This document shows positions 1 through 64,000 of a DNA stretch of 64,000 bases, in pieces; position 1 is the first letter of the stretch, and every line of letters begins with the position of its first letter. The notes beneath the pieces were generated by a model that searched no databases, was not told the DNA's origin, and worked only from the letters and a program-made list of their open reading frames with translations. The stretch is taken from the NCBI GenBank assembly GCA_017435485.1, contig JAFSEY010000004.1:1-64000 (forward strand). Direction: 5' to 3'. A program made the position numbers and the translations under genes. Origin of the DNA: Bacilli bacterium. Its GTDB lineage: Bacteria; Bacillota_I; Bacilli_A; RF39; UBA660.

Positions 1-168
1 ATTTATAATTTAGAAATAGATTTTATAATTAATGTTAACAAAAATGATATTAATGTTATATTAAGCAATGAACATTGTGATTACAAATGGGTTGGTAAAG
101 AATCTTCGTTAATAGATGATTTTATAAAAGATAAATTGTCTTCTATAGAAACAAATAATATTTATTAA
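1..168 (+). CDS. NUDIX-type hydrolase, C-terminal fragment
   Basis: This reading frame is open from the first base and stops at TAA 166-168, giving 55 residues whose start lies outside the window. The fragment contains NEHCDYKWVGKE, which resembles the strand and Trp found in the last third of many NUDIX hydrolases (E-H-x-x-Y-x-W-V), followed by an amphipathic helix and a short tail. The catalytic NUDIX box would lie upstream and cannot be seen, so substrate and activity are unknown. The family call rests on this short motif only. Confidence 0.45.
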   Translation: MYNLEIDFIINVNKNDINVILSNEHCDYKWVGKESSLIDDFIKDKLSSIETNNIY

Positions 169-191
169 AAAAGATAATTAAGTGGGTATTC

Positions 192-1349
192 ATGCTTTTT
201 TTATGTTTAACTTCAGATAGATATTTTTCATCTATTATAAAAGAAGAAATTTTAAAAAGTGTTTTCTCAGATTTAATTATATTAGGTGAAGGAGTAGCAG
301 AGGAGGAAATATTTAAACTCTTTGTAAAAAAATATCCAGAATTATATTATGAAAATATTATTAATACAATAGTAACATTTGGAAAAGACTTAATTCCTTG
401 GTATTGTGAAATTTTTAATGATATAGGAATAAAAACACTTGCTTTATATGATTTAGATTATGATAAAAATTATCAAAATAAACATATAGCAATTAATAAT
501 ATGATAGAAGAAAAAAGTAGTTTAACAATAAAAGTTTATGATTACAATAATATTCAAAAAAATGATATTGAAGATTTGCTTAATGCAGGAAATAAAGATA
601 AAACAAAACATTTAATAGCATTAATTAGAGAGATGTGGTTAAAAAATAATCCTAAATTTGTAGGAGATTTTTCTGATCCAACGGGATTGCTATATCCCAT
701 TACAACAAAATATGATATTGCTACAATATATGGTCAAAATTTTAGTTCTTTTGGGGTTGAAGAACTCCATCGAAGTCAAAAGGATTTTTTAGAAATAGTT
801 AAAGGTAATTTAATTAGTGAAAATAGTTATGATTTATATGAAATGGTTTATCCAGAAAGAGTTACAGGACTAGAAGGCTATAACTTGACTGAAAAAGTTT
901 ATTGGAAAACTTTAAATAATCAACCATTACATTTAAAAGGTAGAATAATTGGTGGATGTTTTGATTTGATTTCTGAAATAGCTGGAACAAAATATGATGG
1001 AATAAATGAATTTAATGAAAAATATAAAAATGATGGAATAATTTGGTACTTTGATAATTGTGAGATATCTATTGAAGAAACTATACGTACGTTATGGAAA
1101 ATGGGAGAACTTGGATATTTTAAGTATACTAAAGGAGTTATTTTTGGCAGATTTGGTGTGGAACAAAGTTATTATGGCTATAATATAAAAACATGCTTAG
1201 AAGATAGTATTTTAAATAAATTAGATATTCCTGTTATTTATGATGCAGATATATCACATAAAGCACCATGTTTAACAATTATAAATGGAGCGATAGCTAC
1301 TATTGATGTTGAAGACGGCAAAGGCACAATTTCTTTCGAATTAGAATAA
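192..1349 (+). CDS. Chimeric protein: OLD-type TOPRIM domain joined to C-terminal half of S66 (LD-carboxypeptidase/MccF-like) peptidase
   Basis: The 385-residue product looks like two partial proteins joined in frame. Residues about 25-130 resemble the TOPRIM nuclease domain of OLD-family proteins: ILGEGVAEEE supplies the catalytic Glu, ALYDLDYD the DxD acidic cluster, and DIEDLL the later conserved acidic helix. The ABC-type ATPase that precedes TOPRIM in OLD proteins is missing. From about residue 150 (KNNPKFVGDFSDPTGLL) to the end the protein follows the S66 peptidase family: GRIIGGCFDLI, IIWYFDNCE and the His-containing ISHKAPCLTIINGA. The N-terminal S66 domain with the nucleophilic Ser is absent. 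ATG 192 is the first ATG after the frame opens and has no strong ribosome site. Peptidase activity is therefore unlikely as encoded; it may be a recombination product, a real fusion or an assembly join. Confidence 0.7.
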   Translation: MLFLCLTSDRYFSSIIKEEILKSVFSDLIILGEGVAEEEIFKLFVKKYPELYYENIINTIVTFGKDLIPWYCEIFNDIGIKTLALYDLDYDKNYQNKHIAINNMIEEKSSLTIKVYDYNNIQKNDIEDLLNAGNKDKTKHLIALIREMWLKNNPKFVGDFSDPTGLLYPITTKYDIATIYGQNFSSFGVEELHRSQKDFLEIVKGNLISENSYDLYEMVYPERVTGLEGYNLTEKVYWKTLNNQPLHLKGRIIGGCFDLISEIAGTKYDGINEFNEKYKNDGIIWYFDNCEISIEETIRTLWKMGELGYFKYTKGVIFGRFGVEQSYYGYNIKTCLEDSILNKLDIPVIYDADISHKAPCLTIINGAIATIDVEDGKGTISFELE

Positions 1350-1363
1350 TGTTGTATTTAAAT

Positions 1364-1400
1364 AAAAAAATAGTCAGCATTTATTGATGACTATTTTTTT
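1364..1400. terminator. Bidirectional intrinsic terminator
   Basis: Perfect 13-bp inverted repeat (1364-1376 with 1388-1400) around an 11-base loop, with seven A at one end and seven T at the other. It can end the plus-strand chimeric gene and the minus-strand cysE, whose stop codon lies in the loop. Confidence 0.85.
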
Positions 1401-1908
1401 GTAATTTTTTTACTATGTGTCCGGGTACGCCAACAACTGTGGCGCTTTTTTCAACATCTTTTAATATAACAGCATTAGCTCCTATCTTAACGTTATCACC
1501 TATTGTAATATTTCCGAGTATTTTAGCCCCACTACCTATAAAAACATTATTGCCAATAGTAGGATGTCTTTTCCCCTTTTCTTTTCCGGTGCCTCCTAAA
1601 GTTACACCATGAAATAGTACAACATTATTGCCGATAACAGATGTTTCCCCAATAACAACACCCATACCATGATCAATAAAAAGTCCTTTTCCAATTTTAG
1701 CTCCAGGATGTATTTCTATTCCAGTTTTTCTTTTGGCTTTTTCACTAATGTATCTAGCTATAAAAAAATGTTTTCTCTTATAGAAAAAATGAGAAATTTT
1801 ATAGTAAACTTGTGCTTTAAAAGATGGATATAAAAGGACTTCCAAGTTGCTTGTTATGGCTGGATCATTATTTTTGATGGCCTTAATTTGTTCTTTGATA
1901 AAATTCAT
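1381..1908 (-). CDS. cysE: Serine O-acetyltransferase
   Basis: CysE transfers an acetyl group from acetyl-CoA to L-serine, the first step of cysteine synthesis. The 175-residue protein has the short alpha-helical N-terminal region of Gram-positive CysE (about 1-60) and then a left-handed beta-helix of hexapeptide repeats ([21 protein letters not shown], where the His-Gly-Met is typical of the active site). The turn [22 protein letters not shown] and the terminal GVPGHIVKK are also characteristic. The start is preceded by GGAGG on the minus strand. No other cysteine gene is adjacent, and no T-box or other riboswitch was seen upstream. Confidence 0.93.
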
Positions 1909-1954
1909 AAGTACCTCCTAAAATATCTATATAATAAATTATGAAAAAAGCAGT

Positions 1955-1983
1955 ATGATTGTATAATATATTTGTGATATAAT
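1955..1983 (+). promoter_or_regulatory. Probable extended -10 promoter for the 2088 gene
   Basis: TGA-TATAAT at 1975-1983 gives a full -10 box with a TGn extension. The -35 (ATGATT, 1955-1960) is weak, at 17 bp spacing. The 5' leader to the start at 2088 would be about 100 bases. Confidence 0.4.
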
Positions 1984-2087
1984 ATGATTGGTTATTATTG
2001 TTTTTTATATAGGTTATCTACAGAAGTTAGTTGTAAATTATGTTTTATTAATGAACCAATAATTTTACTTTAAAGGAGTTGTGACGT

Positions 2088-3233
2088 ATGAATATGGATA
2101 ATATTGCAATAGTAAGAGCAACAAATGTTGTTCCTTTTAATGGAGTGGTTAGGCCTTTAAGTAATGTACCTTATTTATGTAAAAATATAGGATTGCCTTT
2201 TTCAACTCGATTGAGTGATTTATTGCATGAATTGCAAGTAATACCTCCAATTGATTATTCTAGAGTTTTTGAAGATGGTTATTATGATGAAATGGTAGCG
2301 CTATCTTCTAAAATCTTAAAAGAATATTTACCATATGTTTCTGATTATAATTCGATGGTGTTGTTTTCTTTAAATGGTATATGTCCTGATGATAATGAAA
2401 ATGGATTTGGTAATAATGTTTTTTCAACTAAGAAAGTCGCAGTTATTGATTCACTATCTAATCATATTGAACAGGTTGTTTCGTTGGATCCCACTGATAC
2501 GGCTTTAAAAGGAGATGTCCTTTTATCAGCTGATGCGGTTGTTCTGATTGAAGAGGAATATTATGCACAATTAACAGAAGATCAAAGAAAAACTTTACAT
2601 AATAATTGTTTTGAAGTTAAAACTTTTAGAGGACCAATAAAAGATGCCATATATGATGAATTAAAAAATAGCGGTAGGTTTATTCCTGAAAATTTAAGTT
2701 TAACATCTGGCAAAGGTGGTTTTGATAATTCAGAAACTAGTGAAATGCAAAAAGAATGTATTAAAAATATTGCTGCTAGTTATGGTATTCCTCAAATGAA
2801 ATTTTTTAATTTAATTACTTCAAGAGATAGCAGCATGCCAAATTATGATAAAGCATGTGATGATTATTCTAATGCTTATTTAGTGCAAGAAAATTATATT
2901 GTAAATTTTTTAAATGAATTGTTGATTTTTTTTGAAACATCATTAAATGTATCTTTAGAAAATGCGTCAAGTGAATCATTGAAAACTGCATTATATGTAT
3001 CCTTACAAAAAGCAAAAGAAGCAAGAGATAGGATAAATATGGATTCTAAAATTGTAACTTATAAACCATTTTTAACAAGTATAATAGAATTAATTAAAAA
3101 AGTAGGAATAAATAATTATAAAAATTTTGTTGATAATTATAATAAAAAGTTAGAATTACAGCAAGCAAATATGACTTTGGTTACGCCTGAAGAAATAGTT
3201 AACTCTAATAAAAAAAAGAGTCAAGGTATTTAA
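2088..3233 (+). CDS. Uncharacterised 381-residue protein
   Basis: I do not recognise this gene. AAAGGAG lies upstream of ATG 2088 at suitable spacing; a second in-frame ATG two codons later is also possible. The product shows no signal peptide or membrane segment and reads as a soluble mixed alpha/beta protein. The N-terminal section has a hydrophobic PLSNVPYLCKNIGLPFSTRLSDLL stretch, and the C-terminal third (from about residue 225) is rich in helices with charged repeats. It forms a single-gene unit between cysE and lysR, with a strong terminator after it. Clean codon use and its length argue for a real gene. Confidence 0.75.
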   Translation: MNMDNIAIVRATNVVPFNGVVRPLSNVPYLCKNIGLPFSTRLSDLLHELQVIPPIDYSRVFEDGYYDEMVALSSKILKEYLPYVSDYNSMVLFSLNGICPDDNENGFGNNVFSTKKVAVIDSLSNHIEQVVSLDPTDTALKGDVLLSADAVVLIEEEYYAQLTEDQRKTLHNNCFEVKTFRGPIKDAIYDELKNSGRFIPENLSLTSGKGGFDNSETSEMQKECIKNIAASYGIPQMKFFNLITSRDSSMPNYDKACDDYSNAYLVQENYIVNFLNELLIFFETSLNVSLENASSESLKTALYVSLQKAKEARDRINMDSKIVTYKPFLTSIIELIKKVGINNYKNFVDNYNKKLELQQANMTLVTPEEIVNSNKKKSQGI

Positions 3234-3255
3234 TTTAAATTGTTAGTATATAAGT

Positions 3256-3297
3256 AAAAAATCTAAAAAGTCTTAGTTAAAGCTTTTTAGATTTTTT
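3256..3297. terminator. Bidirectional intrinsic terminator
   Basis: A 15-bp stem (3256-3270 with 3283-3297) has A and T runs on its outer sides. It serves the plus-strand 2088 gene and the convergent lysR gene, whose last codons form part of the hairpin. Confidence 0.85.
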
Positions 3298-4172
3298 TTG
3301 AGTAAATCAATAAACTTTTTAACTTTAATATCATTATTATTTCTTTGAACACACTTAATATATCTTTTTTCAATATTAAAATTAACATTTAATTCAACTA
3401 ATTCGTTATTATCAAAATAAGATTGAACATATTGTTTAGTAGCAAAACCAATACCTAAACCGGCTTTCACAAATTCAATTATTAAACTATGACGATCTAA
3501 TTCAATTGTTGGTTTAAGTTGTATATTGTTTTTTAAACATATTGAATTAAGAAAAGTCCTTGTATCATACTTTTCATTTTGGACAATTAGGGATTCTGAT
3601 AAGATTTGTTTTAAGTTAGTAATATTTTTAATTTTATTATAGTGAGTTGGAGTCGTAAAAAAACAATCTTCAATATCTAGTAATTTGAAACTAGGATATT
3701 TTTTTTCGTTGATTATAATAGTAGAGTTAATAAAGATTAAATCTACTTTTCCATATCTTAGATAATTATATAATTCCTCTGAACTTAAATTTAATATTTC
3801 TATTGTAATTCCCGGATGAAGTTTTTTATAAGCTATAATAGTTTGAGCTAAGATGTTTTTGGTGACAGATTCGCCGGCACCGATACGTAATTTTCCGACT
3901 TCACTTAAGTTAATGTTTTTAGCTAATAGTTCAACATTATCTAATGTATTTATAGAGTCTAGGATATAGCGATATAAGTTTTTTCCTTGATCAGTTAAAA
4001 TAACTCCTTTTTTTTCCCGAACAAATAAAGTCATATTAAGTAATTCTTCTAGTTTTTTTATCGACTTTGTAATTGACGGTTGAGTAACGCACAATATTTT
4101 AGCGGCTTTACTTATGCTTTCATGTTGAGCAACTATTTTAAAGGTTCTTAAAAGATCAAAACTAATATTCAT
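3273..4172 (-). CDS. LysR-family transcriptional regulator
   Basis: The 299-residue protein has the LysR plan: a winged helix-turn-helix in residues 1-60 (LLRTFKIVAQHESISKAAKILCVTQPSITKSIKKLEELL, then LFVREKKGVILTDQG) followed by a periplasmic-binding-protein-like effector domain (about 90-295). GGAGG precedes the ATG at a normal distance. It is transcribed divergently from the PfkB kinase gene at 4295 across a 122-base intergenic space, the usual arrangement for a LysR protein controlling its neighbour and itself. The co-inducer cannot be inferred. Its closest functional relatives may be CysL/YwfK-type activators, but that is not established here. Confidence 0.92.
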   Translation of the reverse strand: MNISFDLLRTFKIVAQHESISKAAKILCVTQPSITKSIKKLEELLNMTLFVREKKGVILTDQGKNLYRYILDSINTLDNVELLAKNINLSEVGKLRIGAGESVTKNILAQTIIAYKKLHPGITIEILNLSSEELYNYLRYGKVDLIFINSTIIINEKKYPSFKLLDIEDCFFTTPTHYNKIKNITNLKQILSESLIVQNEKYDTRTFLNSICLKNNIQLKPTIELDRHSLIIEFVKAGLGIGFATKQYVQSYFDNNELVELNVNFNIEKRYIKCVQRNNNDIKVKKFIDLLKKNLKSFN

Positions 4173-4208
4173 GTATTCCTCCTAGTTATAATATATATAA
4201 TAAATATT

Positions 4209-4272
4209 CATGTTAATTATAACTTTTTTTGCGCTTTTTGTATAGATTAAGTTATTTTATAATGTTAACATG
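4209..4272. promoter_or_regulatory. Inverted-repeat candidate operator and -10 box between lysR and the PfkB kinase
   Basis: CATGTTAA (4209-4216) is repeated inverted as TTAACATG (4265-4272), and TTATAA-like bases extend both arms with a 2-base offset. A TATAAT box at 4258-4263 sits next to the second arm in front of the kinase gene. The pairing, about 56 bp apart on centre, could be a split LysR binding region; binding itself is inference. Confidence 0.35.
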
Positions 4273-4294
4273 AGCTTGGAAAGGAGGAAAAGAT

Positions 4295-5230
4295 GTGAAA
4301 ATAGCTTGTATTGGAAATGCAACATTTGATTGTACATTGAGTAAAGATACATTTATAGTGGAAGATGAAAGAAATAGTTTTGACAATATTAGTTTTACGG
4401 CAGGTGGACCTGCTTCTAATGCAGCAAGCGTAATTGCTAAATTTGGAGGAAAAGTAGATTTTTATGGTCAAGTTGGTAATGATTCTTTTGGAAAATATGT
4501 TTATGAGAGTTTAATAAATGAAAATATTAATGTTGATAACATATCAGTTTCTGAAAAAGTTATGACACCTTTTAGTTCTGTATTTATAAATACTTCTAAA
4601 AGTACAAGAACAATTTGTACTGCAAGATCTAAAATTGATTATGAAAAGCCAAAAATCGAAAATTTTAACTATCAAACAGATTATGATTTTATTTTAACTG
4701 ATGGTAAGTACGCTGAAGATTCTATTGAATTAGTTAGAGCAAATCCTAATGCAATATCCATAATTGATGCTGGTCGTGCCAATGAAAATGTTCTAAATGT
4801 TTGTAGGGAAGTTGATTATATTATTTGTTCGCAAAACTTTGCTGAGGCAGTAACAGGATGTTCTTTAACAGATGATTATCAAAACAATGTAACGGTTTAT
4901 CAAAAATTATGTACTGTTTTCCCCAATGCTAAAGGAATTACTATCACAGTTGGTAAACGAGGATACATTTGTGCTAAGGATAATGAAGTATTAATAAATC
5001 CATCATATAATAGTGGCCTTCCGGCAATAGATACAAATTGTGCTGGAGATATATTTCATGGAGCGTTTACTTATGCGTTAGCAAATGGATATGATTATTA
5101 TCAAGCTTTAGATTTTGCAAATGTTACAGCATCATTATCAACTACTAAAGTTGGAGGAAGAAATTCTTGCCCAATGTTAAGTGAAGTAAATAAAATTCTA
5201 AAAAATGAGTCTAGAAAACGAACTAATTAG
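4295..5230 (+). CDS. PfkB-family carbohydrate (ribokinase-like) kinase
   Basis: This 311-residue protein belongs to the ribokinase/PfkB family, which phosphorylates sugars or nucleosides with ATP. It shows the N-terminal IGNATFDCTLS segment, the first family signature around residues 35-60 (AGGPASNAASVIAKFGGKVDFYGQVGNDSFG) and the C-terminal anion-hole motif IDTNCAGDIFHGAF, whose Asp is the catalytic base. The start is GTG 4295 with AAGGAGG seven bases upstream. Substrate is unknown: the non-canonical NCAGD in place of GAGD does not discriminate. Divergent lysR upstream suggests regulated expression. Confidence 0.88.
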   Translation: MKIACIGNATFDCTLSKDTFIVEDERNSFDNISFTAGGPASNAASVIAKFGGKVDFYGQVGNDSFGKYVYESLINENINVDNISVSEKVMTPFSSVFINTSKSTRTICTARSKIDYEKPKIENFNYQTDYDFILTDGKYAEDSIELVRANPNAISIIDAGRANENVLNVCREVDYIICSQNFAEAVTGCSLTDDYQNNVTVYQKLCTVFPNAKGITITVGKRGYICAKDNEVLINPSYNSGLPAIDTNCAGDIFHGAFTYALANGYDYYQALDFANVTASLSTTKVGGRNSCPMLSEVNKILKNESRKRTN

Positions 5231-5259
5231 TTGAGTTTTAAACTTAAATCTTATATAAT
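5231..5259 (+). promoter_or_regulatory. Sigma-A type promoter for the capA-like gene
   Basis: TTGAGT (5231-5236), a 17-bp spacer and TATAAT (5254-5259). A near-perfect 12-bp inverted repeat (5238-5249 with 5262-5273, one G-T pair) brackets the -10 box and could be an operator. Confidence 0.6.
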
Positions 5260-5292
5260 GAATTTGAGTTTAAGATAAGGCAGTCGATTAGG

Positions 5293-6411
5293 ATGAAGAA
5301 AAAGTGGATTATTGTTTCATTACTATTTTTAATTATTCTTTCTCTTGGGGTATTGATTTTCTATTTTCGAAAAGAATATATTAAAGTTAAAGTAAATAAC
5401 AGTAGTCCTCTTTTTATATATAAAAATAATCTTGCTGATAAGATAGAAAATAATCTTCATAAAATAAAAAAGTTATTAGATGAATTTGAATTACAAACTA
5501 ATATAACTATTACGGCAGTCGGTGATTGTACGATTGGTTATGATGATGCTTTTGGGTATACTAATAGTTTTAATCATGAATATGATAAAAATGGTGTTGA
5601 TTACTTTTTTGGTGGTGTAAAAAATATCTTTGAAAAGGATGATATAACTGTAGTAAACTTAGAATCAACGTTTACTAATTCTAATGAAAAGAGAGAAAAA
5701 AAGTTTAATTTTAAAGCACCTACAAGTTATGTAGAAATATTAAATAGGGGTGATATTGAAGTAGTAAATTTAGCTAACAATCATAGTCATGATTATGGAG
5801 ATGTAGGCTATCAAGATACTTTAGATACTTTAAATAGTGCTGATGTTAATTATTTTGGAAATAGTGATTATTATATATATGAGAAAAATGACATAAAAAT
5901 CGGATTTGCAGGAATTTTTTGTATTGGATATAGATGTACAAAGTTAGTGGATAAAGCTATTACAAATTTAAAAAGTTACGATGTAGATGCGATTGTTTTA
6001 TCGATTCATTGGGGTATAGAATATGATTATCAACAAAGTAGTATTCAGGAATATGTTGGAAGGTATGCAATTGAACAAGGCGCTGATTTAATAGTGGGAC
6101 ATCACCCTCACGTTCTACAAGGGATTGAAAAATATAAAGGTAAATATATTGTTTATAGTTTAGCTAATTTCTCTTTCGGAGGAAATAAAAATCCTGCTGA
6201 TAAGGATACGATGATTTTTCAGATTCGATTTACTTTTAAAGATGGTAATATTGTAGATGATACTATAAAGATTTATCCAGCAAGTGTATCTAGTACAAGT
6301 AAACGAAACGATTATCGTCCAACTTTGTTAACAGGCGTTGATGCAACTAGAGTATTAGAGAAAATTCAAAGATATAGTACTGGAATTAATTTGGATGAAA
6401 CATTTAAATAA
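5293..6411 (+). CDS. CapA-family (PGA_cap) membrane-anchored metallophosphoesterase-like protein
   Basis: The 372-residue protein starts with a transmembrane anchor (about 5-25) and carries the CapA fold outside the membrane. Family motifs are present in order: AVGDCTIGYD, VVNLESTFT, NLANNHSHDYG, LSIHWGIEYDY, GADLIVGHHPHVLQGIE and YSLANFSFGG, including the Asp, Asn and His residues that correspond to the metal site of the calcineurin-like superfamily. CapA is known from poly-gamma-glutamate capsule synthesis, but there is no capB/capC ligase here, so an envelope hydrolase or polymer-handling role is as likely. The ribosome site is poor (TTAGG). Confidence 0.85.
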   Translation: MKKKWIIVSLLFLIILSLGVLIFYFRKEYIKVKVNNSSPLFIYKNNLADKIENNLHKIKKLLDEFELQTNITITAVGDCTIGYDDAFGYTNSFNHEYDKNGVDYFFGGVKNIFEKDDITVVNLESTFTNSNEKREKKFNFKAPTSYVEILNRGDIEVVNLANNHSHDYGDVGYQDTLDTLNSADVNYFGNSDYYIYEKNDIKIGFAGIFCIGYRCTKLVDKAITNLKSYDVDAIVLSIHWGIEYDYQQSSIQEYVGRYAIEQGADLIVGHHPHVLQGIEKYKGKYIVYSLANFSFGGNKNPADKDTMIFQIRFTFKDGNIVDDTIKIYPASVSSTSKRNDYRPTLLTGVDATRVLEKIQRYSTGINLDETFK

Positions 6412-6438
6412 TTTTAGATGTTTTTTTCTTGATTTAAA

Positions 6439-7191
6439 ATGTTTAATAAAATATACTTATATCCAGAAAGTGAAGTAATTAGTATGAAGCATTATTTTGG
6501 CCAAACCAGTGACTTTTCCTTAAGCCTATTTGGTCCTGTTCATTTATTGTTGATATTAGCAACAATATTAGCAATATTTGGTATATATAAATATCGAGAT
6601 AAATTAAAGAAATATAAAATAGTAAAAACTATAATTCCTATTATTTTATTTAGTAATATGGTTATTTATATTGCTGGGGCAATATTAGCAGGTATTTATG
6701 ATATAAATATTCATTTACCAATTCATTATTGTTACATTACGGGTTTTGTTTTTATGTATATGCTAATCAAAGAAAAAAAGAATTGGTTTAATATGTTATA
6801 TTATGCGATTTTCTTTTGTACTATAACTGTAATTATATTCCAAGATCCAAATATTACTTATGATAGATATGAATTTTTATTGTTAGTAATTAGTCATCAT
6901 TTTCTGTTAATAAGTAGTTTCTATGCTTTATATGTATTGGATTATCCGGTTGATAAAAAAGGATATAAGCCGTTTTTTATTTATACATTGGTTGTTTACT
7001 TAGTAGTATTTGGATTAAATAGGATTTTAGGAACTGATTATATATTTAATGCTTCTTTTCCATTATTTATATATGATTATTTTCCTTTTATAAAAATCTT
7101 TCCACCAATAGTATGGTTATTTTTATTAAGTATTCCGTTACTTATTTGTGCTTATATGCCAGTAAGGCATAAAAATAGAAATGTTAACTAA
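6439..7191 (+). CDS. YwaF/TIGR02206-type integral membrane protein
   Basis: The 250-residue product has about six to seven membrane helices and the hallmark features of the TIGR02206 (B. subtilis YwaF-like) family: LPIHYCYITGF in an early helix, a middle SHHFLLISS and the late LNRILGTDYIFNAS. The function of the family is not known. The ATG at 6439 has no clear ribosome site; an in-frame ATG at 6484 would remove 15 mostly polar residues and is equally plausible. It follows the capA-like gene by 27 bases and may be cotranscribed with it, ending at the hairpin at 7183. Confidence 0.8.
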   Translation: MFNKIYLYPESEVISMKHYFGQTSDFSLSLFGPVHLLLILATILAIFGIYKYRDKLKKYKIVKTIIPIILFSNMVIYIAGAILAGIYDINIHLPIHYCYITGFVFMYMLIKEKKNWFNMLYYAIFFCTITVIIFQDPNITYDRYEFLLLVISHHFLLISSFYALYVLDYPVDKKGYKPFFIYTLVVYLVVFGLNRILGTDYIFNASFPLFIYDYFPFIKIFPPIVWLFLLSIPLLICAYMPVRHKNRNVN

Positions 7192-7209
7192 ATTTAGTTG
7201 ACTTTTTTT
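7183..7209 (+). terminator. Intrinsic terminator overlapping the next promoter
   Basis: GTTAACTAAA (7183-7192) pairs with TTTAGTTGAC (7193-7202, one G-U), followed by seven T. The stop codon of the YwaF-like gene and the -35 box of the following promoter both lie inside the stem. Confidence 0.65.
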
Positions 7210-7226
7210 GTTATTAATGATATTTT
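7198..7226 (+). promoter_or_regulatory. Promoter of the ABC-transporter leader
   Basis: TTGACT (7198-7203), 17 bp, TATTTT (7221-7226) with a TGA extension directly before it. It predicts a start near 7233 and a leader RNA of roughly 185 bases before the transporter gene. Confidence 0.6.
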
Positions 7227-7258
7227 GTAAGTGAATTTAAAGAGAAAGGAGTGGAAAT

Positions 7259-7348
7259 ATGAAGAAGTTAAATTCAAATGTTTTTAATAATATAATGGTG
7301 GTCAATAATATAAGAGTGAGGAAGCTTCTTTGTTTTTTCACTATCTAA
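7259..7348 (+). CDS. Putative 29-residue regulatory leader peptide
   Basis: A short frame runs from ATG 7259 to TAA 7346-7348 and is preceded by AAAGGAG (about 7246-7252), one of the better ribosome sites in this stretch. The peptide is MKKLNSNVFNNIMVVNNIRV followed by RKLLCFFTI. It lies between a promoter and an intrinsic terminator just before an ABC exporter, the layout of ribosome-mediated attenuators such as bmrB-bmrCD and leader peptides of antibiotic-resistance genes. An Arg-Val-Arg triplet lies at codons 19-21; Arg-X-Arg is known as a drug-dependent stalling motif in some macrolide leaders. Translation and stalling are inferred. Confidence 0.55.
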   Translation: MKKLNSNVFNNIMVVNNIRVRKLLCFFTI

Positions 7349-7375
7349 ATACTCTAACTTGTAATTGTTTTATGG

Positions 7376-7401
7376 CTACTATTTAACATAGTAGTTTTTT
7401 T
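7376..7401 (+). terminator. Intrinsic terminator in the ABC-transporter leader (attenuator)
   Basis: CTACTAT (7376-7382) pairs with ATAGTAG (7388-7394) around a 5-base loop, followed by seven T, only 17 bases before the transporter start. The end of the leader peptide frame contains TCACTATCTAA (7338-7348), which can pair weakly with the 3' arm (ACTAT with ATAGT) and also with AGTGA at 7315-7319. This allows mutually exclusive structures. Confidence 0.65.
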
Positions 7402-7418
7402 AGTAATAAGGAGGTCGT

Positions 7419-9149
7419 ATGAAAAATTTGAAAGAATTTAGACCTCTAATAAATTTAATTGGTAAAGATAAATATAAACTAATTGTTGCTAGTATTTTAA
7501 TTTTTATTTCTGGAATATTTGGAATATTTACAGGATATTTAAATGGTGCAGCAGTTGAAGCTATTACTAATTTGCGTGTTAAAGCGGCTTTAATTTATTT
7601 AGGAATATATTTTTTAATTGAAATATCCTTTTGTGGAGCAATTCAACATATAGCAACATCTATGCTTCATAAAGTGGAAAGTGCCTTAACAAGGAAGTTA
7701 GGATATTTTACTTACAAAAAGGCTCTTAATTTGCCGGCTGTGGCATTTGAAAAAATGTCTTCTGGTGAGATTATTAATCGTATTACTAATGATGCTGATT
7801 CTATTAGTTTTGCTTTTGGAAGATTGTTAAATATGTTTTCATCATTAGTAGCTGCAATTATTATTATTGTTTATGTTTTTATAAATTCCTGGATTATTGG
7901 ATTAGAAATTATTGTTTTATTAACATTACTTTTTTTAGTAATAAAAGTTTATAGTCCCAAAATGAAAAATGTTCACAAAGAAAGAAAAGTAGAGCAAGAT
8001 AAATTTACTTCTTTATCAACTGAGTCAATTAGAGGTATTAGAGAAATAAAAACTTTAGGAATTAAATCTAGTTTAATTAAAGATATAACTGAGGTTATAA
8101 AATTAATTTATAAAAAGTCAGAAAAAGAAATTAATATTCAAAAAGTGTTTAACATTATAACAAGGTTTTTAAAAACTGTTTTAGAAGTGGGAGTATTTGT
8201 TACTTGTGTAATATTATTATATTATGAAATGATTACATTAACTTTTTTTATTGCTATGACTTATTATGTTTATAGATATATGTGGTTAATCGAAAATTTA
8301 AATGATTTAACTCAAACATATCAAAAAGTTGTAGTTGCTATATCGAGAGTTAATGAAATATTGGAAAATAGGCTTTATCAAGATGAGTCTTTTGGAAGAG
8401 TAAAACTGAAAACTTTCAGAGGTTATATTAATTTTGAAAATGTAGTTTTTTCATATCCTGACGAATCAGCTACACTTAATGATTTTAATTTAACTATTGA
8501 ACCAAATAAAAAGGTGGCTATTGTCGGAAAATCTGGTCAAGGTAAATCTACTTTATTTAATTTGGTTACTAGAATATTCGATACAAATGAAGGTTCAATT
8601 AAATTAGATGGCATTGATATAAAAAAATTAAGCGAAGAAGAGTTGCGGAGGAATGTTTCAATTATTAGGCAAGATCCGTTTATTTTTAATAAATCAATTA
8701 AAGAAAATTTTCAGTTAATAGATAATAGAATTACTTTAAAAGAAATTAGAAAATATGCTAAAATGGCTTATATAGATGATTATATAATGTCGTTGCCTAA
8801 AAAATATAATACTGTTTTGGGTGAAGGTGGTATTAATTTGAGTGGTGGGCAAAAACAAAGGCTGGCTATTGCTAGAACGCTTTGTAAAAAAAGCAAGGTA
8901 ATTTTATTTGATGAAGCTACGAGCGCTTTAGATAATGAGTCACAATACTATATTAAAGAGGCAATTGATAATATTGTAAAAGATCATACTGTTGTTATCG
9001 TGGCGCATCGTTTATCTACCATAATGGATGCAGATATTATTCATGTTGTTGATAAAGGGAGATTAGTTGCTTCTGGTAAGCATGATGAATTATTGAAAAC
9101 AAATAAAATTTATAAATCTTTATATGAAACTGAATCTTTAAATTCATAA
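7419..9149 (+). CDS. ABC transporter, fused membrane and ATPase domains (multidrug/lipid exporter type)
   Basis: The 576-residue half-transporter has six membrane helices in residues about 20-300 and a C-terminal nucleotide-binding domain. The ATPase shows Walker A GKSGQGKST (about 370), signature LSGGQKQR (about 474), Walker B VILFDEATSALD and the switch His in VIVAHRLS, so it should hydrolyse ATP. This architecture (BmrA/MsbA/LmrA type) works as a homodimer and usually exports drugs, lipids or peptides. AAGGAGG lies just before ATG 7419. A translated-leader attenuator upstream would fit induction by a ribosome-targeting compound, which is inference. The substrate is unknown. Confidence 0.92.
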   Translation: MKNLKEFRPLINLIGKDKYKLIVASILIFISGIFGIFTGYLNGAAVEAITNLRVKAALIYLGIYFLIEISFCGAIQHIATSMLHKVESALTRKLGYFTYKKALNLPAVAFEKMSSGEIINRITNDADSISFAFGRLLNMFSSLVAAIIIIVYVFINSWIIGLEIIVLLTLLFLVIKVYSPKMKNVHKERKVEQDKFTSLSTESIRGIREIKTLGIKSSLIKDITEVIKLIYKKSEKEINIQKVFNIITRFLKTVLEVGVFVTCVILLYYEMITLTFFIAMTYYVYRYMWLIENLNDLTQTYQKVVVAISRVNEILENRLYQDESFGRVKLKTFRGYINFENVVFSYPDESATLNDFNLTIEPNKKVAIVGKSGQGKSTLFNLVTRIFDTNEGSIKLDGIDIKKLSEEELRRNVSIIRQDPFIFNKSIKENFQLIDNRITLKEIRKYAKMAYIDDYIMSLPKKYNTVLGEGGINLSGGQKQRLAIARTLCKKSKVILFDEATSALDNESQYYIKEAIDNIVKDHTVVIVAHRLSTIMDADIIHVVDKGRLVASGKHDELLKTNKIYKSLYETESLNS

Positions 9150-9185
9150 TAATTAAATATAGCATAAAATGAAAAAGGTGATGAT

Positions 9186-9524
9186 GTGAAAAAGGTATTT
9201 TTGGTAATGCTTATTAGTTTGTTTTTAATTGGTTGTAGTAATGGTTCTGGTATTGATTATAAGAAGTTAATGCTAGAAAACGAGTATGTAATTGTCGATG
9301 TGAGAACTAGGGAAGAATATGAGTTAGGGCATATTGAAAAAGCCATAAATATTCCCTATGATGAATTAGATGAAAACGTTGATTTAGATAAAGATAAGAT
9401 AATATTTGTATATTGTAAAAGTGGAAATCGTAGTAAAATAGCCTATAATATTTTAAAAGAACTTGATTATACTGTATATGATTTAGGCGCTTTTACTAAA
9501 ATTGATTTACCAAGAGAAATGTAA
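9186..9524 (+). CDS. Rhodanese-domain lipoprotein
   Basis: The 112-residue product begins with a lipoprotein signal peptide ending LIGC (Cys 17 would be lipid-modified) and continues with one rhodanese domain: VIVDVRTREEYELGHIEKAINIPYDEL and the active-site loop CKSGNRS with the sulfur-carrying Cys at about residue 77. Single-domain rhodaneses transfer sulfane sulfur; an extracytoplasmic anchored version could act in sulfur or redox handling at the envelope. The start is GTG 9186 with AAAGGTG upstream. It follows the ABC gene by 36 bases and ends at the 9532 terminator. Confidence 0.88.
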   Translation: MKKVFLVMLISLFLIGCSNGSGIDYKKLMLENEYVIVDVRTREEYELGHIEKAINIPYDELDENVDLDKDKIIFVYCKSGNRSKIAYNILKELDYTVYDLGAFTKIDLPREM

Positions 9525-9531
9525 TTATTAT

Positions 9532-9566
9532 AATCATAAAAGCACTATTGATTTTATGATTTTTAA
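9532..9566 (+). terminator. Intrinsic terminator
   Basis: AATCATAAAA (9532-9541) pairs with TTTTATGATT (9552-9561), loop of ten, then a T run. It ends the ABC-rhodanese unit. Confidence 0.7.
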
Positions 9567-9575
9567 TGTTATACT
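9548..9575 (+). promoter_or_regulatory. Promoter for the zinc-ribbon/DUF4234 gene
   Basis: TTGATT (9548-9553), 16 bp, TATACT (9570-9575). The -35 lies in the loop and stem of the preceding terminator, a compact arrangement also seen at 7183-7226. Confidence 0.45.
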
Positions 9576-9600
9576 ATAATTAATAAAGGAGGTATATTTA

Positions 9601-10080
9601 ATGAAAACTTGTCCAAAATGTGGTGTAGAACTTGCTGAAGAATCAAAATTTTGTAATGCTTGTGGAGCTAATTTAGATGGAAGCACTGAGGCGACTCAAA
9701 CTACTATTATTAATAATTATAATGTTAATAATAATGTTTATGTTACAAAACGTGATATTGTTATTACAGTAATTTTATCTTTGGTGACTTGTGGAATTTA
9801 TGGTATTTATTGGATGATCACGATGACTGATGATGCTAATAAAGTAAGTGGGAATAATACTCCGTCTGGTGTAATGGCATTTATTTATGGGTTAATAACT
9901 TGTGGAATCTATTTTATTTATTGGAATTATAAAATGGGTAAAAAGATGTATCAAGCGGGAAAAAGTTACGGAAAAGATATAGCAGATAACTCAGTAATTT
10001 ACTTAGTTTTATCATTATTAGGATTTTCTATTATAAATTATTGTTTAATTCAAAGTGATTTAAATAAATTTGCGGAATAA
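9601..10080 (+). CDS. Zinc-ribbon plus DUF4234 membrane protein
   Basis: The 159-residue protein opens with a zinc-ribbon (CPKCGVELAEESKFCNACG, four Cys), then a Thr/Asn-rich linker and two to three membrane segments. Two copies of a similar motif, LVTCGIYGIYWM and LITCGIYFIYWN, mark the DUF4234 domain. Function is unknown. AAAGGAGG precedes ATG 9601 with an unusually long 8-9 base gap. The last bases overlap the predicted start of the DUF2752 gene, so the two are likely cotranslated. Confidence 0.85.
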   Translation: MKTCPKCGVELAEESKFCNACGANLDGSTEATQTTIINNYNVNNNVYVTKRDIVITVILSLVTCGIYGIYWMITMTDDANKVSGNNTPSGVMAFIYGLITCGIYFIYWNYKMGKKMYQAGKSYGKDIADNSVIYLVLSLLGFSIINYCLIQSDLNKFAE

Positions 10081-10465
10081 TACATTTAAAATAATATTGT
10101 ATGTAATTATCTTTTTAGTAGGATCATACACATATTATTTTTTATATGAAAATTTTTCTTTTTCGATAGATTGTCTTTTTCATAAAATAACCGGTTATTA
10201 TTGTCCTGGTTGTGGTATTACTAGAATGATATTTTCTATTATAAAATTAGAATTTTATCAAGCTTTTAGATATAATCCACTAGTATTTATAATGTTAATA
10301 TTTTTTGTTTTTTGCCAAGTTATCAACATTATTTTAAAAAGAAACTATAAAAAAATAACGTTTAAGAAAGAGTATGCGTTATTATTGTTAGTTGTTGTTA
10401 TCTTGTTTGGGATTATGCGAAATATACCATTATTTGATTATTTAAAACCAACTATTCTTAAATGA
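10070..10465 (+). CDS. DUF2752 membrane protein
   Basis: The 131-residue protein has three membrane segments and the DUF2752 hallmark YYCPGCGITRMI after the first one. The family has no known activity; members often lie beside zinc-ribbon membrane proteins, as here. The frame begins at TTG 10070, overlapping the previous gene by 11 bases; a second TTG at 10097 is possible and neither has a strong ribosome site. The 3' end lies in the terminator at 10444. Confidence 0.8.
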   Translation: MRNNTFKIILYVIIFLVGSYTYYFLYENFSFSIDCLFHKITGYYCPGCGITRMIFSIIKLEFYQAFRYNPLVFIMLIFFVFCQVINIILKRNYKKITFKKEYALLLLVVVILFGIMRNIPLFDYLKPTILK

Positions 10466-10485
10466 AATAGGTGGTTTTCTTTTTG
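10444..10485 (+). terminator. Intrinsic terminator
   Basis: AAAACCAACTA (10444-10454) pairs with TAGGTGGTTTT (10468-10478) with one mismatch, followed by CTTTTT. It separates the DUF2752 gene from prfB. Confidence 0.7.
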
Positions 10486-10523
10486 ATTACGTGTTAAAAT
10501 AGACTAATGAAAGGAAACTTTTT

Positions 10524-11610
10524 ATGAACAAAGATAATTTAATTATTGAATTAAAAAATTATAAAAAACGAATTGAAGAATTAGGGAGGTCTCTTTGACT
10601 TATCCACAAAATTAAAAGAAGTAGAAAGTTTAGAGTTAGAAGTTAATAATGATGATTTTTGGCAAGATATAACTAATGCCAACAGCATTAATAAAAGATT
10701 AGCAAACTTAAAAAAAGAAATTGATGATTATAACATTATTAGAAATCAAGTGTTGGATGGTTTAGAATTGTTACAATCTAGTGATGATGAAGAATTAATC
10801 GCTATAGTTATTGATGAAATGAATAGTTGGAAAGAAAGATTAGAAGATTTAGAAAATTTAGCTTTTTTGAGTGGAGAATTTGATTTATCTAATTGTTATT
10901 TAGAAATACATCCAGGGGCTGGAGGAACAGAATCCTGTGATTGGGCTTCGATGTTATATCGGATGTATACAAGATTTGCAGAAAAATATGGTTATGCTTA
11001 TGAAGTTGTTGATGAATTAAAAGGTGAAGAAGCAGGTATTAAAAGCGTTACTTTAAAAATAATTGGTGATAAAGCCTATGGCTATTTAAAACGCGAAAAT
11101 GGTGTTCATCGCCTAGTAAGAATATCGCCGTTTGATTCCAACAAAAGAAGACATACGTCTTTTGCCTCGGTATCAGTTATTCCTGAAATAAACAAGGATA
11201 TTAACATAGAAGTTAAAGAATCTGATTTAAAAATAGATGTTTATCATAGTAGTGGAGCAGGTGGACAATCTGTAAATACATCTAATTCAGCGGTAAGAAT
11301 TACGCATTTACCTACGAAAACGGTTGTTACCTGTCAAAATGAACGTAGTCAATTAAAGAATAAAGAACAAGCTATGAAACTTTTGAAAAATAAATTATAT
11401 TTATTAGAGTTAGAAAAACAAAATAGTGAGATTAATTCTTTAAAAGATAATAGTGTTAGTATCAATTTTGGCAGTCAAATAAGAAGTTATGTTTTAGAAC
11501 CATATAAATTGGTAAAAGATAATCGCAATAATTATGAAGATACTGATCCAGAAAAGATATTAGATGGTGAAATATTAGAACTTATCAAATCTTTGTTGAA
11601 AGTTAAATAA
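10524..11610 (+). CDS. prfB: Peptide chain release factor 2, with programmed +1 frameshift
   Basis: RF2 recognises UAA and UGA stop codons and triggers peptide release. The gene starts at ATG 10524 (AAAGGAA upstream), runs 24 codons to CTT TGA, then continues in the +1 frame from GAC 10597 to TAA 11608-11610, for about 361 residues in total. The RF2 codon-recognition tripeptide SPF is at about residue 201 (RISPFDSN) and the catalytic GGQ at about 246 (SSGAGGQSVNTSNSAVRITH). The shift makes RF2 control its own synthesis: low RF2 favours slippage. It shows that UGA is a stop here. tilS and ftsH follow closely. Confidence 0.95.
10584..10599 (+). promoter_or_regulatory. prfB frameshift signal
   Basis: Bases GGGAGG (10584-10589), a 3-base spacer, slippery CTT (10593-10595), TGA (10596-10598) and C. 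The internal Shine-Dalgarno-like element sits exactly three bases before the slippery codon, as in the classic prfB site of E. coli. Confidence 0.95.
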
Positions 11611-11642
11611 AAATGAGTAAAATATTACATTGAGGAATAATT

Positions 11643-12968
11643 ATGCAAAGTTGTAAGAAAATAATATTAGAAAATGTAGTGAAAGGTTCAACAGTAATTG
11701 TATCTTGTTCAGGTGGTCCCGATTCAATGTGCTTGTTAAAGAATGTTATCGATTTAAAAGATAAATTAGACTTGAAAATTGTTGTTGGACATATTAATCA
11801 TAATGTAAGAGAAGAGTCATTAGAAGAAGAACAGTTTGTAAAAGATTATGCTTTAAAAAATGATTTGATTTTTGAGAGTATGACAATCAAAAAATATACG
11901 AAGGAAAACTTTCATAATGAAGCTAGGATTATTCGTTATGATTTTATGAAAGATTTGATTAAAAAGTATCAAGCTAGTTATTTGTTTACGGCTCATCATG
12001 GTGATGATTTAATGGAAACTATTTTGATGAGAATTGCGAGAGGAAGTAATTTAAAAGGATATGCGGGCTTTAGAATGGTAATGCCTCAAGATGGGTACGT
12101 TGTAATTCGTCCTTTGATACTAACTACTAAAGAAGAAATTATTAAATATAATAATAAAAATGGTATTTTTTTTGCTATTGATAAAACTAATGCTAGTGAT
12201 GATTATACAAGAAATCGTTATCGTAATCATGTGTTACCTTTTTTAAAAGCCGAAAATAATGATATTCATTTAAAATATTGGCAATATAGTGAAAGGTTAA
12301 ATGAAAATAACGAATTTATTGAAAAATATGTTAAAAGTATTGAACAAAAAATTATTGTGGATAACAAGTTAATAATTAAAGATTTTAGAAATTTGGAGCT
12401 ACTAATTCAAAAGAGAATTATTGAAAACATGCTTTATAAAATTTACTTAGATGATCTATATACAATTGGTTTAAAACATGTTAGTATAATAATTGAGTTT
12501 ATTTTAAAAAATAAAAATGGATCTTTAAATTTACCAGGTAATTATATAGCAGTGTGTGAGTATGGCTATTTTTACGTAAATTATATTAAAGAAAAAGAAG
12601 ATTATTGTTATGAATTAGAGAATGTTATCCATTTACCAAATAATTATAAATTAGGCTTAACTCATGAAGTTGGTAATAGTAATTATTACTTAAAATTATA
12701 TTCTAAAGAAGTTAAACTTCCATTATATGTTCGAACAAAAAAAGAAGGCGACAAAATTGAAGTAAAACATTTAAATGGCGTTCAAAAAGTTAAAAAAATT
12801 TTTATTGATTATAAGATTAATAAAGATGATAGAAATAGTTGGCCAGTAGTTGTTGACAGCAATAATAAAATTTTATGGCTGCCTGGACTAAAAAAGTCAA
12901 AATTTGATAAGGAAAATAATGAAATATATGATATAATAATAAAGTATGAGGAGGAAAATGATGAATAA
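11643..12968 (+). CDS. tilS: tRNA(Ile)-lysidine synthetase
   Basis: TilS attaches lysine to C34 of the CAU-anticodon isoleucine tRNA so that it reads AUA. The PP-loop motif [12 protein letters not shown] lies at residues about 20-31 and the N-type ATP-pyrophosphatase fold continues through the [10 protein letters not shown] and [21 protein letters not shown] segments. The C-terminal part carries the TilS substrate-binding region ([29 protein letters not shown], about 365-393). Length 441 is normal. GAGG precedes ATG 11643. The last 8 bases overlap the chosen ftsH start, matching the conserved tilS-ftsH pair of Bacilli. Confidence 0.94.
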
Positions 12969-14931
12969 TAAAAATCAAGGATATTTAAAAAATTCATTTC
13001 CATATTTAATATTAATGGTCATAGTTGTAGGAACTTTACTATTATTAAATTTATCTGGAAATAAGGTTAATGAATTATCAACTGGTGATTTATTAAAGGA
13101 AATAAAAAATCAAACGGTTACAGAAATTACGGTAACACCCAAAAGCAGCGAAAGTGTTTATTATATTGAAGGTAAGTTAAAAGATTATAAAGAAAATGAA
13201 TCTTTTAAAACAAAAGTTGTAGAAGCGGAACTAAATTCAATTATAGCTTATGCTGATGCTAATGAATTAAAAGTATATGAAACAGAAAGTGATCCGGGAA
13301 GTAGTGCATTTTTATACATATTGGTAAATGTATTACCATTTGTATTGATGATTGTAGCGTGCTATTTCTTCTTATCAAAAATATCTAGTACTAATAAAGG
13401 AAGTATGGATTTTGGAAGAAGTAGAGCAAAGCTTAGTGATGGTAATTTTAAAGTTAAATTTAAAGATGTTGCTGGATTAAAAGAAGAAAAAGAAGAAGTT
13501 GCAGAACTTATTGATTTCTTAAAAAGTCCAAAAAAATTCCAAAAATTAGGTGCTAGAATTCCAAAAGGTGTTTTATTAGTTGGACCTCCTGGCACAGGAA
13601 AAACTTTACTTGCTAAGGCTGTTGCTGGAGAAGCTAATGTACCTTTCTTCTATATCAGTGGTTCTGATTTTGTTGAACTATTTGTGGGTGTAGGAGCTAG
13701 CCGTGTACGTGATATGTTTAAAGAAGCTAAAAGAAATGCACCTTGTTTAATCTTTATCGATGAAATCGATGCTGTAGGTCGTCAAAGAGGAACTGGTTTA
13801 GGTGGAGGACATGATGAACGTGAACAAACTTTAAATCAGTTATTAACTGAAATGGATGGGTTTGGAGCTAATGAAGGTATTATCATTATTGCTGCTACAA
13901 ATAGACCAGATGTGTTAGATCCAGCTTTACTTCGTCCAGGAAGATTCGATCGTCAAGTTACAGTCAGCCTTCCTGATTCTAAAGAAAGAGAAGCAATTTT
14001 AAAAGTTCATGCTAGAAATAAAATTTTAGCTAAAGAAGTAAATTTAACTAATGTTAGTAAACGTACTCCTGGGTTTAGTGGAGCAGATTTAGAAAACTTA
14101 CTTAACGAAGCTGCTTTATTAGCGGTAAGAAAAAATAAAGATTCAATAACTATTGATGATATTGATGAAGCAACTGATAGAGTATTAATGGGACCTGCTA
14201 AAACAAGTCGAAAGATTACCGAAAAAGAAAAACGTTTAGTTAGTATTCATGAAGCAGGACATGCTGTAATTGGATTAAAATTAGAGCATGCTAATGAAGT
14301 TCATAAAATAACTATTATTCCTCGTGGAGTTGCTGGTGGTTATACAATGATGTTACCTAAAGAAGAAAAAATAGGTATCATGACTAAGAATGAGTTAGAA
14401 GCTGCTATTGTTGGTTTATTAGGTGGACGTGTAAGTGAAGAATTATTCTTAAAAGAACTTACTACAGGAGCGTCTGATGACTTTAAAAGAGCTACTAATA
14501 TAGCTAGAAGTATGGTTACAGAATACGGTATGAGTGATTTAGGCCCAATGCAATACGAACAAAAAAGTGAAGGAGTATTTTTAGGTAGAGACTATGCTAA
14601 GAGTAAAAACTTCTCTGATCAGGTAGCTCATGAAATTGATCAACAAACTCGCAAGATTATTGAAGAGTGTTATGCTAAAGCTAAAAAGATAATTAAAGAG
14701 AATGAGGATTTAGTTAAATTATTAAGCGATGCTTTAATGGAAAATGAAACATTAACAAAAGAACAAATTGAATGTTTAGTTAAAACAGGAAAAATATCTG
14801 AAGATGTTGAAGATGAAGAAATAAAAGAATTAAAGAATAAAGCTAAAGAATTAAAGATTAAAGGCTATACTAAGATGGCTAAAGAAGAACTTAAGGAAGC
14901 AATATCTAACTCAGAAGAAAAAGGTGAATAA
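12961..14931 (+). CDS. ftsH: ATP-dependent zinc metalloprotease FtsH
   Basis: FtsH is a membrane-bound hexameric protease that extracts and degrades membrane and regulatory proteins. The 656-residue protein has two N-terminal membrane helices (about 10-28 and 105-125) flanking an extracytoplasmic domain, an AAA module with Walker A GPPGTGKT (about 208), Walker B LIFIDEID (about 263) and second region of homology, then the protease domain with the zinc site HEAGH (about 430). An ATG at 12946 is in frame, but the GAGGAGG site at 12948-12954 overlaps it, so ATG 12961 (six bases after that site) is preferred. It overlaps tilS by 8 bases, indicating translational coupling. Confidence 0.95.
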
Positions 14932-14942
14932 TCACCTTTTTA
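14918..14942 (+). terminator. Intrinsic terminator after ftsH
   Basis: AAAAAGGTGA (14918-14927) pairs with TCACCTTTTT (14932-14941) around ATAA; the ftsH stop is in the loop. Confidence 0.8.
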
Positions 14943-14962
14943 AAATGCTTAAAAATAAATAT

Positions 14963-14985
14963 AAAAAAATAGCCAATCGGCTATT
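14963..14985 (-). terminator. Intrinsic terminator of the WXG100 cassette
   Basis: On the minus strand AATAGCC (14985-14979) pairs with GGCTATT (14974-14968), loop of four, then a T run. It ends the three-gene unit begun at 16401. Confidence 0.8.
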
Positions 14986-15367
14986 AATTTTGGCTATCTA
15001 AAACTGCTTTTACACTTTTACAATAATCTGCTAGTAGTTTATCAATACATTCTTCTTCTAATGAAGATAATGTACCTTCTTTCAAATCGATTCCTTTTTG
15101 TTTAGCTGATATTTCAATGCTTCCGCCAGAGGCTTTGTAGTAATCTTTTACCATACATTGTAATAGTTTGATGTGCGTAATAGTTAATATGCCTGGTTCT
15201 TCAGTTTGATCAGCATTTTTTAATATTTCTTCAGTAGAAGGCAATTTTAATTTAGCTAAATAATCGTTAATCATTCTTTGTAACATATAATTAGTTTGTT
15301 TATCATCAGTCATAGTAGCGATTTTTTCAAATGTTTCATCACTATTTAAAATATTATCATTACCCAT
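14984..15367 (-). CDS. Uncharacterised small protein of the WXG100 cassette
   Basis: This 127-residue acidic protein is not recognised. It lacks a signal peptide or membrane segment and appears largely helical. It is the last gene of the cassette, starting 15 bases after the 241-residue gene ends, with AAGGAGA at good spacing. In type VII secretion loci, small acidic genes next to WXG100 substrates often encode partner or targeting factors or immunity proteins; that role is a guess from position only. Confidence 0.75.
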   Translation of the reverse strand: MGNDNILNSDETFEKIATMTDDKQTNYMLQRMINDYLAKLKLPSTEEILKNADQTEEPGILTITHIKLLQCMVKDYYKASGGSIEISAKQKGIDLKEGTLSSLEEECIDKLLADYCKSVKAVLDSQN

Positions 15368-15382
15368 TTTTATTCTCCTTTA

Positions 15383-16108
15383 TTATTTTTGGCCTAAAAA
15401 CAATCCTAGTCCATCACCTAATGTGTTAAATAAACTTGTAATTATTGACGAACCAGCATTTTCTCCAGCAAAATTAAATAATGTTTTTGCAGTTCCGATA
15501 GCCTCAGAGCCGATTTCTACTAAGTTTTTGCCAGTAGTACTTTTTACAGCATCTCCAGTAGCAAGGAACATATTTCCTAACTCAGTTGTAATTCCTCTAG
15601 TGGCAGAAGATATATTTATAACTTCACTTTTAATATTTCCTAATGATCCTGTCATTTGTTGTACATATGATTCAGGAGTAATACTACCTTTTTCTACTTG
15701 AGAATTAAGTCCACCCTTGATTTGTTGGATTACACTTTTAGCTGTTTCACCCCATGCGGTAATTTCGCCTAGCATTTCTTTATCAGATGCCAAGAAAACT
15801 TGTGCAACTCCAATCAAGAAAGTACCTAAGTTTGCAATTGTTGCTTCGTATTTTTCGAATTCTGGTGCAAATGATTCCATAACCTCTTTTAATACGTCTC
15901 CGGCTTCACCTTTAAATCCTGCATTTTCATTTAATTCCTTTACTTCTTTGTAGATGATATCTAGCGATGCTTTGATTGCTTGTCCTATAATTTTTACTTG
16001 TTCACCTAGTTGTTCTAATGTTGTTGGATCAACTGTTGTTTGATCTGGTGAACCGCTCGCATCATCTGCTAGCAACTGGATATTTAATTTTACTAATTCA
16101 TTAACCAT
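15383..16108 (-). CDS. WXG100-like helical protein, candidate type VII secretion substrate
   Basis: The 241-residue protein is almost entirely helical and has no standard signal peptide. Residues about 35-110 (QAIKASLDIIYKEVKELNEN, then FKGEAGDVLKEVMESF and EKYEATIANLGTFL) have the helix-turn-helix pattern of a WXG100 protein with F-K-G at the turn in place of W-x-G. The remainder is Ala/Gly/Ser-rich and amphipathic, ending in a hydrophobic SLFNTLGDGLGLFLG. It shares a TAATG stop/start with the upstream WXG100 gene and has GGAGGGG before the ATG, so the two are translationally coupled and could form a heterodimer. No recognised toxin domain is seen. Confidence 0.7.
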   Translation of the reverse strand: MVNELVKLNIQLLADDASGSPDQTTVDPTTLEQLGEQVKIIGQAIKASLDIIYKEVKELNENAGFKGEAGDVLKEVMESFAPEFEKYEATIANLGTFLIGVAQVFLASDKEMLGEITAWGETAKSVIQQIKGGLNSQVEKGSITPESYVQQMTGSLGNIKSEVINISSATRGITTELGNMFLATGDAVKSTTGKNLVEIGSEAIGTAKTLFNFAGENAGSSIITSLFNTLGDGLGLFLGQK

Positions 16109-16401
16109 TATAAGTCCCCTCCAGTCTTTGTTACATTTTGTTGATTTGTATCAACATTATTTGCACATTTGTCTAGAACATTTGCGAGGTTGTCTAATTG
16201 TTCAACTAGTTTAACTACGTTATTTTTCTTTTCTTCAACCTTTTGGATATACTTAGTACTTGATTTATCTTTCCAAGAACTTTGAACGTTTGTACATAAT
16301 TCATTCATTTTATTAATATTTTCATTAATAGTTGTTAGTTCTTTTCGGATAGTGCTTGCAGCTGATCTCATTTTGCTACTATTATATTGATAAGTACTCA
16401 T
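16108..16401 (-). CDS. WXG100-family (ESAT-6-like) protein
   Basis: The 97-residue size, absence of Cys-rich or signal sequences, and two predicted helices separated by SSWKDKSS near residue 43 match the WXG100 family of type VII secretion substrates. The motif is W-x-D instead of W-x-G. The N-terminal helix includes SAASTIRKELTTINENINKM and the C-terminal one VEEKKNNVVKLVEQLDNLANVLDKC. AAGGGA lies upstream at a long 11-base spacing. It is the first gene of a three-gene minus-strand unit with its own promoter. No EssC/YukB ATPase or other secretion component is present in the window. Confidence 0.82.
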   Translation of the reverse strand: MSTYQYNSSKMRSAASTIRKELTTINENINKMNELCTNVQSSWKDKSSTKYIQKVEEKKNNVVKLVEQLDNLANVLDKCANNVDTNQQNVTKTGGDL

Positions 16402-16437
16402 AAATTTACATTCCCTTCTACTATTATATTCATTAGT

Positions 16438-16466
16438 ATGATATCATTTTGAGGTTTAATAATCAA
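16438..16466 (-). promoter_or_regulatory. Promoter of the WXG100 cassette
   Basis: On the minus strand TTGATT (16466-16461), a 17-bp spacer and TATCAT (16443-16438) with a TGA extension. Confidence 0.55.
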
Positions 16467-16525
16467 GTGTTTTTGAGCTTAATAATTAAAAAATATATAA
16501 AAATGAAAAAAGTAAAAAATTAATA

Positions 16526-16554
16526 AAGACAAAACATTTTTAATGTGTTAAAAT
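16526..16554 (+). promoter_or_regulatory. Probable promoter of parA-parB
   Basis: AAGACA (16526-16531), 17 bp, TAAAAT (16549-16554) with a TGT extension. It is divergent from the cassette promoter at 16438-16466. Confidence 0.45.
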
Positions 16555-16593
16555 AACTTTGACATTAGATTGAGTAATAAGAGGTGGCTATAT

Positions 16594-17379
16594 ATGGCAA
16601 AGGTAATTTCATTAGTAAATCAAAAAGGTGGGGTTGGTAAAACTACTACCAGTATAAATTTAGCTGCCGCTTTAGGTAAAGAAGGGAAAAAGACTCTTTT
16701 AGTAGATCTTGATCCGCAAAGAAATGCTACTACTGGTTTAGGTTTTAGTAACGGAGATTATAAACATGATGTTTATGAAGTAATGACTGGTAGATGTGAA
16801 ATAACAGAAGCGATTGTAAAAACTAAGTTTACGAATTTATCAATATTACCATCAACTATAAATTTAGCGGGTGTAGATGTAGAATTCGTTAAAAACATGT
16901 TGGATAATACCGAATTCAAACAAAACGAACAATTGAAGTTGGCTATTGATAATGTTAGACCTAAATATGATTATATTATTATTGATTGTCAGCCGGCTTT
17001 GGGAATGGCAACTATGAATGCATTAGTTGCATCAGATTCTGTTATTATTCCGGTACAATGTGAATTTTTTGCGTTGGAGGGAATCACGCAACTTTTGAAT
17101 TCTATTATTATGGTTCAAACAAGTTTAAATCCAAATCTTCGCATTGAAGGAGTTTTATTAACCATGTTAGATGGTAGAACGAACATTGGATTAGAAGTTA
17201 TTGAAGAAGTAAGGAAATATTTTAAAGATAAAGTATTTAATACTTTGATACCAAGATTAGTCAGGCTAGTAGAAGCTCCATCTCATGGTAAACCAATTAA
17301 TGAATATGATCCAACTAGTAGAGCGACATTAGCATATGCTAATTTAGCAAAGGAAGTGATAAGTCGCGATGGAAACTAA
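16594..17379 (+). CDS. parA: Chromosome-partitioning ATPase ParA (Soj)
   Basis: ParA binds DNA cooperatively with ATP and is stimulated by ParB to segregate the origin region. The 261-residue protein has the deviant Walker A KGGVGKTTT (residues 11-19, with the signature Lys), VDLDPQRNATTGLG, DYIIIDCQPALG and the ParA C-terminal IPRLVRLVEAPSHGKPI. A TTG further upstream is in frame, but ATG 16594 has GAGGTGG six bases before it and gives the standard N-terminus MAKVISLVNQ. It overlaps parB by 11 bases. Lacking a large N-terminal HTH, it is the chromosomal Soj type. Confidence 0.95.
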   Translation: MAKVISLVNQKGGVGKTTTSINLAAALGKEGKKTLLVDLDPQRNATTGLGFSNGDYKHDVYEVMTGRCEITEAIVKTKFTNLSILPSTINLAGVDVEFVKNMLDNTEFKQNEQLKLAIDNVRPKYDYIIIDCQPALGMATMNALVASDSVIIPVQCEFFALEGITQLLNSIIMVQTSLNPNLRIEGVLLTMLDGRTNIGLEVIEEVRKYFKDKVFNTLIPRLVRLVEAPSHGKPINEYDPTSRATLAYANLAKEVISRDGN

Positions 17380-18256
17380 GAAAAAAGCATTAGGGAAAGG
17401 TTTAGAACAATTATTTTCTAATTCGGTAATTGATTTTAATAATTTTGAAAAAGAAGTTACAGAAGAAGCTCAAAATAATGGGGATGTTATAGAAATAGAA
17501 TTAAGTAAAATAATTAGTAATCCTTACCAACCTAGAAAAGTATTTGATGAAGTTGCTCTAGAAGAATTAGCTGCATCAATTAAAGAATATGGAATAGTTC
17601 AACCTATTATTGTTAAGAAAAGTGTTTCCGGTTATGAATTAGTAGCAGGAGAACGCCGTACAAAGGCAGCTAGATTAGCTGGTTTAAAAACTATTCCGGC
17701 AATTATAAAAGACTTTAATGACCAAGAAATGATGGAAATAGCTTTAATTGAAAATATTCAAAGAGAAAATTTAAATCCAATTGAAGAAGCTATTAGTTAT
17801 GAGAACATTATTAAGTTGCGTGGATATACTCAAGAAGAATTTGCCAAGAAATTTGGTAAAAGTAGAAGTCATGTAACCAATTTATTAGGACTATTATCTT
17901 TACCTGAAAAAGTAAAAGACATGGTTGCTAAAAAACAGCTTACAATGGGGCATGCAAGAGCCTTAAGTAAAGTAGCAGATGAAGACAAGGTTATAGAGTT
18001 AGCTAATAAAATAGTTAATGAAGGATTAAGTGTAAGAGAAATCGAAAAAATTTTAACTAATCAGGATATGCCAAAAAGAAATAAGATAAAAACAAAAGAA
18101 ATAGATTATCATTATACAATGTATGAAAAAATTTTAAGAGAGAAAATTGGAACAAAAGTTAAAATTGCTAAAAACAAAGTGGAAATACCATTTGACTCTC
18201 TTAAAGATTTAGAAAGAATTTTAGAGATTATAAATATAGATTTAGATAACGATTGA
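17369..18256 (+). CDS. parB: Chromosome-partitioning CTPase/DNA-binding protein ParB (Spo0J)
   Basis: ParB loads at parS sites, spreads as a CTP-dependent clamp and recruits SMC. The 295-residue protein begins KKKALGKGLEQLF, the ParA-stimulating segment, and carries the CTP-binding motifs ISNPYQPRKVFDE and GERRTKAARLAGL, ENIQRENLNPIEEA, an HTH near YTQEEFAKKFGKSRSHVTNLLGLL and a C-terminal dimerisation helix. The start overlaps parA. I found no good parS palindrome in the window, so the sites are probably elsewhere near the origin. Confidence 0.95.
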   Translation: METKKKALGKGLEQLFSNSVIDFNNFEKEVTEEAQNNGDVIEIELSKIISNPYQPRKVFDEVALEELAASIKEYGIVQPIIVKKSVSGYELVAGERRTKAARLAGLKTIPAIIKDFNDQEMMEIALIENIQRENLNPIEEAISYENIIKLRGYTQEEFAKKFGKSRSHVTNLLGLLSLPEKVKDMVAKKQLTMGHARALSKVADEDKVIELANKIVNEGLSVREIEKILTNQDMPKRNKIKTKEIDYHYTMYEKILREKIGTKVKIAKNKVEIPFDSLKDLERILEIINIDLDND

Positions 18257-18270
18257 TTATAGGGGATATA

Positions 18271-18462
18271 ATGGAAAAAAAATATAAATTGAATGATCAA
18301 GTAATTTTAAAAAAACCACATGCATGCAAAACTAATTTGTGGACGATAATTAGATTAGGGGTTGATATTAAATTAAAGTGTGTGGAATGTAAGCATGAAG
18401 TAATGTTGGATAGATTAGTTTTTGAAAAAAAATTAAAGAAAATTGTTGGAGATGACAAATGA
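18271..18462 (+). CDS. DUF951 small protein (YyzM-like)
   Basis: This 63-residue protein shows the DUF951 pattern: LNDQVILKKPHACKTNLWTI, then RLGVDIKLKCVECKHEVMLDR, with Cys residues suggesting a metal-binding or SH3-like fold. The family sits between parB and ychF in B. subtilis (yyzM), the same place as here. Function is unknown. ATG 18271 is chosen because AGGGG lies five bases upstream; an in-frame start 18 bases earlier lacks a site. The stop overlaps the next gene as ATGA. Confidence 0.88.
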   Translation: MEKKYKLNDQVILKKPHACKTNLWTIIRLGVDIKLKCVECKHEVMLDRLVFEKKLKKIVGDDK

Positions 18463-20000
18463 AAAAAAGTTTAAAAGAAAGAATGACGCTTCACCCGATA
18501 ATGACGCTACTTATAATGATTTTAATTACGATTGTTGTAAGTGGGTTTTTATCGTTTTTAGGAATTAATTCTACTTATAATACTATAAGTGAGGGAACCT
18601 TAGAATATAGTCCAGTAACTGTATCAGTTAAATCATTATTTAGCTTAAGTGGACTTAAATATATTTTTACAAATACTGTTAAAAATTTTGTTAATTTTGC
18701 GCCATTAAGTAGTTTGATTATCGTTTTGATAGGAATAGGAGTTATGGAGAAAAGTGGTTTTTTAAAAACTGCTATAACTTTATTAACTAAAAAAGCAAAG
18801 AAAAATACAGTTACTTATTTTATTGTTTTAATCTCAATGATAGCAAGTATAGTTGGAGATTTATCTTATATTGTATTAATACCAATTAGTGCTTTGATAT
18901 TCTTATATGGGAAAAGGAATCCTAGTTTAGGAATAATAGCTTCATTTGCTGGTCTTACTTGTGGTTCAGGACTTAGTGCTTTAATAACTAGTGTGGATAG
19001 TTCTATGTTATCTTTAACTTCCCTGGCTGCATCAATTATTGATAAAAGTTATACAATTTCTAATTTTAGTTTTTTGGTAATTATGTTATTTGCCATAATT
19101 ATATTATCTTTCGTTATAACTAAAATAACAGAAGAACATATAGCTAAGAAATTACCTAAATATGAATTTGCCGAAAATACTTTAGAAGAAGACATTTCAA
19201 TAGGGAAAAAAGAATTACGCGGTTTAATAATAGGTTTAGGAATGGGAATTATTTATTTATTAATATTTATTTATAATATAATTCCAGGACTTCCATTTTC
19301 AGGTAATTTATTAGATTATAGTCAAAATTTCTATATTGATAAATTATTTAGTTATAATTCATTTTTCAGTAACGGATTTGTCTTTATAGTAACTATGTTA
19401 TTTGTTATATTAGGATTATTTTATGGAATTGGAGCTAAAACGATTAAAAATAATAAGGAGTTTTGTGAAGATTTAGGCCATTCTTTAGATGGTGTTGGAA
19501 ATATTTTAGTTTTAATTTTCTTCTCATCATTATTTATAAGTGTTTTTAAATATACGCAAATTGGAACTTTACTAATAAGTGCTTTAACAAGTATTTTGAG
19601 TTCTTTTGAATTAACTGCTTTTCCGGCGATTGTAATCCTATTCTTAATTGCGGCATTATCAACAATTTTTGTGCCATCTTCATTATCAAGTTGGAGTATT
19701 ACTTCTGGAGTTGCTGTACCTGTTTTGATGAATTGTGGAATTAGTCCGGCGTTTACGCAAGTAATCTATCGTTTTGGAGAATGTATGGCATTAGGGTTAA
19801 CACCACTGTTTGCTTACTTTGTTATTTATTTAGCATTTTTAGAAAAATATAATCAAAAGAAAAAACCAATAAGTTTATTTACGACTTTAAAATATCAATT
19901 ACCATATGCTTTAACTACAGGTGCAATATTATTATTAATTTTAATTATATGGTTTATGGTTGGAGCACCAATTGGAATTGGGGCTTATCCTAAAATTTAG
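18459..20000 (+). CDS. AbgT-family transporter
   Basis: The 513-residue membrane protein has the AbgT (p-aminobenzoyl-glutamate transporter) layout: an N-terminal cytoplasmic LKERMTLHPIMTLLIMILITIVVSGFLSFLG start, a long extracytoplasmic loop, then GIGVMEKSGFLKTAI and many helices. The family signatures GDLSYIVLIPISALIF and FVPSSLSSWSI are visible. Members carry folate breakdown products or export sulfonamides; which applies here is unknown. It overlaps the DUF951 gene by four bases and is followed by ychF after 16 bases, an insertion into a conserved parB-ychF neighbourhood. Confidence 0.88.
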   Translation: MKKSLKERMTLHPIMTLLIMILITIVVSGFLSFLGINSTYNTISEGTLEYSPVTVSVKSLFSLSGLKYIFTNTVKNFVNFAPLSSLIIVLIGIGVMEKSGFLKTAITLLTKKAKKNTVTYFIVLISMIASIVGDLSYIVLIPISALIFLYGKRNPSLGIIASFAGLTCGSGLSALITSVDSSMLSLTSLAASIIDKSYTISNFSFLVIMLFAIIILSFVITKITEEHIAKKLPKYEFAENTLEEDISIGKKELRGLIIGLGMGIIYLLIFIYNIIPGLPFSGNLLDYSQNFYIDKLFSYNSFFSNGFVFIVTMLFVILGLFYGIGAKTIKNNKEFCEDLGHSLDGVGNILVLIFFSSLFISVFKYTQIGTLLISALTSILSSFELTAFPAIVILFLIAALSTIFVPSSLSSWSITSGVAVPVLMNCGISPAFTQVIYRFGECMALGLTPLFAYFVIYLAFLEKYNQKKKPISLFTTLKYQLPYALTTGAILLLILIIWFMVGAPIGIGAYPKI

Positions 20001-20016
20001 AAAGTGGGGGATTTAG

Positions 20017-21117
20017 ATGGCTTTAAAAGCAGGAATTGTTGGACTTCCTAATGTTGGGAAGTCAACACTATTTAATGCAATTACGAAAAAAAACATCTTA
20101 GCAGCTAACTATCCATTTGCAACAATTGATCCAAATGTTGGGATGGTTACTGTTCCAGATTCAAGATTACAATTTTTGGAAGACTTATATATTCCTGAGA
20201 GTACTGTTCCAACATCATTTGAATTTACTGATATAGCCGGATTAGTAAAAGGAGCTTCTCGTGGTGAAGGTCTAGGAAATAAATTCCTATCTCACATTAG
20301 AGAAGTAGATGCTATTGTAGAAGTTGTTAGATGTTTTGATGATGTTAACATCACACATGTAGAAGGAAAAACTGATCCAATAAGAGATATTGAAATTATT
20401 AATTTAGAACTTATTTTTGCAGACTTAGAAATTGTGGAAAACAGACTGGCAAAAATCGAAAAGAAAGCACAAACAACTAAGGATAAAGATAGTTTAATTG
20501 AAGTAAGTGCTCTATCAAAGAGTAAGGAAGCTTTGATGGCTAGTAAGCCACTTCGCTATGTAGAGTATACCGATGAAGAATTGGCTAGTATTAAAGCTTT
20601 TAACTTCATTACTTTAAAACCATTAATTTATTTGGCTAATGTTGATGAAGAAAGTTTTATTAATGGCGAAAATGAGTATACTAAAAAAGTAAGTGAATAT
20701 GCTGAAGCGGAAAATTCCGGGGTAGTTGTAATGTGTGCTAAACTAGAAAGTGAATTATCAGAGATGAATATTGATGATAAGAAGCTATTATTGAGCGAAT
20801 TAGGCGTAAATTCTAGTGGAATGGATAGATTGATATTTCAAACATATAATTTACTAGGACTAGCAACGTTTTTTACTGCTGGTCCGAAAGAAGTTAGAGC
20901 TTGGACATTTAAAAAAAATATGAAAGCTAAAGAATGTGCAGGAATTATTCATAGTGATATTGAACGAGGATTCATTAAAGCTGAAGTAATGAAATTTGAT
21001 GATCTTGAAACTTATAAAGATGAAAAGAAAGTTCAAGAAAATGGTAAATTAAGATTAGAAGGAAAAGATTATATTATGCAAGATGGTGATATAGTTTATT
21101 TTCGATTTAATGTTTAG
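20017..21117 (+). CDS. ychF: Redox-regulated ribosome-associated ATPase YchF (Obg family)
   Basis: YchF is a universal Obg-like P-loop protein that prefers ATP and binds ribosomes. The 366-residue protein has G1 GLPNVGKSTLFNA, the YPFATIDPN switch region, G3 DIAGLVKGA, a G4 of NVDE (the non-GTP type that explains ATP preference), and the C-terminal TGS domain ending DGDIVYFRFNV. AGTGGGGG precedes ATG 20017. Its place before rpsF-ssb-rpsR matches B. subtilis yyaF. Confidence 0.95.
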   Translation: MALKAGIVGLPNVGKSTLFNAITKKNILAANYPFATIDPNVGMVTVPDSRLQFLEDLYIPESTVPTSFEFTDIAGLVKGASRGEGLGNKFLSHIREVDAIVEVVRCFDDVNITHVEGKTDPIRDIEIINLELIFADLEIVENRLAKIEKKAQTTKDKDSLIEVSALSKSKEALMASKPLRYVEYTDEELASIKAFNFITLKPLIYLANVDEESFINGENEYTKKVSEYAEAENSGVVVMCAKLESELSEMNIDDKKLLLSELGVNSSGMDRLIFQTYNLLGLATFFTAGPKEVRAWTFKKNMKAKECAGIIHSDIERGFIKAEVMKFDDLETYKDEKKVQENGKLRLEGKDYIMQDGDIVYFRFNV

Positions 21118-21131
21118 AAAGGAGGATTAGG

Positions 21132-21779
21132 ATGAATAATAATATTTTATCTAAATCATTTTTATGGATGTTTATTGGTTTGTTAGTAACGTTTGTTACT
21201 GGATATGCAGTATGTACAAATTATGAAATTATGTATGCGATTTTTGCTAAGAATGGCTATATTTTCTTAATGATAGCTGAACTTATATTAGTTATATTTT
21301 TATCAGCAAGAATATTTAAGATGAAACCAACGACTGCCAAGGTAATGTTTTTACTATATTCGTTTGTTAGCGGTTTAACATTCTCGTCTATATTTGTCGC
21401 ATATGAATTATCATTTATAATGTATGTGTTCTTGATAGCTGCTGCCGTATTTGGATTATTTGGATTTTTAGGTTATACAACAAAAGTTGATTTATCTAAA
21501 ATTGGTACATTTTTAATGATGGGACTTCTTGGAGTAGTTTTTTGTTCAATTATAAACATTTTTATTGGTGGAGATACATTTAGTTTAATTATAACAATAA
21601 TTTCATTGCTTGTATTTTTAGGTATTACGGCTTATGATATTCAAAAAATTAAAAATTTAGCAGACTATAGTAATATGGATACAGATAATCTTGCAATATA
21701 TGGCGCATTACAACTATATTTAGACTTTATTAATATTTTCTTAGATTTATTAAGATTATTAAGTAGAAATAGAGATTAG
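21132..21779 (+). CDS. Bax inhibitor-1/YccA-family membrane protein
   Basis: The 215-residue protein has about seven membrane helices and BI-1 features: FLWMFIGLLVTFVTGYAV at the N-terminus, YSFVSGLTFSSIF in the middle, and the C-terminal GITAYDIQKIKNLA with the Asp typical of the family, then YGALQLYLDFINIFLDLLRLL. Bacterial members include pH-sensitive Ca2+ leak channels and FtsH modulators. The GGAGG site overlaps the end of ychF, suggesting coupling. Confidence 0.9.
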   Translation: MNNNILSKSFLWMFIGLLVTFVTGYAVCTNYEIMYAIFAKNGYIFLMIAELILVIFLSARIFKMKPTTAKVMFLLYSFVSGLTFSSIFVAYELSFIMYVFLIAAAVFGLFGFLGYTTKVDLSKIGTFLMMGLLGVVFCSIINIFIGGDTFSLIITIISLLVFLGITAYDIQKIKNLADYSNMDTDNLAIYGALQLYLDFINIFLDLLRLLSRNRD

Positions 21780-21800
21780 AAATTAATTTCTATTTTTTTT
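21777..21800 (+). terminator. Intrinsic terminator
   Basis: TAGAAAT (21777-21783) and ATTTCTA (21786-21792) followed by eight T; it ends the parA-to-BI-1 run. Confidence 0.7.
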
Positions 21801-21840
21801 AGATAATAATATATTTTATTATGTGGTTTTAAATTTATTA

Positions 21841-21869
21841 TTTACACTTTGAAATAAATTTGTTATACT
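21841..21869 (+). promoter_or_regulatory. Promoter of rpsF-ssb-rpsR
   Basis: TTTACA (21841-21846), 17-bp spacer, TATACT (21864-21869). Confidence 0.65.
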
Positions 21870-21876
21870 ACAAGAC

Positions 21877-21932
21877 GAGTAAAGAAATTACTCCTTGCTT
21901 CTTAACTGAAGCCAATAGACCATAAGGAGGTG
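21877..21932 (+). promoter_or_regulatory. rpsF leader with two hairpins, candidate S6:S18 autoregulatory site
   Basis: Two small stems, GAGTAA/TTACTC (21877-21893) and GCTTC/GAAGC (21897-21912), precede the AAGGAGGTGG ribosome site. Bacterial rpsF leaders often bind the S6:S18 complex; whether this one forms the consensus motif needs a covariance search. Confidence 0.4.
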
Positions 21933-21938
21933 GAATGA

Positions 21939-22229
21939 ATGAGTAAATACGAAATCATGTTTATTGTTAAAGCAACTATGGAAGCTGATATGGTAGCTAG
22001 TACTGCTAAAGATATGCAAGCTTTAATCGCTGACAATAAAGGTAAAGTATTAGAATTCAAGGAATTAGGTGAAAAGAAACTTGCTTATCCAATTAAGAAA
22101 GAAATTAATGGATATTATTATGTAATGCAAGTAGAAGCTAATCATGAAACAGTTTCTGAATTTGATCGTAAAGCTTTACTAAATGAAAATGTTTTAAGAC
22201 ATTTAGTAATTAGAATTGATGAGGATTAA
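21939..22229 (+). CDS. rpsF: 30S ribosomal protein S6
   Basis: S6 binds the platform of the 30S subunit with S18. The 96-residue sequence has the standard start MSKYEIMFIVKATM, the central DNKGKVLEFKELGEKKLAYPIKKEINGYYYVMQVEA and the end NENVLRHLVIRID. AAGGAGGTGG is well placed. An overlapping ATG four bases upstream is out of frame. It begins the rpsF-ssb-rpsR operon. Confidence 0.96.
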   Translation: MSKYEIMFIVKATMEADMVASTAKDMQALIADNKGKVLEFKELGEKKLAYPIKKEINGYYYVMQVEANHETVSEFDRKALLNENVLRHLVIRIDED

Positions 22230-22230
22230 T

Positions 22231-22683
22231 ATGAATAAAGTTATATTAGTTGGAAGACTTACAAAAGATCCTGAAATGAGAACAACTGGTTCAGGAGTTG
22301 CTGTTACATCATTTACTGTTGCAGTAAATCGTCCTTACTCTGATCAGAGTGGAGAAAGACAAACTGATTTTATCAACTGTGTAATATGGCGTAAACAAGC
22401 AGAAAATGTAGCTAGATACTGTAATAAAGGTAGTCTAGTTGCTGTAGAAGGTCGTATTCAAACTAGAAGTTATGATCATCAAGATGGATCAAAAAGATAT
22501 GTTACAGAAGTTGTTTGTGATAATGTTACTTTCTTATCTTCAAAAAATAGTGGTTCAAATAGTGAGCCAATGAGTTTTGGGGGAAATATGAGTGAGGATA
22601 TTGCTACTACAGATGTTACAGATGATCCTTTTAAAGATTTTGGTGATGAAATCGCTTTAAGTGAAGATGACCTACCATTTTAA
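22231..22683 (+). CDS. ssb: Single-stranded DNA-binding protein
   Basis: SSB coats single-stranded DNA and recruits repair and replication proteins. The 150-residue protein has the OB-fold (MNKVILVGRLTKDPEMRTTGSGVAVTSFTVAVNR, FINCVIWRKQAENVARYCNKGSLVAVEGRIQTRSY) and the acidic tail DFGDEIALSEDDLPF, whose last residues DDLPF are the partner-binding tip. An upstream TTG is in frame, but ATG 22231, one base after the rpsF stop, gives the conserved N-terminus. Confidence 0.96.
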   Translation: MNKVILVGRLTKDPEMRTTGSGVAVTSFTVAVNRPYSDQSGERQTDFINCVIWRKQAENVARYCNKGSLVAVEGRIQTRSYDHQDGSKRYVTEVVCDNVTFLSSKNSGSNSEPMSFGGNMSEDIATTDVTDDPFKDFGDEIALSEDDLPF

Positions 22684-22698
22684 TAAGGAGGAATAATA

Positions 22699-22914
22699 AT
22701 GGCAGAATTTCATCGTAAGAAAAAGAAAATATGTCAAATGTGTGCAGGTAAAAGCGTTGATTATAAAGACGTTATGATTATAAATAAATATATTACTGAA
22801 AAAGGTAAAATTATGCCTCGTCGTATGACAGGTGCTTGTGCAAAACATCAAAGACATATTGCTCAACAAATTAAATATGCAAGATTTATGGCTTTAATAC
22901 CATATGTTAAGTAA
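22699..22914 (+). CDS. rpsR: 30S ribosomal protein S18
   Basis: The 71-residue protein carries KKKICQMCAGKSVDYKDV, ITEKGKIMPRRMTGACAKHQRHIAQQIKYARFMALIPYV, the S18 pattern of the zinc-binding (Cys-containing) form with three Cys (CxxC and a later Cys). AAGGAGG lies upstream. It is the last gene of the operon and is followed by a terminator. Confidence 0.96.
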   Translation: MAEFHRKKKKICQMCAGKSVDYKDVMIINKYITEKGKIMPRRMTGACAKHQRHIAQQIKYARFMALIPYVK

Positions 22915-22936
22915 TCACAAAAGTGGTTGCTTTTTT
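22911..22936 (+). terminator. Intrinsic terminator after rpsR
   Basis: GTAATCAC (22911-22918) pairs with GTGGTTGC (22923-22930, two G-U), loop AAAA, then six T. Confidence 0.8.
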
Positions 22937-22938
22937 AT

Positions 22939-22967
22939 TTGATATTATCCTTCATATTAGATATAAT
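22939..22967 (+). promoter_or_regulatory. Promoter of the helical-repeat gene
   Basis: TTGATA (22939-22944), 17 bp, TATAAT (22962-22967): near-consensus. Confidence 0.7.
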
Positions 22968-22987
22968 AAAAATAATTAGGAGGGTTT

Positions 22988-24859
22988 ATGGGAAACGAAG
23001 AATTAAAAAAATTGATGAAAATTTTAGAAAGACACGATTTAATATATTGGAAAAATATTTTATCAAAATATACCATAAGTTATGAAGTTTTACAAAAAAT
23101 ACTTTCTTTAGATAAAGAATTAACTGACAGAAAAATAATGTGGTTTGGTAAATTTATAGAAGATATTAGTAAATATATTGAGCTTGATAATGATATTTTA
23201 ATTACTTTTTTAGAACATTATCCAAATGGTAATCGGTATAATATTTTAATATCTAAAATAGAGACTCTTAAAAATGAGTATACTTTAGAGAAAAAAGATG
23301 TAATTATGTTAACAAAATGTCCTTTTGGTTTTTTAGAGATGAATGAATTTTTTAATTATATGTACATACATTATAATCAAAACACATGTTCAGATTTGCT
23401 AAAAGAATATGTAGAATTTGCTTGCTCTGGTAAATGTATTTGTTCATATTTAACTCTTGAATCTCTTTATCGTAATAATTGTTCTGTTAATTATTTAAAT
23501 GTATTGCAAAAAGTTGATATTTATTTTCTTCGTGAAGTTTTAACTTTTATAAAAGCTAAAATTGAATTATATTATTTGGAAAAGATTGTTGATAAGTTAA
23601 TAAAATTTCCGCAAGAGGAAAAGTATAGATCAAAATTAAGATATATTGTATCTCGTGGGTTAACCGGAGAAGAAATATTAATATTATTAAACCATCATTT
23701 TACCGATGAACAAATAATTTATTTAAGAAATTTAATACAAGATAAATTAGATTTGTCTATTGTTCAAATAATAGCTCGTCCTAAATACTCTTTGGAAAAA
23801 ATGCGTTATTTAGTAAAACTTTTTCATATGGGATATGATATAAATAAATATAAGAAATTTAATCAAGAACAATTAAAATATATTATATTAGGTTTGGATA
23901 AGAAATTGGATGTATCTATATATGTTAATTCGCATTTTGATGCTAAACAAATGGAACTAATATATTATGGATTATTAAACAACGATGACGTTTCAAAAGT
24001 AGCTAATACTAATTATAGTTATGAACAAATGGAATTCTTATTGATGGTTGAAAATTTTAAAAAGGAAAATAAAACTTTAAATGTTTCATTTGAAAAACTT
24101 TTTAATCCTAGTTATGATTTAAAATACATGGAAACCATGTTTTCGATTCTTTCTGATTACGAATTAACAAAAAAAGAACAGGATTTTATATTTAACCCTA
24201 AATTTGCACCGTTTGTAAATATGAGTTATAAAAAAGATTCTTATATGAATTTATTGGTTAGAGCTCTAAAACTTAATGGCTTATCTAAATTAAGAGAACT
24301 TATAAACGATAAAAAATCTAATAAAATGATTAGTTTATTAGTGCTTGGGTTGGCAAACGGTTTTAGTGATGAAAAGATAGAATTTTTGCAACAACATCAT
24401 TATTTGTTGGAAGAACAACTTAATGAGATAGTTAGTGGATTAATTGAAGGTTTGAGTGTATCACAGGTTTCTATATATGCTAAACTACATGTTGATGCAA
24501 AAAAAATGAATATTATAAAAAAATTATTGCTTAATGGAGTAGATAATAATTTAGTTGGAATTTTAATTCAAAGTGGACTTAGTCATAATAATATTTATGA
24601 ATTACAAAATTATATTAACGCAAATTATACTTATGATCAGCTTAATTGTTTAGCTAGTTATATGCGAACTGGTTGGTTTGAAGATGATATTAAACAAGTG
24701 AATAATCTACTTAATGCTGGGGTGGATGAGGAAGTAATCCAAAATTTAGTCAATCCTAATGAAAGGTTACAATATTCTCAAAGTACTATTTATCAAGAGG
24801 TTTTAATGGATGACTTTCAAGCTTTGTTATTAACAAAAAAACAACAAGTTAAAAGGTAA
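22988..24859 (+). CDS. Uncharacterised helical-repeat protein
   Basis: The 623-residue protein has no signal peptide or membrane segment and consists of helices. From about residue 215 to 595 it is built from degenerate repeats of roughly 30-36 residues with the pattern Y/F-x-x-x-Q/K-M-x-x-(I/L)-x-x-x-(L)-x-x-G/D-x-(D/N)-(V/I), for example FTDEQIIYLRNLIQDKLDLS, YSLEKMRYLVKLFHMGYDIN and FDAKQMELIYYGLLNNDDVS. Such alpha-solenoid arrays usually bind proteins or nucleic acid. I do not know a function; similar repeats occur in large hypothetical proteins of gut Bacillota. GGAGGG precedes ATG 22988. It has its own promoter and terminator and interrupts the usual rpsR to rplI order. Confidence 0.8.
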   Translation: MGNEELKKLMKILERHDLIYWKNILSKYTISYEVLQKILSLDKELTDRKIMWFGKFIEDISKYIELDNDILITFLEHYPNGNRYNILISKIETLKNEYTLEKKDVIMLTKCPFGFLEMNEFFNYMYIHYNQNTCSDLLKEYVEFACSGKCICSYLTLESLYRNNCSVNYLNVLQKVDIYFLREVLTFIKAKIELYYLEKIVDKLIKFPQEEKYRSKLRYIVSRGLTGEEILILLNHHFTDEQIIYLRNLIQDKLDLSIVQIIARPKYSLEKMRYLVKLFHMGYDINKYKKFNQEQLKYIILGLDKKLDVSIYVNSHFDAKQMELIYYGLLNNDDVSKVANTNYSYEQMEFLLMVENFKKENKTLNVSFEKLFNPSYDLKYMETMFSILSDYELTKKEQDFIFNPKFAPFVNMSYKKDSYMNLLVRALKLNGLSKLRELINDKKSNKMISLLVLGLANGFSDEKIEFLQQHHYLLEEQLNEIVSGLIEGLSVSQVSIYAKLHVDAKKMNIIKKLLLNGVDNNLVGILIQSGLSHNNIYELQNYINANYTYDQLNCLASYMRTGWFEDDIKQVNNLLNAGVDEEVIQNLVNPNERLQYSQSTIYQEVLMDDFQALLLTKKQQVKR

Positions 24860-24886
24860 TCGCTTAACTTGACGGTTACTTTTTTT
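24851..24886 (+). terminator. Intrinsic terminator
   Basis: GTAATCG (24856-24862) pairs with CGGTTAC (24873-24879) with flanking A/T pairs and a T run; the gene stop is inside it. Confidence 0.7.
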
Positions 24887-24929
24887 AGTTTATAAGTACT
24901 ATTATTTACTATCTTTTTTTTATGATAAC

Positions 24930-24938
24930 TGATATAAT
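24930..24938 (+). promoter_or_regulatory. Extended -10 promoter of rplI-dnaB
   Basis: TGA-TATAAT at 24930-24938; no convincing -35 box. The leader is about 20 bases before AAGGAGG. Confidence 0.5.
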
Positions 24939-24966
24939 ATAAATTGTATTTAAGGAGGTTTATATA

Positions 24967-25407
24967 ATGAAAGTAATTCTACTTAAAGATGTAAAAAAAC
25001 AGGGGAAGAAAGATGATATTATTGATGTATCAGATGGTTACGCAACTAATTATCTAATAAAAAATAAGTTGGCTGTTGCATATTCAAAGAAAAGTGCTGA
25101 AGTATTAGATAGTCAAATTGAAAAAAGAAATGATGAAGAACAAAAATTAGTTGATAGCTATAATGAGATAAAGAAAAAATTAGAGGATAAAGAAGTAGTT
25201 TTTCAAGTAAAAACTGGTAAAGATGATAGAGTATTTGGAACTATTTCTAGTAAACAAATATCTAGTGAATTAGAGAAAATGGGCTATAAAATAGATAAAA
25301 AGTGTATTTTATTAGATCATGCTATTGATTCATTAGGAACGCATAATGTAATGGTTAAATTACATAAAAAGGTGGAATTTAAAATTAAAGTATTACTTAA
25401 AAAGTAG
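24967..25407 (+). CDS. rplI: 50S ribosomal protein L9
   Basis: L9 has two globular domains joined by a long helix and helps keep the reading frame. The 146-residue protein begins [37 protein letters not shown], the standard N-domain that binds 23S rRNA, followed by a charged helix (about 45-75) and a C-domain with [11 protein letters not shown]. It is eight bases before dnaB, the conserved Bacilli pair. Confidence 0.96.
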
Positions 25408-25415
25408 GTGATAAT

Positions 25416-26759
25416 ATGGCTTCAAGAACTATGCCACAAAATAATGATGCTGAAATGAGTGTTTTAGGTGTTGCTTTTTTAGATGAAAGATTAATAAGTA
25501 AAATATGTGAAGAAGTTAATAGAGATATGTTTTTTAATGAAAAAAATCAACATATTTATGATGCCATAGTTAATCTTTATAAAAATAAAATACCTATTGA
25601 TATAATGACTATTAAAGATGAACTTGATAAAAAGAAAGCTTTAAAGTCTATTGGGGGAATTGAGTATTTAAGTGAAATTATTGATTCAGTTGTTACTACT
25701 GCTAATTTAGAATACTATATTAAAATTTTAAAAGATAACGCAATTAGAAGAAATTTGATAGATACAGCAACTAATATAGTAACAGAAGCATATGATGAAG
25801 AAGATATAAATTCTTTACTTGATAATGCGGAAAGAAATATTTTAAATACGATAAAGGTACGTCAAGCAAGTGAGTTTTTACCGATCGGAGAAGTATTAAG
25901 AAAAGCTCAAGAAAACTTGGAAATGCTTGCTAAAAATAAAAGACCTGTTACAGGTTTATCGACAGGATTTTATGATTTAGATAAGATTACTGCTGGGCTT
26001 CATGGTGGCGAAATGATTATCTTAGCTGCTCGTCCAGGTATGGGAAAAACAGCTTTTGCTTTAAATATTGCTACTAATGCGGCTAGTACTACTAATAAGG
26101 CTATTGCAGTGTTTAACTTGGAAATGTCAGCTGAGATGTTAGTAAATCGTATGATTTCGTCAGTTGGACAAATTGATTCTTATAAATTACAAACTGGTCG
26201 TTTGGAAAATAATGATTGGAAAAGATATAACGAAGCATTAAGTCAACTTGCAGAAACTAATATTTATATTGAAGATAACGCTGGTATTACGAGTTCAGAA
26301 ATTAGAGCAAAATGTCGTCGTTTAGCTCAAAAGCCAGAAGGTTTAGGATTAGTTGTAATTGACTACTTACAGCTTGTTACAACTGGTAATAAACGTGTTG
26401 AATCAAGACAAGTTGAAGTATCAGAAATTTCGCGTAGTTTAAAGACTATGGCTTTAGAATTAGATGTTCCTGTAATAGCGTTAGCACAATTATCACGTAG
26501 TGCAGAAAAACGTGAAAACTCTCAACCAATGTTAGCAGATTTACGTGAATCAGGATCGTTAGAACAAGATGCCGATATGGTTTTATTTATTAATCGTAAA
26601 GACTATTATGAAGCTAAAACAGATAAAAGGGAAAATATTGTTCCAGCTGAATTAATAATCGCAAAACATCGTAAGGGTTCAACGGGATTAGTAAATTTAA
26701 TATTTGAACTTAATATGAGTAATTTCAGAAATTATATGAAAGCAGATAATGAGAATTAA
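25416..26759 (+). CDS. dnaB: Replicative DNA helicase
   Basis: The 447-residue hexameric helicase unwinds DNA at the fork. An N-terminal helical domain (about 1-105, PQNNDAEMSVLGVAFLD...) is joined by a linker to a RecA-fold ATPase with Walker A ARPGMGKTAFALN (about 206), the Walker B segment LVVIDYLQLV, and the arginine/sensor region QLSRSAEKRENSQPMLADLRESGSLEQDADMVLF. AGGTGA precedes the ATG. It has no intein and a normal length. Confidence 0.96.
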   Translation: MASRTMPQNNDAEMSVLGVAFLDERLISKICEEVNRDMFFNEKNQHIYDAIVNLYKNKIPIDIMTIKDELDKKKALKSIGGIEYLSEIIDSVVTTANLEYYIKILKDNAIRRNLIDTATNIVTEAYDEEDINSLLDNAERNILNTIKVRQASEFLPIGEVLRKAQENLEMLAKNKRPVTGLSTGFYDLDKITAGLHGGEMIILAARPGMGKTAFALNIATNAASTTNKAIAVFNLEMSAEMLVNRMISSVGQIDSYKLQTGRLENNDWKRYNEALSQLAETNIYIEDNAGITSSEIRAKCRRLAQKPEGLGLVVIDYLQLVTTGNKRVESRQVEVSEISRSLKTMALELDVPVIALAQLSRSAEKRENSQPMLADLRESGSLEQDADMVLFINRKDYYEAKTDKRENIVPAELIIAKHRKGSTGLVNLIFELNMSNFRNYMKADNEN

Positions 26760-26771
26760 AAAGGAGATATT

Positions 26772-28262
26772 ATGAATAGTAAACAGAAAATAATTACATC
26801 TTTATTAGTTGCAATTACCGTTGTAATACTATTTTTATATGGATTAGTTGATAAAGAATATAATATTGCTAAAGAAGTTTATCAAGTCTATTTAAATGGA
26901 GAAGCAATTGGAACAATATCAGATGAAGATAAATTATATGATTTGATTGATAATAATCAACAATTAATAAAAGAAAAGTATAAAGTTACCAGTGTATATC
27001 CACCTAACAATTTTGAGATTATTAAAAAATATACTTATGATGAAAAGTTAACTACAGCAGAAGATATTTATAATAAAATTGAACAGCTTGATGATTTTAC
27101 GATTAAAGGATATGTAGTTACTATTACGCCAAATGATTCAGAAAAAGAACCTTTCACTATAAATGTTACTGATAAAAAAATATTTGAAAGTGCTATAAGT
27201 AAATTTATTAACACTTTTGTTGATGAAGAAGTGTTTGATAATTACATGAATGGAACACAAAAAGATATTGTTGATACTGGTAGTATCATTGAAAATATGA
27301 GTTTTAATGAAACTTTTAAAATTAAGGAATCTTTAATTAGTGTTAATGAAAAAATATTTACAGATGAGATTACATTGAGTCAATATTTACTCTTTGGGGA
27401 TCAAGAAGAAACAAAGTATTATACGATTAAAGCGGGTGATACGATAACAAGCGTTTCCGAAGAAAACAAGCTAAACACCGAAGAATTTTTAATTGCTAAT
27501 CCTAAATATGAAAGTGAAGATAGTTTGTTAGCAATTAATGATAGAGTAAATGTTACTTTGATTAAACCGATGATTTCTTTAACTTATCAACTTTATAGTG
27601 TTAGTGATGAGGAACAATACTTTGAAAAGAAAATTGTTTATGATAAATCTAAACCATCATCATATAGTCAAATAACGCAATCTGGAGTTACTGGTTTAAC
27701 AAGACTTACAGAGCGTTATACTGTTACTAATGGAGAACAAAGTCAAGGTTCAGAGGTAATTAGTAAAGAAGTTTTAAGAGAAAAAGTTGACCAAATCACT
27801 ACTAAAGGCCGTAGATATTATGGAGTAACTGGAAATTATATTGATGCTGGGACAGGATGGGCTTGGCCAACTAATAGTGGATATAGAATTACTAGTCCAT
27901 ATGGTTATCGTTGGGGAGCTATGCATAATGCTATTGATATTTCTGGTACCGGATTTAATTCACCAATATATGCTGCTAATGATGGAGAAGTTGTTGTAGC
28001 TAACAGACAATGTAAAAATTGTTCATATTGGTCATTAGGACACTATGTTGTTATAAAACACGCTAACAATTATTATACTTTGTATGCTCATATGAATAGT
28101 TTAAACGTTTCAGTAGGACAGATGGTTTCTAAGGGAACAATTATTGGAAAGATGGGGGAAACTGGACGAGCAACAGGAGTTCACTTACATTACTCAGTTT
28201 CAATTGGACAACCTTATTCTGAAAGTTATAGATATATTAATCCTCTAAATTTATATCGCTAA
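26772..28262 (+). CDS. Membrane-anchored M23 peptidoglycan endopeptidase with LysM and G5 domains
   Basis: The 496-residue protein has an N-terminal anchor (about 7-24) and an extracellular part with a LysM repeat at about 215-264 (YYTIKAGDTITSVSEENKL), a G5 domain at about 270-355 (ending TTKG) and an M23 LytM-type domain at the C-terminus. The zinc site is visible: HNAID near residue 385 and HLHYS near 471, with HYVVIKHANNYYTLYAHM between. It should cleave peptide cross-links in the wall. AAGGAG precedes the ATG. TAATG overlap with walJ indicates cotranslation; in relatives this position often holds WalRK-linked wall genes. Confidence 0.92.
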   Translation: MNSKQKIITSLLVAITVVILFLYGLVDKEYNIAKEVYQVYLNGEAIGTISDEDKLYDLIDNNQQLIKEKYKVTSVYPPNNFEIIKKYTYDEKLTTAEDIYNKIEQLDDFTIKGYVVTITPNDSEKEPFTINVTDKKIFESAISKFINTFVDEEVFDNYMNGTQKDIVDTGSIIENMSFNETFKIKESLISVNEKIFTDEITLSQYLLFGDQEETKYYTIKAGDTITSVSEENKLNTEEFLIANPKYESEDSLLAINDRVNVTLIKPMISLTYQLYSVSDEEQYFEKKIVYDKSKPSSYSQITQSGVTGLTRLTERYTVTNGEQSQGSEVISKEVLREKVDQITTKGRRYYGVTGNYIDAGTGWAWPTNSGYRITSPYGYRWGAMHNAIDISGTGFNSPIYAANDGEVVVANRQCKNCSYWSLGHYVVIKHANNYYTLYAHMNSLNVSVGQMVSKGTIIGKMGETGRATGVHLHYSVSIGQPYSESYRYINPLNLYR

Positions 28263-29026
28263 TGAAAGTTTGTGTTTTAGCTAGCGGTTCTAAAGGAAAC
28301 GTAACATATGTAGAGACCAGTGAACATAAGTTTTTACTTGATGTTGGAAAGAATTATAAGTATATAAAAGAGCAATTACAAAGTATAGATGTTGATATAA
28401 AAGAAATTGATTATGTGCTCATAAGTCATTTGCACGATGATCATATTTCAGCTTTAGAAACATTGGTAAGAAGAGTTAGGCCAACAGTTTGCTTAACTAG
28501 ACCAATGCTTCTTGAACTTCCAGATTTGAATGCTTATGAAAGAATATTGATTTATGAAGATGATATTTATTTAGATGATGTAATCGTAAGAAGCTTAAAA
28601 TCTTCTCATGATGCAACTGATTCAAGGAACTTTCTTATTGAAGAAGGAGATTCATCCGTTGTATATATAACAGATACTGGTTATATCAAAGCTAAGAATT
28701 TTGTAAAAGTAGCTAACAAAAATATTTACTTAATGGAAAGTAATCATGATATCGAAATGTTAAATAATGGTCCATATCCAAAGTGGTTAAAGAAAAGAGT
28801 ATTAAGTGATTATGGTCATTTATCTAATAACGCTGCTAGTTTTTATTTAACAAAATTGATTGGTCCAAATACAAAAAAAGTTGTATTAATGCATTTGAGT
28901 GAAACAAATAATTCTAAGGATAGAACTTTATTAACATTAAATAATACATTTAAAGAATATGAAGTTAATTTTGAAAATGTTATTATAAGTGATCAAAATG
29001 AAAAGTCGGAAGTGATTGAAGTATGA
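28262..29026 (+). CDS. walJ: MBL-fold hydrolase WalJ/YycJ
   Basis: The 254-residue metallo-beta-lactamase-fold protein has LASGSKGNVTYVE at the start and the metal motif SHLHDDHISAL (HxHxDH with D-D-H), with later His/Asp in SSHDATDSRNF, TDTGY and ESNHD. WalJ is thought to coordinate replication and cell-wall signalling and may have 5'-exonuclease activity. The B. subtilis gene closes the walRKHIJ operon; the walRK two-component genes are not next to it here. It overlaps both neighbours (TAATG before, ATGA after). Confidence 0.88.
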   Translation: MKVCVLASGSKGNVTYVETSEHKFLLDVGKNYKYIKEQLQSIDVDIKEIDYVLISHLHDDHISALETLVRRVRPTVCLTRPMLLELPDLNAYERILIYEDDIYLDDVIVRSLKSSHDATDSRNFLIEEGDSSVVYITDTGYIKAKNFVKVANKNIYLMESNHDIEMLNNGPYPKWLKKRVLSDYGHLSNNAASFYLTKLIGPNTKKVVLMHLSETNNSKDRTLLTLNNTFKEYEVNFENVIISDQNEKSEVIEV

Positions 29027-29457
29027 TTACAATAATTTGTGTTGGTAAAATAAAAGAACAATATTTAAAAGATATGATTGATGATTATTTAAAACGAATT
29101 AGCAAATATCATAAGGTAAATATTATTGAGCTAAAAGACTCTAATATTAAAAACGAAGAAGTGGAAATATTAAAAGTGTTAAAGCCTAACGCGTATAATA
29201 TAGCTTTAGATATAAAAGGTAAAAGTTATAGCAGTACAGAATTAGCTAGTAAAATTGATCATTTATTTACAATAAATAGTAATATTTGTTTCATAATAGG
29301 TGGTAGTGATGGTATAGGAGAAAATGTTAAGAAATCATGCCAAGAACTAATGACATTTTCAGAACTGACTTTTCCTCATGGATTATTTAGAGGTATATTA
29401 TTAGAACAAATTTATCGAAGTTTTAAAATTATTAACAATGAAACTTATCATAAGTGA
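29023..29457 (+). CDS. rlmH: 23S rRNA (pseudouridine-1915 N3)-methyltransferase
   Basis: RlmH is a SPOUT methyltransferase that modifies helix 69 of 23S rRNA on assembled ribosomes. The 144-residue protein has the family elements: MITIICVGKIKEQYLKDMIDDYLKRISKYHKV, the AdoMet knot loop FIIGGSDGIGENV, and the conserved end FRGILLEQIYRSFKIINNETYHK. It is a little shorter than the usual 155-160 residues but complete. The start overlaps walJ (ATGA). Confidence 0.94.
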   Translation: MITIICVGKIKEQYLKDMIDDYLKRISKYHKVNIIELKDSNIKNEEVEILKVLKPNAYNIALDIKGKSYSSTELASKIDHLFTINSNICFIIGGSDGIGENVKKSCQELMTFSELTFPHGLFRGILLEQIYRSFKIINNETYHK

Positions 29458-29466
29458 GGGATTTAA

Positions 29467-30657
29467 ATGAATAAAGAAATTAAACAAATATTGATCTCGT
29501 ATGCCTTTTTTGCATTATCTTGTGGAATGTTTTATAACTTTCAAGAGTTATGGATGGCCTCAAATAGTTTAAGTGTTAAGACAATTGGAACAGTATATTC
29601 GATATGTGCATTATTATCTGTTTCTACAATATTTTTATGTTCAAATCTTTTAAAACAGAATAAATTAAAAAAGTTTACAAGTTTTTTAATGCTTCTTAAA
29701 GCATGTGTTTCTTTGTTGTTGTTTTTCCTTAATAATACAAATCATTTGGTAATTATTAAATTTTTAGTAATGGTGGATTATGTTTTAAAGGTTGAAATTG
29801 CAGCTTGTGTTTATCCAATTATGAGTATAATCGATAAAAACGATAAATTATATGCTGCAAAATCTTTAATATATAGTTGGGTTTATTATATTGGAATTTT
29901 ACTAACAAGTTTACTTCTCGGAAAAACAATTGGAATAATAACTATTAGTTACAATTCTTATTGTTTAATTGGAAGTTTATTAATGTTTATAAGTTTCTTT
30001 ATTTTAAAAAATGTAAAGTTAAATAAATATAAAATGGACGATAAAGTTAATCAAAATATCGTAGGAAATTTAGTTGATAAAGTAAAAAAAGATAAGATAT
30101 CTTTAAATTATTTTGGCTATTTATTTACCAATCAAATAGCTTATTCTTGTGTTACTAAATTAATACTAACCATATTTGTAACTAAGTTGAATTTTAGTGA
30201 TGTAGTAGCTTCCAATACAAATTTAATTTTATGTATTGTATCGGCTTTTTTAGGGACTTTAATCTTATCTAAGTTTACTTTAAAAAATAACTATATAAAT
30301 TTTTCGATAAAATATATTGGTAGATGTGTATTTTACTTTTTAGCATTTTTAACTAATTCTAATTTATTTTTCTTATTAGCAATTGTTTATTCGTTAGTAT
30401 TATCAGATTCATATATTCATGTAACTGATGCTCCATATATTAATAGGTTTTCTAATAAAGAACAGTTAGCTTTTTGTAACCTAAAAGAAATGGTTTCTTA
30501 TGTAGCTGTTTCAATTGGGACACTTATTTGTGCTTTAACATTACAATTTGGTTTTAAGTATAATTTTTTAGTAGCAACCATATTTATAATAATTGCCACT
30601 TTATTTGGCTTTAATGCGATAAGATTACATAATATTGAAAAGGAAAATGGAAAATGA
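29467..30657 (+). CDS. MFS-type transporter
   Basis: The 396-residue protein has about eleven or twelve membrane segments in two halves separated by a charged loop (about 185-215, LKNVKLNKYKMDDKVNQNI). No substrate-specific motif is recognisable. The call to the major facilitator superfamily is based on size and topology; the motif between helices 2 and 3 is poorly conserved. GAGGGAT precedes ATG 29467. Its stop overlaps the ung start (ATGA), so it is in the operon that starts with rplI. Confidence 0.7.
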   Translation: MNKEIKQILISYAFFALSCGMFYNFQELWMASNSLSVKTIGTVYSICALLSVSTIFLCSNLLKQNKLKKFTSFLMLLKACVSLLLFFLNNTNHLVIIKFLVMVDYVLKVEIAACVYPIMSIIDKNDKLYAAKSLIYSWVYYIGILLTSLLLGKTIGIITISYNSYCLIGSLLMFISFFILKNVKLNKYKMDDKVNQNIVGNLVDKVKKDKISLNYFGYLFTNQIAYSCVTKLILTIFVTKLNFSDVVASNTNLILCIVSAFLGTLILSKFTLKNNYINFSIKYIGRCVFYFLAFLTNSNLFFLLAIVYSLVLSDSYIHVTDAPYINRFSNKEQLAFCNLKEMVSYVAVSIGTLICALTLQFGFKYNFLVATIFIIIATLFGFNAIRLHNIEKENGK

Positions 30658-31313
30658 TAGGTAACGATTGGGATGAGGTATTAAGTAATATTTGGAATAG
30701 TTCTGGTTTTAAGAATTTTTATAACATTATTTTGAATGAATATAAAACTAAAACAATCTATCCTTTATTACCAGATATATTTAATGCACTTAAATTAACC
30801 CCTTTTAAAGATGTTAAAGTAGTTATTGTGGGACAAGATCCTTATCATGGAGAAGGGGAAGCTCATGGACTTGCTTTTTCCGTTAATGACGGAGTTACTA
30901 TTCCGCCGTCTTTAAAAAATATTTATAAAGAATTGCATAACGATTTGGGAATTGAAATTCCTCAGTCTGGTAATTTGACTAAATGGGCTCAAAATGGAGT
31001 GCTTCTTTTAAATAATTCATTAACTGTAGTAAAAGATACTCCTAATTCTCATCAAAAGATTGGGTGGCACTTATTAACTGATTATATAATAAAGAAAATT
31101 AATGAAAAAGATGAGCCAGTAGTATTTATTTTATGGGGAAATAATGCTAAACAAAAGGTACCTCTAATAAATAGTAATTTTCATAAAATTATAACTAGTT
31201 CTCATCCATCACCATTTTCCGCCAATTATGGTTTCTTTGGAAGTAAGCCATTTTCTCAGGCTAATAAATTTTTGTTAGAAAAAAAACGCCCTCCTGTAGA
31301 TTGGCGTTTATAA
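30654..31313 (+). CDS. ung: Uracil-DNA glycosylase
   Basis: UNG removes uracil from DNA for base-excision repair. The 219-residue family-1 protein shows the water-activating loop GQDPYHGEGEAHGLAFSV with the catalytic Asp, the LLLNNSLTV segment, ILWGNNAKQK and the Leu-intercalation loop HPSPFSANYGFFGSKPFSQAN. The start overlaps the MFS gene. Its last bases overlap the convergent lemA-like gene by six and contain that gene's terminator. Confidence 0.96.
   Translation: MIGNDWDEVLSNIWNSSGFKNFYNIILNEYKTKTIYPLLPDIFNALKLTPFKDVKVVIVGQDPYHGEGEAHGLAFSVNDGVTIPPSLKNIYKELHNDLGIEIPQSGNLTKWAQNGVLLLNNSLTVVKDTPNSHQKIGWHLLTDYIIKKINEKDEPVVFILWGNNAKQKVPLINSNFHKIITSSHPSPFSANYGFFGSKPFSQANKFLLEKKRPPVDWRL
31278..31309 (-). 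terminator. Intrinsic terminator for the LemA gene, inside the 3' end of ung
   Basis: On the minus strand AAACGCC (31309-31303) pairs with GGCGTTT (31290-31284) and is followed by a T run. It lacks a T run on the plus strand, so it works in one direction. Confidence 0.7.
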
Positions 31314-31844
31314 TTTAAAATCATCGATTATATCATCTTGCATATCTTTTCCATCAAAGTAAGGCTTAATTTTATAATTTAATAATTTAGCTACAATAGT
31401 TGATGGAAATTTTCTGATTAGATGATTTGATTCAGTTGTATTTTTATTATAATAAGTTTTTCCAGACACTAATTTTTCATCATAGTCTTTTATTTGATAT
31501 AACAATTCAGTTATATCTTTATTTTTAATTAGAACATCATGATCATTAACTAAATCATTAATAATATTCATTGCATCAATTAAACGACGATCAAAATCAA
31601 AATTACTAATTTTTTCATCTTTAATATTAATAATATCTTTTAGATATTCCTTTTTTGTTTTTAATTCTTTTTTTATAATACTATTAATTTTGATAATTAC
31701 ATCATATTTATTTCTTAAAGCCTCATCAATAACATTTTCAGCTTGTTCAATTTTTGTTTTTAAATATTGTAAATTATTATAGTTATTTATATATATAATA
31801 GCTAGTAAACCAACAACTACAATTATAATCAAAAATATTGTCAT
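31308..31844 (-). CDS. LemA-family membrane protein
   Basis: The 178-residue protein has one N-terminal membrane helix (about 2-19) followed by YNNLQYLKTKIEQAENVIDEALRNKYDVIIKINSIIKKE, the LemA-type helix with a conserved Tyr-Asn and an invariant charged turn, and then a long helical bundle ending YYNKNTTESNHLIRKFPSTIVAKLLNYKI, a variant of the LemA C-terminal motif. Function of the family is unknown. AGGTGAA lies before the ATG. It stands alone on the minus strand. Confidence 0.82.
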   Translation of the reverse strand: MTIFLIIIVVVGLLAIIYINNYNNLQYLKTKIEQAENVIDEALRNKYDVIIKINSIIKKELKTKKEYLKDIINIKDEKISNFDFDRRLIDAMNIINDLVNDHDVLIKNKDITELLYQIKDYDEKLVSGKTYYNKNTTESNHLIRKFPSTIVAKLLNYKIKPYFDGKDMQDDIIDDFKL

Positions 31845-32039
31845 TTTTATTCACCTATATATAAATATAACAAAATCAAGATTAATTATCAATATATGAA
31901 TAAAATTAAAGATAATAATTGTAAAATAATAGTAACTTCTTATAATTCGTACGATAATAATAAATTGCAAAAAAAATAACAGAACACTTTTTTTCGTAAT
32001 TAAAATATGTTATTCTTAATATAGAAAAGAGGTTTAAAT

Positions 32040-32552
32040 GTGAAGAATATTGAAAGAAGTCTTGTCTTGGTTATAACTTTATTAGTAATTGGGGCTGTGG
32101 TAGCGGCTAGTTATTTTGCTTTTACTAATGATGATGAAAATATTGGTGGTGATCCTGTTATTGAATCTTTTGAAATGAATTACGCCGATTATCCTTATAT
32201 TGCTATTCAAGATAAGTATGAGATAGTTAATTCAGCAAAAGAATTAGATGATTTGTTAAATGCAGCCACTGAAAATAACCCTAATAATAGTGAAATGATT
32301 GGTAAAATTAGGGATAAATATGCAAACTTTAATTTTGATAAATTTCAAATTGTTATTTTAAACACTAGCGGTAGTGGATGTGATTATGATGATATTAAAA
32401 CAAATTTTATTCTTGATATCGAAAAAGATGTTTTGCTTGTTAAAAATCAAGTGAGTAGTTCTGGCGTTACTTGTGCACGTTTTATGAATCAGGTTACTAT
32501 AGTTGAAATCCCTTCCAAAAATATTAATGTTGTGTCTTCTCCAACTAAATAG
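32040..32552 (+). CDS. Uncharacterised membrane-anchored protein with two Cys
   Basis: I do not recognise this 170-residue product. It has a signal-anchor (about 7-28) and a small extracytoplasmic domain with NTSGSGCDYDDIKTNF and SSSGVTCARFMNQVTIVEIP, two Cys that could form a disulfide. Start is GTG 32040 with AAAGAGG upstream; an overlapping ATG one base earlier is in another frame and meets TGA at once. It lies 70 bases before the CGHC thioredoxin-like gene, which has its own promoter; a substrate relation is only a guess. Confidence 0.75.
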   Translation: MKNIERSLVLVITLLVIGAVVAASYFAFTNDDENIGGDPVIESFEMNYADYPYIAIQDKYEIVNSAKELDDLLNAATENNPNNSEMIGKIRDKYANFNFDKFQIVILNTSGSGCDYDDIKTNFILDIEKDVLLVKNQVSSSGVTCARFMNQVTIVEIPSKNINVVSSPTK

Positions 32553-32570
32553 AAAATAATTCGTATAAGA

Positions 32571-32599
32571 TTGCAATGATATTAAAAATTTGATACAAT
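32571..32599 (+). promoter_or_regulatory. Promoter of the CGHC protein gene
   Basis: TTGCAA (32571-32576), 17 bp, TACAAT (32594-32599) with a TGA extension. Confidence 0.55.
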
Positions 32600-32621
32600 A
32601 ATTAATTGAGGAGAAGATGTT

Positions 32622-33227
32622 ATGAAAAGATTTTTTAAATTATTATTAGTTGCTTTAGTATCTTTTGTGTTAATCGGAACAAATGTTAATGCGATTGAAA
32701 AACCAAAAGTTACTGATCATGAAAAAGTAAATGTTTATATTTTTAGAGGAAATGGTTGTGGTCACTGTCATAATGCAGTTACTTATTTTTATGGTTTAGG
32801 TGATGAATTTAAGGATTATTTCAATGTTGTTTTGTACGAAGTTTGGTATAACGAGGGAAATTCTTCATTAGGAAAAGCCGTAGCAACTGAATTAGGTAAA
32901 ACATTTAGTGGTGTACCTTTCATCGTTGTTGGCGATACAAGTTTTGGTGGCTTTGGTGATAGTACAGGTTTAGAAATTATTGAGGAAGCATTAGATGCTT
33001 ATCAAGATGATAAGTATATAGATATCGTTGCTAAAGTTCAAAAAAGTAAAAACTTTGATATAAAGGAAGAAACCATAGAAGAAGTTGCTTATAGTGAAGG
33101 AATTACTGATGTAGAACCAACAATAGTTGAGGAAGAAAGTTCAAATGATACAATTGTAGTAATTGTAATACTTTTAGTGATTATCGGTGGCTTTGGTGCT
33201 TTAATTTATTCATCGAGAAAAAAATAG
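32622..33227 (+). CDS. Membrane-anchored thioredoxin-like protein with CGHC active site
   Basis: The 201-residue protein begins with a cleavable-looking signal peptide (ending NVNA) and has a thioredoxin-like domain (about 30-140): VNVYIFRGNGCGHCHNAVTYF with the CGHC redox motif at residues 46-49 and SGVPFIVVGD supplying the cis-Pro. An acidic linker (EEETIEEV..., about 145-175) leads to a C-terminal membrane helix and RKK tail. CGHC is typical of disulfide isomerases/oxidases, so a thiol-disulfide role outside the membrane is likely; direction is unknown. GAGGAG precedes the ATG. Confidence 0.85.
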   Translation: MKRFFKLLLVALVSFVLIGTNVNAIEKPKVTDHEKVNVYIFRGNGCGHCHNAVTYFYGLGDEFKDYFNVVLYEVWYNEGNSSLGKAVATELGKTFSGVPFIVVGDTSFGGFGDSTGLEIIEEALDAYQDDKYIDIVAKVQKSKNFDIKEETIEEVAYSEGITDVEPTIVEEESSNDTIVVIVILLVIIGGFGALIYSSRKK

Positions 33228-33247
33228 GAAGAAATTCCTTTTTTTAA

Positions 33248-33277
33248 TTGGTAAAATAAATATATATATGTTATAAT
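33248..33277 (+). promoter_or_regulatory. Possible promoter of the 33303 gene
   Basis: TTGGTA (33248-33253), 18 bp, TATAAT (33272-33277). Its position rules out the in-frame ATG at 33282 as a translation start. Confidence 0.45.
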
Positions 33278-33302
33278 CAATATGAGAATAAGAGGGAATA
33301 TT

Positions 33303-34982
33303 ATGACATTAGGAGAAGCTTATAATGTAGGAAAAAAGTACGGCTTTACATTTAATGGGATAGGGCCTTCTTTAAGTTTAGTAAATAATAAAATAGGAAT
33401 ATGTTTAAATATTTTAGATTATAAGTATGGGTATTTAAAAAGAAATTTTACTTTTGATAAAATTGGTGATTTAGATATTTTTTTGAAAAAATATAGTTTT
33501 TATATAAGAAATAAAGATAAGGAAAAATTTTACCTTTATTTAAATGATTATAAAATTGATAATCCTATTATTCAGTATAGTTTTGATGAGGTTAGAGAAA
33601 AAAAAGAAAAAATTGAGTTAAATAATAAAACTTTACTTTTAGAAGAAATTAAAATATTTTTAGATAACTTTTATTTAGAATTTGATAAATTACTTAATGA
33701 AATTAAAGATAAAATTTTAATTGAGCAGGATTACTATTCTAAATATAATTATTATAAGAAACTACTATATCAAACTTATAATCAAACAATAGATGATAAT
33801 ATTATTAAGGTCGATGACTCTATTAAAGCTCAAATTGCCAAGCAGTTTGAAGATTTTAAAAAAGCCCAAAAGATTTTTCTTGATATAAACTATTGGGAAA
33901 AGGCAAATATTAGTGATTTAGAAAATTGGTATTGTCTATTGGTGTCTAAATGTCGAGAGGCTATTACTGATGATAATATTATTAATGTTTTATATGAAAA
34001 AGTTAAGTTTGAGGAAAATGCAAGAGTTTTAAATCAAATGATAGAATATCTTTTAAATAATACTGAAGCAAATGAAAATGTCAAAGATGCTTTACAAAGC
34101 ATTAAAGATACAACTAAACCATTTGATTCTTATGAAAATTTTGCTAATAAATATAGAAAAAAAATTGAAAATAAATATAGTACTTTAGATTCAAATAATA
34201 TTCTAAGTTATTGTTCAAATTTATTTGGAACTAAAAAAATTGAATATGTTGTTTATGAAGAGCCAAAAATATTTATATCTAATGTTATAGATCTTAATCC
34301 TATTTACAATAATTTATCAGAAAAAAGTAAAAGAGCCTTGACGCTTTTTTATTCGCCTTTAAAACCTATTTTAATTTATATAATTGAGCAAGCTTATAAA
34401 AGAAATACTTCTTTTAATTTTCAGACTCGCGAGTTTAAAAATATTTACTATGAATTAGTTACTTGTTTGGATAACGGAGAAAATTTGGTGTTTAAATTAA
34501 AATATTTTAAAGATGTTAAAATTTCTAGTTATGATGATTTTATTAAATCATTAGTAAAAGTTGCAAAAACAGTGTGTTCTAGTTATTTGGAAATACCATT
34601 TGATCTTAAATTATATTCTCTAAACTTTGGTGATTGTTTAATAACTGGTAGTGATAAAATTATTCAAGATGGAGATGATATTGTAAATATAATTGATGCT
34701 CAAAAAAATACTTATGTTATATATAGTCCTGTAAAAATTAATGTTAATTCAAAAAATAATACTTTTGTTTTAAAAGAAAATAGGAATGTAGTCTATCTTC
34801 CAAATTATAATAATGATTATGAAACAGATAATTCAGTAACAGAAGTTTCCATATATGAAGAAGGATATGATGTTATGAATGTGGCTGGTGATAATTTATT
34901 GATTGTTACTGGTTTTACCTTAAAGGGTATTGTATCTTTTAATGAAGTTCTAATGTATGAAAGACATAAAAATGATAAATAA
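33303..34982 (+). CDS. Uncharacterised 559-residue protein
   Basis: Not recognised. ATG 33303 follows GAGGG at good spacing and is preferred to an upstream ATG that lies too near the -10 box. No signal peptide or membrane helix is visible. The N-terminal 100 residues look alpha/beta, the centre (about 100-290) is rich in Lys/Glu/Tyr helices, perhaps a coiled coil, and the C-terminal third is beta-rich (VYEEPKIFISNVIDLN..., SPVKINVNSKNNTFVLKENRNVVYLP). It overlaps the next small membrane protein gene by 26 bases, so the pair may act together at the membrane. Confidence 0.75.
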   Translation: MTLGEAYNVGKKYGFTFNGIGPSLSLVNNKIGICLNILDYKYGYLKRNFTFDKIGDLDIFLKKYSFYIRNKDKEKFYLYLNDYKIDNPIIQYSFDEVREKKEKIELNNKTLLLEEIKIFLDNFYLEFDKLLNEIKDKILIEQDYYSKYNYYKKLLYQTYNQTIDDNIIKVDDSIKAQIAKQFEDFKKAQKIFLDINYWEKANISDLENWYCLLVSKCREAITDDNIINVLYEKVKFEENARVLNQMIEYLLNNTEANENVKDALQSIKDTTKPFDSYENFANKYRKKIENKYSTLDSNNILSYCSNLFGTKKIEYVVYEEPKIFISNVIDLNPIYNNLSEKSKRALTLFYSPLKPILIYIIEQAYKRNTSFNFQTREFKNIYYELVTCLDNGENLVFKLKYFKDVKISSYDDFIKSLVKVAKTVCSSYLEIPFDLKLYSLNFGDCLITGSDKIIQDGDDIVNIIDAQKNTYVIYSPVKINVNSKNNTFVLKENRNVVYLPNYNNDYETDNSVTEVSIYEEGYDVMNVAGDNLLIVTGFTLKGIVSFNEVLMYERHKNDK

Positions 34983-35250
34983 GGTTTCATATTTGTTTTT
35001 AAAATTAAGAAATATGTCAAAAAAGGATTTATTTTTACTAATTGTTAAGATTCTTATATGGGGAATGGTAATTATTTTTATGAAAGTTCCTATTTTGTTA
35101 TTAAGAATTATTACTTTAGATATAGTATATAAAATATTTGAAAATTTGATTATAGCTAATTTATTTTATTGGCTATATGAATTATTATATTATTTAATTG
35201 CGATAGTAACTATAAAAAATAATTTTTTTAAAAATACAGCAAATAATTAA
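34957..35250 (+). CDS. Small two- or three-helix membrane protein
   Basis: The 97-residue product has hydrophobic segments at about 27-52 (LFLLIVKILIWGMVIIFMKVPILLL) and 58-85 (ending LLYYLIAIVTI) with positively charged ends. I do not recognise it. ATG 34957 overlaps the previous gene in a different frame; an in-frame ATG at 34972 is also possible and neither has a strong ribosome site. Overlap suggests coupled translation. Confidence 0.6.
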   Translation: MKDIKMINKVSYLFLKLRNMSKKDLFLLIVKILIWGMVIIFMKVPILLLRIITLDIVYKIFENLIIANLFYWLYELLYYLIAIVTIKNNFFKNTANN

Positions 35251-35314
35251 TTTTATCTTGATAAAAAAGTTATTTTGTTGTATTCTTTTTTGTATGTCGA
35301 GGGAAGTGAATTTT

Positions 35315-37114
35315 GTGGAAAAAATTATTAATGTTGCAGTAGTTGCACACGTTGATGCCGGAAAAAGTACATTAGTTGATGCATTATTAGAACAAAATGG
35401 AGTTTTTGATTCGCATCAAGAATTAGTTGATTGTGTAATGGATAGCAATGATATAGAGAGAGAAAGAGGAATAACAATTTATTCTAAGAATTGTGCTATT
35501 AGATATAAAGATTATAAAATTAATATTGTAGATACTCCAGGTCATGCGGATTTTTCATCAGAAGTTGAAAGGGTTATTAAAACTGTTGATACAGTAGTTT
35601 TATTAGTAGATTCAGCTGAAGGCCCAATGCCTCAAACTAGATTTGTTTTAAAGAAAGCTTTAGAACAAAATTTAAGACCAATTTTATTTATTAATAAAAT
35701 TGATAAAAAGGATGCAAGGGTAAAAGAAGTAGTTGATATGACTTTTGATTTATTCTTAGAACTAAATGCCTCTGATGAACAATTAGATTTTCCGATAATT
35801 TATGGAATAGCTAGAGATGGAATTGCTAAGTATAATTTAGATGATTACAACGATAATATTTCACCACTGCTAGAGACTATTATTAATAATGTAGAACCAT
35901 TTAGGGGTAGCGAAAGTGATGATTTACAATTACAGATTTCGGCTTTAGACTATGATGAATATATTGGCCGTTTAGGAATTGGAAGAGTAAATAAAGGGGT
36001 TATTAGAAATGGTGAAACTGTTAGTTTAATTAAAAATGATGGAACTAAGAGTACCTTTAAGATAATTAAGCTGTTTGTTAATGAAGGCATTGCCAAAGTA
36101 GAAAAAAAAGAAGCTTATTATGGAGATATAGTTATTATAGCTGGATGTAGTCATATCTCAATTGGAGATACGATTTGTAAGTTAGGAACAATTAATCCGC
36201 TACCTCCAATTATAATTGAACAACCAACGTTGGCAATGAACTTCTTAGTTAATAATAGTCCTTTCTGCGGACAATCTGGTAAGTTTTTAACTTCAAGACA
36301 TATTAAAGAGCGTTTAGATAAAGAGTTGGAAACTAATGTGGGATTACTTGTTGAGGAATTGCCTAATAGTGATGGATATAAAGTTAGTGGTAGAGGAGAA
36401 TTGCATTTATCAATCCTTTTAGAAAATATGCGTCGCGAAGGATTTGAATTATCGGTATCTAAACCAGAAGTTTTATTGAAAGATGTTGATGGGGTAAAAA
36501 GTGAGCCATTTGAAAAAGTAATTATTAATGTTCCAAGCGATTATTCAGGAACTATTATTAATGATTTACAAGAAAGAAAAGCAATGCTTGAATTAGTTGA
36601 AAATACTGATGAATATGTTCATTTAGTATTTAGTGCTCCGACTAGAGGATTAATTGGATATCGTAGTTCATTTATTACTAACACTAAAGGTGAAGGAATT
36701 ATGGTTCGTAGTTTTGATGGTTATAAACCATATGTTGGGCCAATTACAAGAAGAAAAAATGGCGTTTTAGTATCTATGGAAAATGGGAAAGCGCTTGGAT
36801 ATTCTTTATGGAATTTAGAGGACAGAGGAACACTTATTATTGAACCTGCTACAAATGTATATTGTGGAATGATAATTGGGATTCATAATAGAGAAAATGA
36901 TCTAGATGTTAATCCTTGTAAAAATAAGAATTTAACTAATACAAGAGCTAGTGGCAGTGATGAAGCTATTAACTTAACTAAGCCAAAAACATTCAGTTTG
37001 GAAGAAGCTTTAGAATTTATTGATGATGATGAATATGTTGAAATTACTCCTGCTGATATAAGACTTAGAAAAAAGATTTTAGATCCAAAAGAAAGATTTA
37101 AGAATAATCGATAA
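35315..37114 (+). CDS. typA: Ribosome-binding translational GTPase TypA/BipA
   Basis: TypA assists 50S assembly and growth under stress. The chosen start is GTG 35315 with GAGGGAAGTG before it, giving VEKIINVAVVAHVDAGKSTLVDALL and 599 residues, typical for TypA; ATG 35294 would add seven residues. G motifs are present: G1 AHVDAGKST (most TypA have HGKTT), G2 RERGITI, G3 DTPGHADF, G4 NKID. The TypA-specific C-terminal half includes GRGELHLSILLENMRREGFELSVSKPEVL, PTRGLIGYRSSF and NLTNTRASGSDEAI. It is not a tetracycline-resistance protein. Confidence 0.93.
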   Translation: MEKIINVAVVAHVDAGKSTLVDALLEQNGVFDSHQELVDCVMDSNDIERERGITIYSKNCAIRYKDYKINIVDTPGHADFSSEVERVIKTVDTVVLLVDSAEGPMPQTRFVLKKALEQNLRPILFINKIDKKDARVKEVVDMTFDLFLELNASDEQLDFPIIYGIARDGIAKYNLDDYNDNISPLLETIINNVEPFRGSESDDLQLQISALDYDEYIGRLGIGRVNKGVIRNGETVSLIKNDGTKSTFKIIKLFVNEGIAKVEKKEAYYGDIVIIAGCSHISIGDTICKLGTINPLPPIIIEQPTLAMNFLVNNSPFCGQSGKFLTSRHIKERLDKELETNVGLLVEELPNSDGYKVSGRGELHLSILLENMRREGFELSVSKPEVLLKDVDGVKSEPFEKVIINVPSDYSGTIINDLQERKAMLELVENTDEYVHLVFSAPTRGLIGYRSSFITNTKGEGIMVRSFDGYKPYVGPITRRKNGVLVSMENGKALGYSLWNLEDRGTLIIEPATNVYCGMIIGIHNRENDLDVNPCKNKNLTNTRASGSDEAINLTKPKTFSLEEALEFIDDDEYVEITPADIRLRKKILDPKERFKNNR

Positions 37115-37177
37115 AAAACTTACAGCGATATTGTGAGAGTGTAAATAATTTTGTGTAAATTATTTAACTGTAATATT

Positions 37178-37205
37178 GGAGGCAAAATTACTTGCTTCTT
37201 TTTTG
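37178..37205 (+). terminator. Intrinsic terminator after typA
   Basis: GAGGCAA (37179-37185) pairs with TTGCTTC (37192-37198, one G-U), then six T. It lies about 65 bases after the typA stop. Confidence 0.65.
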
Positions 37206-37246
37206 TTGTTTAAATAATAATATATAAATTAAAATTATCAAAGAAT

Positions 37247-37387
37247 TTAAATTATACCATCAAACATAATGGATAATTTACTTAAAATATTATCCAAGTT
37301 TCCATATCCAGTGGTCCATTTTTGTGTGTTTTGAGTGGTTAAATATAAACATTTAATTAATAATTTCTTGTTTCTTGTGATGGGTCT
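37247..37387 (-). pseudogene. Decayed IS256/Mutator-type transposase C-terminal remnant
   Basis: The 442-base gap 37115-37556 has no intact gene. In it, a minus-strand frame (about 46 codons, stop at 37249-37247) reads KKLLIKCLYLTTQNTQKWTT followed by GYGNLDNILSKLSIMFDG. This matches the end of IS256-family transposases, where a Lys-x-LeuTyrLeu-x(4,6)-Lys-TrpThr block precedes a Trp/Leu-x-x-Leu-x-x-Leu-x-Ile-x-Phe tail. The upstream part is broken by a stop or frameshift at 37388-37390, and the rest of the element is gone. No terminal repeats were found. Confidence 0.55.
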
Positions 37388-37450
37388 TTAAATGAATCTT
37401 TATAGCATACTTAAATTTTCTGTTTCATAATTTTTTTTATTTAGCTTTCA

Positions 37451-37493
37451 TATAAAAAAATCTCTTCATTTCTATTTTTTTATGAAAAGATTT
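37451..37493 (-). terminator. Intrinsic terminator of the surface-protein gene at 37557
   Basis: On the minus strand AAATCTTTTCAT (37493-37482) pairs with ATGAAGAGATTT (37469-37458, one G-U), then a T run. Confidence 0.6.
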
Positions 37494-37556
37494 CTTATTT
37501 ACACAGATTTATTTATGAGCTCAGTAAATAAATTTAATTTTTTTATTTTTTGATGA

Positions 37557-38984
37557 TTAATATATTTTACAACTTGTAAGAGTGCAATCATAGACATCAT
37601 AAGTATCAATTTCTTTGTAAAAGGTGTTGTGCTCATCAGTTTGATATACTATTATTGAAGCTTTAATTCCTATAAAGCCACCTTTTTGGTTGCTTATTCC
37701 CTTGATATTTCTTTCTATATAAATATATTTTACATTAGCGTGATAATCTTTAATTTCTTTTAAGAGTGTTCCGGGAGATTTATCAGTTCCAATTTCTTTG
37801 TCTAAAATTCGGTTCATTTCATAGTTTAAGGACTGAAAAGTTTCATCATTTTTACCCATATTTCTGTCAGCACAATCACTCATACTTCTTCCGTTTATTA
37901 ATGTCGCTGAGATAGAAATGTCTTCGTATGTATCATCGTATGTTCCATATTCACATTTATCACTTGATGAGCTACTTCCACCACTTGAATAGCTTCCGCC
38001 ACCACCGCTAGAAGAACTTCCGCCACCACCGCCAACAGTTGGTATTTTTTTCCAACTAGCTGTAAGAGTAATATCACTATTAATAGGATTTTCAAAATTA
38101 AATTTTGATTTACCAAGAAGCCATCCATCAAAGTAATAACCATTTCTGGTTGGATATGCAGAAAATGCTCTTTCTCCTTCTCTTATTCTTTGACTATCAA
38201 CAGCTGAACCACCATTAGAGTTAAATGTAACTGTATAATACTTTACTTCATTAATAGTTAGAGTGGCTGTTTGAGGTTCTGTTTTATTTCCTGCGCTGTC
38301 TTTAGCAACGATTTTAATTTCGTAAGTCCCAGGATTTTTATATTTTGAATAATCAATTCTTTGACCTCGATCAGGATTATAAAATTCAATATAACATTCT
38401 TGTTTACTATTATCTGTGCAAGTGTTTGCAAAGTCATTAGCATAGTATGATTCTTCATTGGTAATATTAATATTTTTGGTTGTTAAAACAGGTGCTTGAG
38501 TATCGATAATTCGAAGCTGAGTCTTAAGTTTGGTTCCGTTTATATCAAAGTTAACATCATAATATCCTGTTTTATTTGGGATAAAGTTAAGACATTTAAA
38601 ATAATCCACATTATTTTCAACAATGATTTCTTGATTTCTAATTTTATTAATAGTATTTTTTTCTTCATCGGTACAAGCGCTTAAATCTTCATCATAAGTA
38701 AAATCTTTATCATAATTAATTTGAATATCATTTAGTCGAACATTTTCTAATATTTTAAAATAGCTTAAAATTGAGGGCATTGATCCAAATATTTCGACTT
38801 CGACAAATTCTTTTAATTGAACTTTAGCATTAGGCTTTTCATTGTTTTTGTCATAAAAGTAATTTGTTGAAAAAAATGTAATCAATATGATTGCTGCTAC
38901 AACAATTATAGAAATAATTGTAATTAATCTATTCTTTTTTACGTGTGCTTGATTGAAAAAAAACTTTCTTCCTACTTTTACCAT
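37557..38984 (-). CDS. Membrane-anchored surface protein with InlB B-repeat
   Basis: The 475-residue protein starts MVKVGRKFFFNQAHVKKNRL and has one membrane helix (about 20-45), so most lies outside the cell. An early region with several Cys (CTDEEKN, FKCLNFIP, TCTDNSKQECYI) is followed by an Ig-like/DUF5011-type strand (about 165-245: LRIIDTQAPVLTTKNINI, then YKNPGTYEIKIVAKDSAGN). An InlB B-repeat (about 250-312: YTVTFNSNGGSAVDSQ ... FDGWLLGKSKF ... ITLTASWKK) follows. A Gly/Ser-rich linker (about 315-342) precedes a final Cys-containing domain. B-repeats are typical of adhesion or envelope proteins. It is a paralogue of the gene upstream (39079-40440). GAAGG precedes the ATG. Confidence 0.88.
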   Translation of the reverse strand: MVKVGRKFFFNQAHVKKNRLITIISIIVVAAIILITFFSTNYFYDKNNEKPNAKVQLKEFVEVEIFGSMPSILSYFKILENVRLNDIQINYDKDFTYDEDLSACTDEEKNTINKIRNQEIIVENNVDYFKCLNFIPNKTGYYDVNFDINGTKLKTQLRIIDTQAPVLTTKNINITNEESYYANDFANTCTDNSKQECYIEFYNPDRGQRIDYSKYKNPGTYEIKIVAKDSAGNKTEPQTATLTINEVKYYTVTFNSNGGSAVDSQRIREGERAFSAYPTRNGYYFDGWLLGKSKFNFENPINSDITLTASWKKIPTVGGGGGSSSSGGGGSYSSGGSSSSSDKCEYGTYDDTYEDISISATLINGRSMSDCADRNMGKNDETFQSLNYEMNRILDKEIGTDKSPGTLLKEIKDYHANVKYIYIERNIKGISNQKGGFIGIKASIIVYQTDEHNTFYKEIDTYDVYDCTLTSCKIY

Positions 38985-39063
38985 ATAATAACCTTCTTTT
39001 TATTATCTGTTAATATATTATCATAAATTTTTAATAATCTTAATACTTTTTATATTATTTGAC

Positions 39064-39090
39064 AAAAAAACCAGAAAATTAATTTTCTGG
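39064..39090 (-). terminator. Intrinsic terminator of the second surface-protein gene
   Basis: The palindrome CCAGAAAATT/AATTTTCTGG (39071-39090) is followed on the minus strand by a T run, separating the paralogues. Confidence 0.75.
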
Positions 39091-40440
39091 AATTTCTATA
39101 GTATTTAATTTAAATATTCTTTTGCCGTTTTGATCAAGATAGTATCTAGCAACTTTAGTTGTTGTTCCGTTAACTGTTTGAGTAACTATTCCTTCTAGAA
39201 CGTAACCAACAATTCCTTTTCCGCTTTTGTTATATACACCGTATGGTTTTACGCTACCATGTAATCCTATGTGTGCTGATTTGTTTATCCAATTTTCTAA
39301 TTTTTCACCTTCAGCATATTGCAATTGAATAATTTTATTTGCGTCTGTGTACTTACTTAGTTGAGCTTCATTCTCAGAAATTGCACAGTTTTTGTCGGTT
39401 ATAAACATTGTTATAATTGGATAAGCTTTGGAATCATATTCTAAACTTCCATACTTACAAGTTGTTGGTTTATTATTGCTTTGATTTTTTGTCCATTTTG
39501 CTGTTAACGTAATATTTGATGTTACACTAGTATTGAAATTGTATTTATTATTTCCTAAATACCATCCTCCAAAAGTATAGCCTGCTTTTGTTGGGTTACT
39601 TGGTTGGTAAGCTTTATCATTTTCAATTACATTTTGGCTTTCAACATTTGATCCACCATTGGAATTAAATGTTATGGTATAAGTTTTTACTTCTGGTTTT
39701 GGTAGTATAGTTAATTTTGTATTTACTGGTAGTGAAATATTTCCACTATTATCTAGAGATACGATAACGATGTCATATGTTCCTGGAGCAGTATGATTTC
39801 CAAAGTTTATTTTTTCATTTTCATAATCTTCATAATAATAATCATATGAACATTCGCCTTTTCCGTTATCGGAACATGATTCTATGAAATCATTAATTTT
39901 ATAAGTGTCTCCTTCTGTAATTTGAACTTCTTTTAATGTTACTTGAGGTGCAATTGTATCTACAACTTTTAATAAAACTATATAATCTTTTCCGTTGAAA
40001 TTTATTGTAATATCGTAATTTCCTATAGCGTAAGGTATTTTTGTAACACAAGCATAAGGATCAGATCCTTCTTCTATAGGAGTATTATTTGTTTCTATAT
40101 TAGTAATTACATCAATTTGTTCTTGAGTACAATTATCTAGGCTGTTTTCTAAAGGAAGATTTTCTGGATATGATATTAAAATTTTATCAACATCAAAGTT
40201 TTCTAATTTTTCAAAATAACTTGTTTTTTCAGGCATAATAGAATTTACTTCTACTTCAAGTTCGTTTCTAATAATAATTTTTTCTTCAGGTTTAGTACTT
40301 CCTTTAGATTTAAAGAATCTTGTTGTAGTAAAGAATAGTATTAGACCAATAACTAAAACTCCAATAACTGCGATTGTAATTATTCTTGTTTTTTTAGAAT
40401 GTTTATTATCAAAAAAGAACTTTCTTCCGAATTTAACCAT
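39079..40440 (-). CDS. Membrane-anchored surface protein with InlB B-repeat, paralogue of the 37557 gene
   Basis: The 453-residue protein begins MVKFGRKFFFDNKHSKKTRI, nearly the same cytoplasmic start as its neighbour, then a membrane helix (about 22-42) and the same order of domains: a Cys-containing region (LDNCTQEQ, YACVTKIPYA, ESCSDNGKGECSYDYY), the DUF5011-like strand (VVDTIAPQVTLKEV, TAPGTYDIVIVSLDNSGN), and an InlB B-repeat (YTITFNSNGGSNVESQ ... FGGWYLGNNKYNF ... ITLTAKWTK). The C-terminal domain differs. An upstream in-frame ATG (40557) would add 39 residues, but AGGGAG supports 40440. Confidence 0.88.
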   Translation of the reverse strand: MVKFGRKFFFDNKHSKKTRIITIAVIGVLVIGLILFFTTTRFFKSKGSTKPEEKIIIRNELEVEVNSIMPEKTSYFEKLENFDVDKILISYPENLPLENSLDNCTQEQIDVITNIETNNTPIEEGSDPYACVTKIPYAIGNYDITINFNGKDYIVLLKVVDTIAPQVTLKEVQITEGDTYKINDFIESCSDNGKGECSYDYYYEDYENEKINFGNHTAPGTYDIVIVSLDNSGNISLPVNTKLTILPKPEVKTYTITFNSNGGSNVESQNVIENDKAYQPSNPTKAGYTFGGWYLGNNKYNFNTSVTSNITLTAKWTKNQSNNKPTTCKYGSLEYDSKAYPIITMFITDKNCAISENEAQLSKYTDANKIIQLQYAEGEKLENWINKSAHIGLHGSVKPYGVYNKSGKGIVGYVLEGIVTQTVNGTTTKVARYYLDQNGKRIFKLNTIEIPEN

Positions 40441-40580
40441 GGTATACCAACTCCCTAATTCATATGTATATAATATCATTTTCTTTAGATAATAGCAAAC
40501 TAGATTATAAAATTTGTGTGATTTTGACAAAAATTTAATGATTTTTTCTTGAGACACATAGGCTTTTGGGTGAATTTTCC

Positions 40581-40609
40581 TTGAAAATGGAAATGTTTTG
40601 TGATAAGAT
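40581..40609 (+). promoter_or_regulatory. Promoter of rplK-rplA
   Basis: TTGAAA (40581-40586), 17 bp, TAAGAT (40604-40609) with a TGA extension. The leader to rplK is about 95 bases. Confidence 0.65.
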
Positions 40610-40643
40610 TAAAAACGCAGTTATATATTTTAATATAACTTGA

Positions 40644-40680
40644 TTAGTGGAAGGGAATGCGGATTTGCCCATACCACTAA
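40644..40680 (+). promoter_or_regulatory. rplK leader hairpin
   Basis: TTAGTGG (40644-40650) pairs with CCACTAA (40674-40680), enclosing a second GGG/CCC stem. A ribosomal-protein binding role (L11 or L1 autoregulation) is possible; I cannot test it. Confidence 0.45.
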
Positions 40681-40710
40681 CGCGAATAATATTTTATAGG
40701 AGGTGTTTTC

Positions 40711-41295
40711 GTGGCAAAAGAAGTCGTAAAAAGAATTAAATTACAAATTGAAGCAGGTAAAGCAACACCAGCTCCACCAGTTGGAACAGTGTTAGGACCA
40801 GCAGGTGTTAATCTAGGAGAATTCTGTACTAAGTTTAATGAAGCTACTAGAGATAAAATGGGAGATGTTGTTCCTTGTGAAATTTCTGTATATGATGATC
40901 GTTCTTTTGATTTTGTTTTAAAAACTTCACCAGCTGCTTTCTTAATTAAAAAGGTTGCTAAAGTACAAAAAGGTAGTGCTAAAGGTGCTAACCAAGTTAT
41001 TGCAACAATTACAAAAGATGAATTAAGAAGTATTGCTGAAACTAAGTTGCCTGATTTAAATGCATATACTGTTGAAGATGCAATGAAAATCGTTGAAGGT
41101 ACAGCACGTAACATGGGAGTTGCTGTTGAAGGGCTTAATGATGCTGAATTAGCTGAACAAGGTAAAGAAGCATTAGCTGAAGAAAAAGAACAAGCAAAAC
41201 GTGAAGCACAACTTGCTGAAATGGAAGCAGAAGCTGCTGAAGATGCATCTGTTGATGTTCCAGTAATTGGCGAAGAAGAAAAAACAGAAGAATAA
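40711..41295 (+). CDS. rplK: 50S ribosomal protein L11 with C-terminal extension
   Basis: L11 forms the GTPase-associated centre on 23S rRNA. The normal part runs to about residue 141 ([40 protein letters not shown] ... [12 protein letters not shown]) with the Pro-rich loop and the GTARxMG end. Unlike most L11 (about 141 residues), this protein continues for about 53 residues of charged Ala/Glu-rich sequence ([20 protein letters not shown] ... EEEKTEE), probably helical then disordered. Start is GTG 40711 after AGGAGG. rplA follows after 55 bases. Confidence 0.94.
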
Positions 41296-41350
41296 TTAAA
41301 TTTTTAAAAATATAAAATCCGCTAATAAACCACAGTTAGGAGGAAAGATA

Positions 41351-42049
41351 ATGAAAGTTCATGGAAAAAAATATGTGGAAGCATCTAGTAAAGTAGAAAA
41401 AAATAAAGCATATACTTATACTGATGCAGTAAGTTTAGTAAAAGAAACTGCTACTACTAAATTTGATAGTACTGTAGAAGTTGCTATTAAACTTAACATA
41501 GATTCAAAGAAAGCTGATCAACAATTAAGAGGATCTTTAGTATTACCAAACGGAACTGGAAAAGTTAAAAAAGTATTAGTAATTGCTAAAGGTGAACAAG
41601 CTGCTAAGGCTAAAGAAGCTGGAGCTGAATTTGTTGGAGACGTTGATATGATTAACAAAATTGAAACTGAAGGATGGTTTGAATATGATGTAATCGTAGC
41701 TACTCCAGATATGATGCCTCTTTTAGGTAAAATCGGTAAAATCTTAGGTCCAAAAGGTTTAATGCCAAATCCTAAGACTGGAACTGTAACACCAAATGTT
41801 GAAAAAGCAATAAATGATATCAAGAGTGGTATGGTTGAATATAAAAATGACCAGTATGGTAATATCCATGCTATAATTGGTAAGGTTTCTTTTGATAATA
41901 AAAAATTAGAAGAAAACTTAAGTTATGTTGTAAGTACTATTGCTAAAGCAAAACCAGCTACAGTAAAAGGTACATTTATTGAAAACATAGCAATATCAAG
42001 TACAATGGGTCCTGGAATTAAAATTGATAAAAATTCTTTTGACATTTAA
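41351..42049 (+). CDS. rplA: 50S ribosomal protein L1
   Basis: L1 forms the stalk that moves E-site tRNA and often represses its own operon. The 232-residue protein has the two-domain L1 sequence: [83 protein letters not shown] and the terminal [16 protein letters not shown] precedes ATG 41351. Length and order (rplK-rplA) are standard. Confidence 0.96.
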
Positions 42050-42072
42050 GGATTTATTGCATATAATACAAG

Positions 42073-42190
42073 TTAGAAAAAGCGATTCGCCGAAGACAGT
42101 AGGGACTTTATAGTTTAATAATCCTACCGAGGGAACTTAAATATACGATAATTTTAAGCTTCCCCATGCCCGGAAGCTTTTCTAATATAT
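42073..42190 (+). ncRNA. Ribosomal protein L10 leader (L10-L12 binding RNA)
   Basis: The conserved kink-turn motif GCCGAAGACAGTAGG, its pairing partner CCTACCGAGG (about 42123-42132) and a terminator-like stem around CTTCCCCATGCCCGGAAG precede rplJ. This is the leader by which L10(L12)4 represses rplJ-rplL translation in many bacteria. Confidence 0.8.
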
Positions 42191-42204
42191 AAAAGGAGGA
42201 TGTT

Positions 42205-42696
42205 ATGGCAAGTCAAAAAATTCTTGATATGAAGAAAAATGTAGTTTCTGAAATTGTTGGAAAAATTAATAATAGTGAAACTGTAATTATATTTCAATAT
42301 CAAGGCTTAACAGTATCTGATTTAAGTGAACTTAGAAAAAGCTTAAGACCAGTAGATGCTGAAGTAAAAGTTTACAAAAACACATTACTAAAAAGAGCTT
42401 TAGACGAAGTTAATGTTGATTTAACTGACTTTTTAGAAGGTCCAAATGCTATCCTTTTTGGTAAAAACTTGTTAGAACCTATCAAAGTAATATCTGAATT
42501 TGCTAAGAAAAATAACAAATTAGATATTAGAGTGGGTATCATAAGTGGATCAAGAGCAGACTTAGATGTAATTAAAGATTATGCTTCAATTCCATCAAGA
42601 GAAGGCTTACTAACAATGTTAGCTGGTGGAATGATCCAATATGTAAGAGATTTAGCTATTGGCTTAAATCTTTATGCTGAACAATTAGAAAAATAA
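42205..42696 (+). CDS. rplJ: 50S ribosomal protein L10
   Basis: L10 anchors the L7/L12 stalk. The 163-residue protein has the N-terminal rRNA-binding domain (KKNVVSEIVGKINNSETVIIFQYQGLTVSDLSELRKSLR, VKVYKNTLLKRAL, FLEGPNAILFG) and the C-terminal helix that binds L12 dimers. AGGAGG precedes ATG 42205. Controlled by the leader at 42073. Confidence 0.96.
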   Translation: MASQKILDMKKNVVSEIVGKINNSETVIIFQYQGLTVSDLSELRKSLRPVDAEVKVYKNTLLKRALDEVNVDLTDFLEGPNAILFGKNLLEPIKVISEFAKKNNKLDIRVGIISGSRADLDVIKDYASIPSREGLLTMLAGGMIQYVRDLAIGLNLYAEQLEK

Positions 42697-42714
42697 GAAA
42701 GGAATGAAATAGAA

Positions 42715-43080
42715 ATGGCAAAATTAACAAGAGAAGATTTTATCAGCGCTTTAAAAGAAATGACAATTCTTGAAGTAAAAGAATTAGTAGATGCAATGAA
42801 AGAAGAATTTGGAGTAGATCCAAGTGCTGTAGCTGTTGCTGCTGCTCCAGCTGCTGCTGAAGAAGCTGGTTCAACAACTAAAACTGTTGTATTAAAATCA
42901 GCTGGTGCTAACAAAATTGCTGTAATCAAAGTTATTAAAGAAATTACAGGATTAGGATTAGTTGAAGCTAAAGCTATCGCTGACAATGGTGGTAACTTAA
43001 AAGAAAATATTGCTGCTGATGAAGCTGAAGCATTAAAAGCTCAATTAACTGAAGCTGGTGCTGAAGTAGAATTAGTTTAA
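42715..43080 (+). CDS. rplL: 50S ribosomal protein L7/L12
   Basis: L12 recruits translation factors. The 121-residue protein has an N-terminal dimerisation helix (LTREDFISALKEMTILEVKELVDAMKEEFGV), an Ala-rich hinge (VAAAPAAAEEAG) and the C-terminal factor-binding domain (KTVVLKSAGANKIAVIKVIKEITGLGLVEAKAI). Followed by a terminator. In most Bacillota rpoB and rpoC would come next; they do not here. Confidence 0.97.
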   Translation: MAKLTREDFISALKEMTILEVKELVDAMKEEFGVDPSAVAVAAAPAAAEEAGSTTKTVVLKSAGANKIAVIKVIKEITGLGLVEAKAIADNGGNLKENIAADEAEALKAQLTEAGAEVELV

Positions 43081-43110
43081 TTTATTAAAATATTAAACTT
43101 AAAGAGGAAA

Positions 43111-43140
43111 GTGCAAATGAGAAATTGTTTGCATTTTTTT
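43111..43140 (+). terminator. Intrinsic terminator after rplL
   Basis: GTGCAAA (43111-43117) pairs with TTTGCAT (43128-43134, one G-U), then seven T. Confidence 0.7.
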
Positions 43141-43212
43141 ATGTTAATAAATTTAGTAATCTTGTTGATTTTTTTTGAATTCTTGGGTATACTTTATAAA
43201 GTAGGAGAATAA
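43117..43212 (+). CDS. Possible 31-residue hydrophobic peptide
   Basis: ATG 43117 to TAA 43210-43212, preceded by AAAGAGG (about 43101-43107), encodes MRNCLHFFMLINLVILLIFF and 11 more residues: one membrane helix. It lies over the rplL terminator and the next promoter, so translation would require read-through; it may be a chance frame. Confidence 0.25.
   Translation: MRNCLHFFMLINLVILLIFFEFLGILYKVGE
43165..43193 (+). promoter_or_regulatory. Promoter of the 43215 gene
   Basis: TTGATT (43165-43170), 17 bp, TATACT (43188-43193). Confidence 0.65.
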
Positions 43213-43214
43213 AA

Positions 43215-43484
43215 ATGAGAAGATTAATTGAAAATATATTAAAAGTTTTAGCGATAATATTAGTAGTTTCTTGGATAGCAATGGTATTTATTGATTACTT
43301 TAAAGCAAAGGATGAAAAAGATCCGCTATTTTGTATTAAGAAAGAAACGAAAGTATATTCAGATGGTGAAGTTTTTATTTGTACGGGTTTAGGCTATAAG
43401 ATGTATCGCTATGAAAGAGAAAGTATAAGTGCTATAGAGTTTGGACCATTCTTTATAAAAGAAAGAACAAGTGCAAAAGAATAA
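43215..43484 (+). CDS. Uncharacterised small membrane protein
   Basis: The 89-residue protein has one N-terminal membrane helix (about 8-29) and a small domain with two Cys (PLFCIKKETKVYS, VFICTGLGYKMYRYERE). I do not recognise it. AGTAGGAG precedes the ATG. It is monocistronic, with a promoter and a terminator, in the place where rpoB would lie in most relatives. Confidence 0.7.
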   Translation: MRRLIENILKVLAIILVVSWIAMVFIDYFKAKDEKDPLFCIKKETKVYSDGEVFICTGLGYKMYRYERESISAIEFGPFFIKERTSAKE

Positions 43485-43496
43485 GCACTTTTTTTA
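43468..43496 (+). terminator. Intrinsic terminator
   Basis: AAGTGC (43469-43474) pairs with GCACTT (43485-43490), then a T run; the gene stop is in the loop. Confidence 0.75.
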
Positions 43497-43546
43497 TTGC
43501 TTTAATAAAATTCATAATATATAATACTATTTATCAGGTGATCGTT

Positions 43547-43948
43547 ATGAAATTGAATAAAAATGGTTGGGGATTATCTCAAATGCTATGGATGAGTGGC
43601 ATAATATTATTTTTCTTTTTGGTTGTTGTAGTTCTTATTTATAATCTATATAATTCTTTAGATTTAGATATGAATTCTAAAGAAAGTGTTGATAGACTCT
43701 CTTATGAACAAATGGAAGAGGATTTGGAAGAAGCTGCTACAAAATATATGGAATATAATTATAGTAATTTTTCTGATACTGGAGATATTTGGTTAACAAA
43801 GGATCAATTATTTAAAGCCGGATTATTTATGGAATATCTTTATGAAGATTGTGAGGCTTATACAATCAGTAATAAAATCAATGGAAATATTAGTTCAAAA
43901 GCTTATATAAAATGTGAAGATTATGTTACTAGTGGTTATGATAACTAG
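43547..43948 (+). CDS. Type IV pilin-like single-pass protein
   Basis: The 133-residue product starts MKLNKNGWGLSQMLWMSGII, a short basic leader with Gly before a hydrophobic helix (about 13-36), resembling prepilin N-termini but without the canonical Glu+5. The outer domain has EEAATKYMEYNYSNF, LFKAGLFMEYLYEDCEAY and a closing KCEDYV, a Cys pair probably forming a loop; the same plan occurs in the pilin-like gene at 54188. AGGTGATC supports ATG 43547 over a GTG nine bases upstream. No pilus ATPase or prepilin peptidase is in the window. Confidence 0.65.
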   Translation: MKLNKNGWGLSQMLWMSGIILFFFLVVVVLIYNLYNSLDLDMNSKESVDRLSYEQMEEDLEEAATKYMEYNYSNFSDTGDIWLTKDQLFKAGLFMEYLYEDCEAYTISNKINGNISSKAYIKCEDYVTSGYDN

Positions 43949-43961
43949 TAATATTTTTTTG

Positions 43962-43990
43962 TTGACATAAATATAATAAAATGGTATAGT
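43962..43990 (+). promoter_or_regulatory. Promoter of rpsL-rpsG-fusA
   Basis: TTGACA (43962-43967), 17 bp, TATAGT (43985-43990): close to consensus, as expected for the str operon. Confidence 0.8.
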
Positions 43991-44010
43991 ATCTATGCAT
44001 TTGTAAATTG

Positions 44011-44069
44011 GGTTCTATGTAGGTAGAACCTAATTTAATGGGGTATTTGATACACCAGGATGTGTGTAT
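44011..44069 (+). promoter_or_regulatory. rpsL leader hairpins
   Basis: Two stems: GGTTCTA/TAGAACC (44011-44030) and ATACAC/GTGTAT (44050-44069), ahead of AAGGAGG. They might mediate autoregulation; not tested. Confidence 0.4.
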
Positions 44070-44086
44070 ATGGAAGGAGGATTTAC

Positions 44087-44500
44087 ATGCCAACAATTAA
44101 CCAAATTGTTAAGAACAAGAGAGGACATAAGAAAAGAAAAAGAAAAAGTCCAGTATTAAACATTGGATTTAACACTTTACAAAGAAAACAAACTACTACT
44201 GATAGCCCTCAAAAAAGAGGAGTTTGTACAAGAGTAGGAACTAAAACTCCTAAAAAACCAAACTCAGCTTTAAGAAAATATGCTCGTGTTAGACTTTCAA
44301 ATGGTAAAGAAGTTGATACTTATATTCCAGGTGAAGGACATAATTTACAAGAACATAGCGTTGTATTAGTTCGTGGTGGTCGTGTTAAAGACTTAATCGG
44401 TGTTCGTTATCACATTGTACGTGGTACACTTGATACTCAAGGAGTTAATAATCGTCGCCAAGGACGTAGTAAATATGGTACAAAGAAACCAAAAAATTAG
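44087..44500 (+). CDS. rpsL: 30S ribosomal protein S12
   Basis: S12 lies at the decoding centre. ATG 44087, after AAGGAGG, gives [18 protein letters not shown] and 137 residues; a frame start 27 bases upstream is not credible because it lies in the leader stem and ribosome site. Conserved decoding segments [24 protein letters not shown] and [28 protein letters not shown] are intact with the wild-type Lys residues (no obvious streptomycin-resistance change). Confidence 0.96.
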
Positions 44501-44516
44501 TAAAGGAGGATAAATA

Positions 44517-44984
44517 ATGCGTAAAAGAAGAGCGGTAAAAAGAGATGTGTTACCAGATCCTATCTATAATTCAAAGGTAGTTACTAAATTAGTAAACCAA
44601 ATTATGCAAGATGGAAAAAAAGGTATCGCGCAAAAAATATTATATGATGCTTTTAAAATTGTTGAACAAGAAACTGGAAAACCTGCTATGGATGTTTACA
44701 ATCAAGCACTTGAAAATATTAAACCAGCATTAGAAGTTAAATCTCGTCGTGTTGGTGGATCAAACTATCAAGTACCAATGGAAGTTACTGATGAAAGAAG
44801 TCAAGCATTAGCACTTCGTTGGTTAGTTAATTATGCAAAATTAAGAAATGGAAAGGGTATGGCCATTAATTTAGCAAAAGAAATCATCGATGCTTCTGAA
44901 GGCACTGGTGGAGCTGTTAAAAAACGTGAAGATACTCACAAAATGGCTGAAGCAAATAAAGCATTTGCTCATTATAGATGGTAG
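44517..44984 (+). CDS. rpsG: 30S ribosomal protein S7
   Basis: The 155-residue protein starts [30 protein letters not shown] and has [17 protein letters not shown] and [20 protein letters not shown], the standard S7 sequence that nucleates assembly of the 30S head. AAAGGAGG precedes it. fusA begins 6 bases later. Confidence 0.97.
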
Positions 44985-44990
44985 TTATAT

Positions 44991-47063
44991 ATGGCAAGAG
45001 ACGTTAGTTTAGATAAAATTCGTAATATCGGAATTATGGCACACATCGATGCCGGAAAAACTACTACTACAGAAAGAATCTTATTCCATACTGGTATAAC
45101 TCATAAAATTGGAGAAACTCATGATGGTGAGTCTCAAATGGACTGGATGGAACAAGAAAAAGAACGTGGTATTACAATTACTAGTGCTGCAACAACTGCA
45201 CACTGGAAAGGATATCGTTTAAATATTATCGATACTCCAGGTCACGTAGATTTTACAATTGAAGTACAAAGAAGTTTAAGAGTATTAGATGGAGCTGTTG
45301 CATTAATCGATGCTCAAGCTGGTGTAGAACCTCAAACTGAAACAGTTTGGAGACAAGCTAATGAATATAAAGTTCCAAGAATGATTTGTGCTAATAAGAT
45401 GGGTAAATTAGGAGCTGACTTCTACTATAGTTTAAAAACTATTGGAGATAGATTAGGCGCTAAAGCTGCTCCAATTGAACTTCCTATTGGTGCTGAAAGT
45501 GAATTCTGTGGAGTTGTTAACTTAGTTACAATGAAAGCTTATAAATTTGATGGTTCTGAAATGGAAAATGCTGAAGAAATTGCAATTCCAGAAGACATGA
45601 AAGCAAAAGCTGAAGAATACAGAGCTAAGTTAATCGAAGAAGTTGCTGACTTCGATGAAGAATTAATGATGAAATATCTTGAAGGAGAAGAAATTACTGA
45701 AGCAGATCTTAAAAAAGCAATTAGAACTGCTACATTATCAGTTGAATTCTTCCCAGTATTATGTGCTGATGCCTTAAGTAACCAAGGTATTAAACCATTA
45801 TTGGATGCTGTAATTGATTATTTACCATCTCCACTTGATGTTGAAGCTATTGAATGTACTGATGCAAATGGAAACGATGTATTACGTCATCCAAATGATA
45901 AAGAACCATTCACAGCATTAGCATTCAAAATTATGACTGACCCATACGTAGGAAGATTATCATTCTTCAGAGTATACTCAGGAGTATTAACAAGTGGTTC
46001 TTATGTACTTAATTCAACAAAAGGTACAAAAGAAAGAATTGGACGTATCTTACAAATGCATGCTAACCAAAGAAAAGAAATTTCTGAAGTTTATGCAGGA
46101 GAAATTGCTGCAGCAGTAGGACTTAAGAATACTACTACAGCTGATACATTATGTGATGAAAAACATCCATGTGTAATGAAAGGTATGGAATTCCCAGCTC
46201 CAGTTATTGATATTGCTATTGAACCAAAAAGTAAAAATGATCAAGATAAGATGGCTATCGCTATTCAAAAATTAGTTGAAGAAGATCCAACATTAAGAGT
46301 TAAAACTGATCATGAAACTGGTCAAACAGTATTATCTGGTATGGGAGAACTTCACTTAGATGTTATCATTGACAGAATGAGAAGAGAATTCAATGTTGAA
46401 TGTAATAGTGGAAAACCACAAGTTGCATATCGTGAAACTTTAACTCAAGCTGCTGAATGTGAAGGAAAATATATTAAACAATCTGGTGGACGTGGACAAT
46501 ATGGACATGTTTGGGTTAAATTTGAACCAAACCATGAAAAAGGATATGAATTCGTTGATGCTATCGTTGGTGGTGTAGTTCCTCGTGAATATATTCCAGT
46601 AACTGATAAAGGATTACAAGAAGCAATGGCTGGAGGAATTCTAGCTGGATATCCTATGGTAGACGTTAAAGCTACATTATTTGATGGTTCTTACCATGAT
46701 GTAGACTCATCAGAAATGGCATTCAAAATTGCTGCTAGTATGGCTTTAAAGGAAGCTAAAAATAAATGTAAACCTGTTCTTCTAGAACCAATCATGAAAG
46801 TTGATGTAGTTGTTCCTGAAGAATATATGGGTAACGTAATGGGAGATTTAACATCTCGTCGTGGTCGTCCATTAGGACAAGAATCAAGAGGAAATGCATT
46901 ACAAATTTCTGCAATGGTTCCACTTGCTGAAATGTTCGGATATGCGACATCATTACGTTCGAACTCACAAGGTCGTGGTAACTTCACAATGGTATTAGAT
47001 CATTATGAAGAAGTACCTAAATCAATCGCTGAAGAAATTATTAAGAAAAACAGCGTTAACTAA
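44991..47063 (+). CDS. fusA: Elongation factor G
   Basis: EF-G drives translocation. The 690-residue protein has G1 [20 protein letters not shown]2 [10 protein letters not shown]3 DTPGHVDF, G4 NKMGK and domains II-V through [16 protein letters not shown] and [22 protein letters not shown]. Length and place after rpsG are standard. It is the normal EF-G, not a tetracycline-protection paralogue. The ribosome site is weak (TAGTTATAT), implying coupling to rpsG. Confidence 0.97.
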
Positions 47064-47072
47064 AAATAATAC

Positions 47073-47101
47073 TTGAAAATTAATCAAGCATTAGATAAAA
47101 T
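47073..47101 (+). promoter_or_regulatory. Possible tuf promoter
   Basis: TTGAAA (47073-47078), 17 bp, TAAAAT (47096-47101) in the fusA-tuf interval; it would allow tuf to be transcribed separately. Confidence 0.45.
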
Positions 47102-47131
47102 ATAATAGTATATGTGAAAGGAGAAAAGAAA

Positions 47132-48298
47132 ATGGCAAGAGAAAAATTTGATCGTTCAAAAGAACACGTTAATATTGGTACTATTGGACATGTTGACCAT
47201 GGTAAAACAACATTAACAGCTGCTATTACAAAATATTTTGGTAACTTTGTTGATTATGCTGATATCGATAAAGCTCCAGAAGAAAGGGAAAGAGGTATTA
47301 CTATTAATACTGCTCACGTTGAGTATCAAACAGAAAAACGTCATTATGCTCACGTTGACTGCCCAGGACATGCTGACTATGTTAAAAACATGATCACAGG
47401 TGCTGCTCAAATGGATGGTGCTATCCTTGTAGTTTCTGCATCAGATGGACCAATGCCTCAAACTAGAGAACATATCTTACTTGCTAGACAAGTTGGAGTT
47501 CCTAAGATTGTTGTATTTATGAATAAATGCGACCAAGTTGATGATCCAGAATTATTAGATTTAGTAGAAATGGAAATTAGAGAAGTATTAGGAGATTTCG
47601 ATTTTGATACTGAATGTCCTATTATTCGTGGTAGTGCATTAAAAGCATTAGAAGGTGATGAAGCTAACGCTCAAGCTATTCGTGATTTAATGGCTGCTGT
47701 TGATGAATATATTGATGCTCCAGTTAGAGATGTTGATAAACCTTTCTTAATGAGTATTGAAGACGTATTCACTATTTCAGGACGTGGTACAGTTGTTACT
47801 GGACGTGTTGAAAGAGGAGTATTAAATATCAATGATGAAGTTGAAATCGTTGGATTAAAAGATACTAGAAAAACAGTTGTTACTGGTATTGAAATGTTCA
47901 GAAAATCACTTGACTTTGCTCAAGCTGGTGACAATGCAGGTGCTTTACTTCGTGGTATTTCACGTGATGATGTTGAACGTGGACAAGTTTTAGCTAAACC
48001 AGGAAGTGTTACACCTCATAAAAAATTCAAAGCTAGAGTTTATGTTCTATCTAAAGAAGAAGGCGGACGTCATACTCCATTCTTCTCAAATTATAGACCA
48101 CAATTCTACTTCAGAACTACTGACGTAACAGGAGTTATTGAACTTCCTGCTGGAACTGAAATGGTTATGCCTGGTGATAACATCGACATGACTGTTGAAT
48201 TAATTGCTCCAGTTGCACTTGAAAATGGTACTAAATTCTCAATTCGTGAAGGTGGACGTACTGTTGGTGCTGGATCAGTTTCTGAAATTATTGAATAA
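47132..48298 (+). CDS. tuf: Elongation factor Tu
   Basis: EF-Tu delivers aminoacyl-tRNA. ATG 47132 after AAAGGAG gives [20 protein letters not shown] and 388 residues; a GTG-led start 18 bases upstream would place the ribosome site inside the gene. Motifs: [22 protein letters not shown], and domain II-III segments [30 protein letters not shown]. Codon use is biased to the preferred codons of a highly expressed gene. Confidence 0.97.
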
Positions 48299-48306
48299 TA
48301 ATTATT

Positions 48307-48332
48307 AAAAAAGCGAGTAATCGCTTTTTTCT
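48307..48332 (+). terminator. Intrinsic terminator after tuf
   Basis: AAAAAAGCGA (48307-48316) pairs with TCGCTTTTTT (48321-48330) around GTAA. Confidence 0.85.
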
Positions 48333-48389
48333 TTGTTTAAAAATAGTAATAAATATGATATTCTTATACATAGGGTAGGAAGAATTAAT

Positions 48390-49334
48390 ATGGCAAGAAG
48401 AAAGAAAAAGAAATTAAAAGGAGCATTTAAATTATTATTTGTTTTAATTGGTGCTTTTGTTTTATTAAATTATTTACATACTTATGAAGTAACTGAAAAT
48501 AAAAAACTATTAGAAAAAAAGAAAAAAGATCAAAATTATGAACAATGTTTAGTTGACAGAGAAATACCTGAAGAAATTGTTAATAACCTAAGTGCTTTAG
48601 AAATTTCATTAAATGAATATATGGCAAAATACAATGTAGGATTTAAATATGAAGAATTAAATTATGATTATTCATTATCTTATGACTCTGATAAAGTTTT
48701 TTATGGAGCAAGTTTGATAAAATTAGTTGATGCTATTTATTTGCTTGATAATGATATAGATTTAAGTTTAACTAAAAAATATGAAAGTTCTTATAAAAGA
48801 GCTTTTAGTAGTAAGATGGATAAACGTACTATTGGAGAAAATGTGTCATTAAAAGATTTAATGGAGTATGCTATTTCCGTAAGTGATAATACAGCCCATT
48901 TAATGTTAATTGATTATATTGGTTTTGATAAATTACAAAACTATGGTAAATCACTTGGAGGAAAAGTAATATTGCAGGGTGGAGATAAATTCGGGAATCA
49001 AACCGCCGATGATACAATGATATATTTAAATAAAGCGTATGAACTTATTAACAATCATAAAAACGGAGAATTACTTAAAAATGCTATGTTAAATACAGAA
49101 GATAATCATTTAAATTTTGATAATATTGTTTTTGGGCATAAGTATGGAAGTTATGCTACTTATTATCATGATATTGGAATATTTTTTGCTAATGACCCTT
49201 ATTTAATTTCCGTGTTATCGACTCATGATAGTAATCGAAGTATAGTTACTAACATTAGTAAAAAAGTTTATGAAATTCATAATAAAATAATAGAAGAAAA
49301 AGAGATTTATTGCTACAATTTAGCTTACAACTAA
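48390..49334 (+). CDS. Membrane-anchored serine hydrolase of the beta-lactamase/penicillin-binding fold
   Basis: The 314-residue protein has an N-terminal basic stretch and a membrane helix (about 12-32), then a class-A beta-lactamase-like domain. The motifs are SLIK (Ser at about 108, S-x-x-K), SDN at about 165 (SVSDNTAHLML) and KYG at about 251 in place of KTG. The omega-loop Glu of true class A beta-lactamases is not evident, so a peptidase or penicillin-binding role is more likely than resistance. ATG 48390 with TAGGAAG upstream is preferred over a start 57 bases earlier. Confidence 0.8.
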   Translation: MARRKKKKLKGAFKLLFVLIGAFVLLNYLHTYEVTENKKLLEKKKKDQNYEQCLVDREIPEEIVNNLSALEISLNEYMAKYNVGFKYEELNYDYSLSYDSDKVFYGASLIKLVDAIYLLDNDIDLSLTKKYESSYKRAFSSKMDKRTIGENVSLKDLMEYAISVSDNTAHLMLIDYIGFDKLQNYGKSLGGKVILQGGDKFGNQTADDTMIYLNKAYELINNHKNGELLKNAMLNTEDNHLNFDNIVFGHKYGSYATYYHDIGIFFANDPYLISVLSTHDSNRSIVTNISKKVYEIHNKIIEEKEIYCYNLAYN

Positions 49335-49361
49335 AAAAGTTATCAATTGATAACTTTTTAG
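49331..49361. terminator. Bidirectional intrinsic terminator
   Basis: The near-perfect palindrome centred on CAATTG (arms A-rich then T-rich) spans 49331-49361 and serves the convergent hydrolase and FemABX genes. Confidence 0.8.
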
Positions 49362-50596
49362 TTTTCTTTTTTATTAAATTCTTTGGCTAATAAATTATTT
49401 TCTTGTAAGTATACATAATCATTGTGATCAACAATTAAATCATATTCACCAATAAATTCATAGACATTTGGGTTAAAACCAAATTTAAATCTATTTAAGC
49501 CATAATATGGATTTCGATGAGTAAAGTCTCCTGTCATTCCATTTAAATCAAAAAATTTATAATCATCTTTATAGTATTCAATTAACTTATGATGTATAAA
49601 GTAGTTAGCATTAAATTTTAAATATTTTTTATCATACCAGCTAGAATAAATAGTTACAACATTATTGTGTTTAATTACTAAAGCTCCAGCTATATAAACT
49701 TCTTTATTTTCTTTAAGACCTTTAGTTCCTTCTAGAATATCATTTTTATATGAAAGGATAATTTTATCTGAATTCATCTTAATATTAATATTTTCTTCTG
49801 TAGCTTCATTTATTAATTTTTCGTTATATGAAGTATTTTTTTCGATTTCGCGATCATATTCTATGCGAGCATTAATTAAATAATCTTCATAATCTATTTT
49901 AACTAGAAATAAATCAATGCTATTATCTTTACTAAAAATAGTATATAGATCACGGAAGTAGTAGTCATCCTTATTGTATTCTTTAGGCATCAACTTTAAA
50001 AAAGTTTCTAGTTGTTTATCTTTGCCTTTTTCAAAAACTAGTCCTCTTTTAATTGCTTTATTAATTTTATTACGAGTATTTTTGGTATATTCATTTGGGG
50101 TTGTAGTGATTAAATCAACTAAACCATTAAATCGAGGTAAAGACGATTCAAAATATAAATTATTTTTAAGTTTTAAATATTTTGCATTGGCTAAGATGTC
50201 TCTAATTTTTCTATTTTCGTTATAAGTAATTTCTTTGGTTTTATTATCTATTTTTCCAATAGCTATTAAAGGATTTAGCTTTATAAAAGCTACATTTTTT
50301 TGGTAATAATAGTCTTTTATAGCTTTTGTAAAATCTTTTATTAAATATTCATCTGTATAATCGATTAAAAAACCATTGGGGGCATATCCGTATAGTATTT
50401 TTCCTTTAATTTTTTTTAATAAGATTAAACTTCCGGCAATGATATTATCTTCTTCATCAATATAACCAATATATTCAAAGTCATATCCGTGTTCACCCAT
50501 TAAAAGTGCATACTTTGAAGTTTGAAAAAAACTGGATAAAACATGATTCTTAGAAAAGTTATCAAATTCAATACTAGTTAATGATATAATCTTCAT
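49358..50596 (-). CDS. FemABX-family aminoacyltransferase
   Basis: FemABX enzymes add amino acids from tRNA to the peptidoglycan stem peptide. The 412-residue protein has the two GNAT-like halves: FFQTSKYALLMGEHGYDFEYIGYIDEEDNIIAGSLILLKK, YGYAPNGFLIDYTD at the front; a helical arm with basic KNTRNKINKAIKRGL (about 195-210); and IAGALVIKHNNVVTIYSSWYDKKYLKFNANYFIHHKLIEY, FDLNGMTGDF at the end. The start is 50596, with AAGGGA upstream; a longer frame exists but has no ribosome site. Which bridge residue it adds is not known. Confidence 0.85.
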   Translation of the reverse strand: MKIISLTSIEFDNFSKNHVLSSFFQTSKYALLMGEHGYDFEYIGYIDEEDNIIAGSLILLKKIKGKILYGYAPNGFLIDYTDEYLIKDFTKAIKDYYYQKNVAFIKLNPLIAIGKIDNKTKEITYNENRKIRDILANAKYLKLKNNLYFESSLPRFNGLVDLITTTPNEYTKNTRNKINKAIKRGLVFEKGKDKQLETFLKLMPKEYNKDDYYFRDLYTIFSKDNSIDLFLVKIDYEDYLINARIEYDREIEKNTSYNEKLINEATEENINIKMNSDKIILSYKNDILEGTKGLKENKEVYIAGALVIKHNNVVTIYSSWYDKKYLKFNANYFIHHKLIEYYKDDYKFFDLNGMTGDFTHRNPYYGLNRFKFGFNPNVYEFIGEYDLIVDHNDYVYLQENNLLAKEFNKKEN

Positions 50597-50620
50597 AATA
50601 ATCCCTTCTTTTGCCAGAGT

Positions 50621-50649
50621 ATTATACCAAAATAAGGACTTTTTGTCTA
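50621..50649 (-). promoter_or_regulatory. Promoter of the FemABX gene
   Basis: On the minus strand TAGACA (50649-50644), 17 bp, TATAAT (50626-50621) with TGG extension. Confidence 0.7.
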
Positions 50650-50711
50650 TGTAAAAGTAATTGACAGAAATTGCAAAAAATATTAATATATAATCATAGG
50701 AGGATAACAAA

Positions 50712-51317
50712 ATGAAAATAAAAGAAAGAAACCCTAAAAAGAAAAGTAGCACGTTAAAATTGTTACAAAAAATATTTAATATATATGTATGTCAATCATT
50801 AATAAGCTCAGTTATTATATTTGTTTTAGGTTTAGTGTTTTTATTTAATCCAACTATTGCAACGAGAACTGTTGAAGTGGTTACAAGTATTATTTTAATT
50901 GTTTTAGGTATTGGATCTACATTTAATTATTTTAGCAAGGCGACATTAAAAATATTTAATTTTAATTTATTATATGGAATTGTTTCTATAGTTTTAGGTT
51001 TGTTAATCTTAATTAATCCATTTACCTTAGTTAATATAATTACTATTATCTTTGGGGCTTGGTTATGTGTTAGTGGTTTAGTGAAAGTTAATTATGCTTT
51101 CAATTTTAAAAAAGTTAAAGAAGATAGTTGGTTACTCACATTTGTAATTGGAATTCTTACTTTAATTTTTGGAATTGTTGTTATAGTAAATCCATTTATT
51201 AATTTATATTTAACTCAAGTATTAGGTTTATTTATTAGTATATATGCAGTATTAGAATTTACAGAAACGGTTTTATTAAAGCAAAGGTCATCAGCTTTTC
51301 TAAAATTATTTAAATAG
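50712..51317 (+). CDS. DUF308/HdeD-like membrane protein
   Basis: The 201-residue protein has about six membrane helices in pairs, each with the repeated IVLGLLILINPF-type hairpin (ILGLVFLFNPTIAT, SIVLGLLILINPFTL, LIFGIVVIVNPF) that marks DUF308. The E. coli HdeD relative helps acid resistance; function here is unknown. AGGAGG precedes ATG 50712. It is nine bases before the next gene and probably in one operon with it. Confidence 0.85.
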   Translation: MKIKERNPKKKSSTLKLLQKIFNIYVCQSLISSVIIFVLGLVFLFNPTIATRTVEVVTSIILIVLGIGSTFNYFSKATLKIFNFNLLYGIVSIVLGLLILINPFTLVNIITIIFGAWLCVSGLVKVNYAFNFKKVKEDSWLLTFVIGILTLIFGIVVIVNPFINLYLTQVLGLFISIYAVLEFTETVLLKQRSSAFLKLFK

Positions 51318-51326
51318 AGGCGAATT

Positions 51327-52577
51327 ATGAAACTAGAGAAATTTGATTATCAAATAGGAAATAAAAGAAAGAAAAAAACTTTTTTGCTACTAGGCTTAGT
51401 ATGTTTAGGTGCTTTTATTACAGTTATATTATACAGAACTTTTGCAAGTTATAAAGTGACCAATTCTTATAATATTATTGGTGGTAAGGTTGCTGATTTT
51501 TCACTTGCTGATGGTCTTTCTATGTATTTGGTAAATGAAGATGGAACTGAGCTTGCTACAAGTATTGTGCCGATGAGGGATGAATATATTTTTGATTCAT
51601 CAAGAAGTAGTTGTCAAAATGGAACTGAAATAGTTTATAATGATGAAGATAAAACTATTACTATTGATGAGACTGCGGGGGATACCTGTAATGTATATTT
51701 TAACTATGTTCCTTTGTCTAAGCAAACATTATATGCTTTAGGTTATTCAGATGATGATATAAAAACTGGTATTCCGTATGGCCCGAGTGGAACTAATGAA
51801 ACAGGGTTTTATGCTGCTGAAGATGATTATGGAACTAGTTATTATTATTATACCGCTTCTGATGCTGATATGCCTCCATATATTGGGTATAGTAATTCTT
51901 ATTATTTTTTAATTAGAATTAATGGAAATGGTAGTATTAGGTTAATCGAGGATGCTCCTAATTTTACTTATTTTAATCTACAAAATGATGATAATAAATA
52001 TATTGGATTTATGTATGACGATTTAGAAACTGAAAATGAATATATTTCTAGTACCGTAAAACTAAGTTTAGAAAAAAGATTAGCTACTACTGATAATACA
52101 TTATTGGATGATGTTATCTTTTGTAATGATAGAAGTTTGTATGTTGATATAGATGATTATAAACCAAAAGAAGAAGGAGATCTCGCTACTGGGGTTGGTG
52201 CTGATAACACTTATTACGGGTCTTATTATAGAATGCGTAATAATAAGCCGACTTTAAAATGCCCTCAAAAAGAAGATGCTTTTACAGTTGAGGATACTTT
52301 ATACGGAAATGGCCTTTTAGATGTTCCGGCTGGTTTGTTAACAGTTGATGAAGCGTATATGACAAATTTAAGTAATTGGTTATGGAGTTGGAAACACTCA
52401 TTAACAGGAACAATGTCACCAGCTATGTTTAAAGATTCTGTTTCATATATTTATGGTTTTGATGAAGGATTAAACTATTATGATGTTAGTGATTCTATCG
52501 ACTATCTTGTTGTTATTAACTTAAAATATGGTACTGAGTTTACTGGTAGTGATGGGTGGTTTGATGTAGTACAATAA
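51327..52577 (+). CDS. Membrane-anchored extracellular protein, uncharacterised
   Basis: The 416-residue protein has a basic start, one membrane helix (about 19-38) and then an extracytoplasmic part rich in Asp, Tyr and Asn: SCQNGTEIVYN, GDTCNVYFNYVP, DDYGTSYYYYTASDADMP, FCNDRSLY, TLKCPQKEDAF. The Cys are probably disulfide-bonded. I do not recognise the domain; a surface-adhesion or scaffold role is a guess. GAGGCG precedes the ATG. It sits 20 bases before eno and may share its transcript. Confidence 0.72.
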   Translation: MKLEKFDYQIGNKRKKKTFLLLGLVCLGAFITVILYRTFASYKVTNSYNIIGGKVADFSLADGLSMYLVNEDGTELATSIVPMRDEYIFDSSRSSCQNGTEIVYNDEDKTITIDETAGDTCNVYFNYVPLSKQTLYALGYSDDDIKTGIPYGPSGTNETGFYAAEDDYGTSYYYYTASDADMPPYIGYSNSYYFLIRINGNGSIRLIEDAPNFTYFNLQNDDNKYIGFMYDDLETENEYISSTVKLSLEKRLATTDNTLLDDVIFCNDRSLYVDIDDYKPKEEGDLATGVGADNTYYGSYYRMRNNKPTLKCPQKEDAFTVEDTLYGNGLLDVPAGLLTVDEAYMTNLSNWLWSWKHSLTGTMSPAMFKDSVSYIYGFDEGLNYYDVSDSIDYLVVINLKYGTEFTGSDGWFDVVQ

Positions 52578-52597
52578 TGTAAAAGAGGTGTTAATTA

Positions 52598-53827
52598 GTG
52601 AAAATAAAAGATTTAATTGGAAGAGAAATATTGGATAGTAGAGGGAATCCCACTGTTGAAGTAGAACTTTTAACTGACAACGGAATTATAGTATTAGCAT
52701 CAGTTCCTTCTGGGGCTTCAACCGGTAGTAGAGAAGCATTAGAATTACGCGATAAGGATGTTAATAGGTATCATGGTTTGGGGGTTTCGAAAGCAGTTAA
52801 TAATATAAATACAATAATTAAAAATAATTTAGTTGGAATGGAAATAAATCAAGTAGAAATCGATAAAACATTAAATTTGCTTGATAGCACTGAAAATAAA
52901 AGTTATTTAGGAGCTAATGCAATTCTTGGTGTTTCATTAGCTTGTTTAAAGGCTTTAGCGCAAAACGAAGGTAAAGAATTATATGAATATGTTTCTTCTG
53001 GCCGCGTAAGTTTACCTATGCCAATGATGAATATTATTAATGGTGGAAAGCATGCTGATTCAGGATTAGAATTACAAGAATTTATGATCGTTCCAGTTGT
53101 AAAGAATTTTAAAGAGCGTCTAAGAGCTGGCTCAGAAATATTTCATACCTTAAAGGCAATATTATCGTCTCGTAATGAAAGTACTGCAGTTGGCGATGAA
53201 GGCGGTTTTGCGCCACGCTTAGCTAATAATAAAGAAGCTTTAGATGTAATTGTTAAAGCTATAACGGAAAGTGGTTACATACCTGGAAAAGATGTCTTTA
53301 TTGCTTTAGATTGTGCTGCAAGTGAATTTTATGATAAAGATTTAAATAAATATATTATTGAAAATAAACAGTTATCTAGTGAAGAATTAATTAGTTACTA
53401 TATGGATCTTGTTAATGCATATCCGATTATAAGTATCGAAGATCCATTCTTTGAAGATGATTTTGCATTATTAGCAGAATTTACTAAACTAGTGGGAAGT
53501 AAAATAATGGTTGTTGGAGATGATCATTTTGTTACTAATGAAAAATATTTAAAAATGGGAATCGAAAAACAAGCGGGAAATAGTATTTTATTAAAAGCTA
53601 ATCAGATTGGGACTGTTACAGAAATGACTCAAACAATTATGTTGGCTAAGAAGAATAATTTTAAGACAATCATATCTCATCGAAGTGGAGAAACAGAAGA
53701 TACTTTTATATCTGATTTAGCGGTGGGAATGGATTTAGGTTTTATAAAAACTGGTTCATTATCTAGAGGAGAAAGAATAGCTAAATATAATCGTTTGCTT
53801 AGAATTGAAGAAAAATTGACGAAATAA
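52598..53827 (+). CDS. eno: Enolase
   Basis: Enolase converts 2-phosphoglycerate to phosphoenolpyruvate in glycolysis. The 409-residue protein (a little under the usual 430) has the N-terminal [17 protein letters not shown] and [15 protein letters not shown], the active-site segment [33 protein letters not shown], the metal-ligand [12 protein letters not shown] and [21 protein letters not shown] and the catalytic [19 protein letters not shown]. Start is GTG 52598 with AGAGGTG upstream. No other glycolytic gene is nearby. Confidence 0.95.
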
Positions 53828-53881
53828 TTGCTTTTTTTCTTTTTTTATGATAAATTATCTACTGAAATGGATGTGTAAAAA

Positions 53882-54100
53882 ATGTTAGAAACAGTTTTGT
53901 TAATAGTATCAATATTAATCATTGTTATGGTTTTGTTACAAGGAAATAAAGCAAGTGATGCTGGACAAATAATTACTGGTGGAAATGAAACTTTATTCCA
54001 AAATATGAAAGAAAGAGGAGTAGAACTATTTATTAGTCGTTTTACTTTAGGATTAGGAATTACTTTTTTCTTGATTTCATTAATTTTATTTTTAAAATAA
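53882..54100 (+). CDS. secG: Protein translocase subunit SecG
   Basis: The 72-residue protein has two membrane helices joined by the SecG-type loop (LLQGNKASDAGQIITGGNETLFQNMKERG). SecG assists SecYEG-mediated export. Its position between eno and rnr-smpB follows the conserved eno-secG-rnr-smpB order of Bacilli, with a pilin-like gene inserted. The ribosome site upstream is weak. Confidence 0.9.
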   Translation: MLETVLLIVSILIIVMVLLQGNKASDAGQIITGGNETLFQNMKERGVELFISRFTLGLGITFFLISLILFLK

Positions 54101-54106
54101 TTAGTA

Positions 54107-54138
54107 AAAAAAATGTCAATGTGTAAGACATTTTTTTA
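54107..54138 (+). terminator. Intrinsic terminator after secG
   Basis: AAAAAAATGTC (54107-54117) pairs with GACATTTTTTT (54127-54137). Confidence 0.8.
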
Positions 54139-54153
54139 TTTGTTTAAATTTCG

Positions 54154-54162
54154 TGGTATAAT
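54154..54162 (+). promoter_or_regulatory. Extended -10 promoter of the pilin-like gene
   Basis: TGG-TATAAT at 54154-54162 without a good -35; starts a new unit after the secG terminator. Confidence 0.5.
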
Positions 54163-54187
54163 ACTATTATAGTAGGTGATAATTATT

Positions 54188-54589
54188 ATGAATAATAAAG
54201 GTTTTACATTAATTGAATTAATAGCAGTAATTGCAATAGTAGCAGCAGTTTCTGTTTTACTTGGGACAAATTTTCTTAAGTTGACTGGAAATGTTGATGC
54301 TTATGAAGATAAAGTTATTGCCAAAGGCATTGCTGAAGCAGCATATATATATTATGGGTCTCCTAGTGATACAGATGGACAGGATCCCGTTTCTGCTTAT
54401 GATTTAATTAAAGCAGGGTTCATATCTTCTGATCAAGGATTATTAAAAGATTATGGACTAAGTGATTTAATTAGATTTTGTGCAGAGGTGAAAATTGAAA
54501 ATTATGAAAAGAAAGTAATAGTTAAAAAGTCGACTGGTAGTGGTAGCAATGAGACTTGTAGTGGAAATGAAATTCCATATAATGAATAA
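54188..54589 (+). CDS. Type IV pilin/pseudopilin-like protein
   Basis: The 133-residue protein begins MNNKGFTLIELIAVIAIVAAV, a canonical prepilin processing site (Gly, then Phe with Glu at +5) and membrane helix. The outer domain has AAYIYYGSPSD, YDLIKAGFISSDQG, IRFCAEVKIENYEKKVIVKK and a final CSGNEIPYNE, with two Cys likely to close a loop. AGGTGATAA supports ATG 54188 over a GTG 12 bases earlier. No assembly ATPase, platform protein or prepilin peptidase is present, so the machinery must lie elsewhere. rnr follows ten bases later. Confidence 0.85.
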   Translation: MNNKGFTLIELIAVIAIVAAVSVLLGTNFLKLTGNVDAYEDKVIAKGIAEAAYIYYGSPSDTDGQDPVSAYDLIKAGFISSDQGLLKDYGLSDLIRFCAEVKIENYEKKVIVKKSTGSGSNETCSGNEIPYNE

Positions 54590-54598
54590 GGTGAAAGC

Positions 54599-56713
54599 AT
54601 GAAAGATAGAATTTTAGAAGTTTTAGATAAAGAATATGACGCTAAGACACTTATTGAAGTTAATGATTTATTAGGACTTCAAACAGCTGAAGAACTAAAA
54701 GAATTGGAAATAGCGTTACAAGAACTTATAGATAATAATGTTATTTATTTTACTAATAAAGAAAAATATGTTTTGTTAAAAAATTGTCCAACTTTAAAAA
54801 TAGGTAAAATTGCTATTAATAAAAAAGGGTTTGGATTTGTTATCCTACTGGCAGAAGAAGATATTTATATTAATAAAGATAATTTAAATGGTGCTGTTCA
54901 TGATGATTTAGTTTTAGCAGAAATAACTAAAAAAGGTATTAAAAGAGAAGGAAGAATTTTAAGAATATTAGATCGTGAACTTGATAATTTGGTTGGAGAA
55001 ATAAAATTAGTTCATAATAAGAAAATTATTGAATTAGATGATGAAAAAAATAGTTTAGAATTAATTTTAGATGAAGAAAGTGCATCAGGTTGTGTTGAAG
55101 GCTCTAAAGTATTACTTAAAGTTATTAAAAAATTAAATAAAAAGAAATATCAAGTTAAAGTAGATAAGATTATTGGTCATAAAGATGATCCAGGAATTGA
55201 TATTTTAAGTATAGCGTATAAGTATAAAATAAATCCGAATTTTGGGGAAGAAGTTGAACAAGAATTGCTTTCGATTCCTAATGAAGTAAGTGAAAAAGAT
55301 TTAATAGGAAGAAAAAATCTTTCTGGTGAAGTAATTTTTACGATCGATGGAGATGATACCAAGGATATTGATGATGCAATTAGTTTAGATCTTGAAAAAG
55401 GGAATTATCGTTTAGGAGTTCATATTGCTGATGTTAGTTACTATGTTAAAGAAAATACGGCTTTAGGTGATGCTGCGTTAGAAAGGGGTACTTCTAATTA
55501 TTTAGCAGATACAGTTATTCCGATGTTACCCCATCAATTATCTAATGGTATATGTTCTTTAAATGAAGGGGTACTTAGACTTACAATTACTTGTGATATG
55601 TTAATTGATTCAACTGGGAAAGTGCTAGAAACAGATATTTATCCTAGTTATATTAAGAGTCGTAAGAAGATGACTTATAATAAAGTTAACGATATTTTAA
55701 TGCGTAATATTATTGATCCAGAATACGAGCCTTATGTTGATGTATTAAAAGAAATGAATGAGCTTGCGCATATTTTACGTAAACGTAAGAATAATCGTGG
55801 ATATATTAATTTTGATTTGGATGAAGCTAAAGTTGTTCAGGATGAAAATGGAAAAGCAATTGATATCGTGGTTAGAGAGCGAGAAGATGGAGAAAAGCTA
55901 ATTGAAGACTTTATGATTGTAGCTAATGAAGCAGTGGCAACATATATTACCAATATGGATTTACCATTTATATATCGTGTTCATGCAGAACCGAAAACAG
56001 AAAAGATAGATGATTTTGTTAATTTAGTTAAAATATTTGGTTATAAGATAAGTAATTCTGTTAATAATATGACTCCTAAAACAATGCAAAATATTTTAGG
56101 GGAATTAGATGATAAACCGGAATTTAAAATATTATCTAGTATGCTTTTACGTAGTATGAAAAAGGCTGAATATAGCAAAGATAATATTGGTCACTTTGGA
56201 CTTGCTAGCAGATGTTATACGCATTTTACAAGTCCGATTAGAAGATTTCCGGATTTAACGGTTCATCGCTTACTTAGAACTTATTTGTTTGATCATGATT
56301 TATCCATGGAAACGATTAAATATTATGAACATGCTTTAGTAACTATTGCGGAAAGCTCAAGTGAAAGGGAAGTAGCAGCGGTTGAAGCTGAAAGAGAAGT
56401 AGCAGATATGAAAATGGCTGAATACATGCAAGATCATATTGGGGAAATTTATGAAGGAACAATTGATTCGGTAACTAATTTTGGATTCTTTGTTGAATTA
56501 GATAATTTAGTTGAAGGATTAGTACATGTAAATACCCTAAAAGGGGATTATTATGTTTTTGTTGAAGATTTATTATCTTTAATTGGAAAGAATACGAAAA
56601 AAACTTATCGTATTGGAGATAGAGTAACAGTAAAAGTAGTAAATGCCTCTAAAGAAGCTGCAATTGTTGATTTTGAGTTAGTTGAGGATAAAGATAATGG
56701 AAATAAAGAATAA
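54599..56713 (+). CDS. rnr: Ribonuclease R
   Basis: RNase R is a processive 3'-5' exoribonuclease that degrades structured RNA and works with SmpB in trans-translation. The 704-residue protein has an N-terminal winged helix, cold-shock domains, the RNB catalytic centre with FTIDGDDTKDIDDAISLDL (metal-binding Asp residues), GVHIADVSYYV, and a C-terminal S1 domain (GEIYEGTIDSVTNFGFFVELDNLVEGLVHV). GGTGAAAG precedes the ATG. It overlaps smpB by 17 bases. Confidence 0.95.
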   Translation: MKDRILEVLDKEYDAKTLIEVNDLLGLQTAEELKELEIALQELIDNNVIYFTNKEKYVLLKNCPTLKIGKIAINKKGFGFVILLAEEDIYINKDNLNGAVHDDLVLAEITKKGIKREGRILRILDRELDNLVGEIKLVHNKKIIELDDEKNSLELILDEESASGCVEGSKVLLKVIKKLNKKKYQVKVDKIIGHKDDPGIDILSIAYKYKINPNFGEEVEQELLSIPNEVSEKDLIGRKNLSGEVIFTIDGDDTKDIDDAISLDLEKGNYRLGVHIADVSYYVKENTALGDAALERGTSNYLADTVIPMLPHQLSNGICSLNEGVLRLTITCDMLIDSTGKVLETDIYPSYIKSRKKMTYNKVNDILMRNIIDPEYEPYVDVLKEMNELAHILRKRKNNRGYINFDLDEAKVVQDENGKAIDIVVREREDGEKLIEDFMIVANEAVATYITNMDLPFIYRVHAEPKTEKIDDFVNLVKIFGYKISNSVNNMTPKTMQNILGELDDKPEFKILSSMLLRSMKKAEYSKDNIGHFGLASRCYTHFTSPIRRFPDLTVHRLLRTYLFDHDLSMETIKYYEHALVTIAESSSEREVAAVEAEREVADMKMAEYMQDHIGEIYEGTIDSVTNFGFFVELDNLVEGLVHVNTLKGDYYVFVEDLLSLIGKNTKKTYRIGDRVTVKVVNASKEAAIVDFELVEDKDNGNKE

Positions 56714-57128
56714 GAAAGCCTACTTTGATTATGAAATTTTAAAAGAAATTGAAGTTGGTATAGCTTTAATTGGAACGGAAGTTAAATCTGTTCGTAAGGG
56801 ATCCGTTGACTTAAAAGACAGTTTTGTTAATATCAAAAATAATGAAGCATTTGTTATAAATATGTATATTTCTAAATACGAAGAGGGTAATAGATTTAAT
56901 CATGATGAGCGAAGAACAAGAAAGTTACTTTTACATAAAAGTGAAATTATTAAATTAAAAGACCAAAAATCTTTAGACGGAATTTCTCTTATTCCTTTAA
57001 AAATATATTTAAAAAATGGCAAAGTTAAATTATTATTAGGAATTGGTAAAGGAAAAAAGTTACATGATAAAAGAGAGTCTTTAAAGAAAAAGACAATGGA
57101 AAGAGAACAACGAAATTATAATTTTTAA
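56697..57128 (+). CDS. smpB: SsrA-binding protein
   Basis: SmpB binds tmRNA and rescues stalled ribosomes. The 143-residue protein has NKKAYFDYEILKEIEVGIALIGTEVKSVRKGSVDLKDSF, NMYISKYEEGNRFNHDERRTRKLLLHKSEI, and the Lys-rich C-terminal tail (GIGKGKKLHDKRESLKKKTMEREQ) that enters the decoding channel. ATG 56697 gives the usual start; GAGG is upstream. No ssrA gene is visible right after it. Confidence 0.95.
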   Translation: MEIKNKKAYFDYEILKEIEVGIALIGTEVKSVRKGSVDLKDSFVNIKNNEAFVINMYISKYEEGNRFNHDERRTRKLLLHKSEIIKLKDQKSLDGISLIPLKIYLKNGKVKLLLGIGKGKKLHDKRESLKKKTMEREQRNYNF

Positions 57129-57203
57129 TGTTGTTTGCTATCTTGATTAATGGTATACTAAAAATGTAGAAAGATAATTGTTATTGTTTTTTTGAAAACG
57201 TTT

Positions 57204-57223
57204 TAATTATTTTAAAATAATTA
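57204..57223. repeat. Perfect 20-base palindrome
   Basis: TAATTATTTT then its reverse complement AAAATAATTA, in the smpB-57271 gap. With AT-only composition it could be chance, an operator or a weak hairpin. Confidence 0.4.
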
Positions 57224-57270
57224 GCAAATATTTTATATTACATATAATATAATTAAGTTAGGAGGTTAAG

Positions 57271-57672
57271 ATGAATTTAGTATTAGATTTTCTTGTTAAT
57301 AATTACATATGGTTTTTAGTAATTACTTTAATATTAATTTTTGCGTTGATAGGGTATTTAGCTGATATAAAAAAAGATGAAAGATTTTCAAAGAAAATTG
57401 AGATTGAAAATGAAATTGAATCTCGACTAAATGTTGCTGCAGTAGCAAATATTACTTTAAATCAAATGGTTCAACAGCAAAGTGATAAATTAAATGCGAA
57501 TTTAAATAACGTTGTTTCTGGAAATTCTGATGTAAAATTGGAACAATCTATTTCTTCTGAACCTGTTTCTGGAGTAAATATTAGTGATTCAACAGTTGAT
57601 GGTAATCTATTGAATTCAGATGATGTATCTCAAAATACAAGTGTTTCTACTTCTTCTAATAATGGTATTTAA
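57271..57672 (+). CDS. Uncharacterised single-pass membrane protein with Ser/Asn-rich tail
   Basis: The 133-residue protein has one membrane helix (about 10-30), a charged segment DIKKDERFSKKIEIENEIESRL and a low-complexity tail of Ser, Asn, Asp and Val that is probably disordered. I do not recognise it. AGGAGG precedes ATG 57271. It lies before cdaA-cdaR but has its own terminator. Confidence 0.65.
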   Translation: MNLVLDFLVNNYIWFLVITLILIFALIGYLADIKKDERFSKKIEIENEIESRLNVAAVANITLNQMVQQQSDKLNANLNNVVSGNSDVKLEQSISSEPVSGVNISDSTVDGNLLNSDDVSQNTSVSTSSNNGI

Positions 57673-57700
57673 AATTCTCAAATTTTTGAGAATTTTTTTT
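57671..57700 (+). terminator. Intrinsic terminator
   Basis: AAAATTCTCAAA (57671-57682) folds back on TTTGAGAATTTT, then more T. Confidence 0.75.
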
Positions 57701-57727
57701 ATTATACTAGTAATAGGTTTATTTATT

Positions 57728-57736
57728 TGATATAAT
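57728..57736 (+). promoter_or_regulatory. Extended -10 promoter of cdaA-cdaR
   Basis: TGA-TATAAT at 57728-57736, no clear -35. Confidence 0.5.
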
Positions 57737-57768
57737 AATTTAGCATAAAGTTAAAAGGAGAGTAAATA

Positions 57769-58575
57769 ATGATTTGGTCAATAATAACAAAAATATTAGA
57801 TATTTCGCTTGTTTGGTTAGCTTTCTATTTTATATTAAGGAATGTTAAAAATAATATTAAAATGACTTTAATTGTAAAAGGAGTTATCTTAATTTTAGTA
57901 GTTAAATTCTTTAGTAATATATTAAATTTACACACGGTAGGAGTACTACTTGAATACATAATTCAATGGGGGCCTTTAGCTATAATTGTAATATTTCAAC
58001 CGGAAATTCGTAGTGTTTTAGAGTCAATTGGTAGAACTAAGCTTTTAGGGCGTACTAAAATTCTTACTGTCGATGAAAGGGAAAAAATTGTTTTTGAATT
58101 AATGAAGGCAATTGAATATTTTAAGAAAAATAAAATTGGGGCTTTAATAGTGATTGAAAGAGAAATTTCCTTAAATCAATATATTGAACCTGCTACAAAA
58201 GTTTATGCTGATTTATCAGATGAATTATTAGAAACAATTTTCTTTCCAAATAGCCCAATGCATGATGGTGGAGTTATTGTAGAAGGAGATAGAATAACGT
58301 GTGCTGGAGCAGTATTTAAAACAAGTATGGATAATAGCATTAGTAAAAAATTAGGTACTAGACATAGAGCTGCTTTAGGGATTGCGGAAGAAAGTGATGC
58401 AGTAGCATTAGTAGTTTCAGAAGAAACAGGACGTTTGAGTATTGCTATGAATGGTGAACTTAATTATAATTTAACTCTTGATGAATTTAGAATGGCTTTA
58501 ATTGATGCTTTAAATCCTAAAGGAGAAGTGTTCTATGAAGCTGATGGATTAGAAGAGGATGGAGAAGATGAATAA
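57769..58575 (+). CDS. cdaA: Diadenylate cyclase (c-di-AMP synthase)
   Basis: CdaA makes cyclic di-AMP, which controls potassium and osmolyte transport. The 268-residue protein has three N-terminal membrane helices (about 5-75) and a DAC domain: FQPEIRSVLESIGRTKL, FPNSPMHDGGVIVEGDRITCAGAVF (DGA motif as DGG at about 166) and LGTRHRAALGIAEESDAVALVVSEETG with RHR at about 197. AAAGGAGAG precedes the ATG. Overlaps cdaR, which controls it; the usual third gene, glmM, is not next. Confidence 0.94.
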   Translation: MIWSIITKILDISLVWLAFYFILRNVKNNIKMTLIVKGVILILVVKFFSNILNLHTVGVLLEYIIQWGPLAIIVIFQPEIRSVLESIGRTKLLGRTKILTVDEREKIVFELMKAIEYFKKNKIGALIVIEREISLNQYIEPATKVYADLSDELLETIFFPNSPMHDGGVIVEGDRITCAGAVFKTSMDNSISKKLGTRHRAALGIAEESDAVALVVSEETGRLSIAMNGELNYNLTLDEFRMALIDALNPKGEVFYEADGLEEDGEDE

Positions 58576-59938
58576 AGTATTAAAAACTATTGGAAAATTA
58601 TTTAGAAGTATTTATAAATTTGTTGATAAATTAATTGTAACTCCAATTAGTAAAACTGTTTATCGAATAAGTAAAAATTTTAATAAAAAAACGGGTGGCC
58701 TAGATAAATTATTAAATCGTCCTAACTTTCTACTATATTTATCATTGATAATTGCAGTTATTGTTTTCTTGTTAGTTGATTCAAAAGCAATTACTTTAGT
58801 TGAAAATGAAGCTGAAGTAATTACTAATGTTCCTTTAACTGTTAAATATAATGAGGAAGCTTATGTAGTAGAGGGTATTCCCGAAAAAGTAGATGTTATA
58901 TTAACAGGAAGAAGTAGTGATTTATATTTAGCTAAACAAATTGGGGAACATGAAGTAGTATTGGATTTAACTGACTATCCAGCTAGTGCTACTCCTCAAG
59001 AAGTAAGTTTAACTTATACAAAAGCAATTGACTCTTTAACTTATACAATAGATCCTTCTTATGTAAGAGTAACTATTAAAGAAAAAGTAAGTAGTTTTGC
59101 TGATGTAACTTATGATTTATTAAATACAACTAAGTTAGATCCAAAGCTAAGTGTTAAAGATGTGGAAATTTCCAAATCAGAAGTTGTTGTAAAAGGTAGT
59201 CAAGATGCAATAGATAGCATCTCTTCGGTAAAAGCTTTAATAGATTTAAGTAATAATAAATTTAAAGAAGCTGGAACTCATACTATTGATAATGTTTTAT
59301 TAGTAGCTTATGATGGGACGGGTAAAATATTGGATGAAGTATCTGTTGTACCTAACACAATTTCGGCAACTGTTACTCTTGATTCTTATAAGACTAATGT
59401 TCCACTTACTATTTTAACTACTGGTAAGTTAGTTACAGGTAAATCGATAGCTTCTATCTTAATAAACAATAATTCTAGTATGTCTTTAGATATTTATGGT
59501 GATCAAGAAGAGTTAAGTAAAATTACTAGTGTTCCAGTAACTTTAAATGTCGAAGGACAAGGCGCTTCTGGAACAAAGACTTATAATGTTTCCATTACTA
59601 AACCTGCTGGGGTTAGACATATGAGTGCTACTACTGCAACAATATCATTTACTTTTGGCGATGAAAAACAAAAAACTGTTGAAATATCAAATGTTAAATA
59701 TCGTAATCTAGCTGATGGACTTAGTGCTAATGCTTTATCAGATGCTAAAATAAGTGTTCAGGTTATTGGTGTTCAATCAGTTATAGATGCAGTTACGGAT
59801 AAAGATATTTCTGCTTATGTTGATTTATCAGGATATGGAGTAGGAGATTATGAAGTAGATGTATTTATCGATAATACTGATCCAAGATTAAAATTTATTG
59901 TATCAAATAAAATTGGTATTAAATTAACTGAAGAATAG
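58568..59938 (+). CDS. cdaR: YbbR-domain regulator of CdaA
   Basis: CdaR binds CdaA through extracytoplasmic YbbR domains and tunes c-di-AMP output. The 456-residue protein has one membrane helix (about 55-73) and then several YbbR repeats, each with a VPLTVKYNEEAYVVEGIPEKVDVILTGRSSDL- or VELSKITSVPVTLNVEGQGASGTKTY-like pattern. A longer start nine bases upstream is possible, but ATG 58568 overlaps the cdaA stop by eight bases, the same arrangement as tilS-ftsH. Confidence 0.9.
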   Translation: MNKVLKTIGKLFRSIYKFVDKLIVTPISKTVYRISKNFNKKTGGLDKLLNRPNFLLYLSLIIAVIVFLLVDSKAITLVENEAEVITNVPLTVKYNEEAYVVEGIPEKVDVILTGRSSDLYLAKQIGEHEVVLDLTDYPASATPQEVSLTYTKAIDSLTYTIDPSYVRVTIKEKVSSFADVTYDLLNTTKLDPKLSVKDVEISKSEVVVKGSQDAIDSISSVKALIDLSNNKFKEAGTHTIDNVLLVAYDGTGKILDEVSVVPNTISATVTLDSYKTNVPLTILTTGKLVTGKSIASILINNNSSMSLDIYGDQEELSKITSVPVTLNVEGQGASGTKTYNVSITKPAGVRHMSATTATISFTFGDEKQKTVEISNVKYRNLADGLSANALSDAKISVQVIGVQSVIDAVTDKDISAYVDLSGYGVGDYEVDVFIDNTDPRLKFIVSNKIGIKLTEE

Positions 59939-59958
59939 GTCTAAAAACCTATTTTTTT
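59934..59958 (+). terminator. Intrinsic terminator after cdaR
   Basis: AATAGGT (59934-59940) pairs with ACCTATT (59947-59953), then T run. Confidence 0.8.
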
Positions 59959-59959
59959 G

Positions 59960-59988
59960 TTGATAAATTTTTCTTTTAGTGGTATTCT
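59960..59988 (+). promoter_or_regulatory. Promoter of the pheS-pheT T-box transcript
   Basis: TTGATA (59960-59965), 17 bp, TATTCT (59983-59988) with TGG extension, directly after the cdaR terminator. Confidence 0.65.
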
Positions 59989-59995
59989 AGTTTAT

Positions 59996-60208
59996 AGAAA
60001 AGCGATGAAGATATTTAAGTAATAATAAATATTTCTAATAAAGAGATAAAATAACATAGGCTGAAATTATTTTAAGAAAAGGTTAATTATGAATTTCAAT
60101 TATTGGAGCTTTTAATAGTAATTAGTGCTATAAACTAAAAAGAGCTAGAATTCTAGAATTAGGGTGGTACCGCGGGTTATTTCTCGTCCCTTAATTTTAG
60201 GATTTTTT
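59996..60208 (+). promoter_or_regulatory. T-box riboswitch, phenylalanine specifier
   Basis: The T-box core AGGGTGGTACCGCGG is at 60161-60175. An upstream Stem I region contains TTC at 60095-60097 in GAATTTCAAT, fitting a Phe specifier codon. The terminator forms by pairing CTAGAATTAGGG (60153-60164) with CCCTTAATTTTAG (60188-60200), then a T run; uncharged tRNA-Phe would favour the antiterminator and allow pheST transcription. The specifier placement is inferred by eye. Confidence 0.9.
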
Positions 60209-60227
60209 TATTTTAAGGAGGAAAATT

Positions 60228-61241
60228 ATGCAAGAACAATTAAAAACTATTGTTAGTGAATGTATCAAAGAAGCAGAACAATGTACAAAAGAAGCTGAAA
60301 TATTAGAAATTAAAGCTAAATACTTAGGGAAAAAAAGTGAACTATTTAGTCTTTTAGCGTCTTTAAAAGATATGAGCGTTGAAGATAAGAAAAAGTATGG
60401 AAGTTTGTTAAATAAGATTAAACAAGAATTAGAACAAAAAATCAATGATTGTTTAGAAAAAATAAATAGTAAAAGTAAGATTAGTTTTGATCCGACTTTA
60501 CCTATTTATGAGGAACATGGAAGTTTACATCCAATAACAATTGTTGCTAAAGAAACTACAGATATCTTAAAAAGAATGGGATTTACGATTGTTAGTGGTC
60601 CAGAAATGGAAAAGGAATATTATAATTTTGAAGCTCTAAATATTCCAAGTACGCATCCAGCAAGAGATATGCAAGATACTTATTGGTTAGATAATGGGCT
60701 TTTATTAAGAACACATACATCACCAAACCAAGTAAGAGCTATGGAAAAGTATGGGGCACCAATTAAGATTTGTGCGCCAGGACGTTGTTTTAGAAATGAA
60801 GATTTGGACGCTAGCCATGAAAATACATTCTTTCAATTAGAAGGTATGGTAATTGATGAAAATATTTCAATTAGTAATTTAATTTATGTTATGAAAGGAT
60901 TATTAAAAGAAGTGTTTAAACAAGATGTAGATGTTCGTCTTCGTCCAGGATTCTTCCCATTCGTTGAACCAGGTTTTGAACTTGATTGTAGTTGCTTAAT
61001 TTGTCATGGAAAAGGATGTCCAACTTGTAAAAATAGTGGTTGGTTAGAGTTATGTCCATGTGGAATGATTCATCCAAATGTATTAGAAATGAGTAATATT
61101 GATACTAAGAAATATACTGGATTTGCTTTCGGGTTAGGACTAACTCGTTTAGCAATGATGAAATATAAAATTGATGATATTAGAATATTAAATTCAGGTG
61201 ATTTAAGATTCTTAAAAGAATTTACAGGACAGGAGGATTAA
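60228..61241 (+). CDS. pheS: Phenylalanine-tRNA ligase alpha subunit
   Basis: PheS holds the class II catalytic core. The 337-residue protein has an N-terminal coiled coil (about 1-85), motif 2 in LRTHTSPNQVRAME...CFRNEDLDASHENTFFQLEG and motif 3 in GFAFGLGLTRLAMMKYKIDDIR. A Cys-rich insertion CSCLICHGKGCPTCKNSGWLELCPCG (about 252-277) is unusual beside E. coli but known in several Gram-positive PheS. AAGGAGG precedes ATG 60228. Confidence 0.95.
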   Translation: MQEQLKTIVSECIKEAEQCTKEAEILEIKAKYLGKKSELFSLLASLKDMSVEDKKKYGSLLNKIKQELEQKINDCLEKINSKSKISFDPTLPIYEEHGSLHPITIVAKETTDILKRMGFTIVSGPEMEKEYYNFEALNIPSTHPARDMQDTYWLDNGLLLRTHTSPNQVRAMEKYGAPIKICAPGRCFRNEDLDASHENTFFQLEGMVIDENISISNLIYVMKGLLKEVFKQDVDVRLRPGFFPFVEPGFELDCSCLICHGKGCPTCKNSGWLELCPCGMIHPNVLEMSNIDTKKYTGFAFGLGLTRLAMMKYKIDDIRILNSGDLRFLKEFTGQED

Positions 61242-61242
61242 G

Positions 61243-63570
61243 ATGTTAATATCTTGTAATAAACTTAAATCTCATATTAAAGATAGTCATGATATCGATT
61301 GGTTAAAGATTTGGGACACATTTACAATTAGAACCGCTGAAGTAGAGGGGGTAACTGTAAAAGGCCAAGATTTAAAAGACGTTGTCGTGGCTGAAATCAT
61401 TGAATGTGAACCACATCCTACTAAAGAAAAGTACCATATTTTAAAAGTAAGTGATGGTAAAGAAATTTATGATATTTTGTGCGGAGCTCCGAATGTTAAA
61501 GTTGGTTTAAAAGCGCCGTTAGTAAAAGTTGGTGGTATGGTAAGTGGATTTACTATTACTGAAAAGAAAATAGCTGGAGTAGTAAGTCAAGGAATGTTAT
61601 GTGCTGGTGATGAATTAGGTATTAATGATGATCACGATGGTATTTTAGAGTTTTCTGCTGATACAGTTGTAGGAACAGATATTAAAGATATCTTACCAGT
61701 AGAAGATATTATTGTTGAAATTGATAATAAATCGCTTACTAATCGACCAGATTTATGGGGGCATTATGGAATAGCTAGAGAAATTGCTGCTATTACAGAA
61801 CATGAATTACTTCCTTTAGAACTTGCTGAAGTAACTAATGATAAAGAAGATTTAAAAATTGAAATTAAAGATAAAGATTTATGTTATAGATATTGTGGAA
61901 TTACAATTGATAACATTACTAACAATAAAACTCCTCTAGAAATGCAAATATTTTTACATTATACAGGAGTAAGAAGTATTTCTTTGATAGTTGACTTAAC
62001 AAATTATTTATTATTAGAATTAGGTCAACCAATGCATTCATTTGATAAAGAATATGTTAAAGAAATAGTAGTTGAAAAAGCTAATGATAAAGATACATTT
62101 GTTACTTTAGATGGAGAAACACGTAATTTAACAAGTGAAATGTTAATGATTAAAAATGGTAAAGAGTATTCAGCTGTAGCAGGTGTTATGGGTGGATTAG
62201 ATTCAGAAATTACTGATAAAACTAATAGCGTATTTTTAGAAAGCGCTACATTTAATGCTGCTAGTATTAGAAAAACAGCAACTGCTTTAGGACTTAGAAC
62301 AGAAGCTAGTGCTAGATATGAAAAGTCATTAGATCCAAACTATGCTGATATTGCAATTAAAAGATATATAAAATTATTAATGGATAACGATGAAGGAATT
62401 GAAGTTTCTTCAAACTTAACTGATGTATATCCAACTGTACTAGAAGAAGGGCATATTACTTTATCTAAAGACTTATTAACAAAATATCTAGGATTTGCTT
62501 TAGAAGAAGAAAGGGTTGTAAAAATTCTAACATCATTAGATTTTAAAGTAACTGTAACTGATGATGCTTATGAAGTTGTTGTTCCAACTTATAGAGCAAC
62601 TAAAGATGTAACGTTGCCTGCTGATATTATTGAAGAAATAGCGAGAATCTATGGTTATGAAAATTTTGCTATTGAACCATTAAAATTAGACTTAACATTT
62701 GAAGAACATGAAAATATCTTTACTAAAGAATATAATGTAAAAAATTACTTATCAACGAAATATTATTTAAGTGAAGTTCATTCATATATGTGGTATGAAA
62801 CTAGTTTACTTAAAACTTTAGAATTAGAAAAAGATAATGTTAAATTAGTAGGTAAAAATGAAAATAATATTTTAAGAGATAATTTATCATTATCACTTCT
62901 ACATATTGTTAAAGAAAACTTAAAACATGAAAGCAATGCTTTTGTTTACGAAATTGGAACTGTAATTGTTAATAATGAAAATGAAAGACATTTAGGAATT
63001 GTTTTGGCTGATAATGAAAATAGCTTAGAAAAGACTTATTATAAAGCTAAAGAGATCATCGTTAATTTATTTAAAGAATTTAAAAATAGTTCTTGTGAAT
63101 TTATTAAAAATGAAAATGCTGAATTATCTGAATTAGCTTATGATATAAATGTTAATAATGAAGTTATAGGAACATTATCTATATTAAGCTCAAAAGCAAC
63201 ATCAAAAATAGGTAAAAAGAAAGCGATTGTTTTAGTAGAAATTAACTTTGATAAATATTGTGAAATGGAAAAGAATACTTTAATTTATAAACCATTAAGT
63301 AAATATCCATTTACAACATTGGATTATACAATAATTATGTCTAAAGATAATAATTATGAAACTATTAAAGAAGTAGTTGAAAGTTTTGAAAATGAATATA
63401 TTATTGATTATAAATTAGTAGGCAAATTTGAACTTGAAAATGAAACTAAATATACTATTAGATTTACAGTGGGTTCATATGAAAAAACTTTAACTACGGA
63501 AGATTTACAACAATTTAAAGATAGCTTTATTAACTTAATAAAAGAAAAAGGATTAAACATTATTGAATAA
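61243..63570 (+). CDS. pheT: Phenylalanine-tRNA ligase beta subunit
   Basis: The 775-residue beta subunit has an EMAP-type tRNA-binding domain (about 40-150), B3/B4 editing domain, B5 domain, a catalytic-like core and the C-terminal FDX-ACB domain (YKPLSKYPFTTLDYTIIMSKDNNYETI). It pairs with PheS as an alpha2-beta2 enzyme; the editing site deacylates Tyr-tRNA-Phe. It follows pheS by one base with GGAGG before ATG 61243. Confidence 0.95.
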   Translation: MLISCNKLKSHIKDSHDIDWLKIWDTFTIRTAEVEGVTVKGQDLKDVVVAEIIECEPHPTKEKYHILKVSDGKEIYDILCGAPNVKVGLKAPLVKVGGMVSGFTITEKKIAGVVSQGMLCAGDELGINDDHDGILEFSADTVVGTDIKDILPVEDIIVEIDNKSLTNRPDLWGHYGIAREIAAITEHELLPLELAEVTNDKEDLKIEIKDKDLCYRYCGITIDNITNNKTPLEMQIFLHYTGVRSISLIVDLTNYLLLELGQPMHSFDKEYVKEIVVEKANDKDTFVTLDGETRNLTSEMLMIKNGKEYSAVAGVMGGLDSEITDKTNSVFLESATFNAASIRKTATALGLRTEASARYEKSLDPNYADIAIKRYIKLLMDNDEGIEVSSNLTDVYPTVLEEGHITLSKDLLTKYLGFALEEERVVKILTSLDFKVTVTDDAYEVVVPTYRATKDVTLPADIIEEIARIYGYENFAIEPLKLDLTFEEHENIFTKEYNVKNYLSTKYYLSEVHSYMWYETSLLKTLELEKDNVKLVGKNENNILRDNLSLSLLHIVKENLKHESNAFVYEIGTVIVNNENERHLGIVLADNENSLEKTYYKAKEIIVNLFKEFKNSSCEFIKNENAELSELAYDINVNNEVIGTLSILSSKATSKIGKKKAIVLVEINFDKYCEMEKNTLIYKPLSKYPFTTLDYTIIMSKDNNYETIKEVVESFENEYIIDYKLVGKFELENETKYTIRFTVGSYEKTLTTEDLQQFKDSFINLIKEKGLNIIE

Positions 63571-63580
63571 TCCTTTTTTT
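63545..63580 (+). terminator. Intrinsic terminator after pheT
   Basis: AAAAAGGATTA (63545-63555) pairs with TAATCCTTTTT (63568-63578), then T; the pheT stop is in it. Confidence 0.8.
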
Positions 63581-63581
63581 G

Positions 63582-63610
63582 TTGCTTAAAACACTTGTAT
63601 ATAGTAGAAT
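63582..63610 (+). promoter_or_regulatory. Promoter of the right-edge gene
   Basis: TTGCTT (63582-63587), 17 bp, TAGAAT (63605-63610). Confidence 0.45.
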
Positions 63611-63637
63611 ATATATCTAATGGAAGGAATGAATTTA

Positions 63638-64000
63638 ATGAATTTTATAAATTCAGAAGATCAAAAAAATATTTATTATGGTGCTTTAGCAGCAATAATT
63701 AGTTTTAAATTTAATTATGCTGGAAGCGAATATGAGATATCTTATTGTTTGAAAGATCCAATAAAAGAAAAAGCCTTTATAGAATCTTTTTTAGCTGAGC
63801 TGGAACTATCAGATTTAGATGTGGAAGTTAAGGATATGTTTATTAGATGTTTTATGTCTACTAATGATAATAATATAATGATGAATTATATGATGTTTAT
63901 TGACTTGTTGAAATCAAAAGGAAGATTTGTAAAATGGTTTAATAGAGGATTAAAACAATATGATAAAGTTATTGATCCGTTAGTTTTAAATCTGGAAAAA
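63638..64000 (+). CDS. Uncharacterised protein, N-terminal part
   Basis: Open to the window edge (121 codons). The start ATG 63638 has GGAAGGA nine bases before; an in-frame ATG 9 bases earlier sits too close to it. The sequence (MNFINSEDQKNIYYGALAAI, KDPIKEKAFIESFLAELELS, FIRCFMSTNDNNIMMNYMMF) shows no signal peptide and appears helical. Not recognised; the remainder lies outside the window. Confidence 0.65.
   Translation, partial: MNFINSEDQKNIYYGALAAIISFKFNYAGSEYEISYCLKDPIKEKAFIESFLAELELSDLDVEVKDMFIRCFMSTNDNNIMMNYMMFIDLLKSKGRFVKWFNRGLKQYDKVIDPLVLNLEK

What the first reader, a model, noticed from the sequence alone, without database searches (positions are those of the whole stretch)
7198..7419. 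Candidate leader-peptide attenuator upstream of an ABC exporter
A promoter, a 29-codon frame with a strong ribosome site, a palindromic segment near the end of that frame and an intrinsic terminator 17 bases before the transporter start form a classic ribosome-mediated attenuator, as known for bmrB-bmrCD. The peptide has Arg-Val-Arg at codons 19-21, and AGTGA in those codons can pair with TCACT in the last codons, so a stalled ribosome would change the fold. The sequence is not one I recognise, and the sensed compound is unknown.
Basis: partly seen in the sequence, partly recalled or inferred. Interest (0 to 1): 0.7.

Follow-up and report, generated by a model that had tools for sequence, protein, structure and literature searches.

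The report
Ribosome-sensing switch before ABC exporter
A short reading frame ahead of a drug-exporter gene in an uncultured gut bacterium belongs to a conserved RNA switch, not in Rfam, that probably turns the exporter on when ribosomes are blocked at the start of the frame; the RNA pairings are conserved, the short peptide is not.

Summary
In detail: promoter, 29-codon frame (7259-7348), a hairpin inside its 3' end and a U7 terminator, all before a 576-aa ABCB-type exporter (7419-9149). At least 32 leaders, this one included, share the layout before related exporters. A nearly invariant 21-nt start (GAATTTAAAGAGAAAGGAGTG) is followed by a frame of 23-36 codons. Two long pairings co-vary: leader ribosome site/start codon with the end of the frame (1:3), and codons 12-16 with the terminator's 5' arm (A:4, the antiterminator). 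Native partners beat swapped ones in all 5000 permutations for both.

The peptide shows no amino-acid constraint (pooled pN/pS 0.97; exporter 0.20). Arg-Val-Arg is absent in the nearest sister.

Best reading: a ribosome-mediated transcription attenuator sensing ribosomes held at or just after initiation. It works like the vmlR leader but is built differently: the leader's own start site is one arm of the anti-antiterminator. No expression data exist; inducing drugs are unknown.

The parts
7198..7226 (+). promoter: TTGACT -17- TATTTT with extended -10 TG
   Evidence: a similar TTGAC(A/T)...TAtaaT arrangement precedes the block in nearly all homologous leaders
7233..7253 (+). conserved 5' block of the transcript, GAATTTAAAGAGAAAGGAGTG, with the leader Shine-Dalgarno
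   Evidence: exact in 12 other genomes of the family, unique in the own genome; GAAAGGAGTG invariant in a 15-leader alignment
7259..7348 (+). leader reading frame, 29 codons plus stop
   Evidence: open in 32 of 32 leaders while frames +1 and +2 are never open; pN/pS 0.97, so frame kept but peptide not
7247..7269 (+). segment 1: leader ribosome site plus start codons, 5' arm of the anti-antiterminator (1:3)
   Evidence: predicted fold of free RNA; native versus swapped pairing 0/5000; 94.8% of cells paired on A4
7294..7304 (+). segment A (AATGGTGGTCA, codons 12-16): 5' arm of the antiterminator, pairs with 7373-7383
   Evidence: 11 uninterrupted pairs, 1 of 200 shuffles as good; native versus swapped across 29 leaders 0/5000
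7315..7325 (+). segment 2 (AGTGAGGAAGC), pairs with segment 3 inside the antiterminator fold
   Evidence: fold with ribosome at codon 5; similar segment-1-like copies seen by eye in many relatives
7323..7346 (+). segment 3: last codons of the frame; pairs with segment 1 (OFF) or, 7332-7342, with segment 2 (ON)
7373..7383 (+). segment 4: terminator 5' arm and flank, partner of segment A
7374..7401 (+). intrinsic terminator GGCTACTAT-TTAAC-ATAGTAGTT with U7 tract
   Evidence: equivalent terminator in 29 of 32 leaders
7419..9149 (+). 576-aa half-size ABC exporter (ABC_membrane + ABC_tran), the regulated gene
   Evidence: Pfam; relatives MsbA and P-glycoprotein

Best explanation
A ribosome-mediated transcription attenuator that reads whether a ribosome is held at, or within about the first seven codons of, the leader frame. 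With no ribosome, the leader ribosome site and start codon pair with the end of the frame (1:3). That traps codons 12-16 in a loop, the terminator (4:5) forms and the exporter is off. A normally moving ribosome sweeps codons 8-22, covers segment A and again allows termination. A ribosome held at the start covers segment 1; segment 3 then pairs with segment 2, segment A pairs with the terminator's 5' arm, and RNA polymerase reads through into the exporter gene. Shown here: the parts, their conservation and covariation, the open frame without peptide conservation, and the predicted folds for each ribosome position. Inferred: that the switch operates in cells, that the signal is a translation inhibitor acting at initiation or early elongation, and that the exporter removes such compounds.
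For: 32 homologous leaders before related exporters. Covarying 1:3 (native -17.5 vs swapped -13.1 kcal/mol) and A:4 (-12.3 vs -7.5), 0/5000 permutations each; explicit compensations, e.g. GAGTGTTA/TAACACTC in L132, and GTGGTAATGA/TCATTACCAT versus GTGATAATGAC/GTCATTATCAT in L108/L109. 1:3 on MAFFT alignment A4: 94.8% paired versus at most 72.7% when slid, 2/500 shuffles reach the covariation score. Frame open in 32/32, other frames 0/32. Leader pN/pS 0.97 versus 0.20 for the exporter. Ribosome-block folding: L001 terminator 0.87 free, 0.02-0.04 with P site at codons 1-3, 0.91-0.94 at codons 8-22; mean over 29 leaders A:4 0.01 to 0.41. Codon-shuffled frames lose A:4 (0.20 versus 0.77). Leader and exporter keep together in differing neighbourhoods. 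vmlR is a tested precedent for initiation-stall sensing (PMC9226507).
Against: No expression, termination or drug data exist for this lineage. A fair number of leaders show little switching in equilibrium folding (e.g. L013, L048, L105, L108), so kinetics would have to matter. In L001, before the terminator's 3' arm emerges, A:4 is favoured even without a ribosome (0.99), so 1:3 must persist as an earlier-formed structure. A ribosome parked over the last codons (25-28 in L001) also predicts antitermination, so early stalling is not the only possible trigger. The swap and covariation tests do not remove phylogenetic relatedness. L019, L022, L217 and L132 lack a clear terminator.
Confidence: 0.72

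Rival explanations
1. Sequence-specific arrest peptide: a macrolide- or ketolide-bound ribosome stalls at Arg-Val-Arg (R/K-X-R/K motif) in codons 19-21 and frees the antiterminator.
For: R-V-R is present at codons 19-21; R/K-X-R/K is the preferred ketolide arrest motif (PMC8298421 abstract); TlrB induction uses an RYR motif (PMC9226507).
Against: Motif lost in the 87%-identical sister and absent or elsewhere in most leaders; pN/pS 0.97. Folding predicts termination for a ribosome at codons 19-21.
Confidence: 0.06
2. Attenuator triggered at the end of the frame: slow termination or a stall over the last codons masks segment 3, frees A behind the ribosome and prevents termination of transcription.
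For: In L001 and a number of other leaders a ribosome over roughly the last six codons also predicts A:4; frames end just after segment 3.
Against: Last codons vary freely in amino acids and no common stall motif is seen; it does not explain why the leader's start region is the conserved partner of segment 3.
Confidence: 0.12
3. Translation-independent switch: 1:3 and A:4 respond to a small molecule, protein or temperature; the frame is incidental.
For: Strong RNA-level conservation with no peptide conservation; the near-invariant 12 nt upstream of the SD are not explained by pairing.
Against: Frame open in all 32 leaders against 0/32 for the other frames, with SD and ATG inside the conserved block; no Rfam riboswitch match.
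Confidence: 0.08

Closest known systems
vmlR leader of Bacillus subtilis (PMC9226507)
   Same: Upstream frame, anti-antiterminator / antiterminator / terminator logic; induction by ribosomes stopped at initiation; variant uORF peptides (MDN, MDK, MRK) also worked, i.e. peptide-independent.
   Different: vmlR uORF has three codons in a bulge of stem-loop 1 with its SD single-stranded, and controls an ABCF protein. Here the frame has 23-36 codons, its own SD and ATG form an arm of the anti-antiterminator, codons 12-16 form the antiterminator arm, and the gene is a membrane exporter.
bmrB-bmrCD of Bacillus subtilis (PMC4191407)
   Same: Translated leader frame, terminator, lincomycin-type sensing by the translating ribosome, ABC multidrug exporter target.
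   Different: bmrB is 162 bp with the terminator within its coding sequence and ends 119 bp before a two-gene exporter; here the terminator lies beyond the stop codon in most leaders and the exporter is a single half-transporter. I did not compare the two RNA sequences by alignment.
ermC / cat-86 leader peptides
   Same: Short frame with mutually exclusive hairpins responding to stalled ribosomes (general knowledge; summarised in PMC4191407).
   Different: Those act on translation and need stalling at a specific leader site; here transcription termination is the likely output in 29 of 32 leaders and the peptide is unconstrained.

Membership tests
ribosome-mediated transcription attenuator | short translated frame upstream with ribosome site | tested here: inconclusive
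   frame and SD conserved, other frames closed in 32/32; actual translation not measured
ribosome-mediated transcription attenuator | intrinsic terminator between frame and gene | tested here: met
   7374-7401 and 28 homologues
ribosome-mediated transcription attenuator | mutually exclusive antiterminator conserved by covariation | tested here: met
   A:4 native versus swapped 0/5000
ribosome-mediated transcription attenuator | read-through changes with ribosome position | tested here: inconclusive
   folding only: L001 terminator 0.87 to 0.02-0.04, mean 0.94 to 0.50; no experiment
vmlR-type initiation-stall attenuator | ribosome at the start codon disrupts the anti-antiterminator | tested here: inconclusive
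   start codon lies in the 1:3 helix; blocking it gives A:4 0.97 in L001; prediction only
vmlR-type initiation-stall attenuator | induction by lincosamides or pleuromutilins | not testable with these tools
   needs a reporter assay
arrest-peptide leader (erm, msrD, tlrB type) | conserved stall motif in the peptide | tested here: not met
   no shared motif, pN/pS 0.97
known Rfam cis-regulatory family | match at the gathering score | tested here: not met
   only the L10 leader at 42072 matched in the window

The most novel reading that the evidence does not exclude
A peptide-blind, first-ribosome switch: the leader's own start site is hidden by pairing with the end of its frame, so only a ribosome that loads before that end is transcribed can decide, and any compound that holds ribosomes at initiation or the first codons opens the exporter gene. 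This would be a distinct conserved attenuator architecture spread over many genera of one uncultured Bacilli family.
Probability: 0.5. Interest if true: 0.62.

Novelty: new variant of a known kind. Interest (0 to 1): 0.5.

Why it matters
It gives a conserved attenuator family, not in Rfam, with pairings strong enough to predict its off and on folds, in uncultured gut Bacilli for which almost nothing is known about drug response. It predicts induction by initiation and early-elongation inhibitors without an arrest peptide, a testable generalisation of the vmlR mechanism to membrane exporters. It is also a caution against reading short leader peptides for arrest motifs before checking whether the amino acids are conserved at all.

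Tried and rejected
Rfam at gathering scores: no match at this site. Search for the 21-nt block with up to 3 mismatches in 386 family genomes: many 3-mismatch hits are chance inside genes; the exact hits I looked at lie before the exporter. A looser pattern, AAAGGAGTGRRAN{0,4}ATG, matched more than half of the genomes and is only a common ribosome site; of the loci fetched, the structural filter kept one further real leader, L164. MAFFT over the whole leader misaligned segment 3 and the terminator, so covariation was tested by native-versus-swapped duplexes and on the frame-only alignment A4. A covariance model from A4 found the strong hits before the exporter, plus weak ones partly by chance; run on the window alone with default filters it did not list 7233-7348, although the genome search scored that site at E 7e-16, which I take for a filter effect. 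Amino-acid-starvation sensing was considered and rejected: no repeated regulatory codon is seen in the peptides.

Full report
Observation. The frame is 7259-7348 (MKKLNSNVFNNIMVVNNIRVRKLLCFFTI), the terminator 7374-7401, the exporter 7419-9149. On its own the promoter match is not above chance and the generic scan missed the terminator because it has few G-C pairs. The test of reality is therefore comparative.

Relatives. The window is part of G000, a 1.09-Mb genome in 14 contigs; named relatives are MAGs of uncultured Bacilli, Bacillota and Tenericutes, several of them from animal gut. The exporter is a half-size ABCB protein (ABC_membrane + ABC_tran). I took the upstream DNA of its relatives (41-87% identity) from 193 family genomes and from genome contigs. 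Thirty-two distinct leaders, this one included, have the same layout: promoter, then 26-28 nt with the block GAATTTAAAGAGAAAGGAGTG or a near copy (exact in 12 other genomes), then a frame of 23-36 codons, then usually a terminator, then the exporter. Further members with a diverged 5' block (L035, L124, and probably L111 and L119), L164 and L217 extend the set. Other relatives of the exporter have no detectable leader, so it has been lost or gained repeatedly. Genes on either side differ between species, so leader and exporter form the conserved unit.

What is conserved. The peptide is not: pooled pN/pS over 14 close comparisons is 0.97 (these share sequences, so it is descriptive) against 0.20 for the exporter. 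Arg-Val-Arg is Asn-Val-Arg in the nearest sister, and no basic-X-basic motif has a common position. The frame is: it is open in 32 of 32, though my detection rule required at least 12 codons, while the other two frames always contain stops. The RNA pairings are. For segment 1 (ribosome site and start) with segment 3 (end of frame), native duplex energy averages -17.5 kcal/mol against -13.1 for swapped partners; for segment A (mid-frame, codons 12-16 in the window) with the terminator's 5' arm, -12.3 against -7.5. Neither native mean was reached in 5000 permutations. In the window A:4 is 11 uninterrupted pairs, 7294-7304 with 7373-7383. On a MAFFT alignment made without structure, 1:3 pairs in 94.8% of cells against at most 72.7% when slid by 1-3 columns, and 2 of 500 shuffles reach the covariation score. 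Relatedness of the sequences is not removed by these tests.

How it should work. 1:3 and A:4 cross, so both cannot form as ordinary nested helices. Free RNA is predicted to hold 1:3 and the terminator (L001: SD paired with the frame's end 0.88, terminator 0.87; mean of 29 leaders 0.81 and 0.91). Masking a ribosome footprint at each codon gives, in L001, A:4 0.95-0.97 at codons 1-3, 0.54-0.71 at codons 4-7, terminator 0.91-0.94 at codons 8-22, and A:4 0.93-0.99 again at codons 25-28. Averaged over 29 leaders A:4 rises from 0.01 to 0.41 at codon 1 and is zero at codons 9-18. Codon-shuffled frames lose the effect (A:4 at codon 2 0.20 against 0.77 native, before the terminator's 3' arm emerges). 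The ON fold in L001 is one long hairpin: A with 4, then 7305-7314 with 7358-7368, then segment 2 with 3. A fair number of leaders show little switching at equilibrium, and a late stall is a second possible trigger; both limit confidence.

Known systems. The nearest in mechanism is the B. subtilis vmlR leader, where initiation-stalling drugs acting on a three-codon uORF prevent an anti-antiterminator and variant uORF peptides still work (PMC9226507). bmrB-bmrCD is the nearest in target gene (PMC4191407). Here the leader's own start site is an arm of the anti-antiterminator and the antiterminator arm is inside a much longer frame. It matched no Rfam family. The element belongs to a known kind, ribosome-mediated attenuation, with a distinct conserved architecture.

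Specificity. The block is unique in the own genome. With the covariance model, hits of E at most about 1e-5 among 291 genomes lie before this exporter; weaker ones are mixed. One well-formed leader (L219) has no exporter after it and looks orphaned. I found no second gene class under this leader; L093, before a deaminase-like gene, looks similar but its membership is untested.

Noticed in passing
window 10593-10599: prfB (release factor 2) carries the usual programmed +1 frameshift site CTTTGAC preceded by AGGGAGG; the ORF listed at 10750 is only its downstream part.
   Followed up: partly
window 42072-42192: Ribosomal protein L10 leader (RF00557), 70.1 bits.
   Followed up: no
L093:1501-1670: Attenuator-like leader (frame MKSLQVINNAELITTPNL, SD region and mid-frame complementary to downstream arms, U-rich tail) before a protein with a cytidine-deaminase-type domain; resembles the present leader but may be independent.
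   Followed up: partly
L219:1501-1760: A well-formed leader (GGAGTGAGAATATG pairing with ATATTCTCAC) with no exporter after it; the next gene appears to lie on the other strand. Possibly an orphan after gene loss.
   Followed up: partly
L019, L022, L132, L217 (upstream of the exporter): Leaders that keep the 1:3 pairing but lack a clear terminator before the exporter; output may be translational there.
   Followed up: no
window 7233-7244: The 12 nt before the Shine-Dalgarno (GAATTTAAAGAG, probably the very 5' end of the RNA) are conserved beyond what the pairings explain.
   Followed up: no
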